A stretch of 64,000 nt of DNA, taken from the NCBI GenBank assembly GCA_026770025.1, contig JAMXDE010000018.1:1240001-1304000 (forward strand), in the 5' to 3' direction. Position numbers and translations under genes: made by a program. The DNA is from Craspedostauros australis (lineage: Eukaryota; Bacillariophyta; Bacillariophyceae; Mastogloiales; Achnanthaceae). Below are positions 1 through 64,000 of the stretch, one piece after another; position 1 is the stretch's first letter; every line of letters starts with the position of its first letter. The notes under the pieces are model-generated. The model made no database searches and was not told the origin of the DNA. It saw only the letters and a list, made by a program, of their open reading frames with translations.

Positions 1-93
1 TCAACAACGCACCATTTAAAATTAAAACTAGACAGTGCATTCGGACGCTTGGCTATCGCTTATTCTGAATATCGAAGTTAAATTTGTATGGAC

Positions 94-847
94 AGTTGAA
101 GTTCATCAAAAGAACGGACTACTTTTCACTCAGTGTGTTCCTTGTCGCACCTTGAAATTATTTTGGCGCGAAATTTTGGCGCGAAAACTCCCACCAACAA
201 ATACGGAACAATCGCTCTTTTCCCTCCTTCTCCCACACTCATTCATGAATCACCACTGACTCAAACACTATCCGAAGTCAGTGGGATCAAGATACCCTGG
301 GAACTATGTGCTCTCCTGAACTATTGTAATGCAGCCAACCTGAATTCCGTTGTCAGCTAAACAACCTGACAACCTTGCATGACAACAGCCAAGAGATCCT
401 CCCTGCTTCAACACACGCAGGGAATCTTACATCAATTCCTGCGGCCTGACAACCTGTGTTCTCGACCCCAAACCTCAATCAAGGTGTCAAGGCTTAGTAC
501 TCGAACGTAGAACGACTACGATGAGATACTGGAGAAAGAGAGAAAGAGAGGACCCGTCCGCCTTCAGCACTGAACCTCTGAAGGTCAGTGCAGAGCCACA
601 CCATTCAGACCGACTATCGTTTCTTCATCCTACATCTCAAACTGATCAACTCACAATGCAGACTATTCAAATAACTAATAGCACAACTCAAGATCAGCAC
701 TACAACACTAATCTACTCCATTGTCACATACTACTAATCTCAAGACGGTCGCCACACGTTGACTTCACCATCAGATTCCTAGAATCTGGCAGTCAGCTAG
801 GCCATCCCTTCCGGATCGTGTCACAACAGCACACGAAAAATCCAACT
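94..847 (+). repeat. Left LTR of copia copy 1
   Basis: 754 bp, matching 8594-9347 at a constant offset of 8500. It carries two adjacent E2F-like sites at 161-187, a 7-bp stem-loop at 400-423 (TCCCTGC/GCAGGGA) and a perfect hairpin at 772-788 (CAGATTC, 3-nt loop, GAATCTG) near its 3' end. The internal region starts immediately after it with GGTAGCTGCGAG. Confidence 0.95.
161..187 (+). promoter_or_regulatory. Tandem E2F-like sites in left LTR
   Basis: TTTTGGCGCGAAA at 161-173 is followed directly by TTTTGGCGCGAAAA at 174-187. Each matches the E2F/DP consensus TTTSSCGC and its palindromic form. The same pair is at 8661-8687 in the right LTR, and a single site is present in the LTRs of the second copia. 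This suggests cell-cycle-linked transcription, but binding is inferred from the motif only. Confidence 0.5.
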
Positions 848-862
848 GGTAGCTGCGAGTGG
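847..862 (+). other. Probable primer-binding site of copia copy 1
   Basis: Directly at the LTR/internal junction the sequence reads TGGTAGCTGCGAGTGG. It begins with TGG, as expected for pairing with a tRNA 3' CCA. The same sequence sits at the junction of the second copia (20213-20228). I could not assign the primer tRNA from sequence alone. Confidence 0.6.
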
Positions 863-1325
863 TTTCACCAACGTTCACCAACTCTTCTGAGCACCTTCCT
901 CTGCTAACCGCTCGCAAGGTCTCTTTGAGACCAAGCCCCAAGGCTACGCTCGCAAACCGAGCAAACTGCAAGGACCCTCCGGTCCAAAGTGGACACCAAG
1001 CTCCACGGCTCGCAAACCGAGCAATACCAAGCGGACCCTCAGGTCCAAAGTGGACACTAAGCTCCACAGCTCGAAAACCGAGCATCTCGAGAGGACTATA
1101 AAGTCCAAACTGACGATACCCGATCATAACATCGGACCGCAGTAGCCTCTGCTCAAGCAAGCTCAACCGCGCCTGCAGACCAGGCGCCTGCCTTCTCTAA
1201 AGCCAGCATCGTACTTCAGTGCACAACTTCAAAACGAAGTGAAGTCGAAGCAAGAGCAGTAGAACGCAGAACAGATCGATCCCTTCGAAGTCAGAAGACC
1301 CCTCAAGGACCCGACACCGCCCATC
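848..1325 (+). other. Structured 5' leader with hairpin array
   Basis: The 478-nt untranslated leader holds about 60-nt imperfect repeats built from small stem-loops. GCTCG-loop-CGAGC occurs at 948-962, 1008-1022 and 1069-1083. GGACC/GGTCC-type stems lie between them, and GGTCTC-ttt-GAGACC lies just upstream near 918-932. The second copia leader has the same kinds of hairpins with compensating changes. Likely an RNA packaging, dimerisation or translation signal; that role is inferred. Confidence 0.55.
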
Positions 1326-4300
1326 ATGGCGGAAGGGGAACCCAACCCAACATTGGAAGAGCTGCAAGCACAGCTCGAGACAATTCGGACTGAAAACCTT
1401 CGCCTCCAAGAGGCAACGTTGACAGCCGAAGCCAACGCTGAAGCAGCAAACATGGCAGCAGCCGTCTCCCAAGCCGCAGCTGACGCCATCACGGACCCCA
1501 AGCCAAAAGGAAGGAAGCGTCCGGACGACGACAGCGATGACGACGACGAAGACCTCACCACCAAGCCAATCGTCCCCATCATGGGTGGAATGAGCCAGCA
1601 AGGTCGCAACTGGGTACCCTGGACAGCAGGCGAACCAAATGTGGATTGGACTGGCCTCAAGGAAGGGTCCCAAACTAGATGGACCCACGCCCAGCAGCAG
1701 AGAATCCTCCACAACGGAGCCGACTCTGCGAACCAAGCCAAGCGCGAAACTGGATTGACCGACAAGTTCAAGAAAGGTGGAAACATCCAGCAATTCATTC
1801 GGCTGGTACACAACCACATGAGCAAGACGGGACTTTTAACCATGGCATACATTGCCGACGACGCTGCAACCCCAACAATGGTATGCGTCCTCGACTCACC
1901 TGCCTCCTTCACCCTTGAAGACTCAATGAGGCATTTCGAAGCGTACCACGAGAAGTGGGACAACTACGACGTCCAAAACAACTGGGCAGCCGCCGCGTTC
2001 TTCCGCGACAGCCTTGACCCAGTTCTCGAAGATCAGCTCATGAACCGAATCGAAAGGAAGTATCACAATCACTTCCTAACCCTCTTCATCGAATTCATGA
2101 ATAGCATCACCGCCAACTCGTTGGACGAGCAAGACAAGATCGCCAAGGACATCCGTCAAGTCGACTGCTCTCAGTTCGCTGGTGAGAATGTCGGTGAAAT
2201 GGCTGTTAAGCTTCGCGCCCTCTGCAAGAGCCTCGATGACGCTGGTCGCTTCGACCTCCATCTGCTCCGTAACATCCTCGACGCCTTCCTCCAGGCAGGC
2301 GGCAAGTTCCTCTCCGGTGAACAATACCGACGTCCTCTTTATGTGATGAAGGATGATCTTGAGACTATCCTCAAGCGTCTCCCCATATTCACGTACCAAG
2401 AAGCTCTTCCAAAGCTCGCAGCCAAGGACCTCACTTGGATGGCAATCTGCAACAAAGCGCAGGCTTCGTACGACAACGAAGTACGTGGAGATCGTTGGCA
2501 CGCCATTAGACGCGTCAAGGACCGCAACGTCCCCAGGCAATCGTACTTCAACAACGTAGCCAAGCATCCAAAGGCAAACATCCTTGAGCAACACAAGGGT
2601 TTCGGAAGGAACAACGCGAAGAAGAAGAATCAACCAAGGAAGCCCAACAACAACAACGGCAATCGAAAACCGAACCAAGGTTGGGCATCCACGCCACCCA
2701 AAGCAGGTGAACCACAGCGCAAGCTTGTCTACGACAAGACGTTCATGTGGTGCGCGAAGTGTCGTCGTTGGCGTCTTTCGCATAACACCGAGAGCCATCA
2801 AGACAACTTCAAACCGAAAGGTAAAGGCAACAACAACGCCAAGCCTGACCACCTCGTCGTCGACATGGCCGCTTGGACCTGCTTAACAGCCACCGCTAGC
2901 CAAGACGAAAAGGAATGGTGGTCGTTTGTGTGGAACCTCTTCACCTCCTTCAACTACCTCAGCTGTGTGATCGGATCAATCCTTTCTTTCGTGAGCCTCC
3001 AAGTCTACACTCTCGGAGTCGAGCACGGGTGGTACGTCACGGCTACTAACGCCTGGATGATAATTGCCATCACGCTGCTCCTCCTTCACTCAAACGTGCC
3101 ACGAAGACACAGCCCCAACAGAGCTGTCGACGCCACTCAAACAATAACTCGAACCAAGTCCAAGAACAACATCCGCCGACCCATCTACTTCAATGAACCA
3201 GTGAAGCGCACTCTCTACGACGTGATGGCAGAGAACAGTAAGACAACTGATCCTGTGCCAATGCGAGCTCTCAATACTAGTCCGCCACGGAACGCGCAAT
3301 CAAAACATCGCCCTGCTCGGACCAAAACTCGCAAGCGCAACCAAAAACGTCACCATTGGAATAAGCCCAAAACACCGTTGGAGTACTCCAAATATGGCGC
3401 GAAACAAAACAATTCGCAAAATCCAATCACACGTACACGAAGTCGCACATCAACCCTCTCACGAAATCTCTGGAACATTTACCCAAAGCTTGGCATTGAC
3501 TTGGCTTGCGGCAAAAGTCAGACTCAACCCTGTGATACTGACGCTCCTGCACTTCTTTCTCTGCAAGGCCTCGCCTCCTTCTTCACTAATCGTCACGCTT
3601 TTGCATCTCCACAGAAGGCAGAAAACTGTCTCTCTCCCAACGCTCCATTCGAATTGGTGTGGGACAGTGGAGCTTCTATCTCTGTCACCAACGACCTCGA
3701 TGACTTCTGCACCACCCCAAGCCTTCCACCGAAACCAACCTTTCTGAGTGGATTCCTCAAGAAAATCCAAGTGAATGCGTTGGGAACGGTAGAATGGCAT
3801 GTGCTCGATGTGCGTGGAAGTCCACGCAAACTACGATTGCCCGCCTTCTATGTACCCTTGTCCAAAGTGAAGCTCATCAGCACTTCGAGTCTCCTCGAAG
3901 AATACCCTGGAGAAACAATCGTCTTTGATAATTCTTCATGCAAATTGAGCGGATTGGACGGGCACGAGGGTCGCAGCGCTGTCGTCGCCAACTACAAGAA
4001 GTCAACGAAACTACCAACTTCGGTTGGTTACAACTCGGACAACATCCACGACCTACCCAAAGCGCTCTCGTCAATTGTGTCAACCGTGTCAGACCACAAC
4101 GTCAACCTCACTCAACCGCAAAAGGAGCTTCTGCGCTGGCACTACCGCCTCGGGCACTTGTCCTTCAACAGAGTGAAATTCCTTCTACGTTCAGGTGTTC
4201 TCACTGGATCCGAAGCATCTCGAAAAATGCACACCGCAGCCGCCAAAGTCATCGACCTCCCTCTTTGTGCCGCATGCCAGTTTGGAAAGTTGCACCGGCG

Positions 4301-7300
4301 CCCTTCGCCAGGTATAACTCAACATGTCGTGCGTGACAAACAAGGTGTGTTGCGGACCGACCACTTGTTCCCAGGCCAACAAGTGTCAGTAGACCACTTC
4401 GTCGGACGAACACCAGGCCGCCTCTTTACAGGAAGAGGAAAAGGAGACCCAATTGATATGTATAAGGGCGGAGCTATCTTCGTTGACCACGCATCAAGCT
4501 ACATTCACGTGGAACCAGTAGCAGCACTGACTACACACGCTACTCTAGAAGCCAAGGAACGATTTGAGCTAATGTGTCGCGATGTCGGCGTGCCCGTGCG
4601 CTCTTACCTATCAGACAACGCAACCACCTTTACTTCACCCGAGTACACTCGACACCTCGAAGCCTTCCATCAAGTCCATCGATTCGCCGGAGTCGGAGCC
4701 CACCATCACAACGGCATAGCAGAGCGAAGCATCCGCACCATCGTGTCGATGGCCCGAACAATGATGATGCACCAAAGTATTCATTGGCCTGACATGTTTG
4801 ATGCACAGCTATGGCCTATGGCAGTGGTACACGCAGCTTACATTTACAATCGTGTGCCCAATCCAGCAACAGGACTAACTCCATACGATGTTCTTTCTCG
4901 TGTCCGACTTCCACTCAAACAGCTCCACAATCTACATGTATGGGGCAGCCCTGTGTATGTGCTCAACAAAGCACTCGCAGATGGACGCAAGATACCTCGA
5001 TGGGAACCAAGAGGAGAGCGATACGTCAACGTGGGTCTCTCTACAAAGCATGCTTCGACAGTGCCCTTGGTGCTCTCACCACGTACAGGATCCATCACAC
5101 CTCAATTCCATGTGGTGTTCGACGATTGGTTTGCTACTATAGCAACTGATCCCAAACACTTGCCGAACTACCAATCAGAAGAGTGGACACGTATGTTTGG
5201 TGATACAACCTTTCAGTATCCATTTGATGACGACGATGTAGAGGCTATGGAACAGGAAGAAACCCTCAACTCCGACCTCATAGACCATAATCGATTGAAG
5301 CGAAACGATGCGATCGAACCAAACGTTCCAACTTCGCCTCACATCCCCTCTCCATCCGCTGACAATCAAGGCGCAGAGGCACCATCGCTGCCTGCTCCAA
5401 AGCAGAAACCAATGATGCAAACGGACTCAGGCTTCACTAATAATAATGACTTCGCCCCTCCAATGTCAACTTCAGAGGGAGTGAATCAACCACTGTCGTC
5501 GACAGAGGGAGACTTCAGCTATCCTCCTGCAGCAAGTGAAGGCGAGGAACTCCAAGAGCGCCCCGCTTCACAAGAACTGCAATGGGAACCTTCTGACCAG
5601 CTCCCTGATCCGCTGAAGAAAGATCAGTCAGCTCAACCACCACTTCAACCCGTGTCCTCTATGCCAACATCAAATGTACCAGAGACCACGACCTCATCAC
5701 CAATTCCACCAGCGTCCACGATTACGCCCAAACGAGAACGAAGCACCAGGATTCGCAAAGAACCACAGCGGTTCACCTATGGACGCCTTGGAGGCAAGGC
5801 AGCATGGCTTGAAGACGACGATAGTGATGAGTACCTCCTCTGTGTTGCGACGGCTGCTGAAGAAGAAATTGAATCAGACGACGCCACATCTGACATACAT
5901 CCAGATTCGTATCCAATTCACGTATTCTCACGAGCTGTCATCGATTGTCTGAACACAATTGAGTTTCTGCAACGAAACGGCAGTGACCCTCTCTCTATCT
6001 ACCTCCACGATTTCAAGGTCAATTCACTATACCTACTGCGCCAACTCCGCCAACGCTACCGAACTCTCAACCCACAAGCTTCAGTCAACGACTTGCCAAG
6101 AATGGAGCCTGAGGAGTTTCAAGCGAACATGGTCGATTGGTGGCAACCGGAACCAGCAGACATGACGGAGGACGCCCCGTTCAACGTAACAGATCTATAC
6201 GAAGACTTCTTCTTGGATATGGAGCTCCACATCATGGAGGATCGCGAGTGCGAATTCCTCTTCGAGGAACAACAGAACGAAGTGACAGTCTACGCTGTGC
6301 GCAAGTTTCTTGGGATCATGAGCAAATACATGCTCACAGGAATCATGACCCCACACTTCGATGCACTCGACTTCGCAGCAAGCTCTCTTCGTGATCCAGC
6401 CGAATCCGACGACCTCGAAACACTGATGAACGAAGGGCACACTCCTCCAGAATGCGGACTCGGAGCAACAATGTTCAAGGCAAAGTTCCTCTCCATCTGG
6501 AATGCGATCGGACAGAGCCACAACTACAGGCTGGCATTCGAATCCTTGCGACAGCACACAAGCACCATTCGCCCAGGACCATGGCAGCAACCAAGCAAAT
6601 TTGAAGTTCAGCAATTCAACCTTGGAGTGCAAGAAGGAGGCACAGAGCCGATCCATCACGTACCCAACACGCGCGAGACTGACTTTCAAGCCATCCTCCA
6701 AAGCACCCTGACAGTTGATCCGAGCTACATCCTTGACACCAACAACTGCATCCCACAGAAGGATTGGGCCAACATCGAGCAACATGCATACTCCGTAAAC
6801 ATCATCGAGCCACAACCAGATGCCACCAACTTCCCAGCTTATGTTGACTGGCAACTCATGAGCTACTTCGCCACAGGCGCCGACCTCGACATCTCTGAGC
6901 GAACGGCAGCGTACAAGGCTTCCACCTCCGACCCAGACACACTCTCCTTCGACGAGGCCATCCGTGATAATAATAGAGACGCATGGATGCAAGCAGCGAA
7001 CAAGGAAATCCAAGATCTCACCGAAAAGGATACATGGGAGGAAGTCGACAAGAACACCGTGCCCTATGGAGAAAGAATCTACCCAGGTACGTGGGTCTTC
7101 CGCCGCAAACGCCTCCCCGACGGTACAATCAAGAAGTACAAGGGTCGATGGTGCTGCCGCGGCGATCTCATCCTCGAAGATGCTTCGACTTATGCGCCAG
7201 TCGTGGCATGGTCCTCCGTCCGCATCTTCCTGATCACATCCATCGTCCTGGGATGGGTCACAACATCAATCGACTTCACCAACGCCTTCGTCCAAGCCGA

Positions 7301-8513
7301 AATTCACAAGCCGGTGTTCCTCCATCTACCACGAGGATTCAAGTCAAGCAAGGGGTCGAACACCTGCCTTGTCCTCAGAAAGAGCCTATACGGCCTAACC
7401 ATCGCCCCTCGCCTGTGGTACGAGCACCTCATTCGAGCTCTCCTTGCCGAAGGATTCACAGCCTGCGACCAGGAGCAGTGCCTCTTCATCCGCGAAGGCA
7501 TCATGATAGTGCTCTACGTCGATGACGCCGGCATCGCATCCAAGACCAAGAAATTCGCAGACGACTTCATCCGCTCAATGCGAAACCGAGGATTCGAACT
7601 CACCCAAGAAGGAAGCTTCAACGAGTTCCTCGGCATCGAAGTCAACCGTGACCCACAAGCCGACTACATCCACTTGCGGCAGCCAGGGCTCATTCAAAAG
7701 GTGCTCGCGGCGACAGGCATGATGGAATGCGGCGGAGCCGACACACCCGCGGCCCAAACCGCACTTGGCAGGAACGAGCATGAGCCACCCATGGATGAAA
7801 ATTGGAACTACCGCTCCGTGGTGGGCATGCTACTCTACCTTACTACCAACACACGTCCAGACCTCGCATTCGCTGTCTCCCAAGTCGCTCGCTTCGGAAG
7901 CGACCCTCGTCGCTCACACGCAAAAGCGATTAAGCGAATTATGCGATACTTGAAGGCTACGCAGGACAAGGGCACCATCATACGCCCGACTGGACAACTG
8001 GACCTCACGTGCTTCGTTGACTCCGACTTCGCAGGACTCTACAGACAAGAGCCCGACCAGGATCGCACAGCGGTCAAGTCGCGTACCGGATACCTCATCA
8101 AACTGGGAGGATGTCCGCTCATCTGGAAGTCCAAGCTTCAAACGGAGATCGCGCTCTCTACAATGGAGGCTGAGTACGCTGCGCTTTCCCTAGCAATGCG
8201 CACCCTCATCCCGATTCAACAGCTCATCCGCCAGGTCATCGACAACGCTGGCACAGACATGCCCTTGCACACAAACCTTCAGTGCACTGTCTTCGAAGAC
8301 AACGAAGCATGCATCTCACTCGCCACCAATCACCAACCCACGGCTCGAACCAAACACTTCCTCACCAAGTGGCACTTCTTCTGGTATTGGGTCAAGGCTG
8401 GGTTCATCTGTGTACAACACATCCCGACAGGCGAGCAGCTGGCCGATGTCTTCACCAAGGGATCAATCGTCCAGACCTTTCGGTACCTGCGATTCCAAAT
8501 CATGGGATGGTAA
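1326..8513 (+). CDS. Copia Gag-Pol polyprotein
   Basis: One uninterrupted 2395-aa frame from an ATG about 480 nt after the left LTR. Gag is roughly the first 500 residues and ends in a C476-x2-C479-x6-H486-x4-H491 cluster instead of the usual CCHC knuckle. Two hydrophobic segments follow (about 544-566 and 576-592). The aspartic protease motif DSGAS is at 780-784. The GAG-pre-integrase region has HYRLGH and CAACQFGK. The integrase core has D1023, D1097 and E1133 (DD35E spacing). RT starts near 1875 with YVDD at 2064-2067. RNase H has a likely catalytic D near 2232 and EDNEA downstream. The protein is far longer than typical copia polyproteins because of a large acidic, proline-rich linker between integrase and RT. 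It drives reverse transcription and integration. Confidence 0.95.
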   Translation: MAEGEPNPTLEELQAQLETIRTENLRLQEATLTAEANAEAANMAAAVSQAAADAITDPKPKGRKRPDDDSDDDDEDLTTKPIVPIMGGMSQQGRNWVPWTAGEPNVDWTGLKEGSQTRWTHAQQQRILHNGADSANQAKRETGLTDKFKKGGNIQQFIRLVHNHMSKTGLLTMAYIADDAATPTMVCVLDSPASFTLEDSMRHFEAYHEKWDNYDVQNNWAAAAFFRDSLDPVLEDQLMNRIERKYHNHFLTLFIEFMNSITANSLDEQDKIAKDIRQVDCSQFAGENVGEMAVKLRALCKSLDDAGRFDLHLLRNILDAFLQAGGKFLSGEQYRRPLYVMKDDLETILKRLPIFTYQEALPKLAAKDLTWMAICNKAQASYDNEVRGDRWHAIRRVKDRNVPRQSYFNNVAKHPKANILEQHKGFGRNNAKKKNQPRKPNNNNGNRKPNQGWASTPPKAGEPQRKLVYDKTFMWCAKCRRWRLSHNTESHQDNFKPKGKGNNNAKPDHLVVDMAAWTCLTATASQDEKEWWSFVWNLFTSFNYLSCVIGSILSFVSLQVYTLGVEHGWYVTATNAWMIIAITLLLLHSNVPRRHSPNRAVDATQTITRTKSKNNIRRPIYFNEPVKRTLYDVMAENSKTTDPVPMRALNTSPPRNAQSKHRPARTKTRKRNQKRHHWNKPKTPLEYSKYGAKQNNSQNPITRTRSRTSTLSRNLWNIYPKLGIDLACGKSQTQPCDTDAPALLSLQGLASFFTNRHAFASPQKAENCLSPNAPFELVWDSGASISVTNDLDDFCTTPSLPPKPTFLSGFLKKIQVNALGTVEWHVLDVRGSPRKLRLPAFYVPLSKVKLISTSSLLEEYPGETIVFDNSSCKLSGLDGHEGRSAVVANYKKSTKLPTSVGYNSDNIHDLPKALSSIVSTVSDHNVNLTQPQKELLRWHYRLGHLSFNRVKFLLRSGVLTGSEASRKMHTAAAKVIDLPLCAACQFGKLHRRPSPGITQHVVRDKQGVLRTDHLFPGQQVSVDHFVGRTPGRLFTGRGKGDPIDMYKGGAIFVDHASSYIHVEPVAALTTHATLEAKERFELMCRDVGVPVRSYLSDNATTFTSPEYTRHLEAFHQVHRFAGVGAHHHNGIAERSIRTIVSMARTMMMHQSIHWPDMFDAQLWPMAVVHAAYIYNRVPNPATGLTPYDVLSRVRLPLKQLHNLHVWGSPVYVLNKALADGRKIPRWEPRGERYVNVGLSTKHASTVPLVLSPRTGSITPQFHVVFDDWFATIATDPKHLPNYQSEEWTRMFGDTTFQYPFDDDDVEAMEQEETLNSDLIDHNRLKRNDAIEPNVPTSPHIPSPSADNQGAEAPSLPAPKQKPMMQTDSGFTNNNDFAPPMSTSEGVNQPLSSTEGDFSYPPAASEGEELQERPASQELQWEPSDQLPDPLKKDQSAQPPLQPVSSMPTSNVPETTTSSPIPPASTITPKRERSTRIRKEPQRFTYGRLGGKAAWLEDDDSDEYLLCVATAAEEEIESDDATSDIHPDSYPIHVFSRAVIDCLNTIEFLQRNGSDPLSIYLHDFKVNSLYLLRQLRQRYRTLNPQASVNDLPRMEPEEFQANMVDWWQPEPADMTEDAPFNVTDLYEDFFLDMELHIMEDRECEFLFEEQQNEVTVYAVRKFLGIMSKYMLTGIMTPHFDALDFAASSLRDPAESDDLETLMNEGHTPPECGLGATMFKAKFLSIWNAIGQSHNYRLAFESLRQHTSTIRPGPWQQPSKFEVQQFNLGVQEGGTEPIHHVPNTRETDFQAILQSTLTVDPSYILDTNNCIPQKDWANIEQHAYSVNIIEPQPDATNFPAYVDWQLMSYFATGADLDISERTAAYKASTSDPDTLSFDEAIRDNNRDAWMQAANKEIQDLTEKDTWEEVDKNTVPYGERIYPGTWVFRRKRLPDGTIKKYKGRWCCRGDLILEDASTYAPVVAWSSVRIFLITSIVLGWVTTSIDFTNAFVQAEIHKPVFLHLPRGFKSSKGSNTCLVLRKSLYGLTIAPRLWYEHLIRALLAEGFTACDQEQCLFIREGIMIVLYVDDAGIASKTKKFADDFIRSMRNRGFELTQEGSFNEFLGIEVNRDPQADYIHLRQPGLIQKVLAATGMMECGGADTPAAQTALGRNEHEPPMDENWNYRSVVGMLLYLTTNTRPDLAFAVSQVARFGSDPRRSHAKAIKRIMRYLKATQDKGTIIRPTGQLDLTCFVDSDFAGLYRQEPDQDRTAVKSRTGYLIKLGGCPLIWKSKLQTEIALSTMEAEYAALSLAMRTLIPIQQLIRQVIDNAGTDMPLHTNLQCTVFEDNEACISLATNHQPTARTKHFLTKWHFFWYWVKAGFICVQHIPTGEQLADVFTKGSIVQTFRYLRFQIMGW

Positions 8514-8584
8514 GAGAAACATTCGCACATCAACCACGGATGAAGTTTTCACCGATGTCACGATTCTCACTGCGACTCAACACT

Positions 8585-8593
8585 GAGAGGGAG
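8585..8593 (+). other. Polypurine tract of copia copy 1
   Basis: GAGAGGGAG lies directly against the right LTR. The second copia has the identical nonamer at 27963-27971 in the same position. It would prime plus-strand DNA synthesis. Confidence 0.8.
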
Positions 8594-9347
8594 AGTTGAA
8601 GTTCATCTAAAGAACGGACTACTTTTCACTCAGTGTGTTCCTTGTCGCACCTTGAAATTATTTTGGCGCGAAATTTTGGCGCGAAAACTCCCACCAACAA
8701 ATACGGAACAATCGCTCTTTTCCCTCCTTCTCCCACACTCATTCATGAATCACCACTGACTCAAACACTATCCGAAGTCAGTGGGATCAAGATACCCTGG
8801 GAACTATGTGCTCTCCTGAACTATTGTAATGCAGCCAACCTGAATTCCGTTGTCAGCTAAACAACCTGACAACCTTGCATGACAACAGCCAAGAGATCCT
8901 CCCTGCTTCAACACACGCAGGGAATCTTACATCAATTCCTGCGGCCTGACAACCTGTGTTCTCGACCCCAAACCTCAATCAAGGTGTCAAGGCTTAGTAC
9001 TCGAACGTAGAACGACTACGATGAGATACTGGAGAAAGAGAGAAAGAGAGGACCCGTCCGCCTTCAGCACTGAACCTCTGAAGGTCAGTGCAGAGCCACA
9101 CCATTCAGACCGACTATCGTTTCTTCATCCTACATCTCAAACTGATCAACTCACAATGCAGACTATTCAAATAACTAATAGCACAACTCAAGATCAGCAC
9201 TACAACACTAATCTACTCCATTGTCACATACTACTAATCTCAAGACGGTCGCCACACGTTGACTTCACCATCAGATTCCTAGAATCTGGCAGTCAGCTAG
9301 GCCATCCCTTCCGGATCGTGTCACAACAGCACACGAAAAATCCAACT
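8594..9347 (+). repeat. Right LTR of copia copy 1
   Basis: Matches the left LTR over its full 754 bp with one visible substitution. The tandem E2F-like sites are at 8661-8687. TGGAC, the target duplication, follows immediately. Confidence 0.95.
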
Positions 9348-9897
9348 TGGACTTTATTTTTAATGTCCTTTTGGCTTGCTGTCAGTCAGGTGGTGGGTGC
9401 GAAAAATTCTCGATGGCACCATGCTGCCCTACCTTCAGCACCCATGATCATCATTATCATCCCTGGCATTTTCACAATCCGCGCACCACATTGGCTCCGC
9501 ACACCCCCCATCTATCCACTCCATGAAGGACAGAAAAATCTGGGCGCATTGGATATCTCAAAGGCCCCCTGCACTGAAACGCAGAATTTTCGAACACCCG
9601 ATTCCGACGCGGATGCCATTCGTATTTGGATCCGTATCTCGTCGATACGATCCTTGCAGCTCCTCCACATGCTCCCCATGCGTTCCCACATTCTCTGGCG
9701 ACACACTGATGTGTTCAGAATGGGTGGGGCGTTCATACCTCCAAAGGTACACCTCCATGTGATGATGTCATCATGCTGTTTTTCCGACACCCAAAAAATC
9801 CCTTTTGTGTGCATCCCAGGCTGCAGCCTCTTCCAGACCTTTGTTTTTTCTGGCGCTTCATGAACCGATCCCTGAGCTAATTTTGAACACATCTTGA

Positions 9898-10112
9898 ATG
9901 GGTGGCTTGGCGATCTGGGTGACTTGTGAATGGCACCCATCACCAGCGAAGTCACGTGATGTGTCCGCCGCCACCCACCAAAAAACTCTTGCCCTCCACT
10001 TGTTTCTTGCGGAGGGCACCTTCCAGGCCACCCCCGACCCTCAAACTTCGTGGGAGCCTTCATACCATCCTCTTGGATGCGTCTTGCCCATCAATAGTCG
10101 TTGGAATGGCCT
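9898..10112 (+). repeat. Diverged dispersed repeat, copy A
   Basis: Shares ordered blocks with 50566-50777: GGGTGG-TTGGC near the start, CCTCAAACTTCGT in the middle, and ATAGT-GTTGGAATG at the end. The second copy lies directly upstream of the non-LTR retrotransposon remnant. Possibly a fragment of the same retroelement family. Confidence 0.5.
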
Positions 10113-10729
10113 GTGCATTCCGGGCAGAGACCGTATCCAACGAGCAGATTTTGCTCGGAATCGTGTCGTGTGCGCGTGGGCCTGCCACGGCCCCAAATAA
10201 ACCAGGATGGCATCCCCCTCTCGCTCATCCACCAAACTTTACATGGCGGTTCCGCCTATGCGCTCAGATCTTGCACTGGACCGCTGGTTGTGACAGTGCC
10301 GTCGATGCCATTCGACAGCGCTTGAGGAGTTTTGTTGTGTTTCTCCATTGTCGTGTTGTTGTGTTGTGTTTGGTGTTCTCAAACAGTTTTTGCTGTTGGG
10401 GGCCATGGAAATTAACCACAAATCTACCGAATGCGCTCATCAATGGGAACACTGTGCGAGTCCCGAATTGCAAATCCATTCCACAACGACACAGCGGAGG
10501 CACAAAATCCTCCTCACAAAGTCGACAGAGGAAACACAGCGCATCTCAAACGAGTTCCTCCTGTTTCTCTGCTGCTTGTAGTCATAGCTTACACAGAATG
10601 TAGAATGACTGTGACCTTCCCACAAAGGAAAGAGTGGATGGTACAAGGCACCTTGTGACCATCCTCCTGTGTTGTCCATGCTGTTCTGTGGTGCGCTGCG
10701 CCGTGCTGCGCGTCGATGACTGGTGATGC

Positions 10730-10754
10730 GCTGTGCTGTGCTGTGCTGTGCTGT
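10730..10754. repeat. GCTGT microsatellite
   Basis: Five perfect copies of the pentamer GCTGT, inside a wider G/T/C-rich imperfect stretch starting near 10681. Confidence 0.8.
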
Positions 10755-11043
10755 TCTCCTTGTGTGCCTGGTGTGCGTCATGACCAGCCAATCTTGTACA
10801 ATCAGCTTGCAACCTCTATTGGCACACAGCTAGTATTCACCATGAGTTCCCTTGTTGTTAGACCATGTGTGCTGAATCAATCCAATCGTTGTTCGAGTTT
10901 TGAGTCCTTTGTGTCAATCACACTTCGATTCAAAAGATCCAAGAAAACCACTCGAAAGAATTCGGAAAATGTGATGCGGGTTTCAGACCCAAGACAAAAT
11001 TAGGAAGATGATCCAAGAGGATCAAAGAGACTCTATTAGACCT

Positions 11044-11071
11044 CCAAACATGTGTCATAGCACATGTTTGG
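11044..11071. other. Perfect 11-bp hairpin upstream of mariner-like remnant
   Basis: CCAAACATGTG, loop TCATAG, CACATGTTTGG. It lies about 270 bp before the transposase start. It could be a terminator-like or palindromic target structure; no matching partner was seen at the other end of the remnant. Confidence 0.5.
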
Positions 11072-11339
11072 ATACAGATACACTAATTAGCAGGAGTAAC
11101 CAGCAGTTTGGCATGGTTACAACACGATGGACAATGGTGAATAGCACCATTAGTGGAGCCAAGAAGTAGAAAACAGGAAGATGATGAGCTCTTATTGATG
11201 AGCTCATAATCTCAACAAACTTAACTTTGTAAACCATCACTTCAAACAAGCACACACAATAACACAGTTCTATCAACCTTCATCCACATTGGACGTAGTT
11301 GTATCATCCTGCAATCACTGTCCTCTGCACCTCACAAGC

Positions 11340-13887
11340 ATGTTGCGTGCTGGTGATTGTGTGAAGGTGGCACCTCACACGGACTCGAATGACAAGATCC
11401 GTGACCTGGGCGTATGTCATGTTGAGTTTGCAATGAAGCAGACCACGGATGGCACTACAATCAAACGTGATGGACCTCTTGCACCAGGAGAGGTGGCAAT
11501 GGTCATGGTGACCCCAGTGATGGGGCAGAGCCGAATGTACATTGTTTGTGAGGATCTGTGCGCGCCACACAGCCTTGCTACCTTCGCACGGACTCCAAAC
11601 GCTGGTGGCCTTGCTAAGCCTTCCCTCCTTTCTCCTCAGCATCGCTCTGTCGCTGTTGCGCGTATCAACAACAAGGCTGAGCCCCCAACACCATCCCCCA
11701 CTACCACGGAATCGCAAGAAGCCAAAATCGCAGCTTTTCTCGAGGTCTTGCGGCAGCAGAAGGCAACAGCAATCGCCCGTCTCAACAAGCAGATGAAGAG
11801 AGGCGCGAAAACAAAAGGATGGTTGCGAAAGGATGGAGGGCGTACCAACACTAAGCCCACCAATACAAAGAAACAACTTCGCACAGATGAACATCAAAAC
11901 TACATCGTTCTCTATTTCAATTTGGGTGGGATCCCAGCCAACATGAAATTGATCGCCCACGCATGGGATATTGGCACTAGCACTGTCGATCGCAACATCA
12001 AGAAATTCCAACAGAACAACCTGGAACGGAAGAAGCGCAGCGATGCGGGCAGCACCATCTTCACCTGCTCCAAGAAGCAACAGCAATACTTCACGCCGCG
12101 TGCCATCTTCGCAAAGCAACTGCGGCTTAAGCATCCAAGACAACGGTTGACGACTGAGGACATCTCTTATGCCTTTGACCATGCTTCGCCTGAAGAGCTG
12201 TCATCCGCAAAATCCCTGTCTGATTCGTGGTTGGAGCGTGGTCCCTTCCTGCAAGTTGAGCTCCAGGATGTGTTGCGACGATGCAATGGCGCAATCTCGT
12301 GAGACGATGTTGCACGCGAACTAGCAGGAAACAGCAACATCCAATGCGTCTGCAAAGACACCATCCAAACATACGTGATGGGATTGGAGGGCAGCAAATA
12401 CCGTTCTACAGCAATACTCCCCAAGATCAAGGGCGACACGAAGGCAAAGCGCGAGATCTGGGCCAAGGACTTCTGTGTGTTCTGGGAAGCAGCTGAGCAG
12501 TTCGAGAATACACAAGTTGTTGTTGTCCACATGGATGAGAAGTGGTTCTACTCTATTGTCGCTCGGAAGAATCTCAAACATGTACCCCAAATGGGGGTTA
12601 AGCCTGTGAATCATGCTGTGCACCACAAGTGCCACATCGAAAAGACCATGGCGATTGCATCAACAGCGTTCGCTCCAACAGACAACCGCTTTGATCGAGG
12701 AGGAAAGGTGTATAAGGTCAGCTTCGAACGTGTTGGGCGCAAGGTTCGAGCGCAAAAGACTACATACAAGCGAACTTGGGTCTCGCCAACCAAGTACAAG
12801 CACCTTCCTGACAAGAACAAAATCTCTCGCAAGAAGGGTGAACTGTACTTTCAACCACTGGAAATCACAGGCAGCAAGGAAACAGATGGCCATTGTGTTA
12901 AGCCCAAGCCGAAATACAGCCTCAAGAAATTCTTCCGCGAAAAAGAACTCCCAGCACTGGATTCGCTTGCCAGCAAAATCAAGGCCGAAACGGGAAAAAA
13001 CGTGGTGATTCGGTACCAGATGGATGGCGCAGGGCCACACAGAGACACAGAACTGCTCAGGTTCATCAATGAGGAGTTCGACAGTCGCGGGTGGCACCTC
13101 CGATTTCAACCATCGAATTCTCCCATCACGAACGTGAAAGACGATACGATATTCCCAGCGATGTCGAAACACGTGTCAGCGCATCAAGGTAAGCACAACG
13201 GGAGTCGCATGTTCACCACTGATGCGTTGTGGGGTGCTTGCAAAACCTGTTGGGAGCAATTTGGGCTGGACAAGGTGGCTTGCGCGTATGTTCGCCACCA
13301 TCAGATTGCCTACGCAATTTGTGCTGCGGAAGGAGGTGACGAATTTGTGACGGAGCACAAGGGCCTGAGCATGAACGTGCGGAAGCAAACGTTCACCGAA
13401 ACTGACAAGAACGGCAACGAGATCGGTGTGACTGTCTCACACGGACTTCACGTTGGAGGAGGAGGATGAGGCAACCAACAATGCTTCCAAGAAACCAACT
13501 GCAACAGGCAAGAAAGACGAATCAGCTGGCTTCAAATACGCCAAGCCCAACATCAAAGGTATGTACAATGATGCGCTCAAGGTGATGGCTGTCAGTGGTC
13601 TGCAATGCCTTAAAACGAACCTGCGAACAACCAGCAGCCTCATTCCGTTGCTGGAGAAGCAAATCGTCGCGACCACCAGAGCCAATGAGGAGGCTGAGCA
13701 ACAGAAGAAAGGCAAGAAGAGAAAGAAGATGCCCAGCAAGAGCAAAGCCAACATCATTGAGCCTCGCAACAACAACAGCAAAGCCAAAGCAGCACCCACC
13801 ATGAACACATTCGAAGTGGCCATGTTCGTTGGCAAGACCGAGCATCACAGCAAAGCAGAGCAGGATGCCAACACAGCAGAGATGTAA
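11340..13887 (+). pseudogene. Mariner/Tc1-like transposase, broken by one stop and one frameshift
   Basis: The frame is continuous from the ATG at 11340 to 13469 except for an in-frame TGA at 12300-12302. After about 13453, within a GGA-repeat run, the frame moves by one base and continues to 13887. An HTH-like region (IPANMKLIAHAWDIGTSTV) precedes the DDE core. The first catalytic Asp is in HMDEKWFY (codon 12534-12536), the second in YQMDGAGPH (13023-13025). The third is probably in NVKDD (near 13140), where the usual SPD has become SPI. HMDEKWFY is typical of stramenopile mariner-like transposases. The Lys-rich C-terminal 144 codons lie after the frameshift. No terminal inverted repeats were identified. 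Cut-and-paste transposition is the family role; this copy is probably inactive. Confidence 0.8.
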
Positions 13888-14460
13888 CTGCAAATTGTAT
13901 TAGTAGTGATTATATGTTATAGGCACACCTGTGATTGGAGTGCCTATGTGCGCATCGTCTGCTTGATGGCATGGAGGATTGTGGTGTGATGTGTTGTGTT
14001 TGAGTTTTTTTGTGACGAGGACCGTAATTTTTGTGTCGCGGTTGGTGCGCGTCGCCACACGATCGGTGTGTTGTGTCGCGGAGCCGTCACGTTGTGTTGT
14101 GGCACGGTCCGCGTGTGTTGCGGCGCGATTGGTGTGTGCTGCACAGCCATCACGTTGTGTCGCGAAGCAAGGGCCACGTGCTGCGAGACGCACTCACATC
14201 TTGTGTTGTGAGTGGTTTCGCATGACGTCGAATCCGTCCTGTGACGTAGGGGACGGATCATGGAGGGACAACACGAAATAGCTCTAAATGTACAATCGCC
14301 GTTGCTCCCAAAAGCAAGCAAACCAGTGGCAACAAGGGGCCAAAACTCTACAACTAGTGCTATCGTGACCCCATTTTACATTCTCTGCAGCTAGTACTTC
14401 TGAGGGCGATGGCAGTGGCGCTGACTGTGGCACTCACAGAGACCATCCCGCACAAGCGTT
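13888..14460. other. Spacer with G/C/T-rich imperfect repeat
   Basis: No gene seen. A GGCAC...GTGCC inverted repeat lies at about 13921-13945, just after the mariner-like remnant. From about 14040 to 14190 there is an imperfect repeat of about 66 bp (GATCGGTGTG at 14061, GATTGGTGTG at 14126) that encodes nothing recognisable. The end is the 3' flank of the minus-strand gene. Confidence 0.5.
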
Positions 14461-16545
14461 TCAAGCGGTGTAGATTTGAAGCTCGGGTGGGCCGTCTTTG
14501 GCCAGTTTCTGCTTCTCTTCTGGTGTGAGATAGTTGACGAAGCGGATGCCTCGATCCGTGTCTACAAGACCAATCCGCGTGGCCGCTTCTGCCCAGTACT
14601 GTTTTCCAGCACCGGAACTGGAGCGCTTTGTCGTCGAGAGGCGGCTGAACTCTTCGATGACTTCTGTGGGCAACTCGCTGCATGCTCTGCTCTGCATGTG
14701 CGATTTGTACATGTTCTGCGCAGCCTGATATATCCCTCGGATGCATCCGGGGAAGTAGGAGGCGCCACGGCCGCGATATCCCAATGGCAAATTCTTGCAG
14801 TGGCGGCAACGCATCCCAACTTGACCGTGCGCGACGGGATTGTTGCTTCCTCGTGAGCGCACGTTGGGCTCGTGCTCTCCAGAGATGAAAACCTCGATCT
14901 GGAGGCGGAGTAATACTTGGTTCGGGGTGAGCCGTTTGTAATCTGACAGCAGGCAGAGAATGCGTGGCAGTTCGCGCATCTGGCTGTCGACGCTTGGAAT
15001 TGCTTCGTTGGTGGGGCTTGTGTTGGATGTGGACTCGAGGTCTCGTGAAAGGAAATCCTTGGTCAGTTTCAGCTGGAGTTCGTAGTCGGGGTGTCTGTAC
15101 AACCCTGGTCGACCTGGGTTGAGCATGTCGATATCAATCGTGTTGCAAGGTGAGAGGAAGTGGGGCAGGCCGGCATTTTGTGCCCAGATCTCTGCTGTCG
15201 ATGACGCCTTTTCTTGTGATGCCGCCACTGGGTCAGGAATTGACGATCGCTCCGCTTCAGTATCATCTGCGTTGTTCTGGGTTGATCCCTCGGTGGCCAA
15301 CGGTGGTGATGAAGCTGCGGATGAAGCACTAGATTGGTCGTCCAAGTGCTCATCTCCCACGGTTGCATCGCTTTGTGCTGGTTCCTTATGCTCGATGGGT
15401 CTGTCAGAAGTCGTTGCGAGTGTTGTTGGTGGCGCGGCCATCGTCGGTGGCGTTGGCCGTGGCGATGCTCGTGCATGAGGAGTCGGCACAAGCACAGACA
15501 CAGGCACAAGAGCTTGCGGCGCAGGCCGTCGATACGTCACATCGCGTGTCTGGTTAGCGAAATGCGTCGGCGGAAGCCGCCTCACGCAGATTCGTTGCTG
15601 TGGTGGCTGAATGTAACGAATCTCTCGCACGTTGCTTGCGGGCACCTGAGCGTACACCTCAGATTCGTTGGGAGGTGGGCCTCGAACGATGGAGAAGTTG
15701 TCCTGCGTGCGTGCATTCGTTGGTGGCAAAGAATGCATGACGGAATAGGTATGGGGGTGTCCTGGCGCCCCAGATGGATAGGTCAGAGTCGGCGCAAATG
15801 GCTCATTCAGAACGTTCGGCTGGAAAGAGGCTGGAGCTGGAAGGTACAGCTCCCCCCTTTCTCCAACAAGAAGCTGCTGGGCAGGCATTGGAGCTGGACG
15901 GAGTATAACAATTCTTGGGCTGCTGTCTCTGCTCTGCCCGTATGGCTCTGCGAAGGCTTGGTGATGGAACGAAGAAGGAACAACCAGATTTTCGTTTGCC
16001 TGGTATGCTTGGTGCCCTGTTGCGATATGTGGCTGTGCAGCGTAGCTGTATGCTTCGGGCATAACATGCTCTATCAATTCATGCGGTCCTGCACCATCAT
16101 AGTGCTCCACAGTCAGAGACCTCACAGTATCCGAGATGGCGCCGTATTGATTCGCCTGCGGTGTTCCCGTTGCTGCATTTTCCGTTGGTCTGACGTGTTC
16201 GGGTTGGTGGTAGTGGTGTTGCTGATGATGGAGGTACGGCTGGTACTGCTGGTGCTGTTGGGGTTGGCGGTGTTGGTTTGGAGTGCCTGGGTTTGAATGA
16301 AATCGCACACTCGGTGAAAAGGGTGGGGGCGCCGCTTCACCGGGGCGAGAAGCAGCGAGATCTCGCCGTACCTTCTTCGTCTTCTGTCGAGAGGGGCCGT
16401 GTTGCTGGCGACCTTCGGAGCAAGAAGGGAAATGAGAATGCAGAATATACCCATGCGATTCGAGATGCAGGGTAGGGCATGGCAAAGCACGGTGAGGCGA
16501 AGTAAGGCAAGGCCAGAAGAAATGAGCGGGGTGATCGTTATACAC
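14461..16545 (-). CDS. Diatom-type protein with C-terminal CxxC/H-C domain, unknown function
   Basis: A 694-codon frame whose first in-frame codon here is GTG, so the true 5' end is probably upstream. A pyrimidine-rich stretch ending in AAG near 16412 looks like an intron acceptor, which would make the first 40 or so residues intronic. The N-terminal two thirds is low complexity (Q, H, P, S, T). The last 150 residues are compact: MRCRHCKNLP (C-x2-C), GASYFPGC, IYQAAQNMYKSHM, SRAC, then YWAEAATRIGLVDT. I associate this C-terminal pattern with a repeated family in diatom genomes that has no assigned biochemical role. A small zinc-binding, possibly nucleic-acid-associated module is plausible but unproven. 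Confidence 0.65.
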   Translation of the reverse strand: MYNDHPAHFFWPCLTSPHRALPCPTLHLESHGYILHSHFPSCSEGRQQHGPSRQKTKKVRRDLAASRPGEAAPPPFSPSVRFHSNPGTPNQHRQPQQHQQYQPYLHHQQHHYHQPEHVRPTENAATGTPQANQYGAISDTVRSLTVEHYDGAGPHELIEHVMPEAYSYAAQPHIATGHQAYQANENLVVPSSFHHQAFAEPYGQSRDSSPRIVILRPAPMPAQQLLVGERGELYLPAPASFQPNVLNEPFAPTLTYPSGAPGHPHTYSVMHSLPPTNARTQDNFSIVRGPPPNESEVYAQVPASNVREIRYIQPPQQRICVRRLPPTHFANQTRDVTYRRPAPQALVPVSVLVPTPHARASPRPTPPTMAAPPTTLATTSDRPIEHKEPAQSDATVGDEHLDDQSSASSAASSPPLATEGSTQNNADDTEAERSSIPDPVAASQEKASSTAEIWAQNAGLPHFLSPCNTIDIDMLNPGRPGLYRHPDYELQLKLTKDFLSRDLESTSNTSPTNEAIPSVDSQMRELPRILCLLSDYKRLTPNQVLLRLQIEVFISGEHEPNVRSRGSNNPVAHGQVGMRCRHCKNLPLGYRGRGASYFPGCIRGIYQAAQNMYKSHMQSRACSELPTEVIEEFSRLSTTKRSSSGAGKQYWAEAATRIGLVDTDRGIRFVNYLTPEEKQKLAKDGPPELQIYTA

Positions 16546-16589
16546 ATGAAGTCAAACGGGTTGTCGCGGACGAGAGGATCAGGGCTCAG

Positions 16590-17075
16590 TCAAGCAAGAT
16601 CCTCCAACACCGGTATCCGTACGAGTACTTGCAAGTGCGCGGATGCAACATTCGCCGAACCCTTCGCATGATCCGGGGCCGTGCAATCGTGATCGTAGTC
16701 ATCAGTCTTACCATGGCATGCGTCCCGTTTCGGAGCCCTGAGTGAAACACTCCCATCAGCATCGGCGTTGGTGGCCATGGTATGCATGCGTGGTTCGTTC
16801 CATCGAGGATCTGCAGTTCCCGCTTCCGCGTCGACTCGGCGCGCTCCTTGCTCATCGTACTGAACGCTGGGTGCTCGTGTTCGTCCTCTTGGTGCTTCCA
16901 TGGCTCTGGCAACTGGTTGCATCACAATTGGTCTCGGGAAAGCCAAAGCCGGTTGCCGGTTATTGGCATTGGCCCTGTCCGTTGGTCCATTCCTTGGCAT
17001 GTTCCTCATCAGTCTTGATTTGGGTTCGTGCTGCGAAAAGGCGTGCCTCTCGATGTATGGTCGAATCGAACGCAC
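16590..17075 (-). CDS. Possible upstream exon of the CxxC-domain gene
   Basis: A 161-codon open frame on the same strand directly upstream, with no strong domain. It contains polar, Arg/Ala/Pro-rich sequence similar in character to the N-terminal region of the downstream gene, and in-frame ATGs (MRNMPRNG). The frame differs from the downstream one, so joining them needs an intron of roughly 180 bp. I could not fix the donor site. Confidence 0.3.
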   Translation of the reverse strand: MRSIRPYIERHAFSQHEPKSRLMRNMPRNGPTDRANANNRQPALAFPRPIVMQPVARAMEAPRGRTRAPSVQYDEQGARRVDAEAGTADPRWNEPRMHTMATNADADGSVSLRAPKRDACHGKTDDYDHDCTAPDHAKGSANVASAHLQVLVRIPVLEDLA

Positions 17076-18837
17076 GCGGAGGTGGGTACTCGCGATCAGC
17101 GTTGTCTTTTTTTCATCGAAGTCTACACGTGCTTCAGTGTACCATTGCTACCACGATCTGGAGTAATGCCCGTCGGGTTTTGTCCCATGCGATCAAGGAT
17201 TGGTCTCGGAAAAACACGCCTACGTGCATCAACCTTGGTGTCGTTTGAACCAGGGAAGCGCATCCATCTCGTTGCCGTTCAGGAGCATGGGCGAGCACCT
17301 CGCTGCGATCAGAACATCTTTTTGCTGAAATGTGGTTCCACCCACTGAGCCTCGCAGCGCGAAGGAATTTTAAGCTTGTGGGGCAGGCGTCGCAGTGCCG
17401 CATGCAGTCCCCGCCATATCGATAGCACAGTACTATCGAGTCCCCTTTCGCGGACGCGAGACCTCAAACCGACATATACCGCAAGTCGGCCACGCCAGCC
17501 GAGGCGCGACTGTCCATGCCCGTCTGGGCACGAACTCGCAGCCTGTCACACACAACAGTACCGGACTACGAACGCAACACGGGCCCATATATATCATTGA
17601 CAACTATGGAGAATGTGCGTCTGGCAAGACATCTTCAAGCCGGCATTTCTTTGTGCGCGACACTATTATAATATTCTACCCGCATTTCTTGTACAATAGT
17701 ACAGCAGTCTATGCGCATTTCTTTGTACACCACAGTAACTTGCCGACATTTATCGAGCGCTGTTCCCATCGATCAAGTGTGAGCCCTTCAGCGGTAAAGT
17801 GTGGGCGTGAAGGCTGAAACCGTGTTAATTGGGGTAGGATGATTCCATGGCAGAGAACATAATCGAACGCTGTCAAACTCGCACACCAGAAGTGCTTCAC
17901 TCTCACAAGGAACCGCAAGCACTTCTTCCAAGCGCGACTGCGAACCAAGAATGCCGACCAATGCTCCACCTGGTAGCGGGTGGGAGACGCGTGATTTTTC
18001 TCTACGGACGAAAAAGCAACATCCTATGGGAGTATCATGCGCGCAGGTGGTGGAAAAAACTCTGCGCTGAAGCGCCCGCAACTTTGCCCACGACAAGAAA
18101 TCGAAGTGATGCAAACAAAAGAAATTGCCTGTATGTAACAGCGACCATGGGATAACAGCGGTGGATGGCGTTCTTTCTTCACGAGCGTTGAGGAGTTTTG
18201 GCCAACGCTGCTCGCCTGGGTGATGCAAAAAAAGCTGTGTGCGTGTTAGGCGCCTCCAACCGCCGCAGAAAGTCGTGGTGGTGCAAAATTTGGAAAATGT
18301 CTGTGCTCAGCAGCGACCGTGACAACACCGACAAGCACCGCGCGGACATCCTGGGCGCTTTGCCTCGTGTTGTCTCTCTGAACACGTTTGGTTCAAGTAT
18401 GACCATGACACAGGGACAAAAGCGTGCACAGCGGATATCTACTACTATGCACTCTAGTCCTTTAACAACGCACATGAAAGTTTAAACGAAAGTCGAAGCT
18501 ATTTTAGCACACCGCTGCGACGTTCCCAGAAGCCGTCACTCGCCTGGCTGCCTCCAACGGCAACTGCTTCGGGCGGGTGGTGATGCCGAGTCGACAACCC
18601 GAGTTGTCTTGTTGCCGCGCTGGTCGCGCCTCCGCTGACTCCCGCGCCGCTGCGCCCGACTCTCGCACCAATGTGCATCAAGACCGTTCCCCCTTTTCGG
18701 ACCCTCTTGGCGCGGCTACTTGGGGGGCAGTGGAAAATCGTAAAAGGAGCTCTATCCAAAACCGATTCGTAATTACTAGCAGAATTATTCATCTTTGTTC
18801 ATCTTTACACTCTAATTCATCGTGATTTTGCCATTTT
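17076..18837. other. Non-coding stretch before copia copy 2
   Basis: I see no supported gene. Open frames are short and lack motifs. It includes the presumed promoter of the minus-strand gene, ending at the ATTTT target duplication (18833-18837) of the second copia. Confidence 0.5.
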
Positions 18838-18903
18838 AGTTGAGATTCAATGAGGGACAGACTATTACCGAACACGGTATCAACCCGATGGGAGAAATTC
18901 TTG

Positions 18904-18917
18904 TTTTGGCGCGAAAT
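18904..18917 (+). promoter_or_regulatory. E2F-like site in copia 2 LTR
   Basis: TTTTGGCGCGAAAT, about 66 bp into the LTR, repeated at 28038-28051 in the right LTR. Copy 1 has the same motif twice at the equivalent place although most of the surrounding LTR sequence differs. Confidence 0.5.
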
Positions 18918-19441
18918 CTTCCAACTTGATCGACCACCAAATCTTTTCTCCTCCTTTCTCTCCTCCATTCACGAATCCATCATGACTCAAACCTGACCGA
19001 CCTGACTCACATCCCACTTGGGAACTATATGCTCTTCAGATCCTCCTTACTACAACATACCTCGATTCCTTTATGCTGATGACCACCACACTACCACCGT
19101 GGTCTCAACATGTGTATCCAACTTGCTTCAACTCAAGCAATGGAATCCGAGGGTCAGCTTCAGCCACAGCCACTGCTTCATGAACGTCATCACTAATTGT
19201 CATGACCTACACTGCAGTATAACTACATGTGCGGAGAGCAAAGCACTGTATTGATTGTCTATTCTGTTACACTGAATCAAGTGCATCAGTGCAGGGTCTC
19301 GCCAAGTTGTGTGGCATCGTTTCTTCACCCTATTAACACTACAAGCTAACTCATAATAAACACAGACAAGGATTAGCTACAAAGCACTCATCTACTCATC
19401 GTTACAGTAACAACTCTTCAATCAGTACACCTCTCTTGAAC

Positions 19442-19606
19442 TGTCGAAATGTGTGACATCAGTAATTCCCGATTGTACGGGACTGAACCAAAATAGAGTA
19501 CAGAAACAACAAATACCCCCCTATCGTCAACGTGGCAAGCGCATGATCGATCACTCCTGAGCGTTACAGGAGCACGTTACTTTTGGGACTACGGGGAATT
19601 TCGACA
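19442..19606 (+). repeat. TRIM left LTR
   Basis: 165 bp, TGTCGAAAT...ATTTCGACA. It contains a stem-loop-forming segment around TGAGCGTTACAGGAGCA. Confidence 0.88.
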
Positions 19607-19960
19607 TGGTAACGTAAACCTGTGGCTTACGCCCGGGAGAGCGAAATAGTTGACTGAGGAAGAATCAGACCGGACCAACTTCATGGGTTCGATACCACCG
19701 ACACCTGATTTTCCGAAGCAAAAAGATGAACGACGATACAACGAGAGCAAAAAGTGCAGAGCAACCCGCAGGTGGAACATCGAGACCTGGGAGGGCGACC
19801 GCTTGCATCAGCGGTATACAAAAAAGGAACGTGACAACGGTTTCAAGCAGAGTGCAAGAGAGAAGCTGAAGGCCCAACGACCCCAGAAGAACACACAGAG
19901 GCGGACAAGCACAACAACCAACCAACCAATCATCGGGTACAAATCGCGAATTAGGGAGGG

Positions 19961-20125
19961 TGTCGAAATGTGTGACATCAGTAATTCCCGATTGTACGGG
20001 ACTGAACCAAAATAGAGTACAGAAACAACAAATACCCCCCAATCGTCAACGTGGCAAGCGCATGATCGATCACTCCTGAGCGTTACAGGAGCACGTTACT
20101 TTTGGGACTACGGGGAATTTCGACA
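19961..20125 (+). repeat. TRIM right LTR
   Basis: Same 165 bp as the left copy with one visible substitution (A for T after the C run). Confidence 0.88.
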
Positions 20126-20213
20126 TTGAACTGCATCACACGGCTATCCCGAAGCTGGCAGATCCAAGAGACATCTTCCACCGATTCGCGCTGACTACGC
20201 CTGAATCCTAACT

Positions 20214-20646
20214 GGTAGCTGCGAGTGGTTGCCAAATACTCTCTAATCAAATCAACTCCACCGAGCATCTTCCTCTGCCAACCGATTGCAAGAGTCTCTC
20301 TGAGACCAAGCCAAAAGGCACAGCTCGCAGACCGAGCTTCCAACAAAGGACTAAGTCCTCATCGCATGCATCTGATTTGAAATTAGACCCCCAACGCTCG
20401 AAAACCGAGCCACTCAAGAGGACAAAAGTCCCAGCTGAAGGTAAGCGACTCAAGGTCGAACTTCAGTAGCCTCTGCTAAAGCAAGCTATAACCACACTCG
20501 CTGACCGAGTACGAGCCTCTCAAAGCCTGCATCGAACTTCAGTGCGCACCTTCTTAACGAAGTGAAGCCGAGCAAGAGCAAGAGAAGGCAAACAGATCGA
20601 TCCCCTCGAAGTCCGAAGACTACTCGAGAAGTCCCCGCTATCCATC
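20214..20646 (+). other. Structured 5' leader of copia copy 2
   Basis: Follows the same PBS as copy 1. It contains hairpins equivalent to those of copy 1: GTCTC-tct-GAGAC, GCTCG-cagac-CGAGC, GGACT/AGTCC and GGAC-aaaa-GTCC. At 20496-20510 it has ACTCG-ctgac-CGAGT, where both strands of the stem are changed relative to GCTCG/CGAGC. Confidence 0.55.
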
Positions 20647-23600
20647 ATGGCGGAAGAGACAACCCTTGCCACGCTGGAAGAGCTGCAAGCACAGCTCGAA
20701 GCGATCACAGTCGAAAACACCCGCCTCACACAGGCGACGTTGGCGGCCGAAGCCGCTGCAGAAGCAGCGAACGCGGCTATAGCCACTGCCCAAGCAGCAG
20801 CAACAGCCACTGCGACACCAAGCCGCTCCGGTCTCGGGCGCAGCCGATCAGTCGGCGCCACACGAACCCGGACGGACCAGTCCTTCCTCGATGACAGCCT
20901 CTTCGACATGGAAACGCCCATGCCCAAGAAGAGCAGAAAGTCAGGCGAGGACAGTGACGACGACGATGACCTCTCTGGGAAACCAACCGTTCCCATCATG
21001 GGAGGTCTCCTCAAGCAAGGACGCAACTGGGTACCCTGGACCGCAGGCGCACCAAACGCGCAGTGGACTGGCCTCCAAGACGAGTCACAGACCAGGTGGA
21101 CCAACTCTCAACAACAGAGAATCCTCCACAACGGTGCTGACTCCACCAACCAGTCCAAGCGAGAGCAAGGACTCGCCGACAAGTTCAAGAAGGGAGGCAA
21201 CATCCAGCAGTTCATCCGCTTGGTGCGTAACCACATGGCCAAAACTGGACTCCTCACCATGGCGTACATCGCTGACAGCAACGCAGAGTCAGAGATGACT
21301 TGTGTGCTTGACTCTCCAGCCGCTTTCACTCTCGAAGACGCTACCAAGCACTTCAATGAGTACCATCTGAAGTGGGATCACTACGACGTCCAGAACAACT
21401 GGACGGCCGCAGTATTCTTCCGCGACAGCCTTGATCCAAGTCTAGAAGACCAGCTCATGAACCGAATCGAGCCGAAGTTCCACGATAACTTCATCACCCT
21501 CTTCGTTGAGTTCATGAACAGCAACTCCGCCAACTCCTTGGACGAGCAAGACGCTCTCGCAGCCAAGATCCGCGAAGTCAACTGCAGACGTTTTCCAAAC
21601 GAGAACGTTGGTCTCATGGCGGTCCACCTTCGTGCCCTCTGCAAGCGCCTCGACGATGCTGGTCGCTTCGACCTCCGTCTCCTTCGAACGATCCTCGATG
21701 CCTTCCTCCAGGCGGGAGGACAGATCCGGTCTGGTGAACAGTACCGACGTCCTCTCTATGTGATGAAGGATGACCTTGAGGAAATCCTCATGCGTCTCCC
21801 TGTCTTCACATACGAGCACGCTCGCCCCCAGCTTGCCGCAAAAGACCTCACATGGATGGCTATCTGTAACAAGGCCGAGTCGTCGTACGAAAACGAAGTG
21901 CGCGGAAATCGCTGGCACGCCATCAGGCGTACCAAAGATAGCAACGTGCCCAGGTACTCGTACGCCAACAACGCCATTCAAAATCCAAGCGCCAACGTCC
22001 TCGAGCAACACAAGGGTTTCTCCAAGAACGACGGAAAGAGGAACAACTCCAAGAAGCCCAAGGAACGCGACGCCAAACGCAACGTCGGCCAGGGCTGGTC
22101 GTCCAAAGCTCCCAAACCCAGTGAACCACAGCGCAAGCTTGTCAACGACAAAACGTTCATGTGGTGCGCCAAGTGCCGTCGCTGGCGTCTCTCGCACAAT
22201 ACCGAGAGTCACCAGGACAACTTCAAGTTCAAGGCGAAGGCAAAGGGCAAGAACGTTCCCAAGCAGGACAATCTCTCCATCGACATGGCTGCGTGGACGT
22301 GCTTCACAGCCGCCTCCAGCCAAGATGAAGACACCTGGTGGTCCCTCATCTGGAACCTCTTCACCTCCTTCAACTACTTCGGTAGCATCGTTGGGATGGT
22401 TCTCCTCTTCGCTTCACTCCAAGTCATCACCATCGGAGTAGAGTATGGGTGGCACATCGTGGCAGTCAACGCCTGGATGCTAATCGCCGTAACTCTACTA
22501 CTCCTCCACGCGAACGTTCCACGAAGGCCCGACGCAATCAACTCTACTGACCTAGTCTATAACAAGGCACGAGTCAAAGAACGGTTCAAGCAAGTCCACA
22601 AACGTCCTACACTCTTCAATGGGGCTGTGAAACGCAGTCTCTACGACCTCGTGATGGAAAGCCTTGACCCAACTGGACCCAAACCAGTGAACGCGTCGAA
22701 GGTGAACTCCCCACGAACAAAACGTGTGTGGCGTCCCCAAGCTCGGACCAAAACTCGCAATCACAGATCAAAATGTCGTCACTGGAATCAATCGAAAAAT
22801 TCCACTTATGGTAAAAACCAAACACTCACGACAGCAAAATTGCCCCGCCAGGAAGGTCGCACCTCATCCATCTCACGAAATCTCTGGAGCCTGTACCCAA
22901 CTCGCGGAATCGACTTGATGTATGATCGAAAACAAAAGCAACAATGTGACAATGACATGCCAGCACTACTCACTTTGCAAGGCCTAGCCTCCTACTTCTC
23001 CAATCGCAATGCATTCGCATCGCCAGCTAAAGCTGAGAGTTATCTCTCGCCCGATGCTCCATTCGAACTTGTATGGGACAGCGGAGCATCAATTTCTGTG
23101 ACTAATGACCTCAACGATTTCTGCTCTACTCCAAGTCCTCCACCAAGACCGACCTTTCTCAATGGATTCCTCAAGAAAATCCAAGTGAATGCGTTGGGAA
23201 CTGTCGAGTGGTACGTCCTTGATGTAACTGGAAGCCCTCGCAAACTGCGACTGCCTGCTTTCCATGTTCCCGAATCGAAGGTCAAGCTAATCAGCACTTC
23301 CAGTCTTCTCGAAGAGTATCAGGGAGAAACGATCGTGTTCGACAAGTCCTCCTGCCAACTCAGCGGAATCCTGGGAAGCGACGATCGCAATGCAATCGTA
23401 GCGAACTACAAGAAATCCACGAGGCTGCCAACATCCGTCGGCTACAGCGCCGACAACATCCATGATGTGCCAGCTGCACTAACGTCCATCGTCTCTACCG
23501 TATCGGACCACAACGTAAACCTCACCCAACCGCAAAAGGAACTTCTTCGGTGGCACTATCGTCTCGGACATTTATCTTTCAGTCGAGTGAAGTTCCTGCT

Positions 23601-26600
23601 GCGTTCGGGTGCACTCACTGGGTCAGAATCGTCTAGAAAGATGCACACAGCTGCGGCAAAGGTCACAAGCCTTCCGCTCTGCGCCACATGCCAATTCGGA
23701 AAGTTGCACCGTCGCCCTTCACCAGGAATAACCCAACATGTCATTCGTGACAAACAAGGAGTTTTGCGCACCGATCACTTGTTCCCAGGACAACAAGTAT
23801 CAGTGGACCACTTCGTCGGCCGAACGCCAGGACGCCTCTTCTCAGGACGAGGCAAAGGCGATCCAAACGAAATGTACAAAGGTGGAGCCATTTTTGTTGA
23901 TCACGCCTCCGGATACATTCATGTGGAGCCAGTAGCAGCGCTAACCACGCACGCTACCCTCGAAGCCAAGGAACGGTTCGAACTGATGTGTCGAGATGTG
24001 GGAGTCCCTGTGCGATCCTATCTATCGGATAACGCAACTGCCTTCACCTCACCCGAATACTCCAAACACCTTGAGATATTCCATCAAGTCCATCGATTCG
24101 CAGGTGTCGGCGCACATCATCACAATGGAATCGCCGAGCGAAGCATTCGAACAATTGTATCAATGGCCCGAACCATGATGATGCATCAAAGCATTCATTG
24201 GCCAACAATGTTCGACGCTCAACTGTGGCCAATGGCCGTAGTGCATGCCGCGTATATCTACAATCGTGTACCTAACCCCGCAACAGGTCTCACACCTTAC
24301 GATGTTCTGTCACGCATTCGTCTCCCCCTCAAGCAACTTCACAACCTGCACGTATGGGGCAGCCCAGTCTATGTCCTTAACAAAGCACTGGCCGACGGAT
24401 GAAAGATACCTCGATGGGAACCAAGAGGAGAAAGATACGTGAACATGGGTCTCTCCACGAAGCATGCTTCAACCGTACCTCTGGTCCTATCACCACGGAC
24501 AGGTTCAATCACACCTCAGTTCCATGTTGTGTTCGATGACTGGTTCGCAACGATTGCTACCGACTTGAAGCAACTTCCAAGCTATCAATCAGAAGAATGG
24601 ACTCGCATGTTTGGTGACACTACCTTTCAATAACCATTCGACGACGACGATGTGGAGTCAATGGAGCAGGACGACATCTTCGCGTCAGACACGCGAGACC
24701 ACAACCGGTTACAACGCAACGACGACCATATTCCACCACCGGCAATCGAGACGCGAAACCAACAAACCGTTCGTGAAAGAGCGCCACAGGTATTGGCGAA
24801 AGAGTCGCAACCACTGACACAACAGATCCCGGGTCTCATGAGTGATACTCTCGCCCCTCCAATGCCAGTCTCAGAGGGAGCCAACAGGCAAATGTCTTTG
24901 ACAGAGGGAGCTGCTAATGAGCAACCGGAACCTGATCCTATTATAGAGTCACCGGACCAGCGAACACTTCAACCGCAATTGGATTCACCTCTCCGAGAGA
25001 CACCAATCTCGGGACCGGCAACTCCATTACCACCTTCAGATCCGACACCAACTGAAACCGGCTCCACGACACCAACCACGCCTAAGCTTGAATCAACGCC
25101 AGTAAGACCTCGAAGCACGAGAAGTCGCAAACAACCAAAGCGATTCACGTATGCGCGCATGGGAGGCAAAGCCGCATGGTTAGACGACGAAGATACCGAT
25201 GACTACTACTTCTGTCCCGCAGTGGCTAGCATGGAAGAAATTGAACAGGAGGCAACAACCAGGGAACTACACCCTGATTCTGCATCAATCATCACATTCT
25301 CACAAGCTGTCGTCGATTGCTTGCACACAATTGAACCCCTCCAACGTGAAGGCAGCGACTCTCTCTCCATTGACTTACACCAATTCAAGGTGGATGCCAA
25401 CTACCTACTGCGCAGACTTCGACTCCGATTCAACACTTTGAATCCACAACCAACCATCGTCGTCCTTCCAACATTCGCGCCAAAGGCGACTGAAGCAAGA
25501 GAAGACAACATCAACATGGCCGATTGGTGGCAACCGGATCCAGACGACATGGTCGAAGAGGGATCAACGCCATTCCAAGACGTCTACGAGGACTTCTACT
25601 CGGACATGGAGAGACACTTCGAAGTCAATCTTCACTGCGAGATTCGTTGCGACGACCTCAGGAGACAAGCGACTGACTACGCTGTTGGCCAATTCGTCAA
25701 CAGATTGAGCACTTTCATTCGTACCGGCACCATGAACCCCAGCTTCGATGCCTTCGACTACATGTCATCGGCCAAACCAGAGCCATGGTCGTACCAGGAT
25801 CCGGAATACTTGATGATGAAAGGCTTTCTTCCTCCCAAAAGCAGAATCAGTGGTAACACCTTCTTCAAAAGAACTCGCTCCGTGTGGAATGCCATCTCTG
25901 AGAATCATCGCTATCGTCTCGCATTCGAGCTACTCCGTCGCCAAGTCACGACCATCCGTCCAGGGCCATGGCCACAGCCAAGTGAATTCGAAGTCGAGAA
26001 GTTTGTCCAAGGGATGATCGAGACCAACACGGCGCCTCTCAAGGTGGCTCCAGCAACGCGTGTCTCCGACAAAATCGGATCGACACTTGAAGTTGACCCA
26101 TCGTCCATCCTGGACACAGCAACATGCATTCTAGAGCACGCGTGGGCGAACATCGAACAACATGCCTATGCTGTCTCGATCATCGAGCCACAACGGGACT
26201 CAACAAACTTCCCAACATATGTTGATGGACACATGATGAGCTACTTCGCAACGGGTGGTGATTTGGATATCGCCGAACGCTCATCAACGTACAAAGCATC
26301 CAGCAATGACCCTGACACCCTTTCTTTCGACGAAGCGATTCGCGACGACAACAAGGATGAGTGGATGCAAGCAGCCAAAAAAGAAATCAAGGCACTCACG
26401 GAAAAGGGAACATGGGAAGAGATTCAAAAGGCCGACGTCGTCAACGATCGAATCTTCCCAGGAACCTGGGTCTTTCGCCGTAAGCGCCTTCCCGACGGAA
26501 CCATCAAGAAACACAAGGGACGCTGGTGTTGTCGTGGAGACCTCATGAATGAGGACGCCTCCACTTACGCACCAGTCGTCGCTTGGTCATCCGTCCGCAT

Positions 26601-27888
26601 CTTCCTCAGCACCTCCATTGTCATGGGTTGGACAACTACATCCATTGACTTCACAAATGCCTTCGTGCAGGCCTCCATCCACAAGCCTGTGCATCTTCAC
26701 CTTCCTTGCGGCTTCAAGTCAAGCAAGGGGCCCAACACCTGTCTCCGACTTCGCAAAAGTCTCTACGGATTGACGATCGCCCCGCGCCTGTGGTACGAGC
26801 ACCTCATCCGAGCTCTAATCACAGTCGGCTTCACAGCCTGCGACCAAGAGCAATGCTTGTTCATCAAGCGCAACATCATGATCGTTCTCTACGTTGACGA
26901 TGCAGGAATCGCCTCCAAGACCAAGAAGGATGCTGACGACTTCATTGCATCAATGCGTGAACTCGGGTTCGAGCTTACCCGGGAAGGCAGCTTCACTGAA
27001 TTCCTGGGGATTGAGCTCTGCCGTGACCCAAAGGCGGACACTGTCCATCTTCGACAACCAGGGTTGATCAAAAAGGTGCTTGAGACAACAAAGATGTCGA
27101 ACTGCAGTCCATGTCCGGTACCAACTACCCAACTCGCACTCGGACAGTGCAAGGATGAACCAGCCATGAACGAGAAATGGAACTACCGCTCTGTTGTCGG
27201 CATGCTGCTCTACCTCACAACGAACACTCGCCCCGACCTCGCCTTCGCAGTCTCCCAAGTCGCTCGCTTCGGACACGATCTCCGCCGCTCACATGCCAAA
27301 GCTGTCAAGCGCATCATGCGCTATCTCAAGCACACGGAAACCATGGGCACAATTGTTCGCCCTACAGGGCAACTCGATCTCAAGTGCTACGTGGACACTG
27401 ACTTCGCAGGCCTCTACCAATGTGAGGACAGCAAAGACCCGGTGTCGGTCAAGTCACGCACGGGATACCTCATCACATTGGGTGGATGCCCTCTCATTTG
27501 GAAGTCGAAACTCCAAACTGAAATCGCATTATCCACGATGGAGTCCGAGTACTCTGCTCTCTCCCTGGCAATGCGAACATTGATTCCCATCCAACAGCTC
27601 ATACGCCAAGTGATCAACAACGCCGGCACCGACATGCCACTGCACACCAACCTCCAGTGCACTGTCTTCGAGGACAACCAAGCCTGCATTTCCCTCGCCA
27701 CCAATCATCAGCCGACCGCGCGAACCAAACACTTCTTAACCAAGTGGCATTTCTTTTGGTACTGGGTCAAGGCAGGCTTCATTTGCATTCAACACATCTC
27801 CACGCCGGAACAACTCGCAGACATCTTCACGAAGGGGTTGTCCATTGTGGTCTTCGAATACCTACGTTTCAAGATCATGGGTTGGTAA
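20647..27888 (+). pseudogene. Copia Gag-Pol with two in-frame stop codons
   Basis: Collinear with the copy 1 polyprotein and in one frame over about 2414 codons. It is interrupted by TGA at 24400-24402 (between LADG and KIPRWEPR, where copy 1 has Arg) and TAA at 24631-24633 (in TTFQ-PFDDDD, where copy 1 has Tyr). All core motifs remain: CAKCRRWRLSH cluster, two hydrophobic segments near 22370-22515, DSGAS protease, GAG-pre-integrase H/C motif, DD35E integrase, YVDD RT, RNase H and the C-terminal RFKIMGW. With LTRs that are nearly identical, the stops are recent or arose at reverse transcription. Unless read through, this copy gives only Gag-protease-integrase. The 3' 1078 codons could be re-initiated at an internal ATG, which is unproven. 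Confidence 0.9.
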
Positions 27889-27971
27889 CAACCAACAACA
27901 ACAAACAACAACGAAGGATGAAGTTTTCATCGATACTACAACTCCAATCACGACCCAACACTGAGAGGGAG

Positions 27972-28657
27972 AGTTGAGATTCAATGAGGGACAGACTATT
28001 ACCGAACACGGTATCAACCCGATGGGAGAAATTCTTGTTTTGGCGCGAAATCTTCCAACTTGATCGACCACCAAATCTTTTCTCCTCCTTTCTCTCCTCC
28101 ATTCACGAATCCATCATGACTCAAACCTGACCGACCTGACTCACATCCCACTTGGGAACTATATGCTCTTCAGATCCTCCTTACTACAACATACCTCGAT
28201 TCCTTTATGCTGATGACCACCACACTACCACCGTGGTCTCAACATGTGTATCCAACTTGCTTCAACTCAAGCAATGGAATCCGAGGGTCAGCTTCAGCCA
28301 CAGCCACTGCTTCATGAACGTCATCACTAATTGTCATGACCTACACTGCAGTATAACTACATGTGCGGAGAGCAAAGCACTGTATTGATTGTCTATTCTG
28401 TTACACTGAATCAAGTGCATCAGTGCAGGGTCTCGCCAAGTTGTGTGGCATCGTTTCTTCACCCTATTAACACTACAAGCTAACTCATAATAAACACAGA
28501 CAAGGATTAGCTACAAAGCACTCATCTACTCATCATTACAGTAACAACTCTTCAATCAGTACACCTCTCTTGAACTGCATCACACGGCTATCCCGAAGCT
28601 GGCAGATCCAAGAGACATCTTCCACCGATTCGCGCTGACTACGCCCGAATCCTAACT
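27972..28657 (+). repeat. Right LTR of copia copy 2
   Basis: 686 bp and uninterrupted. It shows the pre-insertion sequence of the nested TRIM site (CTTGAACTGCATC). Preceded by the GAGAGGGAG polypurine tract at 27963-27971 and followed by the ATTTT duplication. Confidence 0.95.
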
Positions 28658-29901
28658 ATTTTTCTGTTTCGGGATTGCTTTCTACAGCTGTTGATTTGCT
28701 TTGTGTCTGACAGTCGCTGTCTGCGCCTTCCGTGTGGTTCTGGCCCTCGCAGGTTGGCAGACTCTGTCGTTGTCTTCGCCATTCTTCCAGAAGACTTTTG
28801 TGCCGTCCGTCAGGCTGCGCTGGTTTGTGGTGGCGTTCATTTTTTGTCCATCTTTCCTGTCGGTTGGCTGGGTCTACGCCTTCAGGCAGACAAAATCAAT
28901 GCCGTCGACTTGCAATCGGTCGCCGCATTTCGGGTTTGATGATGGCAAGCCAAATCGATCTTCGCTTTGATCGCGTCCCATCGTCATCTCTCTGTTCTTC
29001 TGTGTATGTAGCACCCTTCTTCGTTCTTGTATTGCTATGATGCTCGCCCATTTTGGTTCCCTTCATTAATCATCCTGCTCCTCTTCGGTTGCCTTTCATC
29101 GATTCACACCATCACCCCCTCAGCCTGTCGATCAGCAGTTCTGTGAGACGTCTTCGTTCGTCGCTGTATCCTTCACAGGCATCATAGGTGCGATCTTGTT
29201 CCCACACATGCACCCCCATGACAATGCAGTCACCCTTGTGCTAGTCATCTCGCCACTGTTTCTGCCTCTCCCCTTTTTCTCTGGGTGTGGCTGTCGAGCC
29301 CAGCGTGCCATCTGCATGCATCATTCGTTTCACCTCGCCGTATACGACTTCTTGTATCCTCGGTTGCAGCCAATTCCCACAGCAACTCTACTATAGTGTG
29401 TACAACGATTCCTACACGAAAATAGCTTCACCAGTCCCATGCACTTCGCTCGCGCGCTCCCTTTCTTGGATCTGTTGCACTGGTCTGGTCCAAAGCAACA
29501 CTTGTCAAGCAGCCAGATTGGCTTCCTCCTTGGTGCCTCTGTATTCCTGGGTCCGCACGATGTGAAATCACACCTCCAATATAGTAGCAGTGGCTCATTC
29601 AGCATACGCAGTCTCACAGAATCTCGGCATCATTTCTGGAGACATCGTTGGCAACTACGACTGTGTGGACACAATGCACCATGCACATACACTCCTCTGC
29701 AATTCTGTGTTGGTTCACAGAAACATGTGTGCTCATTGCCCAAGCATACCATTGCATTGTTGTGTCGTATCAGTTTTTGGGGTCACCATTCCAGCGCCTC
29801 CATGCATCCCCTCGTGCTATCCAAAAGGCAAGACACACCACTACAACACCAAGGGCTGTGAATTAAACCTGTACTCTATGAACCAATGTGTTATCTATGC
29901 A
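28658..29901. other. Non-coding stretch
   Basis: I see no supported gene, repeat or RNA. Pyrimidine-rich in the first half; short motif-free frames only. It probably contains the 3' flank and one end of the Harbinger-like element, but I could not identify terminal repeats. Confidence 0.4.
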
Positions 29902-31146
29902 TTAGCTGTTCTGCTCTGGATCTTCCACGAGCGAGGCAACCCAGGTTCTCACCTCCATTATGTTTGCCATTGTCTGGTGAATGTCGAACAAGGGGTTAGT
30001 GTGCTGCAACTCCAGTTGTGTTATTGCAGCTACCGAATACATTGCAAACTGATGCCGCTCGTGAGCATGGCGCCACTTGTTCTCAAGACACCCCCAATTT
30101 TTGAACCTCTTGTGGACGGTCTCATGGCGGGCACGGACAACTCCATTGAAACGAGTGCGCTCCAAACAACATGCTGCCTCGCCTCTGTAGCCTTTGTCTG
30201 TGATGACCTGCTCACCAGGATCCAGTTGCTGTCTGAGGCATTCACGGAAGATGGTGATGTCTGGGTATTCACCACAAACATAGGGTCCCCGCACCCACAC
30301 AAGATGTCTGGTCTCAATGCACACACCAGTTTTGTATCGAAGCCCAGCATGTCTGAATTTGTGAGAGTACCAGAGCTTGTTGAATGGTTTTGGTTCAACG
30401 ATGCGGAAATCCGTTCCATCAACAGACATGAGCTGCTTTGCATGAGGCTTGGCATTTATTTTTCGATTGTTTAGGAGTATCTGCAAGTGCAGGGAACAGC
30501 ATTGAAAGCAAACATCGGAGAGTTGACGATGATGGTGAGTAAGGATGAGGTGTGGAGCAAATTGCAGCAGTCATCAAGGCACATGCATACCACGGTTGAC
30601 TTACAATTTTTTGCTCAACCTGCCCATCCCTTCCAGCATGATCCATGTCCATTTCATCAATGTTTTCCAATCACGGTTGAGTCTCACAGCTAGTGCATCC
30701 CATGAGGAGTATTGTTTGAGGAAGGCCATGGCCAAGAGCATGTGCTCCATGCGTGCGTTGCTTGGGATAAGGTCGTGGTGGACCAGGCCCTCCCACACCT
30801 TTGCTGCCACCGTTGCATTCGTTCCAAATGATGTTTGGAAGGTTCTGTGCATCCAGGGAGGGGGAGGATTGCACTGATCAATTGTCACAGGCCGTCCAAG
30901 GAGGTGCATGCTCTCATGGGCGACATTAGATGTAGTGGCGGCTTCTTGCATTGATACTTGTGGTTGCATTTGGTGAATGGTGCTGGTGTTGCCTGGTGAG
31001 TGGAGTTGTTGTTGGAGATGGCAACAAATGTGTATGGCATTCGATGCGTGGGGTGCTGTGTTTGATTTTGTTGTGTTCTCCAACTCGCGTCTTCCATCAA
31101 CGCCCTTTCTCAGTGGATCCTGAAGTGCACATCGCGATGTGCTCAT
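29902..31146 (-). pseudogene. PIF/Harbinger (IS5-type) transposase, probably frameshifted
   Basis: The ATG is at 31146. Exon 1 (to about 30605) ends in an HTH-like region with WDALAVRLNRDWKTLMKWTW. A GTAAGT donor (30604) and a TTGCAG acceptor (ending 30481) bound a 124-bp intron. Exon 2 (30480-29902) holds the DDE_4-type core: SVDGTDFRI (first D), WVRGPYVCGEYPD, ITDKGYRGE (second D) and ARHETVHKRFKNW (E). Exon 1 ends in phase 2 but exon 2 starts in phase 0. Splicing as predicted therefore shifts the frame by one base, consistent with an indel in the A run just before the donor. Otherwise the protein aligns in order with Harbinger transposases. A functional copy would catalyse cut-and-paste movement with a Myb-like partner, which I did not find. 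Confidence 0.75.
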
Positions 31147-31644
31147 GATTTTGTCTTGGCACAGCAAAACGTTGACACTGTCACAGGGTGATGCAAACTC
31201 GTGGGGGTGACATCACACACACCCTCTCCGCACGTTGTTTGCTGCAAACAGTGGAGGTGATGGCAAGGATCATGATTTCATATAATGGGCTTCTTGGCCA
31301 ATCAGATCGCTTCATTTAGGGCCCAAGATACGTCTGAGCTCCTCAATGAATTGCAGATCAACGTCTGCATAATGGCATTCCATGATCTACAGAATCCTGC
31401 GCTTGGTTGTGAACGCTTCTTGGACGCAGTTCACAATATCATGACAAGTTCGATACGCAATTCGTTTTGTCAATGGTGTCACAGGATTCAATTCCGTGAA
31501 GCCTGGTTTGTAAAAGATCCACAGGAATCATGGCTTGCAATTTGGGGTGCACCAGGATGACCAGTTATGTAATGATGACCTGTATCGTCAGGACCAGTGT
31601 ATGCAAGATCCGGTTTTGCTGGTTTGGATTGGCCCTATTGAAGG
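31147..31644. other. Spacer between Harbinger-like element and Cys/His frame
   Basis: No supported feature. Motif-free short frames on both strands. Confidence 0.4.
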
Positions 31645-31950
31645 TCACAGGTGCTGCCACGTCGGTGGCACTTCGCGAACAATGGAACATTTCTGCGCGT
31701 TCGCAACCACATGGAGGCGCATTCTCCCCCTGTATTTGTTGGTCATTGCCACGGCTATGCGGTTTGGGAAGCAGTGTTCACGAATATATTCGCTTGTTCC
31801 CAAGCCATCTCTAAGTGTTTTTGAAGGAGCGACACATGCCCAAGCTACAGTACCCGTACGCACAAGATGGGAATGGGGGCATTCCAGGCATGAAACATAC
31901 TTGCACATACGGCTGAATGGATGGTGGCATTTGCAGCAAACGCGGGGGTT
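31645..31950 (-). CDS. Short Cys/His-rich fragment, unknown
   Basis: About 101 codons between stops, not starting with ATG (first ATG at 31908), so it is probably a fragment or an internal exon. It starts with a dense cluster (CCKCHHPF, then C, then SCLECPHSH) that could bind zinc. A compact segment follows with EYIREHC, NRIAVAMTNKYRGRMR and REVPPTWQHL. The composition is that of a real folded protein rather than a shadow frame. I do not recognise the family. It may belong to the neighbouring transposon or be a decayed host gene. Confidence 0.4.
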   Translation of the reverse strand, partial: NPRVCCKCHHPFSRMCKYVSCLECPHSHLVRTGTVAWACVAPSKTLRDGLGTSEYIREHCFPNRIAVAMTNKYRGRMRLHVVANAQKCSIVREVPPTWQHL

Positions 31951-32225
31951 CTACAATTATGTAATCACGTTTGGGTGCTGTTCTTTGTCATCCAAGATCT
32001 GTGATAAAAGCGGTCTTTCACACTGCAGAAAAGCATGTCTGGCTCCTTCAATGATAGATCCTCCCACTCGTGTCACCTTCGGTATGCCTAGTCCTTCCTG
32101 TACAGAAAGGATTCATCCAAGAGAGCAGGGGGCACATGATCGCAGCGCCAACATTTATCGTTTGACAATCAGTACATCACAGCCATGGCTTTGCATGGGT
32201 ACAAGATAGTTGCAAATCAGTTCTC

Positions 32226-32459
32226 CTCTGACAGATAGTACTGCCTCTCCCTCTACCTTGTGTTTGCAAAATGCCATCTGCGCCTTTTGGGAGAAACAGA
32301 ATTATGCGCGAGTATGACCCAAGAGTCCAAATCCTGCTTTGTTTGAGCACTTTGGAAGCAGAGATGAATCTTTTCGCATTTACCATGCCAATAGAGGGTG
32401 ATAAATGCACTTGTGTAGACCAAATCCCAAATAGAGGCACTAGCTACCGCTTGGCACAA
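32226..32459. repeat. 234-bp direct repeat, copy 1
   Basis: Matches 34593-34826 without length change (offset 2367) and with scattered substitutions. On the minus strand both copies keep an open frame containing SWVILAHNSVSPKRRRWHF. This could mean former coding sequence or a conserved repeat. Confidence 0.85.
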
Positions 32460-32721
32460 ATCAATGTGACAATGAAAGTAGCGTAGGGGTGAGCGTATCT
32501 ACAAACACTCTATTGGCGGCGGAAAATTGTCATAAATGACATTGAGTGATACAAAGGTATTGCGAACAAACTACACAGAGCGCAATACATCACTTTGCAA
32601 TCGTGATAGAGTACTCTGAGTACATGTTATGGCATGTCCTGGAATGATGTGTGTATGGATTGGTGAAAGGTAGTATTAGTATGAATGAAGAAAAGCATAT
32701 TTCGCATCAATGTACTCTCTA

Positions 32722-32867
32722 CCAAACTCAGTATCTTTTTTTTGCTCTCTTTCTCATTGATTGTTATACAGTCCATGTCAGTGAATGATTGTCCACAAAA
32801 CTCAGTATTGTTTTGTTGCTCTCTTTCGCATTGATTGTTATACAGTCCGTGTCAGTGAATGATTGTC
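32722..32867. repeat. Tandem duplication of 74 bp
   Basis: Two copies of about 74 bp containing GCTCTCTTTC and ATTGTTATACAGTCC. The second copy reads as a hydrophobic, signal-peptide-like segment (LSIVLLLSFALIVIQSV) at the head of a 175-codon frame, but that frame starts at TTG and not ATG. Confidence 0.75.
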
Positions 32868-32930
32868 TAGACAATCAAAAGAGCACGTTGCAAATAAAAG
32901 AATGTGTCATTCTCAACCATCCACAACAAG

Positions 32931-33305
32931 AGTTTTTCGCCACAGATGGGACTGTTCGCAAACTTTACTGTTCACAAACCAGGCATTGTGAGTTTGCGTA
33001 TGTATGCAAAAACAAAGTTCAGACTGTTCCGCAAAGAACAACAATCCACAACAAGAGTTTTTCCACCACAGATGGGATTGTTTGCAAACTTTACTGTTCA
33101 CAAACCAGGTATTGTGAGTTTGCGTATGTATGCGAAAACAAAGTTCAGACTGTTCCGCAAAGAACAACAATCCATGACAAGAAATTTTCCACCACAGATG
33201 GGATTGTTCGCAAACTTTACTGTTCACAAACCAGGTATTGTGAGTTTGCGTATGTATGCGAAAACAAAGTTCGGACTGTTCCGCGAAGAATGACGATTGC
33301 GTACA
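32931..33305 (+). repeat. Three tandem 126-bp repeats with open frames
   Basis: CACAGATGGG recurs at 32941, 33067 and 33193, an exact period of 126 bp (42 codons). Because 126 is divisible by three, frames stay open on both strands. The plus frame (32789-33316) repeats DGIV-KLYCSQTRYCEFAYVC with paired cysteines and would follow a hydrophobic leader. No ATG start is visible, so I call it a repeat and not a gene. Confidence 0.75.
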
Positions 33306-33814
33306 AAAAGGCATAAACATTGTAACCTCGTGATTGTGTGTTTATGGCTGTTTACTCCAGATTGTTTGTCTGTCTGTGTGTCTGTGCTGAACTGCCGGCG
33401 TCTGTCAGTTGAGGACACAGTTGGCCCACCCAACCTCCGAAGTTGACACCAACCAAGACGAAAGGGCAGGGATGAACAGGGCTGAGATGTTGCAGGACCT
33501 CGGGGTTTGCTTGTTTAGCACAGGATCATCATCCAAGCAAGACCGATTTTGAGTGACAACCACGGCTGCAGAGATGGTTTCTTGTTCTGTGGCTGTTTAT
33601 GCATATGGCTGTCTGTGTTTGTGTATGTTTGCTTGTGACTACCAAACAATCCACATTTTACTATATTTGTGTCTGTTTGTGTTCTTATACAGCCATAGAG
33701 TGCAACATAAGCCAAAAAGAGGCTTGTCACAATCTGTTGTGCATGGTCTGTTTGTGTATCCATTGATTTGCTTGTCTTTGGCTGTCAGTGTAGCTGTTAT
33801 TTTTGGAATGGAGG
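33306..33814. other. Spacer between the two satellites
   Basis: No supported gene. T/G-rich with several CTGTTTG/CTGTCTG-type motifs. Confidence 0.4.
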
Positions 33815-34350
33815 AATACAGTTACGCAAACATCGTAATTGGCGGATAATAAAGTTACGCAAACATCGTAATTGGCGGATAATAAAGTTACGCAAACATC
33901 ATAATTGGCGGATAACAAAGTTACGCAAACATCATAATTGGCGGATAACAAAGTTACGCAAACATCATAATTGGCGGATGATAAAGTTACACAAACATCA
34001 TAATTGACGGATGATAAAGTTACACAAACATCGTAATTGACGGATAATAAAGTTACGCAAACATCGTAATTGACGGATTATAAAGTTACGCAAAGATGGT
34101 AATTGCCGGATAATAAAGTTACACAAACATCATAATTGACGGATAATAAAGTTACCCAAACATTGTAATTGACGGATAATAAAGTTACACAAACATTGTA
34201 ATTGACGGATAATAAAGTTACCCAAACATCATAATTGGCGGATAATACGTTACGCAAACATCGTAATTGGCGGAAAATAAAGTTACCAAACATCGTAATT
34301 GGCAGAAAATAAAGTTACCAAACATCGTAATTGGCGGAAAATAAAGTTGG
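33815..34350. repeat. 33-bp satellite, about 16 copies
   Basis: GTTACGCAAACATCGTAATTGGCGGATAATAAA-type units repeat every 33 bp from 33821 (33854, 33887 and onward). Drift increases toward the right end, where units lose one to three bases. Variation is concentrated at CGTAATT/CATAATT and GGCGG/GACGG. Confidence 0.92.
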
Positions 34351-34592
34351 TGTACAATTAATCGTTGTTGCAGAGTAAATCGCATAAAGTTAATCATTGT
34401 TGCAGAATAAAGTTACGTAAGGTTATTCGTTGTCGCTGAGTAAACTTGCATTAACACAGTTATTATAATCATTGCAGAACAGAGTATACTTTATCACATG
34501 GTGGAGCTCAGTGTAGAGTATTGTTTACTCTTTGTCAATGATCAATACATCATGAACGTGCTTTCAACATAGACAGCAGATGACCGGTTCCA

Positions 34593-34826
34593 CTCTGACA
34601 GATAGTACTGCCTCTCCCTCTACCTTGTGTTTGCAAAATGCCATCTGCGCCTTTTGGGAGAAACAGAATTATGCGCGAGTATGACCCAAGAGTCCAAATC
34701 GTACTTTGTTTGAGCACTTTGGAAGCAGAGATGAATCTTTTTGCATTTACCATGCCGATAGAGGGCGATAAATGCATTTGTGTACATCAAAGCCCCAATA
34801 GAGGCACTGGCTACCACTTGGCACAA
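34593..34826. repeat. 234-bp direct repeat, copy 2
   Basis: Second copy of 32226-32459 in the same orientation. Together the two bracket 2.1 kb that contains all the small tandem arrays of this region. Confidence 0.85.
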
Positions 34827-35287
34827 TTGCACAATCCCATACATACTCCACAATGCCATGTTTGTTTGTTTGTTTGTTTCGCACACTCTCTTCATCACTG
34901 TTGGACGATACATGCGCTGTCATGTAGTCCAGGTCGCGGACAATTGTGATGTTGCTCTTCCCTGGACGGGACTATTTCTCCCATCTTGGAACCCACGAGC
35001 ATCACGTTACACCAGTACAACTGGTATGTTGCAATTCTTCCATCTACAGATAACAGGGGATTCATTGTTGTTGGGAAGGTCGAGAGGGCAGTGTAGGCCT
35101 GCCCTCCATGACAGTAGGGATGGGATGTGATGGTGTTGGAACACTGCTATTTGGCTTTTGTATGGTTGATTCTGTCTTGGTTCGTGTCAATGCCACCCCT
35201 CAAGCACAGAGATGTAGAGCTTTGGGTTGTTTGGACATTGCAAATTGGGCAGTCTTCCATCACAAAAACAATCTTGCAACATTCATC
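34827..35287 (+). other. 5' flank of the spliced gene at 35.3 kb
   Basis: No independent gene. The frame of the next gene is open back to an in-frame ATG at 35108, so a 60-residue N-terminal extension is possible. The basic start MPRKKEK at 35288 looks more natural. Confidence 0.4.
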
Positions 35288-37910
35288 ATGCCACGAAAGA
35301 AGGAAAAGAATCCACGCTTCATGAAGAAGGGCGAGGATGCCAGGCAGCTCATCTACGAGCTTTCAAAGGACAGCACTCTCTGGTTTTGGGAAGCATGCAG
35401 ACTGCAGGAGCATTTCGCATTTCTGACAAAATACCCATGCAAGAACTTTGCTGCAGGATGGAAGGAGATTAAGTCACAGCTGCTACAAAATAAGATCTTT
35501 TTTGGTAAGTTGGAGTGCAATGATGGTGTTGGTCTCTCCAGTGATGTTCATGTGTGTGTGGTGCATCACTTCTCAAACTCTGTTTTTCTTTCCTCACTTC
35601 CCTCTCATGAATACCAATCACTCCTTGTTGTGCGCAGACAACGGGGAACTCAATCCCGACGTTGACAGCAATTTTCACTTCGACGTGCGCCCATTGGATG
35701 CACCAGATGGGCTCTATAACGCCATGCTGTCCAAGACTCCCAACAACAAACAATCTCCTCCCACACTCCCAAACACGGCCACTGCCACCTCCAAGGTAGC
35801 AGCCAGACCCACATCACGAAAGAACAGCCCCAATCGCGCTTCGTGTACTGCTGAACGACAAATGGATGATAGTTTGGAATCATTGAGTCCGGACAGTTCG
35901 AAGAGTTCGCGGAGTTCTCAGTCTGAGAGTGATGATGATGTCTACCACGGTGAAATTGAGGATGTCACTGCCAATTACACAGAGAATCGCTGCAGCTCAC
36001 CCACATCACTGATGATTCGAGATCCGCTCAAAGAACGCTTCTCGCAGTTCTTCGCGATGTCCGAGAAGGACAAGGTGAAAGAGTTTTGCGCTTTCCCCAA
36101 GACCATTGAGGTGTTCCATACATCGCAAATTTGGACGCCAGTGGGACAAGCGTATTGCATGCTGGGCATTGACTTCTACCTACCTGCAGCAGCAACACCA
36201 ACCGATGCTGAGGTGACAATCCAGTACCATGATGTTGATGGAGCACAACAGCCATTTGTGGTGTTGTTGTACACCCCACCCAAAGTGCTTGGTGGACCCG
36301 GTGGAGTCGTGCAAGTCCTTGCATCACATCTTGGTGGCTGGTACGGTGACATGGAGCAGAAGAAGCTCGCGCACAAGGGCCAGTGTAAAACCGAGCCCTT
36401 CACAGCAGACCGACGGTGCAAAATGTTTGTGTCAATGCCATTCCCAATCAATACTTGGTTCTGTGGCACTCCTTGTTGCACTGTCAAAGGGGCTACAATC
36501 CTGCGCCACACTGTGAAAGATAACAGTGACCGCGAGCACGAGCATCTCATTCTCACTGTTCGTTTGAAGGAGCAAACAACACGTGTGGGCGTAACATGCC
36601 GTTTTGTGGAGGAGGAGGACGTCCATGCTCATGCGCGGAAACCTGATTCTGTGGGTGCCAACCAAACCCCCCACAGCAGCATCACATTTCCTCACACAAA
36701 TCACAGCACCATCACCATTTCCAACACCAACACTCAACACACGGATACGATCCCAACAGCAGCATCCCACTCCAACAATACTCATCCGCAATGGACCCTT
36801 CCACCAGCCACATTGGCAACTCCAGCACCAGCGCCCACACCAGCACCCACACCAGCACCGGCACTGGCAACAGCGCCAGCCCCAGCCCTGACACCAGTAC
36901 CGGTACCAGCACCAGTACGAGCACCTACAATTGACATGACAGACATCCACTCTGTCATGTCAGAGGCAACTTCTATTCTGCAGTCAGAGCTGGAAGTGCA
37001 AGAAATCCGACTTGCTGCTGCAGAGGCAAAGCTGGCGCTCCATTGACAGGAACGACGAGAGAAGAGGCTCTGCAAAACAGGAGGCCAACCAAGCTCCCCA
37101 TCGAAGAGACCTTTCCTCCACTATGGTTTGTTGATCAAAATTTTGGACAATTCTGCTGAAGGCAATCACCGTGACAGCCGAGCAATCGACTATGAGGATC
37201 TGACACTTGATGGGGAGCTGGGAAACGAGCTCCTCCCATCTCAGATCATCCCAACCGCGGGCACACCTACTGCAGGAGGAGCAAGAGCATCCAACATGCC
37301 ACCTCCGCCAGCACGAGGAGCAGGAGCATCCAATATGCCACCTCCTCCACCACTACTGATCACAACTGGAGCAGCAGCAGGAGGAGGACAAGTTTCCGGA
37401 ATCACACCACCACCACCACCACCGCCGCCAGCAACCATAGCAGGAGCAGCAGGAGGACGAGTTTCCGGAATCACACCGTCAACCACAGCAGGAGCAGGAG
37501 CATCCAATATGCTACCTCCTCCACCTCCAGCAGCAGCAACCACAGCAGCAGCAGGAGGAGACCAAGTTTCTGGAAGCACACCATCACCACCACCACCAGC
37601 AACCACAGCAGGAGCAGGAGTATCCAATATGCCACCTCCACCACCACCACTGATCACAACTGGAGCAGCAGCAGGAGGAGGCCGAGTTTCTGGAAACGCA
37701 CCAGCAGCAACAATCACGGAAGAGACAGAATTGGGGCGAGCAGAGAAAGTCGATGGAGAAGTCACTACCATGCATGAGGGCACCGATGGGATTGCTCCAA
37801 ATGTACCAGGAGATACTGATGACAACACAGAAAGCCATGGAGAAACTTCAACAGTGCCAACATCAGGATCAGGTGCACAGGCTAATCACAGTAGCAACAG
37901 CAGCAGTTGA
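35288..37910 (+). pseudogene. Unrecognised two-exon gene with one in-frame TGA
   Basis: Exon 1 35288-35504; intron 35505-35637 (133 bp, GTAAGT...CGCAG); exon 2 from 35638. Splicing restores a clean frame (KIFF-DNGELNP). The N-terminal 72 residues (MPRKKEK..., WFWEACRLQEHF, NFAAGWKEIKSQL) look like a small helical Trp-rich DNA-binding module of SANT/MADF type. A Ser/acidic linker follows, then a beta-rich middle (FHTSQIWTPVGQAYCMLGIDFYLP) and a coiled coil. That coiled coil is cut by TGA at 37044-37046. The same frame continues in coiled-coil character (QERREKRLCK) into a proline/alanine repeat region and stops at 37910. Total is about 830 codons. It could be a host gene or a transposon accessory protein; I do not recognise it. 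Confidence 0.55.
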
Positions 37911-38681
37911 AAGCCGAATCATCAGGTGAACACGAAAACGGAAGCAGCAGTAGTGGCACCCCAATCGCAGGAGGTGAGGAAAGCACAACAAGCAGACAGC
38001 ATCTCATACACCTCAGGAAGGAAAGGGCGATGCCATGAAAACACCATGTGGAAGACAGAGAGGACCCCAGCCTGGCACAGTTGCATGGGCACCATGGAAA
38101 TTAGTAGGAATAATACCGAACAATGTGCGAGTTTGTGTCGCACTACCAACTTTAGCAATCAATTCAGAACAAATCGAAAATCCTGTATTTTCTTCAAAAG
38201 TTTGAAAGAAGAAGAGGCATATTCTGTGCAGCCAAGTTATTACACGCATGAAACCCAAAAGTGTTGTGAAAGCGTAAGAACGCAGATTATGAGTGTTATG
38301 GAGACCTTCTTGCACGCTGAGTTACGTGGCTGTTGTTACCTGATTGGTTGACACCTGTGTCCTCATTATAACGCCGATTTAACCGTTTCATGTGCATCCT
38401 GGTTTGCAGCAACGACATTTTGGCATCCCTTGTAGCTTCCCACTGTGTCGTCTACTGTGTACATTGTTCTACTTTGGGTGTAGAATAAGCTAAATGTCCA
38501 AAACAAGGCATATTGACGGATAACTTTGGCAAACTTTGCTTGGTTTACGCAAAGTTAGTGAAGTTTCCATACTTCGGACAACCCTCGATTTTCCGTTCTC
38601 CCCCCCCCCCCTCGATGGCGCAACGTGTTCACGCTGCGCGACACCCATCCAATGCAACAACACAGGAGGGCTGACAAGTTC
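37911..38681. other. Spacer
   Basis: No convincing gene. A 141-codon plus frame (37926-38351) has no motif and no ATG near its start. A run of ten or so C at about 38600 precedes the inverted repeat copy. Confidence 0.4.
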
Positions 38682-39013
38682 CTGGCATATCCATAGTGAG
38701 TTTTTTTCTGCCTTTGAAGGCAGGTTCTCTAGTGCACCTGCTTTTAAAGGCAGATCGGGGGGTTCGCAGAGGGCCAAAAATGCCTTTAAAGGCAGGCCTG
38801 CCTTTAAAGGCAGAATTCCGGCCCCTCAGAGGGGGTCAAAATCCCAAAAAATCAGACCCCAACGCAAACATGACACCCCACTGCGTCAAAACAACACGGT
38901 TTTTGCTCTACGCGATACATACGGACGTTGCAACCGCAAATTTACTTCTGGTTGCTGTGCTTTACAGACTAGTGCCAAAATTGAAGCGCACGCATGCAGC
39001 ACTTGATGTGAGC
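38682..39013 (+). repeat. About 330-bp element with nested palindromes, copy 1
   Basis: Same sequence in opposite orientation at 53011-53330. The core has two perfect 14-bp palindromes (TGCCTTTAAAGGCA) separated by GGCC, so the whole 32 bp is itself a perfect palindrome. Partial copies (GCCTTTGAAGGC, GCTTTTAAAGGC) lie just upstream. The homology starts at CATATCCAT-GTGAGTTT and ends at CACTTGATGTGA. Confidence 0.85.
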
Positions 39014-39740
39014 ATGAATAATACACCAATGCCTCTCCTTCGACAATAGCTGGTCTATACTTCTTCTAAGCATGTGGAAGATTGATAATGGTAATAGTCA
39101 TGCATATATTTCTGATTTATTACTTTAGTACAGTTGGCTTCATGGTTGCTTTGCTACGTCTACATGCAAGTTGACGTTCAGACTGACAGATGAGAGAGGA
39201 CGTCCCTCCTCCACGTGTAGATGAGGTGGTTCCGATTCTTCTCCTCTGGTTGCGCTCGGCGTCCATCTCGGTCGTGTTTTGATCGTCTTCCAGCTGCATG
39301 AGACGTCTTCCACATGTTACATTCAATTTCAAACAAATTTCATCGAGGCGTTGAAAAAAACTGCGAAAACACTCCGTTATGTAAATAGAGTCGTTTTGGT
39401 GTCTGCAACGACAGTTCGCGGTATCCAGGTTCTGGGTTGGACGGTTGTGTCCGGTTTCTGCGCCAATGAAAGTCATCGGTTTTGAGTGGCCCAGAACAAG
39501 GAACTTGGCTTGTTTTGGTGTGGGCTTGCGTCATTGTTCATGTCCATTGCACATCAAGGCACCAGGATGGGCAGAAGACGAAAAGCCGACAGCACAGCAA
39601 CTACGAAAGCAACGACGACAGCCACGACGAAAGTGAAAATGAAAGTGACACTGAAAGTGACCACAACAGCAAAGACAATGACAACATCAACATCAACAGC
39701 ACAATACCAAACTGAAAAGCCCAGCCCCTCATCATCACAT
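39014..39740. other. Spacer before minisatellite
   Basis: No supported gene. From 39640 the sequence becomes AC/AAAG-rich and grades into the minisatellite. Confidence 0.4.
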
Positions 39741-41535
39741 CCACATCGATGCGAGAAGCCAACCCCAAAGAGTGACCGATGCAGTCCATGTCCATGCTTG
39801 CCAACAGCATCGCATCGACAGCCAAATCCACTTCGATTGAAGCACGCAGTCTATGTACATGCTCTCCAACAGCATCGCACCGACAGCCACAGCCGCATCG
39901 ATTGAAGCATGCCATCCGTGTCCATGCTCTCCAACAGCATCGCACCGACAGCCACATCCACTTCGATTGAAGCATGCCGTCCATGTCCATGCTCTCCAAC
40001 AGCATCGACATCCACATCCACTCCCATTGAAGCACGCAGTCCGTGTCCATGCTCTCCAACAGCATCGACATCCACATCGACAACCACTTCTATTGAAGCA
40101 TGCCGTCCATGTCCATGCTCTCCAACAGCATCACATCGACAACAACTTCGATTGAAGCATGCCATCCGTGTCCATGCTCTCCAACAGCATCACATCGACA
40201 AACACAGTCGCATCGATCCAATCATGCCGTCCATGTCCATGCTCTCCAACAGCATCGCATCGGCAAACACATCCACTTCGATCCAATCATGCCGTTCATG
40301 TCCATGCTCTCCAACAGCATCACATTGACAGCCACATCCACTTCGATTGAAGCATGCCGTCCATGTCCATGCTCTCCAACAGCATCGCATCGACAACAAC
40401 TTCGATTGGAGCATACTGTCCATGTCCATGCTCTCCAACAGCATCGCACCGACAGCCACATCCACTTCGATTGAAGCATGCTGTCCATGTCCATGCTCTC
40501 CAACAGCATCGCATCGCATTGACAACCACTTCGATTGAAGCATGCCGTCCATGTCCATGCTCTCCAACAGCATCACATTGACAGCCACATCCACTTCGAT
40601 TGAAGCATGCCGTCCATGTCCATGCTCTCCAACAGCATCGCATCGACAACAACTTCGATTGGAGCATACTGTCCATGTCCATGCTCTCCATGCTCTCCAA
40701 CAGCATCGCATCGACAACAACTTCGATTGGAGCATACTGTCCATGTCCATGCTCTCCAACAGCATCGCATCGGCAACCACATCCACTTCGATTGAAGCAT
40801 GCCGTCCATGTCCATGCTCTCCAACAGCATCACATCGGCAACCACAGTCGCATCGATCCAATCATGCCGTCCATGTCCATGCTCTCCAACAGCATCGCAT
40901 CGACAAACACAGTCGCATCGATCCAATCATGCCGTCCATGTCCATGCTCTCCAACAGCATCGCATCGGCAACCACAGTCGCATCGATCCAATCATGCCGT
41001 CCATGTCCATGCTCTCCAACAGCATCGCATCGGCAAACACATCCACTTCGATCCAATCATGCCGTTCATGTCCATGCTCTCCAACAGCATCACATTGACA
41101 ACAACTTCGATTGAAGCATGCCGTTCATGTCCATGCTCTCCAACAGCATCACATCGACAAACACATCCACATTGATCCAATCATGCCGTCCATGTCCATG
41201 CTCTCCAACAGCATCGCATCAGCAACCACATCCACTTCGATCCAATCATGCCGTTCATGTCCATGCTCTCCAACAGCATCACATTGACAGCCACATCCAC
41301 TTCGATTGAAGCATGCCGTCCATGTCCATGCTCTCCAACAGCATCACATCGGCAACCACTTCGATTGGAGCATACTGTCCATGTCCATACTCCACAACAG
41401 TATCGACAGCCACATCCACTTCGATTGGAGCATACTGTCCATGTCCATGCTCTCCAACAGCATCACATCGACAAACACAGTCGCATCGATCCAAGCATGC
41501 CGTCCGTGTCCAAGCTCCACAATAGCATCCACATT
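39741..41535. repeat. Minisatellite of about 59-66-bp units, about 28 copies
   Basis: Every unit contains CCATGCTCTCCAACAGCATC. Two interchangeable tails follow, ending in ACTTCGATTGAAGCATGCC or ATCGATCCAATCATGCC. The units differ in length by non-multiples of three, so open frames are short and shift, which argues against coding. It lies about 650 bp beyond the 3' end of the piggyBac-like gene. Confidence 0.92.
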
Positions 41536-42183
41536 GATAGGTGGCCATTCACTGAATAGTGTATAGATTCATTTCAATGCAATATCATCTTCTTGTCATT
41601 TTTTAGCATGACTTGTGACACCATCGTTTGTTTTTTGGTTTGGTGTGGCAAGTGTTTCATTTTTTGGTTTCCGTGAGGAATAGAGAGTTGTGTTGTGTTG
41701 GATCTCCTGCGGGGCGATCCCATTTTTTTTTGTTGAGATGTTGCGATGGATTGTTTCCAATTTGCTCAAATTGTTTTCCTGATCATGAGATGCTCTATAG
41801 TAACCTTGCGATTTTTTTCGCTACTTTGCGTTTACAAATTGTATTTGTTGTTTTCTTTGTTTTCTCGAGTTTATAATTCTTACGATCTCAGTCGAGAGCA
41901 TTTGGTTCATCTGCCTTTCGCGTGTATCCACGTGTTATTTTTGATTTTTGTGTTATGCCTTTCGCGTGTATCCACGTGTTATTTTTGATTTTTGTGTTGC
42001 GCCTTTCGCGTGTATTCACGTGTTAATTTCATTTCCGTAGTTTGCCTTTCGCGTTCATAATCCGTTTGATTTTCGTGTCATTGTCTGTCTTCTGGCACAG
42101 ATCTGTTGCATCTGCGTAGGTGAGCTGATATGCTATTGATGCTGCTTTTCCCTACTGTTGGCGCGGATCTCTCTGGAGTGCAT
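41536..42183. other. Spacer with a small tandem repeat
   Basis: T-rich, no gene. It contains the four-copy repeat at 41913-42055 and the 3' flank of the transposase gene. I looked for TTAA-bounded inverted ends of a piggyBac element here and could not establish them. Confidence 0.4.
41913..42055. repeat. Four tandem 44-bp repeats with CACGTG
   Basis: GCCTTTCGCG at 41913, 41957, 42001 and 42044. The first three units carry CGTG-TATC-CACG, a small inverted repeat followed by CACGTG. Confidence 0.8.
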
Positions 42184-45100
42184 TCAGGTTGTGCGGTGTC
42201 GTTTCTTGCTGCGAGCCTTCTGTTCAGCGGCAAATTGAGCTGCCGCTCGTTTCTTCATCTCTGCCGCAGCCTTCCTGTTGTCTGCCTCCCTCCTTGCTTG
42301 CGATTCTTCTTCACCCTGTTCGTCATCTCCACCCTCTTGGGTTACTTGTGCTACTGCTGCTGCCGCTGCCCTGCCATCTGTTCCAGCTTCTTCAGCTGGT
42401 TTGTGACTGTTCTGAACTGCCACGACTGCAGGTTGAGCGGCCTTCTTCAATCCTTTCCCAACCTTCGTGCACCATTTGGTGTCTCTGCTATGCAGGATGT
42501 GGTGGCATGTGTTGGGAATCTCCAGGACCCCGTCTTTCGTGGATGCCTTCAACAGTGCCAGACGACCTGGGATGCCGCACTTCTCCATCCATGCAGACTT
42601 TGTCGGTGTGCCCACTCCGCAGACTGTCAGATGACATCCTGTGCAATATGATGTGACTTGCTGATTGCACACGACGCAGCTTCTCCTCTTGTTTGGAACC
42701 GTCACAAGGGTATGGTCCCCTTTGTACAAGCCTTCGATGAACAATGCCTCTGTTGCAGTCCTCTCAGTTGGGGTCTTCCCAAGGATGGCAAGCAATGGTT
42801 GTCGAGTCTCTGGTGCTCCATTCAATTTGAACTCACCGCCATTGCATGATTCGATGCTGCTGGGGAGATTCAGCTTTTCCCTAATGTGTCTGAGCCTCGT
42901 CTCGTCATTCGTTTCACGTGCCAGTCGGGTTTGAGTGTAAGCCACAGCCAAGTGGTGGGATAGGCGTTTGGTAATGGCAGCAAGGGAGTCACGGCAGCTC
43001 CACTTCTTGTTCATCTTGTTCCGAAGATGGATCAACGATGGTGATCGATCGAGATCTGCATTTGTCTCGATTGCCCTGTTGTCCGTGATCTGGATTAGCT
43101 TGTGCACAAGCGTCATCATCAGTTGCATCAGACGCGACACAAGTACGCATTGGAAGGAGACTTTTGGGGGCTTCACCTTGTGCTGTTCCATCAATCTTGA
43201 CATGATATCGGAACCACCCTTCATGATGTTCCATCTTGCTGCCAGCTTTGGAAGGAAGGTCTTGACACGAGGGACCGGGAAGGTGAGATTTTCACATCCT
43301 TTCCACATCATGAGCTGATGGAAGAGGTCATCCTCTGACATGTTCGGGAGGTAGGAGCCTTTGCCCTCGAAGTTGCCGCTGCCCGGATTGGATGACATGA
43401 ACTGCCTCATGAGATCTTCAGATGGAGTTCGTCCCGGTGAATCTTCTTCGTATGCAAACTCGATCACAAGCTTGTACAGATCGTCAAGCACCAAGGCATA
43501 GGCTTCCATCAATGCAGGTGTGAATCTGGTTGCAACAGATCTGAGGATCTCGGCCCCGCTGTCACCTGCTTGCCATGCCGTTCCAATCAAGTATCACAAG
43601 TAGCAGAGTGAGCAACGAGTTAGTATGGTGTCAAAAGCATGCGAACATCGTGCATTGGTGGAAGCAGCATGGACCGGATCTCATCACACATTGTCAATGC
43701 CAATGCCATCGAACTTACCAATCACCATGAGTGCTCCGCTGACACCGTAGACGAATGCATGATGGAGCAACTGGAGTCTTTCGCCTTCCTTGCGGATCAA
43801 TGCCCGAAAGATGCCGCTCTCTGAGTCTGCAAAGAGATGCAAGTTGGGATCCAACCTGTATTGGCGTTGCACAGACAACTGATGCTCCTTCTCCTCCTCC
43901 TTGGTTTTGCGCGAGGCCCTGGTCTTCATCTCGACAACAAAGACCTCATCATCTTCATCGTTGGTGCTGTCTCCGACAACTGCAAGAAAGTCAACGGATG
44001 ATCGAGCATAGGGCTTGTCTCCACGATGCACCAACCCTGCTGTGTATGCGGCCTTCACACAGCTAGGATCTCCAGTCAATTCCGATATCTTTTCAGCTTT
44101 CTTCATGAGTGGCTGCTCATTGGTGTGGCCCAGTCTGGTGGCACGTCGCTCCTCACCAGTGAAAGGCTTCATGAACCATGTCTTCAGCGCCTCTTTCACC
44201 AAGGCCTCCTTCAGTGCCATCATGCCTCCGTCCTCTTCGTTATTCCTCACATTGTTGTTGCTGATGCCTTCAGTATTGCCTTCAACATTGTGTCCGGTGG
44301 CAAGCATGACATCGGCTTCAACAGGAAGGGAAGCCAGAGAGTCGATGCCAATGCCATTGTCGGCCGATGGGAAACGGGCAAGATTGCTGGTGCTATTGCC
44401 TTCAACATCGTCGTCGGAACCGTCCACCTCCAGATTGTCAAGAGCCGGAGTGATAGATGCTTTGTCATGCCGCACCAATGCCTTCATCATTTCACCCTTT
44501 GCCGGAAGTTTGCCAGAGTTGGGGAATCTTGCCTTGTAGATCGCCTCCATGGTCTTTGGGGTCATGGCAACATACGGGCGATCCGGCTTCTGCTGTCGTT
44601 GGATCACAGTCCTGAGCTTCTTGTAGATACTGTCAGCTGTTTTTGGCTTGAATCCGCCACAGAAGAGCACCACCAATTCAGTCACATCTTCGAGCAGCCA
44701 GTCGACAGGAGGATTGTCGCGATTCTGAAGAACTTGGGTGATTGTTTGCTCGATGGATTTTGAGTCTTCGGCATCATCTGTGAGGAGATTGAATCGCTCC
44801 CGTGCCCGATTCTTGACTTCACCTGTTCCGATCTCCACATGGGCTTGTTGCTTTCTGGCTTCAACGTCGATGCCTATGAATGTGGCAATGATTTCCCATG
44901 CCTGATGATGGAGAACATGGCCATTCGTCTCCTTGCACCACTCGGTGCTGGCCAGGACCACGTTGATGATGTTGTGGACGGTGGAGCTCGTCAAGCAGAA
45001 CTTTCGCAACATGAACCAAAGCGGATCTCGCTGTTTGCAGGTCATCCCAACAACATCAAGGTCACGAATCTTCTGTGCCCATCTCATCCTCGCCTTGTCT

Positions 45101-46964
45101 TCCGCATTGTCTGCTGCCTGTGAGGCTTGTTCGGCAAGGATGACGGCTGCCTTGACTGCATCTGGGTCATTTGGTGCATTCTGGATGGCTTGAATTGCAT
45201 TGCCTCTGGCTTGAATTGCGAGCACCGCAGCAGGAGACTTCTCCAGGTTCATGACAGCTGCAGAGAAGTACTCTGGGAACTTCTCTGGATGAGCCAGAAG
45301 ATCTGGGTGATTCGTGCGCTTGGCTTGAACGTGGCGAAGGTACATGATCTCCTCTTTCACCTTTGCCATGGTGAGATCCCATTCGAACCTTCCAACTCCC
45401 GTCTTTGCCATCATGATCATCTTTCCATTGTCTCGGAGACCATAGCAACAGTAGGTTGCGCCCTTCACCTTGTTGGAGGTGGCAAGGAAGAGTCTTGTGG
45501 GTTCTGTCACACTGATCATGAGTTGGTTTGGGTTGGTCCGGTATGTTCCATTGATGAATGGCATGTGTGGAGCCCTCTTGTGAGTGCCTTGAAGGTCCGC
45601 TCCACCTTCAACAAGACCCTGTGTGAGCTTGAGAGAGCCATATCCGCGATCACAGAGAACTTCTGTGTTCTGCAAACCATTGGTGGTTTCGAATTGGGTC
45701 TTGATCAGAGTCAATGCGGTGCTTGACTTGGTTTCCTGGATGACTTGGACTCCGCAAGGGACCCCGGACATCGTCATTGCCAAAGTATCAATGGTGAATC
45801 TTTGCATTTACATTTCACAAGTTCAAGAGATAGAGAAGAAACGAAATTCGACAAGAAAGAGAGGGATGCAGACATGCATGTGGTGCGTGTGAGATTCAAA
45901 ATTATCGACAATTGTACAATCATGACATACATTCAATCCCATGATCCAAAAGCAGAGGTTGTGCACAGTACAACTCACCCCCATCTGTTGGCCTTTGGAT
46001 GCTTGTGCCGGGAGATGCCACTTCGCAATGTTTTGGTGCTCTCGCAGTGCACTTTATCATCATCGATTGTCACAGTGCGTTGGCCGGCCATGCCTCTCAC
46101 AGCCAGTTGCTTCAAAGTGTGATTGCACTGAGCCTGGAGATCCTGCCAGAAGTAGTGAGCGTTGGACTCAATCTTGTTGCTGTCTGCATGGATTTTGCAC
46201 CACCAATCATTGTACTCGGTCTTGCTCGGGGACCCCACTTTGGTGCTCAGCAAGCCCATGGTGTACATGTTTTTCGTAGATGTCCGGAAGGTTGACTGTG
46301 TGCTGAATGCAACCATGAACTGCAGGTACTCCAATGCATCCATCTTCACATCATCCTTTGCAAATGCTTCTGTGTACAGACGAGATGAGGTACCCAAGAC
46401 AAGATCAATGATATCATTCGGTGTTGGGCGTTTGCTGTCGGTGAGCTTTTGCATTGATTTCCGAATGTGCACCATCTCCTTGTTCATGATGACTTTGCTG
46501 TCTGCACGGGCTTCACCAACTGTGACATGATGCTTCTCGTCCACCCCTGTCTGCAGCTTCCACTTCAGGCTCATGCTTGCCAGCTTTGCTGCATCGGATT
46601 TGGTGTTGCGGGTGGATGCAAGTGCAATTGTAGGAGTGGGATTGGCATTGTTGGTGTTCGAGATGTTGTTATCCTGCGTAGAATCTGCATTTTCGTTCTC
46701 TTCTTCCATGAGGTAGTTGCTGTTGGAGTTGGAGGTGCTACTCTTGGGATCCGTTGTGTCCAAGTCATCTCCAGTAGTGTCATTGTTGTCATCATCCAGA
46801 TCAAAGTCATCAGGAGTCCAAATGACTGTGTTGTCATCCGAAGGATGGACAACAGCATCTCTATCAAGTAGTTCCAAGTCTAGATTGTCTGGATCAATGC
46901 CTCCGTTGCTATCATCATCCTCCCACAAGTCATCATTGCCTCCGAAAGCATGATCCAAAGACAT
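42184..46964 (-). CDS. PiggyBac-like transposase with inserted YqaJ-type nuclease domain
   Basis: Three exons: 46964-45979, 45799-43719, 43565-42184; introns of 179 and 153 bp, the second with a TACTAAC branch-point match. Spliced length is 1482 aa. The first GTG of the frame is ignored in favour of ATG 46964. An acidic Asn/Ser/Asp N-terminus precedes the DDE core. First Asp group: TIDDDK at about 301-303. Second: LCDRGYGS, D379. Third: MKGGSDIMSR, D1142, equivalent to the GGVD motif of piggyBac. The C-terminus has a Cys/His cluster (CVVC, CTGC, C, then CHHILH; about 1319-1381) like the piggyBac zinc module, then a basic KKRHRTT tail. Between the second and third Asp lie DPLWFMLRKFCLTSS (about 587-601), GHTNE, SVDFLAV (D932), VVEMKTR (E952, K954) and HHAFVYGVSGALMVIG, the motif order of YqaJ/lambda-exonuclease-type PD-(D/E)XK enzymes. 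No disabling mutation was seen. The last intron acceptor could be 3 nt earlier. Confidence 0.8.
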
Positions 46965-47781
46965 GGTCACTCAATAGATGTAACACAAATCTAAGAATCT
47001 TGCACAGGGCTGGCTGCAATGAACTAAGTTGAGGTACAAGTGGAATGTGGGGTGGATGAGTGCAGCAGCTCTATTTGTTCCAAAAGCTATTAATAGATCG
47101 ATTTGATGATGATAGTGTTGTTGAGAGATTTGATCGATTCGTTGAGTCCCACAAGAGATTTTGAGTCACGGAAGAAATGTCCCCCTCCCAAATCTCGATT
47201 CTGGCTCAGCAGTGGTTGGTGTGGACGGGCTTTCGATGTTCCCAAACGCGAGTCAACTTGGGTTGAGGCGTTTTATGACATGAGGAGGGTGTGGGGAATA
47301 ATGATTTCATTCCAACAAATGGCTCCAAACCTCCAGACACAACCGTTGGTTTCAGTGCAGGCAGAGACCAGTGACTTCAGAAACCATCCGTTGAGTTTGA
47401 AAACTTTTGCGTGGTGCGCATTACCAATACTCCCGTGATCATCCAAACACGAGTCCGTCGGCCCAAACAGCAACAGCAAAAAACTCGGCGAGTGGTGCAA
47501 ACGGAGTCCAGATTGAGCGTCAGACACAGGACCGTCACCACAACAATCGAAAAACTTGATCATTATCACATCCGCATCCCAACCACATACACCGACATTG
47601 CATACATTACATCCATTGCGTCCATTGCACCATGACATCGCATCGACGCTCAGCAATTTCTTCATTTTAACCGTCGCATAAGCACCACATCACACCCATT
47701 GACCTTGGCATCTGCAAACAAGCAAAATGCATGAAGGCCAAAAAGCCCTCGAATCCACAGACGCGTCAGAACGCCCATCCA
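46965..47781. other. 5' flank of the transposase gene
   Basis: Presumed promoter side; no other gene. A/T-rich near 47090. No inverted terminal repeat recognised. Confidence 0.4.
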
Positions 47782-49762
47782 GTCAAGATCACATCACACC
47801 AATTGGTCTCTCGCGTCTGAATGCCCATCCACTCCAGATCGCGTCAAACCCATCGGTCTCTCGCATGTGAACGAGTATCCGCTCCAGATCGCATCACACC
47901 CATTCGTTGATTGCACCTGGACGAGTATCCGCTCCAGATCGCATCACACCCAATGGTCGATTGCACCTGGACGAGTATCCGTTCCAGATCGCATCACACC
48001 CATTGGTCGATTGCACCTGGACGAGTATCCGCTCCAGATCGCATCAAACCCATCGGTCTCTCGCATGTGAACGAGTATCCGCTCCACATCACATCACACC
48101 CATCGGTCTCTCCCATCTGAACGACCATCCGCTCCAGATCTCATCACACCCATTGGTCAATTGCACCTGGACGACCATCCGCTCCAGATCGCATCACACC
48201 CAATGGTCGATTGCACCTGGACGAGTATCCGCTCCAGATCGCATCACACCCATTCGTTGATTGCACCTGGACGACCATCCGCTCCAGATCGCATCACACC
48301 CATCGGTCTCTCCCATCTGAACGACCATCCGCTCCAGATCGCATCACACCCAATGGTCGGTTGCACCTGGACGAGAATCCGCTCCAGATCACATCACACC
48401 CATCGGTCTCTCCCATCTGAACGAGAATCCGCTCCAGATCGCATCACACCCAATGGTCAATTGCACCTGGACGACCATCCGCTCCAGATCGCATCACACC
48501 CATTGGTCACTCCCACCTGGACGACCATCCGCTCCAGATCTCATCACACCCATTGGTCGATTGCACCTGGACGAGAATCCGCTCCAGATCACATCACACC
48601 CATCGGTCTCTCCCATCTGAATGAGTATCCGCTCCAGATCGCATCACACCCATTCGTTGATTGCACCTGGACGAGTATCCGCTCCAGATCGCATCACACA
48701 CATCGGTCTCTCGCACCTGAACGAGAATCCGCTCCAGATCGCATCACACCCATCGGTCTCTCGCACCTGGACGAGTATCCGCTCCAGATCGCATCACACC
48801 CATCGGTCTCTCCCATCTGAACGAGAATCCGCTCCAGATCGCATCACACCCAATGGTCGGTTGCACCTGGACGAGAATCCGCTCCAGATCACATCACACC
48901 CATCGGTCTCTCCCATCTGAACGACCATCCGCTCCAGATCGCATCACACCCATTGGTCGATTGCATCTGAACGACCATCCGCTCCAGATCGCATCACACC
49001 CATCGGTCTCTCGCACCTGAACGACCATCCGCTCCAGATCGCATCACACCCAATGGTCGGTTGCACCTGAACGACCATCCGCTCCAGATCGCATCACACC
49101 CAATGCTCGATTGCACCTGAACAAGTATCCGCTCCAGATCGCATCACACCCATTCGTTGATTGCACCTGGACGACCATCCGCTCCAGATCTCATCACACC
49201 CATCGGTCTCTCCCATCTGAACGAGTATCCGCTCCAGATCGCATCACACCCATTGGTCAATTGCACCTGGACGAGAATCCGGTCCACATCACATCACACC
49301 CAATGGTCGGTTGCACCTGAACGACCATCCGCTCCAGATCTCATCACACCCATTGGTCTCTCGCACCTGGACGAGTATCCGCTCCAGATCGCATCACACC
49401 CAATGGTCAATTGCACCTGGACGAGTATCCGCTCCAGATCGCATCACACCCAATGGTCGGTTGCACCTGAACGACCATCCGCTCCAGATCGCATCACACC
49501 CATTGGTCGATTGCACCTGGACGAGAATCCGCTCCAGATCGCATCACACCCATTGGTCTCTCGCACCTGGACGACCATCCGCTCCAGATCGCATCACACC
49601 CATTGGTCGATTGCATTGAACGACCATCCGCTCCAGATCACATCACACCCATCGGTCTCTCGCATCTGAACGCCCATCCGCTCCAGATTGAATCACATCC
49701 ATAGGTCTCTCGCATCTGAACGCCTATCCACTCCAGATCACATCACATCCATCAGGCTCTTG
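47782..49762. repeat. 50-bp minisatellite, about 40 copies
   Basis: GCTCCAGATC recurs every 50 bp with almost no length change. The constant block ATCCGCTCCAGATC plus GCATCACACC alternates with a variable block drawn from a few discrete states: ATTGGTCGA or ATCGGTCTC; TTGCACCTGG or TCGCATCTGA; ACGAGTATCC, ACGACCATCC or ACGAGAATCC. States combine freely between units. The first and last units are the most diverged. Frames are open because 150 is divisible by three, but no start or gene context supports translation. Confidence 0.95.
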
Positions 49763-50565
49763 CATCTGCATCCACCATTCATCGCATGCATGTTTTGATG
49801 CACCACACTTTTGTCAAATCAATAGCACTTGCTGTCATGTTTTGGCACTCCAGTGTGAGACTTGTTAGCTTGGACAGTTCAGTCCAGAGCAACATTGCAT
49901 TAGATCCCAAGAAGCGCTTATCATGCTATGTGTCAGCGCAGGATCATTCGAAAAGAACATGAAGTGTGCCATGCGAACACCTCACTGGCGATGTATAAGA
50001 ATATTGAATTTAAATGTAAATTGACTTTAAATGTAACATCATTCCCGATGATAACATGAGGTGTGCTCCCCAAAACTATGGAGGGCATCATACAGCTGTC
50101 ACTTCGTCATCCAAGATGATGTGTGCCATCAAGTCATTCCTTCCACCTACTTGCCACATTGTCTCCATATACCCTAAACATAGCCACCCGTGACAAGCAT
50201 GCCACATTATATCGCCATGCAATGCACATTGTCAGTCCACAGTTGAAAACCAATATGTTTGGCAATGAAGGTCGATCCGGAGGTGGCTGCTGTGCTGGAT
50301 CATATCTCTTGCTCGCAACCATGTCAGTTCTCCTCATGCAGCACACCCCAGAACCTGATGTATTGAGGACACCCCGATGTATCCCAAATTGCTCCAAGTT
50401 GCATCTCTGCAATTCAATCCATCCTGATGCTGGTGCCATTGTCAGTTGTCTGTCATGTCAATAACATGCATTTGCTGCATTTGATCGATTGCAACCTCTT
50501 CCATTCAATAAATCTAATCCCCACTTCTCCATCCCATTCGTGGCTTGATGCTTCACATAGCTTGC
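49763..50565. other. Spacer
   Basis: No supported gene or repeat. A TTTAAATGTAAATTGACTTTAAATGTAA imperfect repeat occurs near 50008-50035. Confidence 0.4.
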
Positions 50566-50777
50566 ATGGGTGGGTTGGCAATGTGGTGGATGTTCATATG
50601 CACCACCACACCAGAAAAAGTCATGTGATAGGTGCTTCATCATCCCTCGGAAACCGATTGTCCTCTGCTTGTTCCTTTCTGTCAATACTTTCCGCGCAGC
50701 CTTTCAACCTCAAACTTCGTAGGAACCTCCAACTTTATTCCTTTGATGCGTCCTGCTCATCCATAGTTGTTGGAATG
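50566..50777 (+). repeat. Diverged dispersed repeat, copy B
   Basis: Counterpart of 9898-10112 in the same orientation. It lies directly upstream of the non-LTR retrotransposon fragment. Confidence 0.5.
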
Positions 50778-50782
50778 TCAAT

Positions 50783-51804
50783 GTGGAGGTGGGTTGTCTG
50801 GCGGGCGCGGCGAGAGTGTCCTTGCCAGAGGAGCACGTCTACCGGGGCTATATATATGGGGAGCAAGTGTCATTTCATCGTCAGTCCAAGCTGATGTCGG
50901 TACGGTTTGCCAGTGTTTTGGAGCGGCACGCAGCCCAGGAGGCCATTGGGGTCCTGCAGGCAAGGCGAGTGCTCCATCACGGCGACCAGGTACATTGGGC
51001 AGCCGTCGCGGGAGCGTTGCAAGGCCTTGACCACACAAAGAAGATTCTCTCAATCAAGCTCATAGCTGGAGAGGCGGCTGCAGGCCAACAAATGAAGCGA
51101 TGGGGCCTGTGCGACTCTGATAAGTGTCCCAATTGTGGGGAACGGGAGAGCAGTGAGCACTTTTGGGAATGCAGAGACCGGGCGAGAGTGCAAGTGGCGA
51201 CCAGGCACGTGGCAAGCATATGCGGCTGGATGCAGAAATATCCCACAAGCCCGGACGTCATGCAGGCGATAGTTTCAGCGCTGTGCAGCCAAATCAGCAC
51301 CATGGTCCTGTTACGTCCGGCGGATATGAGTGCGGGCATGCAGACAGCGTTGGGAAGCCAGCAGTCCATAGGAGCGACGGCCTTGCGAAAGGGTTTGGTC
51401 TCCGAACAATGGAGTATCCTCCAAGGTCAATTTCTGAAAAGTCAGGACACGGAAAAACGGCCAGAAAGTGGTCAGCACAACTCATTCGACGAATCTGGAA
51501 AATAGCGTGGGAGCAATGGCGGCTTCGGAACGAAGCGCAGTTTCATCAAGAAGACTCGGTCGAAGCCGAAATGGAGCAAGCTTTGCAGCAGCGAGTAGCT
51601 TCAGGTCGGTGTCACCTCGAGGAAGTTCAGCCAAGCCACGAGCGGATGGTCCGCACAGCTCCAGGAAGGGAGGCGCTGGTACAACAGGCCACGGTTTGGC
51701 TGGAGCAGGCTGCACGAATATTGGCGGAGCTGATTGCCCATGGTACATTGCTCCGCTGGATTCAATACAAGCAGCACGCCCAGCCCGATCCCAGTGGAAG
51801 TTAG
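50783..51804 (+). pseudogene. 3' fragment of a non-LTR retrotransposon ORF (zf-RVT region)
   Basis: The C-terminal part of a LINE-type polyprotein. Motifs in order are EHVYRGYIYGEQVSFHR, VHWAAVAGALQGLD, MKRWGLCDSDKCPNCG and EHFWEC (a C-x2-C...H-x3-C zinc motif typical of the region after RT), then RKWSAQLIRRIWKIAWEQWR. RT itself is absent, so this is a 5'-truncated copy. The frame shifts by one base near 51450, inside GGAAAAACGG; the first part then runs out at 51505 while the second continues to 51804. Retrotransposon origin is inferred from motif order; I did not find a poly-A tail or target duplication. Confidence 0.65.
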
Positions 51805-53010
51805 CAGGGTCGCCGAGGGAGCTCGTCCAGTGTCATGATGCACATCAATTACGTACTACAGATTCCGTGCTCTCTTCTCGCACAGCAGGAAGTTGCAAAG
51901 AGGCGGAGCAAGGCGCCTACGGAGCAGATGCCCAGGAGGTAATCTAATCTTTGCATTTTAATTATTATCAGAGTTGTTGCAATGACTTGTGTCATCCACA
52001 CACAGCCGGTATCCAACATGCAAACATGCGGCATTCTTGCACCTTTCGCTTATTTCTCTGTCGATGCCTCAAATGAACAACTGCAACAACGCCCTCTCAT
52101 CCATCCACCAAGATTTTCATGGTGGTTACATCTGCACAGTTGGATGTTGCATTGGACTGATCGTTGGTGCAATACGTACATGGCATTTGACTGTCCTTGC
52201 AGAGTCTGGATTGATTTTGCCATTGTCGATTGCAGACTGAGTACGGTGCAGTTGTGCCTGTTCGTCCTCACGCATTGACTTGGCTTGTTGTGGTGAATGC
52301 CGAAAGGCGGATGTGTTGGATTTTTGCACAAGACGGAGGCAGCTCCGGAGAACGACGAAAAGTGGATGCGCGACCCATAATTCGTTTGATTGGCTGATGC
52401 TGTTTGTCATCCGTGTCGAACGTGTACCGGTGACAGAATGGACCGCGAATACAGCAGAGTTGGCATGGTAACGTCAAATCATTTCCGTTAACCGCCGGTG
52501 AAAACAACGGACACAAGGGGTCGAACACTGAGCAAAGCGATGACAGAACAACGGTAATTGTACGAGGTTTGTTTGAGACACGCACGAAAGAAGACCATGT
52601 GTGGCACATGTATCGGAGATCATGTTTTACAAAACTTTGTCAAGTCCTCGGACATCCACATGTTCCACACACAGGATCCGAGCCTCATCTTCGACGGCCG
52701 AGGTCTGTCCGTCGATTAGTGATACACGACCAATGTCGCAACAACCAACCACCAAAAGGCATGATGCCACACCAACACCGACGATCAGCACAAGCATGCC
52801 ACACAACAACACGAAGAACCGCGAAGAGAAATGATTCAGGTAGACGCTCTCTAGACGCAAACCGCTGCAATGTAAACGTCAAACTAAAGGCGAGCCGATG
52901 ACAATCAAAGTGTATCTACCAGCAATTCTGATATAGTTGCATACGACGAATGCGGTGGATCAATTGCCATTGGCATTGAAGCATTGTATGCAATAGTGTA
53001 AAATACATGG
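51805..53010. other. Spacer
   Basis: No supported gene. Short motif-free frames on both strands. Confidence 0.4.
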
Positions 53011-53330
53011 TCACATCAAGTGCTGCATGCGTGCGCTTCAATTTTGGCACTAGTCTGTAAAGCACAGCAACCAGAAGTAAATTTGCGGTTGCAACGTCCG
53101 TATGTATCGCGTAGAGCAAAAACCGTGTTGTTTTGACGCAGTGGGGTGTCATGTTTGCGTTGGGGTCTGATTTTTTGGGATTTTGACCCCCTCTGAGGGG
53201 CCGGAATTCTGCCTTTAAAGGCAGGCCTGCCTTTAAAGGCATTTTTGGCCCTCTGCGAACCCCCCGATCTGCCTTTAAAAGCAGGCGCGCTAAGAACACC
53301 GTGAAACAAAACTCACCATGGATATGACCA
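53011..53330 (-). repeat. About 330-bp element with nested palindromes, copy 2
   Basis: Reverse orientation copy of 38682-39013, nearly identical over about 275 bp and more diverged in the last 45 bp, where copy 1 has an extra GCCTTTGAAGGC palindrome. The 32-bp double palindrome is intact at about 53211-53242. Confidence 0.85.
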
Positions 53331-53894
53331 TTTGGGATTTGCGTGTTTCACTCCTTGGAATTTTTTGGAACCCGGAGAAAGGCGTTGTCTTCTTCACGAA
53401 TACCATGAATACGTACATTGGACTCGGGGGCAGGTTCAGTCGACCAGACACGCCGATACAAAGACTCTAGTCGTCGTATGATACTGCTCGTACGCATACT
53501 ACTTTGCGACTTGTGCAAGTCTGAGGGCAATCCATGTTGCTTCGAGCAATCGCTGGTCAAGGTTGCGAAAGTCGGCTCAAGGTGTTGGCGGCGCGAACGT
53601 AAATTGGCGCGGCCGGCCACTTTGGCATCTCTTTCCCTTCACCTTCACCTTCCCTGTTGGGTTGGGTTTGGATTCTGATTGTGGGATTCCACGGCGAATT
53701 ACGTATTGACGTCAGTTTCAGTGTTCCAGATTTGTGGTCGGTGGCGTCAGTGTTGGCGACGCTGTGCACGTCGATGGTGCCGCGGCTGGATGCTCCGCAG
53801 ATGCCTCTGCTGTTTCCGCCAACTGCGCCACCATCTTGCCCCCATGATTTGCCCGTGGACTTCGATGATGAAAGCTACGAGGAGCGCTGTGCTT
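53331..53894. other. 3' flank of glycosyltransferase-like gene
   Basis: No supported gene in this interval. Confidence 0.4.
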
Positions 53895-54992
53895 CTACTT
53901 CTGCTTGTTCTTGAACACCCCCTTCGGGATCCTGAACTCAGGCTGCTCGGTGGCATGTTGCAACAGAATCTCCGTCGACGTGTTACGACAGAAAGCGCGG
54001 GAGGCATGGTATTCATCCGGGTACTTGAGATATATCGAACCATGCCTTGTCTTCGGTACCTTCTGCCTCGTTCGTTTCATGAAGCGTGTTTTGTCGAAGC
54101 GTGTGGCACAGACGAACATCATGCGCTTGAATTGCCGCACCTTTGGCAGCAACCCCTTTCGGTTCCACATCCTCGTTTGGAACCGCTCGATGTTATCGTC
54201 CATCGTCAGCTTGCTGCGCGTGAAGGATGTTGGATTCTTCACCATCGGCGCGAGCAAATCAATCGCCGGGATGATGTGATTCCTGCCAACCACCAGATGA
54301 CGATCATTGTAGCCACCGTACGATTCGCCTTCTGGAAGCCAGAGGTACTGCTCCGTGTCGAGAGGGGCCAAATCGTGGGGACACTGATAGTAGTGATCAG
54401 AACGAGTGATGACGAATTTGTCGTACTTGTCCAAGATCTTGTCCTCCTCCAGGTGCTGAATGAGGAACCAGCGCACCATCATCAGCAATCCGCCAGTGCT
54501 CTGCTTGCCTTTGACGCCACCCAGCAGCCCGTCGTTGCCGACGTGCGGTAGCAGCGTGGTTCTCCATTCCGGGCCGTCGATGAGATCAATGGCATCCGCC
54601 CAGTCGTCGTATTCCTTGAATCTCCAGATATACTTGGCGCGGCCAAACATGGAGGCATTCTGATACTGCCTGTAAGTATCGCCGATCATCAAGGCCAGGT
54701 CGGCGCTGTTGTTGTCCAGCACATTCCTGTACAGCGACTCCCAGGCGTCCTCGCCGCATCGAAGGTTTCCCAAGACAATGACGAGCGTCGTGTTGGCTTT
54801 CTGCTGCTGCTGCCCCAGCGAAGGCGACAGGGATGTAAAAGACGACGCCGTCGACGCCCACAGCGAGGATGATTGATCCTTGAACTGAACGATCATGGGA
54901 TGCTGGTTGAATCGCATTGTTGAACACACCTGGAGCGCGACTATCACGATTCCTGCGACGAGCAGCAACCCTTTCCTCGACCGTTTCTTCAT
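53895..54992 (-). CDS. Type II membrane glycosyltransferase-like protein
   Basis: An intronless 365-aa frame from a clear ATG. A short basic cytoplasmic tail (MKKRSRKG) precedes one hydrophobic anchor (about 8-26), then a Ser/Gln-rich stem and a lumenal domain. This is the usual layout of Golgi glycosyltransferases. The domain starts with TTLVIVLGNLRCGEDAWESL and continues with YIWRFKEYDDWADAID, FVITRSDHYYQCPHD (a possible donor- or metal-binding segment) and WLPEGESYGGYNDRH. It ends in a basic, aromatic C-terminus. I recognise the general pattern from algal proteins but cannot name a CAZy family or substrate. It is divergently arranged with the AlkB-like gene. Confidence 0.7.
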   Translation of the reverse strand: MKKRSRKGLLLVAGIVIVALQVCSTMRFNQHPMIVQFKDQSSSLWASTASSFTSLSPSLGQQQQKANTTLVIVLGNLRCGEDAWESLYRNVLDNNSADLALMIGDTYRQYQNASMFGRAKYIWRFKEYDDWADAIDLIDGPEWRTTLLPHVGNDGLLGGVKGKQSTGGLLMMVRWFLIQHLEEDKILDKYDKFVITRSDHYYQCPHDLAPLDTEQYLWLPEGESYGGYNDRHLVVGRNHIIPAIDLLAPMVKNPTSFTRSKLTMDDNIERFQTRMWNRKGLLPKVRQFKRMMFVCATRFDKTRFMKRTRQKVPKTRHGSIYLKYPDEYHASRAFCRNTSTEILLQHATEQPEFRIPKGVFKNKQK

Positions 54993-55661
54993 TGTGAATC
55001 CTTGTGCACGTATTCGATTTTGCGATTCACTGAATGGCGATGCGGAGATGCCGCAGATGCGGTTGTTGCCGATAAGTGCGGTGGTCTAAAGGGTCCGATT
55101 GTGTAGATCGCTACCGTGGTGCGACCCCTTGAGTCTCCCTTGCCGCCTCTTCCGACAGCTTTGTGACATCCACATGGATTGTGTTGGGACGGACGACGCT
55201 CATGGGTGTGGATGTAGTGGCTCGAAGACGGAAGCTCCGATAACACTGGCAGCAGCGGTGATGGCCACGATGATGCGGTGAAGTTGCGAACGTGTTGGCT
55301 CCACGTTTGTTCACTGGTTTCGTGTCATCGTCACCTTGTCGTTTTCGAGTCCGTGGAATCGTAGATACCTTCTCAAACGAATCACGAGTATCTCGTGAGT
55401 GGATCCATCACGAACAAAAAACGAGAACCAAAGAACCGAATCCACGGAGCTGCATGAAACGCGTGGGCATCCTTGGTCGACACATCACGCGAGTACGCGC
55501 ACTCTGGAGCACGAGCATGTCACGAAACCGCAAGGCGGTTGTCAAAGATCTCTTGTGTCGTTATTCCTACACACAAGGATCCAGAGTCCAACCCAAGTCG
55601 GCATCAGGGTCAGACAGCGTGGAGTGTGCATAGATCATACTCGTACTCGTAGAATAGAACA
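54993..55661. promoter_or_regulatory. Divergent intergenic region
   Basis: 669 bp separate the start codons of the glycosyltransferase-like gene (-) and the AlkB-like gene (+), so it must hold both promoters unless they have long UTR introns. I could not assign a TATA box or specific factor sites. Confidence 0.5.
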
Positions 55662-56852
55662 ATGGGAAGATCCAAACCAAAGCCGAAACGGCGCCGCGTG
55701 GATGAAGAAGGCGACAGCAAGGTCGCTGCGTTGATAGCAGCATCAGCATCCGAGGCCACCACGGCGGCTGCGATCAAGGAGCTGCTGGCGGCACCGCCCG
55801 AGCTCGTCGAAGCGGCCGCTGCATCTGCGACGAGAAGCAAGATTGCGGATTGGCCACGGTTTCTGGAAGAAGCAAAGGAAGATGGTGGTGGGGAGAATGA
55901 GGCAGGTCCTGACACGCACGGCGAAGGCGACAATGCATCCAATAAGCGCAAGCAACCATCGCCGTCGCTGCCGATTCCTTTCCAAGGACTCGGAAAGGTG
56001 CCGAAACTGCCAGACACACATTATCAGGCATTCCTGTCCTTGCACGACATGATCAAATCGAAGGCATCTGCCTGGACTTCATGGAGCGGATCGCAGGACG
56101 ACCCTCGAAGACGCGCCTTCGGGTTCTTGCCCACCACGTTGGGTGCCACTCTGCACGATCGATTGGACATCTCCATGCCATGGCAAGACGAAACACTGTG
56201 CGACGAGGAACGTCCCAAGAACCAGCGTGCCATGGTCCTATTGTCTCCCACCGATGTCACTTCCGAGATGATGGATGCCTTGCAGTTCTTGTGCGATACC
56301 CTGCGGCCTTTCCTCACGAGTCCCGAAATGGCGGACATCCTGCAACCGCAGCATTTGATTGCCGCTCAGCCCAACTTGCATTCCGGGCGGCATTTGCTTC
56401 CATCGCATGTGGACCATCCGCTGAAGGATGGATTTGGTATCATCATTGTGACCATCGCAATGCGCGGCGATGCACAAGTGTTCTTGACATACAGGCCGGC
56501 ACGAAGTGACAAACTTAAAGACGAAGGCAAAGCGAAAGAGGGAGCAAACAATACTGAGGACGGCACAAGCGATGAGGCCGATGCTGCCGAACAAGGCGGT
56601 GTGCTGATCTGCAAGCAAGCTTCGGCGTACATGCTCAGCGGCAACGTCAGGAACCTTTGTGCCCATGGCATCCTCGCCGATGAGCCATGTTCTGAACGTG
56701 AAAGTCTCAACTTGAGGTTCGGCTTGCATGATCATGAATTCGAACTCAGCAACAACAGCAGCAGCACCAACAATGATGGCGGCGCAAGCGGCGAAACCAA
56801 CACCTTCCAATGCGCATCAAGCCAAGTCTTGGACCATTGGGGTGACATTTGA
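55662..56852 (+). CDS. AlkB-like 2OG-Fe(II) dioxygenase
   Basis: An intronless 396-aa frame from ATG. The basic N-terminus (KPKPKRRR) could be a nuclear signal. An Ala-rich and then acidic linker precedes the catalytic half. Metal-binding residues are visible as H249-x-D251 in LPSHVDHP and H335 in NLCAHGIL. The 2-oxoglutarate-binding pattern R-x5-R is R346...R352 in RESLNLR, as in AlkB proteins, and MLSGN just before H335 matches the family turn. An 80-residue acidic insert lies between the HxD and the distal His. The family oxidatively removes alkyl groups from nucleic acids or proteins; the substrate here is unknown. The C-terminus is Asn/Ser-rich. Confidence 0.75.
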   Translation: MGRSKPKPKRRRVDEEGDSKVAALIAASASEATTAAAIKELLAAPPELVEAAAASATRSKIADWPRFLEEAKEDGGGENEAGPDTHGEGDNASNKRKQPSPSLPIPFQGLGKVPKLPDTHYQAFLSLHDMIKSKASAWTSWSGSQDDPRRRAFGFLPTTLGATLHDRLDISMPWQDETLCDEERPKNQRAMVLLSPTDVTSEMMDALQFLCDTLRPFLTSPEMADILQPQHLIAAQPNLHSGRHLLPSHVDHPLKDGFGIIIVTIAMRGDAQVFLTYRPARSDKLKDEGKAKEGANNTEDGTSDEADAAEQGGVLICKQASAYMLSGNVRNLCAHGILADEPCSERESLNLRFGLHDHEFELSNNSSSTNNDGGASGETNTFQCASSQVLDHWGDI

Positions 56853-57120
56853 CAGTTCCCACTTCCCAAGAAAGTTGGCTCAATCTCAATTCAATCCAAT
56901 TTAACCCATCCGTGCAAATAGACGAATGCATGACACCGACCACGACACATGCTCTGGACTTTAACTTTACTTTCATGTCGTTGTTTGAATGTTCGATTTT
57001 GGTGCTACGATGTATTGTGCTATTTTATGTGGTGCTGCTCGACGAGTAGCAATGATACAAAGAGACGCCCACTGCGAAATCGACCGATCAACGAAACCTT
57101 CGTCAATACCATCACCTGCC

Positions 57121-57176
57121 ATGTACATGTGTATGTACATGTGTATGTACATGTGTATGTACATGTGTATGTGCAT
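57121..57176. repeat. 12-bp microsatellite in convergent spacer
   Basis: ATGTACATGTGT repeated about 4.7 times. It lies 11 bp from the stop codon of the J-domain gene, in the 334-bp spacer (56853-57186) between two convergent genes. Nothing else was seen in that spacer. Confidence 0.85.
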
Positions 57177-57186
57177 GCCATATCGT

Positions 57187-60100
57187 TTAGAACTGTCGTC
57201 GGAAGGGGCGCTCTCGATCGTACTGACGCCGGGCCGATCGATCGCTCAGCGTTTCGTATGCCTGCGAGACCCGACGGAAGATATCCACGGCCTTGGGATC
57301 GCTGTTCTTGTCAGGGTGGTACTTCAGCGCCAATCTGCGGTATGCCTTTTTGATTTCGCTTTCGCTGGCGGATGATGGCACCTTCAACACGGCGTAATGA
57401 TCGTCGCCATTCTTGGGCGTTGTGGACACCGACGATTTCGGCGGTGGTTTGGGGCTCGACTTCTTGTGCTCCGAGCGTGGGCGTCTGCTGCTGCTGCCGC
57501 TGTTGCTTCCCTTCGGACCTCTGTCCGCAAACGAGTCCCATCGTCGCGTCCCACCGTTCTTTTGGTTGAAGAATTGTTCACGACGGCGGTGCGCCTCGCC
57601 ATGGTTGGCGCTGTTGCTGCGTTGCTGTCGCTGGTGGAAGTCGTATTGGCGTCTGGACGATTCCTGCGCTCGCATCTCAGCCTCGCGCTTCGTCTTCATC
57701 TTCATCACGTTCTCCAGCTCTGTCTTGACCTTCTTCATTTCAGATTCGGACACCTCGTGCGGGCCGTCGAAGAGGCACGGGGTGAGCACGGCTGTCATGC
57801 TGGAGCTTGGTTGCTGCCCCTCGTTGGCAAGTTCGATCCATTTCTTGAACTCCGCGATGGATTCCTCCAGCCGATCCAGCTTCGTGTAGCATCTGGCACG
57901 GCGCACCATCGCCTTCATGTATCTCGAATGGATGCGAAGCGCTGCCGTGCATTCGGTAATGGCCTCGTGGTATCGTCCCTGCGCCATGAGACAGGCAGCA
58001 CGGTTGCAGTAAAGGACTGCATGCAGACGACCCCCGGATGTTGATCCATTGCGCGCATCGCTGCCTTCGACATCGATCGTCAGGCACTGCGCATACATGG
58101 CCGCAGCATCGTCGAATCGTCCGGCACGGAACAGCTCATCACCGCGTTCGCGGGCCATCCTGGTGCGAATCAGCTTGTCGTGCTCACGGTTGAGCCATGC
58201 GAATCCTGAGCGGATGCCACCGTTACCGGCGATCTTCGATCGCTCACGCACGTAGCTCTGCAAGGTTGCGATGAGCGCCTCCGCGGCGGGATACCGTTCT
58301 TCCAAGCGCAGAGCCCTGGCGTAGGTCAGGATGAGCTGACGTGGCATGCGCAGCACGGCCTCAGCAACCGCCTTCGAATTGAGCTTCAACTCGGCGCCGG
58401 GCAGTTCATCTTCCTTTGCGTCGCCGAAGAAGTTGGGCGCCAACGACCGCAGCTGTGGAACACCAGGGAAAGGATTCTTCGACTCGAGGTCCTGGGTGAA
58501 GACACCGTCGCTTTCGGCATTAGACGTGGCCAGACGTTCGCAGAAGCTTGCAATCTCACGCCAGCGCCGCAGCTCGGCCAAGAGCGAAATCTTTCTCTCT
58601 TGCAGCCATGGGCATTGCGGGGCTGTGGTCAAAGCGATGGATACATCGCTCAGTATTTGCAAAGTCTTCCGCCGTTCGGTGGCAGGGGTTCCGGTCGATC
58701 TTCTGTTGTTGGAATCGCCGATGCGTTGCATGGTCTCGCGAAGGCGCTTGGCTTCGGACCTGCCAAGGTGTACCTCTGTTGATAGCTGTTCGAACGCCTT
58801 GCGTGCGACATTCACGGCAGAGGAGTCTCCCATATCGAGGGATTCCGCCAGCGACTTCTCCGCCGCTTTCATGGCGCTGCTGAACGCCTCTGTGGCTGGC
58901 TCGGTTTCTCCCAGCTTCAGCAGTGACTTGGCGAGTCGGTGCCATACCTTCGCGGCCGACACCGGACTGGTGTCCGCTGAAGCGGCATTGCGCGGGATCG
59001 AAGCGATGCACGCGAGCGCCTCCTTGCAATCATCCGCCGCAGCCCGGAAGGCCCCGACCATCAACAGACCAGCGGCACGGTTGGAGAGGATGACGGCGAG
59101 GATATGACGTTCACTTTTGGGCAGCGAGGGCTTGCATATGTTGATGGTGTTGGTGTTGCGAATAATGGACGCACGGTAGTCGCCTGTCATGTACAGCTCA
59201 CGAGCCTCATCCCTTTGGGCTTGCACGTAGCTTTGAAGGCCGGAGTAGTCGACGCCCTTCTCCTCTGCCTCCTGCTCCTCGTTTTGGGTGGTCGTGTAGC
59301 GCGACGCCTGACGCAAGGAGCTTCGTGCCGGCACTTGCGATGCGGCCTGCGGCTCCGATTGCGCAAATGGCTTGGTTGGAATTGAAGTGCGTGAAACAGC
59401 CGGTGCCGTTTTGTTTGCGAACGTGACGCCCGTGCTGGATCCTCCGCGGCGTGCGCTTCGTGGTCTTGCGGTTCTACCGTTTGGATTGATGGTGACGCCT
59501 CGCGTTGCGGACATGGGTCTGTGCCTGGCAGATTGCGGCTTGGTCTTGTCACCGACCCCGATGCTAAACAAGCATCCCTGATCCATCGTTGGCGTTTCCG
59601 TGGCGAACTTCGCTGCGCCTGGCGTCTCGCCTCCGAACGAAGGACCCGGAGTTCCCATACCGTTTCCATCCACGCTCATGGGGCTCAAGTTGATACCTCC
59701 TGGCGATGGAGGGGTCGGGGCAGAGGTATCGATGTGCACACCTCTGCCAAAGACCGATGCCTGCGCATCAGTCGGTGGTTTCGCGCTCGCGCTTGGCGCT
59801 GCTGCTGCTGCTGCCTGTGCGTTGGTTGCTGGCGCTGCCGCGGGTTTGGTGGCGGACTGCGAAACGCGAATGTGTCGGAACTTCAACGCGCTGCCCTTGG
59901 GTCGATTCTTTCTGCTCTTGAGGGTGCTCGGGGTTGCTCTGTCCACGTCGAACTTGACGCCCGTGGCGAACTTGATGCCCGTATCGAACTTTGGCAGTTG
60001 CTGCTTGTCGCCTGCTGGGGTGTCCATTGAAACGGACGTTGTGGCATTCTTGGGTGTCGTGTTGTCCATCCCGAAGTTGGGTTGAACGTGAGCTGCGGCC

Positions 60101-61842
60101 ATGTCCATGCTGAGGTCCACGTTGATCGCCTTCGGTGTTGGTAAAGAGGGCGCATTGTGTCCCATGGCATTGCTCATGCCTCCGAATCTCGGAGTGTCGG
60201 CACCAGCAAAGATTTGCTCGGGCGCCTGGAAGACAGGGATGGGAGACGGCATCGTGTTTGTGTTCCCGTTGAACGCTTGCTGCTGCTGATGTTGCTGCTG
60301 CTGCGGTGTAGCATTGCCGTCCGCATCCATGCCCATATTCTGGAAATTGTTGCACAGAGGCGAAGTGTGATCATCATTATTGTTGCTGTTGTTGTTGTTG
60401 ACGTGTGCCATGCCCGGTGTTTTGGAGATGGAGAAATCCATGGTGAGGTTGTTGCCGCTGTGGTTGGTGGGGGAAGGCGAGAAGATGAAAGCGGGATCGT
60501 TGGGATTGGCGCGCGCCTCGGTCATGGGCGTCGCGTGGGCAGCAGGCCCTGGCGTTGGCTGCGGTTCCAACGGACGCGGGGGTCTGGATCGTGGGCTCTT
60601 GCGTCCGCGTGGCGACGATCTCTTGCCCGGTGAGGTTCGCTTGGAGGGCGATGAGCCCGGGCTGAACTTGATGTCCTTCATCATGCCAAAGGTGAAGTCA
60701 GGGGAGATCGGGCTTGAATGCTGGTGCTCTTGAGGAGAAGAGCCGTCAGCTGCTGGTGCGTGGAATGATCCGCGCGTGGCTTGTTCGTCGATATCGTCCA
60801 TCGAGGGCTGGTGATCAGTCCTATCCTTGCGCTTGGAGGCTGGCGTCGGGGGCTTCGAAAACGCAGCCGGTGACGGAGCCGACTTGTGAAGGTTGACCAA
60901 GGGCGAGATTCCGGATGTCGTGTCGATGCTGGGTCTTGGTCTGCTGGACGTGTTGGGTGTTGGCAGCGGGGCCGGTGACCCGAGATCCATGGTCGAGTCG
61001 AGGTACACGGATGGCGACGATGCCTGTCCAGCATACTGCGACGGCGGGTCCTGCTTTGGAGCTGGCATGCGGTCATCGTTGGCCATTTGCTGCTTGGAGC
61101 TGACGCGTCCGAAGACACGGAACGGCGAGGCCGATCGGGAACGCGATCGAGATCGTCTGGGCGATTGGTCAGTTGCCGAAGCTCTCTTGTGCTGCGAGCC
61201 ACGCAAGCTGGTGAACGGACTCAAGGGAGGCGTTTGGCTCCTGGTGGAGCGCTGCGACGCGCGCTTGCCCATCTGTCTTTCGCGTGCTGGTGATCGGCCT
61301 CGGACGAATCGCGGCGAGGCGTCGATCGGTTTGTTGTTGCTGGGTCTGCGCATTCTCATTGGCGATGCCGACAGTCCTGCCCGTGGTGGCACCGTCTTCT
61401 CAACGCTCTCCGGACTCGAGCTGTCGGTGGAGAGTGACCAAGTGGGTTGCTCATCGAAGGTGCTTTCGGAGCCGCTCTCCGATTTGGCCGTCATGGGCGG
61501 ATCCGCACGCCCCAGGTTTGCCATGTTCTCCACTGCGGATGTGGCTGCAGCTGCGTCTGCGGCCAATCCTCCGTCTGTTGCCGAGGGTCCTGCCGCTGCA
61601 GATTTCGAGGACGACGACGCCGAACTAACTTTGCACTTGACGAAGGCTTTCGCCATCTCCCTGTACCCGCTTTGGTCCATGTCAACGCCCAGCTTCTCCC
61701 GAAGCATGTTGGCCAGGCCATCGAACTGAGCCGCGCTGACGTTGTCGTTGAGATCCAGGGACTTCAGCATGCTCTCCCATGATTCGCCACCATCCGAAGT
61801 GGCCGCAGCACCAGCTTCCGCACTGACGCCACCGAAAGCCAT
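57187..61842 (-). CDS. TPR/J-domain co-chaperone with long disordered N-terminus (DNAJC7-like)
   Basis: An intronless 1551-aa protein from the first ATG (61842). The first 850 residues or so are low complexity: Ser/Pro/Arg-rich with many SP and RSRS motifs, Asn/Gln runs, and repeated D-TGIKF/TGVKF-like and MDxTPA-type short motifs. TPR repeats follow at about 870-960 ([22 protein letters not shown]) and 1225-1345 ([40 protein letters not shown]). A basic Gln/Arg linker leads to the J domain at 1481-1551 with HPD at 1509-1511. TPR plus C-terminal J domain is the DNAJC7/TPR2 arrangement, which hands clients between Hsp70 and Hsp90 in the cytosol. The giant N-terminus is not part of the canonical family. 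Confidence 0.9.
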
Positions 61843-62977
61843 AATTGCCGTGCTCAAACGAATGCTCTCGTCTGTCCACAGGCCCGGTCTGATGTCTGAT
61901 GTCTGTTGTCTGTTGTCTGATCCTCCTGCGACTGTCGCTCAACGCTGAAACCTCCAAAGTCACAACCGATGATACACAAGCTGAACTGCGATGTGGACTT
62001 GCTGGGTTATGCCAATACAAAGCGATCCCAGAACGATGTGATAAATCCCGTTCTTGCAGATGCAGATGCAGATGCACAGTGAAGATCGATGAGGATTCTC
62101 GCAACTGTCTTTTGTTGGTGTTGTTATTGTGTTGAAGTGAAGTACAAGCAGAGTACGTATGATACTCCAGTCGATCGTGTTGTTTGTTGCGTGTTGTGTT
62201 TGTGTCTGTTGTGCTCCGGCTGATTTGTTCCTGGTCGATCGATCGCCTTGAGTATGCCAATGAAGCACAACAACTGAGAGTGCGGAAGAGAGGTGTGTAC
62301 GCGCAGTCCTGTTCAAACAAACTCCGAAGCCCGGCGAATCCATCAATCAGCCAGTCAGCCAGTCGGCCAGTGAGTGTGTATTTGAGTTGGATCGCTCAGC
62401 CTTCGTTGAGCAGAACCAACAACACAGAGGTTTCGCGATGATTGCTGGCAGGGAGAAGCGTCGGTGGTCCTGTCACACTTTTTGCGATGTGTCTGGCAAC
62501 CGCAAACGGCAAACGTGCGTGTTTGTGTGGTCAAATGATCAATCGATAACGGCCGTTGTAATTCCGGCACCGTTTGAATATGGGCAGGTGAGTCGAGCTA
62601 TGAATGTAGCTCATGAATCAGACCTCGTTTGCAGGATTGGAATCGTGCGAGGTCCGCGACAACGGAGTGATACAAAAACAGTATGTATATATTGTATTTA
62701 CCGCTTACACCAAAACTTGGGCACACGATTGGGGAAAACATGATACATGCTGAATTGAAGCTAGACCAAACAACATCATTGACGCCCGCCAAGGAACTCT
62801 GCAGATCCAAGCAACCCAAGAAATCAGCATCCATCCAAAGCAAAGTACTCAAAGTCCTGCCAACACTTGCAATCACCATTACGAAAACATCCAAACCCTT
62901 GAAACGTGCGAATGGGACAGTGATAGACTGGAATGGACTCGGCTACTCAATTTCTTACTTCGGTTGACTAATGTATT
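61843..62977. other. Promoter of J-domain gene and 3' flank of aldehyde dehydrogenase gene
   Basis: No additional gene seen. Contains short GTCTGATGTCTGTTGTCTG-type repeats near 61890-61925, close upstream of the J-domain start, and a TGCAGA repeat near 62056. Confidence 0.4.
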
Positions 62978-63909
62978 TCACTCTTCCTCATCAAACACCA
63001 TCGTCTTGGGCAATGAAAATTGGCGGAACCCGTCGATGCCGCTGTGGTATCCAAATCCGGAATGCTTGTGCCCCACCCACGGGCAGTTGACGTCCATGTT
63101 GTCCAGCGCGTAACAGTTGATTCCCACCTGTCCGGCATCGATGCGGCTTGCGACGCGTTTGGCCTTGTCCAGGTCGGCCGTGTACACGCTGCTGCCCAGC
63201 CCGTACTCCGTGTTGTTGGCGAATTCGACGGCCTGATCCTCGGTGTTGTCGAACTTGGCGATGGCCACGATGGGTCCGAACGTTTCCTGCGTCATGACGA
63301 GCATGTCGTGCGTGAGGTGCGTGAGGACCATGACGGGGAAGAAGTTGCCGTCGCTGGGTCCCGGCATCGGGCTCATGAATTGGATCATCCCACCTTCGTC
63401 CATGGCGTTGTCGACGTGCTTCTTGCAATGCTGGTACTGCATCGCCGACACGAGCGGTCCGACCTTGTTGCTGCGATCCATGCCGTCGCCGACCGTGTAG
63501 GCTTCCGCGTACTCGCACGCCAGCTCTTGGAAGGCGTCGTAGACCTGCTCCGCCACGTAAACGCGTTCGATGGCGCAGCACACCTGACCCGCGTTGCACA
63601 GCGAGTTGGCCACGGCATCCTTGGCCGCCTTTTTGAGATCGGCATCATCAAAGACGATCATGGCGTCCTTGCCGCCCATCTCCAAGACGACACGCTTCAT
63701 CTTGGGTGCCGCGTCGGCCAGGATCTTGCGTCCCGTGGCGGAGCTGCCCGTCATGGCGATCATGTCGACGTTGTCGTGCTGCACGAGGTAGCGCCCGATG
63801 ACGCCATCGCCCTGGACGACCTGCATCACATTTGGTGGCAGCGCCGTCTGCATCTGCTTCACGAGCAACGCGCCTGTCTGCGGCACCACCTCCGATGGTT
63901 TGACGATGA
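62978..63909 (-). CDS. Aldehyde dehydrogenase, 3' exon (partial at window edge)
   Basis: The C-terminal 310 residues or so of an NAD(P)+-dependent aldehyde dehydrogenase. KPSEVVPQTG begins the cofactor-binding region, MTGSSATGRKI follows, then the general-base motif LEMGGKDA and the nucleophile motif NAGQVCCA (first Cys). TFGPIVAIAKF and SGFGYHSG close the domain. The frame stays open to 63970, but sequence right of about 63910 does not look like the family. GTGAAG just before TCATCGTC fits an intron acceptor, so upstream exons lie outside the window. Class is uncertain (succinate-semialdehyde or betaine-aldehyde type are possible). Confidence 0.85.
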
Positions 63910-64000
63910 CTTCACATCGTTGCGTGCAGAATTTCCGCGACAAGCAAGTGAGGTGTGCGGTGGAGTACAATGAGATGCGATTTGATGCACGATGGAAGGT

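Follow-up and report, generated by a model that had tools for sequence, protein, structure and literature searches.

RNase-H-fold transposases often have an insertion domain between the second and the third catalytic Asp residues. A Cys/His-rich pattern at the C-terminus is typical of piggyBac. The target duplication of piggyBac is TTAA, and its terminal motif is CC[C/T]T (PMC2872659). ISL2EU, which belongs to the PHIS superfamily, is a DDE transposon bringing a YqaJ exonuclease. The passages on ISL2EU in its published description give the YqaJ protein as a second, separate ORF of unknown role, AT as the target duplication, ends mostly starting with GG, and only animals among the listed species (PMC4482050). 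KolobokP composite-like transposons are also eukaryotic DDD/E elements encoding an endonuclease, but according to the passages describing them, the endonuclease is of the His-Me finger homing type and the transposase is Kolobok (PMC9587614).

In Craspedostauros australis, we observed a locus whose best explanation, with a probability of about 0.7, is an autonomous cut-and-paste DNA transposon with an in-line YqaJ-like nuclease within its DDD transposase, the mechanism proposed below included. In contrast to ISL2EU as described in those passages, the nuclease is in line within the transposase, the target is ATAT, and the ends start with CC. Among open-licence PMC papers, no description of a transposase with such architecture was found, consistent with the preliminary description of this DNA, which knew of none with such an insertion.

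Structure of the Transposase-Nuclease Gene

The window is the whole stretch of 64,000 nt that was analyzed (GCA_026770025.1, JAMXDE010000018.1), and all coordinates follow its numbering. The transposase-nuclease gene occupies 42184–46964 on the minus strand. Its three exons (46964–45979, 45799–43719, and 43565–42184) join in frame to give 1,482 codons and a stop, and the spliced translation is 1,482 aa long. The in-frame joining and the lack of a disabling lesion had both been claimed in the preliminary description, and no lesion is seen in the spliced frame. Both introns, on the minus strand, are of the GT-AG type. They are intron 1 (45800–45978; GTGAGT...AAAG), whose donor is in the same place in other families, and intron 2 (43566–43718; GTAAGT...GCAG). 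An alternative acceptor is possible 3 bp upstream of exon 3, in which case exon 3 would begin from 43568.

Exon 1 (45979–46964, minus strand) encodes the N-terminal region and the first predicted catalytic Asp, D301 (codon 46062–46064). Exon 2 (43719–45799, minus strand) encodes the second, D379 (codon 45649–45651), followed by a helical insertion and the nuclease. Exon 3 (42184–43565, minus strand) encodes the third, D1142 (codon 43207–43209), in WNIMKGGSD, and the C-terminal Cys/His cluster (42490–42678, minus strand). The motifs start at residues 299 (TIDDDK), 377 (LCDRGYGS), 886 (GHTNE), 930 (SVDF), 952 (EMKTR), 1010 (AFVYGV), 1139 (GGSD), and 1319 (CVVC). D301 and D379 are 78 residues apart; D379 and D1142 are 763 residues apart, close to the earlier estimate of about 760.

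The Mobile Element and Its Target

The gene is enclosed in a 14.6-kb element (38687–53325) with inverted repeats of ~330 bp and ATAT flanks. The 4.8-kb limits first reported, 42184–46964, hold for the gene but not for the mobile element. The left terminal inverted repeat (38691–39030, plus strand), CCATAGTG..., carries CTGCCTTTAAAGGCAG palindromes. It matches the right end over 297 bp at 98% identity plus 19 terminal bp, and a second comparison showed 94% over query positions 1–340. The right terminal inverted repeat is at 52996–53321 (minus strand), and the two ATAT copies are at 38687–38690 and 53322–53325. Internal to the element are a 65-bp tandem array (39779–41529) and a 50-bp tandem array (47786–49768).

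The ATAT-CC...GG-ATAT structure was observed in all eight elements having both ends located, and the left ends read CCAT, CCGT, or CCAC. The empty site of a related family, L039, shows that ATAT is duplicated. Among the matches listed for its 124-nt joined flanks, 40 cross the join, and 18 of these extend over the full 124 nt. The 26-mer with a single ATAT has 58 exact occurrences in the genome, and the reversed control has none. Of the three insertions tested for an empty site, one had such a site; none was located for the insertion in the window. The lineage inserts at ATAT, and ATAT is duplicated in one family tested, L039.

In the 74.8-Mb genome, there are 115 exon-2 matches. The full-length copies are that in the window and seven others, which show 93–97% amino acid identity, and many further families are 26–50% identical. 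The three exons are all present in order at 7 of 10 divergent loci. Exon 3 was found 93–155 bp downstream of the nuclease match in 47 of 50 selected matches. A single spliced gene encoding the transposase and the nuclease together is supported at the sequence level. Ten copies appear to be deletion derivatives; their matches cover the 5′ portion and the 3′ tail, with the nuclease core and most of exon 3 missing.

Relationship to piggyBac

The DDD triad is collinear with that of the piggyBac superfamily (DDE_Tnp_1_7; T. ni piggyBac 6X67, piggyBat 9C0F), and the GGxD-type motif at the third Asp and the C-terminal Cys/His cluster are also shared. L036, a canonical piggyBac of this genome, has 75 residues from the first Asp to the second, comparable to 78 here, and 124 from the second to the third instead of 763, the space being filled here by the nuclease. 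Ends starting with CC and a 4-bp palindromic AT-only target are common to both. The target itself is ATAT here and TTAA in piggyBac, and the terminal sequences are close, but not identical, to CC[C/T]T. The block P-x(5,6)-[YW]-N-x-x-[MK]-[GK]-G-[VS]-D was found in 8/8 rows and 3/3 piggyBacs, and D-x20-GT in 8/8 rows and 2/3 piggyBacs.

The hhalign comparison with piggyBac aligned 188 columns through the three Asp residues (P = 8.6e-4, probability 23.5%), and none of 170 permutations scored as high. A longer core compared with a single piggyBac sequence as the template gave no signal (18 of 87 permutations as high, and 36 of 100 in another, incomplete set). DDE_Tnp_1_7 of Pfam matched none of four spliced cores (of eight made) at E ≤ 10 and none of the window exons at E ≤ 1; in the same genome, it has 160 canonical matches, pieces counted singly. 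The earlier assignment to the piggyBac type is moderately supported by the collinear Asp residues and their permutations, but not by the Pfam profile or the target.

It is possible, though unlikely, that the transposase lies outside piggyBac, in another DDE superfamily (e.g., near IS4) or in a superfamily of its own. The replacement of TTAA by ATAT and the failure of DDE_Tnp_1_7 to match are consistent with this. The IS4-family control also scored slightly above piggyBac, with 0 of 100 permutations as high. That match is, however, restricted to 37 columns at the second Asp (the DRGY motif), whereas the alignment with piggyBac runs through all three; IS5 gave only 0.35%, and the block ending in G-[VS]-D and D-x20-GT recur in piggyBac. 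By collinear motifs, piggyBac is well supported as the nearest known relative of the DDD transposase. Kinship to piggyBac is proposed with moderate confidence.

The Inserted Region and YqaJ Nucleases

The stretch separating the second and the third Asp is well supported as carrying a YqaJ/lambda-exonuclease-like nuclease, putatively of the PD-(D/E)XK type, together with a helical region. Nuclease piece 1 (44845–45102, minus strand; TC.Q...W..R....TSS) corresponds to the N-terminal motif of lambda exonuclease/YqaJ, as judged by hhalign and permutations. Residues 648–777 (44455–44844, minus strand) are predicted to form a helical region separating the pieces (AlphaFold2 block-mean pLDDT 76–92). 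Nuclease piece 2 (43714–44214, minus strand) contains GHTNE, SVDF, EMK, and LHHAFVYGV, with E890, D932, E952, and K954; these limits refer to the piece as aligned, and its final codons extend 5 bp beyond the exon-2 donor. The positions of D932, E952, and K954, proposed earlier as nuclease residues, are correct.

The ordered motifs W..R..TaS, G..E, S.D, and E.K are shared with YqaJ, lambda exonuclease, and RecE-like phage nucleases in the same order, and the Q..HH region is also alike, judged by eye. These motifs are split here, with 286 residues from TS to the glycine of GxxxE (225 in L039 and more in some families), and the nuclease is embedded inside a transposase. Pfam YqaJ (PF09588) does not match the window protein; over the whole genome, it has two matches, both outside the transposase-nuclease family. 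HMM support is therefore given not by Pfam but by profile–profile comparison. The concatenated motif pieces matched the YqaJ profile with a probability of 94.9% (E = 4.2e-8), and the single pieces with 71% (piece 1) and 51% (piece 2). In column permutations, 0 of 100 scored as high for the concatenated pieces (score 59.3; highest permuted score 23.2), the unconcatenated region (37.3; 24.9), or each piece alone. Other regions of the same protein, used as negative controls, gave ~0.3% or less. Structure searches from poor models (mean pLDDT 54 and 65) found no convincing PD-(D/E)XK protein. Homology of the inserted region to YqaJ nucleases is supported by the profile–profile comparison and its permutations, as is the original placement of such a nuclease after D379 and before D1142.

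In motif alignments of families sharing 22–34% identity with the window protein, T-[IL]-DDDKVH is kept in 8/8 rows. D379, the SxDF, ExK, GxxxE, and W..R..TS residues, the Q/HH residues of the nuclease, and WNxxKGGSD with seven Cys/His are invariant in 10/10 rows. The seven are C1319, C1322, C1330, C1333, C1338, C1376, and H1381, for which zinc binding is only putative. Because it is invariant across families this diverged, the motif set is above chance. The dN/dS values are 0.17 in nuclease piece 1, 0.19 in piece 2, 0.23 in the exon-2 transposase part, and 0.52 in the linker. The nuclease is under purifying selection, with a constraint as strong as that on the transposase portion of exon 2.

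Discussion

In the proposed mechanism, transposase subunits would pair the inverted repeats, and the DDD site would release the element ends and then ligate these into staggered breaks made in a fresh ATAT, in the manner of piggyBac at TTAA. The nuclease, presumably metal-dependent and positioned beside the DDD site, may process a strand that the DDD site cannot. Its likeliest substrate would be the 5′ (non-transferred) strand or a hairpin at the element end. Alternatively, it may resect the donor break and thereby allow the element to be restored by repair from a sister copy. A role of the nuclease in transposition is what we infer. Somewhat short of even odds, and thus tentatively, the elements could represent a transposon lineage of their own next to piggyBac, with a phage-type PD-(D/E)XK nuclease turned into the insertion domain of the DDD transposase and with two different metal-dependent sites on a single polypeptide serving end processing and ATAT integration.

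Although fused to the transposase, the nuclease could instead work apart from transposition and be dispensable for excision and insertion; it might resect competing DNA or the break at the donor site, or fight the host or rival elements. Since the YqaJ of ISL2EU is encoded by its own ORF in the passages cited above (PMC4482050), a nuclease of this kind can work for a transposon in trans. Its location within the transposase core, in line with exon 3 in nearly all selected copies, and its conservation at the level of the exon-2 transposase part make this the weaker account, though one with a real minority chance. Insertion domains in other RNase-H-fold transposases are non-catalytic, and the long insertion splits the nuclease motifs; an inserted region that was once a nuclease and is now limited to DNA binding or to supporting the fold is nevertheless improbable, given the invariance of SxDF...ExK, GxxxE, and Q/HH and the low dN/dS of piece 2. 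Slightly less probable still is a fortuitous likeness to YqaJ, against which stand two separate blocks matching in the right order, their joint E-value, the permutations of each block alone, of the joined blocks, and of the unjoined region, and the very low values for the remaining protein. The intact frame and purifying selection would also suit a domesticated host gene, as was suggested at the outset. This suggestion is unsupported because the gene lies in a transposon that is present in multiple copies and has ATAT flanks and inverted repeats; with near-identical copies, the empty site of a related element, and deletion derivatives, domestication is very improbable.

DDE transposase families differ in second-strand cutting and in the handling of the donor break, and this is a central question of transposition. 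With a second nuclease within the transposase core, this question can be addressed in a single protein through point mutations introduced separately. By analogy, the result could bear on why ISL2EU elements retain their YqaJ gene. The system with a 4-bp ATAT target is also a potential genetic tool.

Structure and Conservation of the Transposase-Nuclease Gene

The transposase-nuclease gene at 42184-46964 (minus strand) lies in a genome assembly of 74.8 Mb in 90 contigs and encodes 1,482 aa in three in-frame exons with GT-AG introns. The putative catalytic Asp residues are found in TIDDDK (D301), LCDRGYGS (D379), and WNIMKGGSD (D1142). Between the second and the third are the W..LR..LTSS block (residues 590-601), GHTNE (886), SVDF (930), EMKTR (952), and AFVYGV (1010), and a Cys/His cluster is C-terminal. 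Re-reading of the spliced frame confirmed all motifs and positions in the preliminary description.

Searching the genome with the exon-2 protein gave 115 matches, with pieces counted singly. Eight of them, including that of the window itself, are full-length and near-identical; the other seven show 93-97% identity. There are also one partial (92%) and one fragmented (84-97%) near-identical copies. The remaining matches are 26-50% identical. Four near-identical copies (loci L022, L025, L026, and L030) are each less than ~17 kb from a contig end, which perhaps reflects a subtelomeric preference.

The order of exons 1, 2, and 3 is kept in 7 of the 10 divergent loci examined; exon 1 is missing from the matches in two and exon 3 in one. 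A genome search with the C-terminal 98 residues encoded by exon 2 gave 87 matches. Fifty of these were chosen for covering at least 93 residues at 46% identity or more; in 47, exon 3 is matched on the same strand at a distance of 93-155 bp downstream. The intron-1 donor is at the identical codon in seven divergent loci, six by script and the seventh by eye. In the alignment of families, T[IL]DDDKVH is invariant (8 of 8 rows), as are D379, the W..R..TS residues, the GxxxE glutamate, SxDF, ExK, the Q/HH residues, and WNxxKGGSD with seven Cys/His residues (10 of 10 rows each). These sequence features indicate that exons 1 to 3 probably constitute a single gene, not three.

The nuclease is maintained as strictly as the exon-2 transposase part. 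Pairwise comparison of the eight near-identical, full-length copies (28 pairs) gave dN/dS values of 0.17 and 0.19 in the nuclease pieces, 0.23 in the exon-2 transposase part, 0.27 in the helical region, and 0.52 in the linker.

Relationship to piggyBac

The transposase had been proposed to be of the piggyBac type, and this proposal stands in part. The alignment of the core, without the insertion, to a three-piggyBac template is collinear, spans 188 columns, and includes all three Asp residues (P 8.6e-4, probability 23.5%); none of 170 permutations reached its score. On the other hand, the Pfam piggyBac domain showed no match in the four spliced cores tested (of eight made), and the score of a longer core against a single piggyBac template was not outstanding, being reached by 18 of 87 permutations. 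The IS4/IS186 control scored slightly above piggyBac and exceeded its own permutations, over only 37 columns at the second Asp; the comparison of IS5 with the core gave no signal.

The same genome contains 160 canonical piggyBac matches (Pfam DDE_Tnp_1_7, pieces counted singly). One such transposase ORF, at L036:7701-9698, adjoins a copy of the transposase-nuclease family. The spacing between the first and second Asp is 78 in the window protein and 75 in this canonical piggyBac, whereas that between the second and third is 763 against 124. The insertion site of piggyBac is a 4-bp palindrome. PMC2872659 gives CC[C/T]T ends and TTAA for piggyBac elements. The transposase is best described from its sequence as piggyBac-like, and is not classed as a piggyBac member.

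Identity of the Insertion

The insertion had been described as YqaJ-like. Pfam did not support this, showing no YqaJ match in the window protein; profile-profile comparison did. The genome has only two Pfam YqaJ matches, both outside the window gene's family, and the sole strong one (G000:C25:34761-35165, E 1.6e-17) is outside the transposon family. The nuclease profile was built from 11 sequences: this strong match, lambda exonuclease, and nine phage sequences picked by similarity to the strong match (seven annotated as exonucleases, one hypothetical, and one without annotation). HHalign against this profile returned probabilities of 71% with the W..R..TSS piece and 51% with the GHTNE-to-EMK piece when each was used singly. 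Joining the two pieces raised the probability to 94.9% (E 4.2e-8); the unjoined region reached 40%. The negative controls (transposase part, exon 1, and exon 3) did not exceed about 0.3%. In 100 column permutations for each of the four queries, none reached the real score; the joined pieces scored 59.3 against a permuted maximum of 23.2, and the unjoined region 37.3 against 24.9.

AlphaFold2 modelled the helical region that separates the two pieces fairly well. The nuclease models from two jobs were poor (mean pLDDT 54 and 65); the second, at low confidence, shows in order one helix, several consecutive strands, a long helix, and finally another helix and a strand. Structure searches with these low-confidence models returned no informative match. 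The likely YqaJ homology is thus based on profiles and motifs, not on fold.

Element Ends, Target, and Mobility

Element ends were found by motif-free inverted-repeat searches, and the set was completed by a motif scan. The searches revealed ATATCC...GGATAT ends in the window as well as in several families. Both ends are present in eight elements: that of the window (38687-53325; 14,639 bp including both ATAT) and seven of 5.2-6.6 kb. Among the 10 divergent loci, only the left end was found in one and neither end in two. At 14.6 kb, the window element, which has inverted repeats of about 330 bp, is far longer than those of related families because it also includes two satellite arrays, one of 65-bp and one of 50-bp units, together with some 3 kb of additional sequence. 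Its inverted repeat has 39 genome matches, several of which bracket near-identical copies. Overlapping ORFs are observed at window 50747-51944, where Pfam found no match; one has a CPNC...EHFWEC stretch reminiscent of the zinc knuckle at the C-terminus of reverse-transcriptase genes.

When the flanks of the L039 element were joined with a single ATAT, 40 listed places matched across the join, 18 of them over all 124 nt and two at 99%. A 26-mer across the join occurs exactly 58 times in the genome, against 0 for the reversed control. Therefore, ATAT is the duplicated target in the L039 family. Searches for the L031 and window insertions found no empty site. At locus L041, around 880-900, the ATAT ending an F-type element marks the exact start of a B-family copy, as if the latter had been inserted into the target copy of the older element; this junction is consistent with ATAT as the target.

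In ten copies, the matches cover the 5' portion and the 3' tail but leave out the nuclease core and the greater part of exon 3, as judged from match limits, not from sequence. These copies, for example G000:C1:2148941-2150593, are relatives of L040 and keep both coding-region ends. The pattern is that of non-autonomous deletion derivatives, apparently multiplied as such.

Proposed Mechanism and Implications

RNase-H-fold transposases have, between their second and third acidic residues, insertion domains that help to handle the second strand. The analysis showed a single gene model, the retention of both sets of catalytic residues, inverted repeats, and ATAT duplication in a related family. 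In the proposed mechanism, the DDD site would free the element ends and join them at ATAT, and the nuclease beside it may trim or open the other strand. Alternatively, the nuclease may act in resection of the donor site.

Among the matches listed from open-licence PMC literature (YqaJ with piggyBac or transposase, piggyBac in diatoms or stramenopiles, and piggyBac with ATAT), there was no description of a transposase with an in-core YqaJ-like nuclease. PMC9587614 describes KolobokP, in which a transposase is paired with a His-Me finger nuclease. Viral and prokaryote contigs gave no confirmed relative. The window element represents a real, unusual transposon lineage, whose proposed mechanism is bold but testable.
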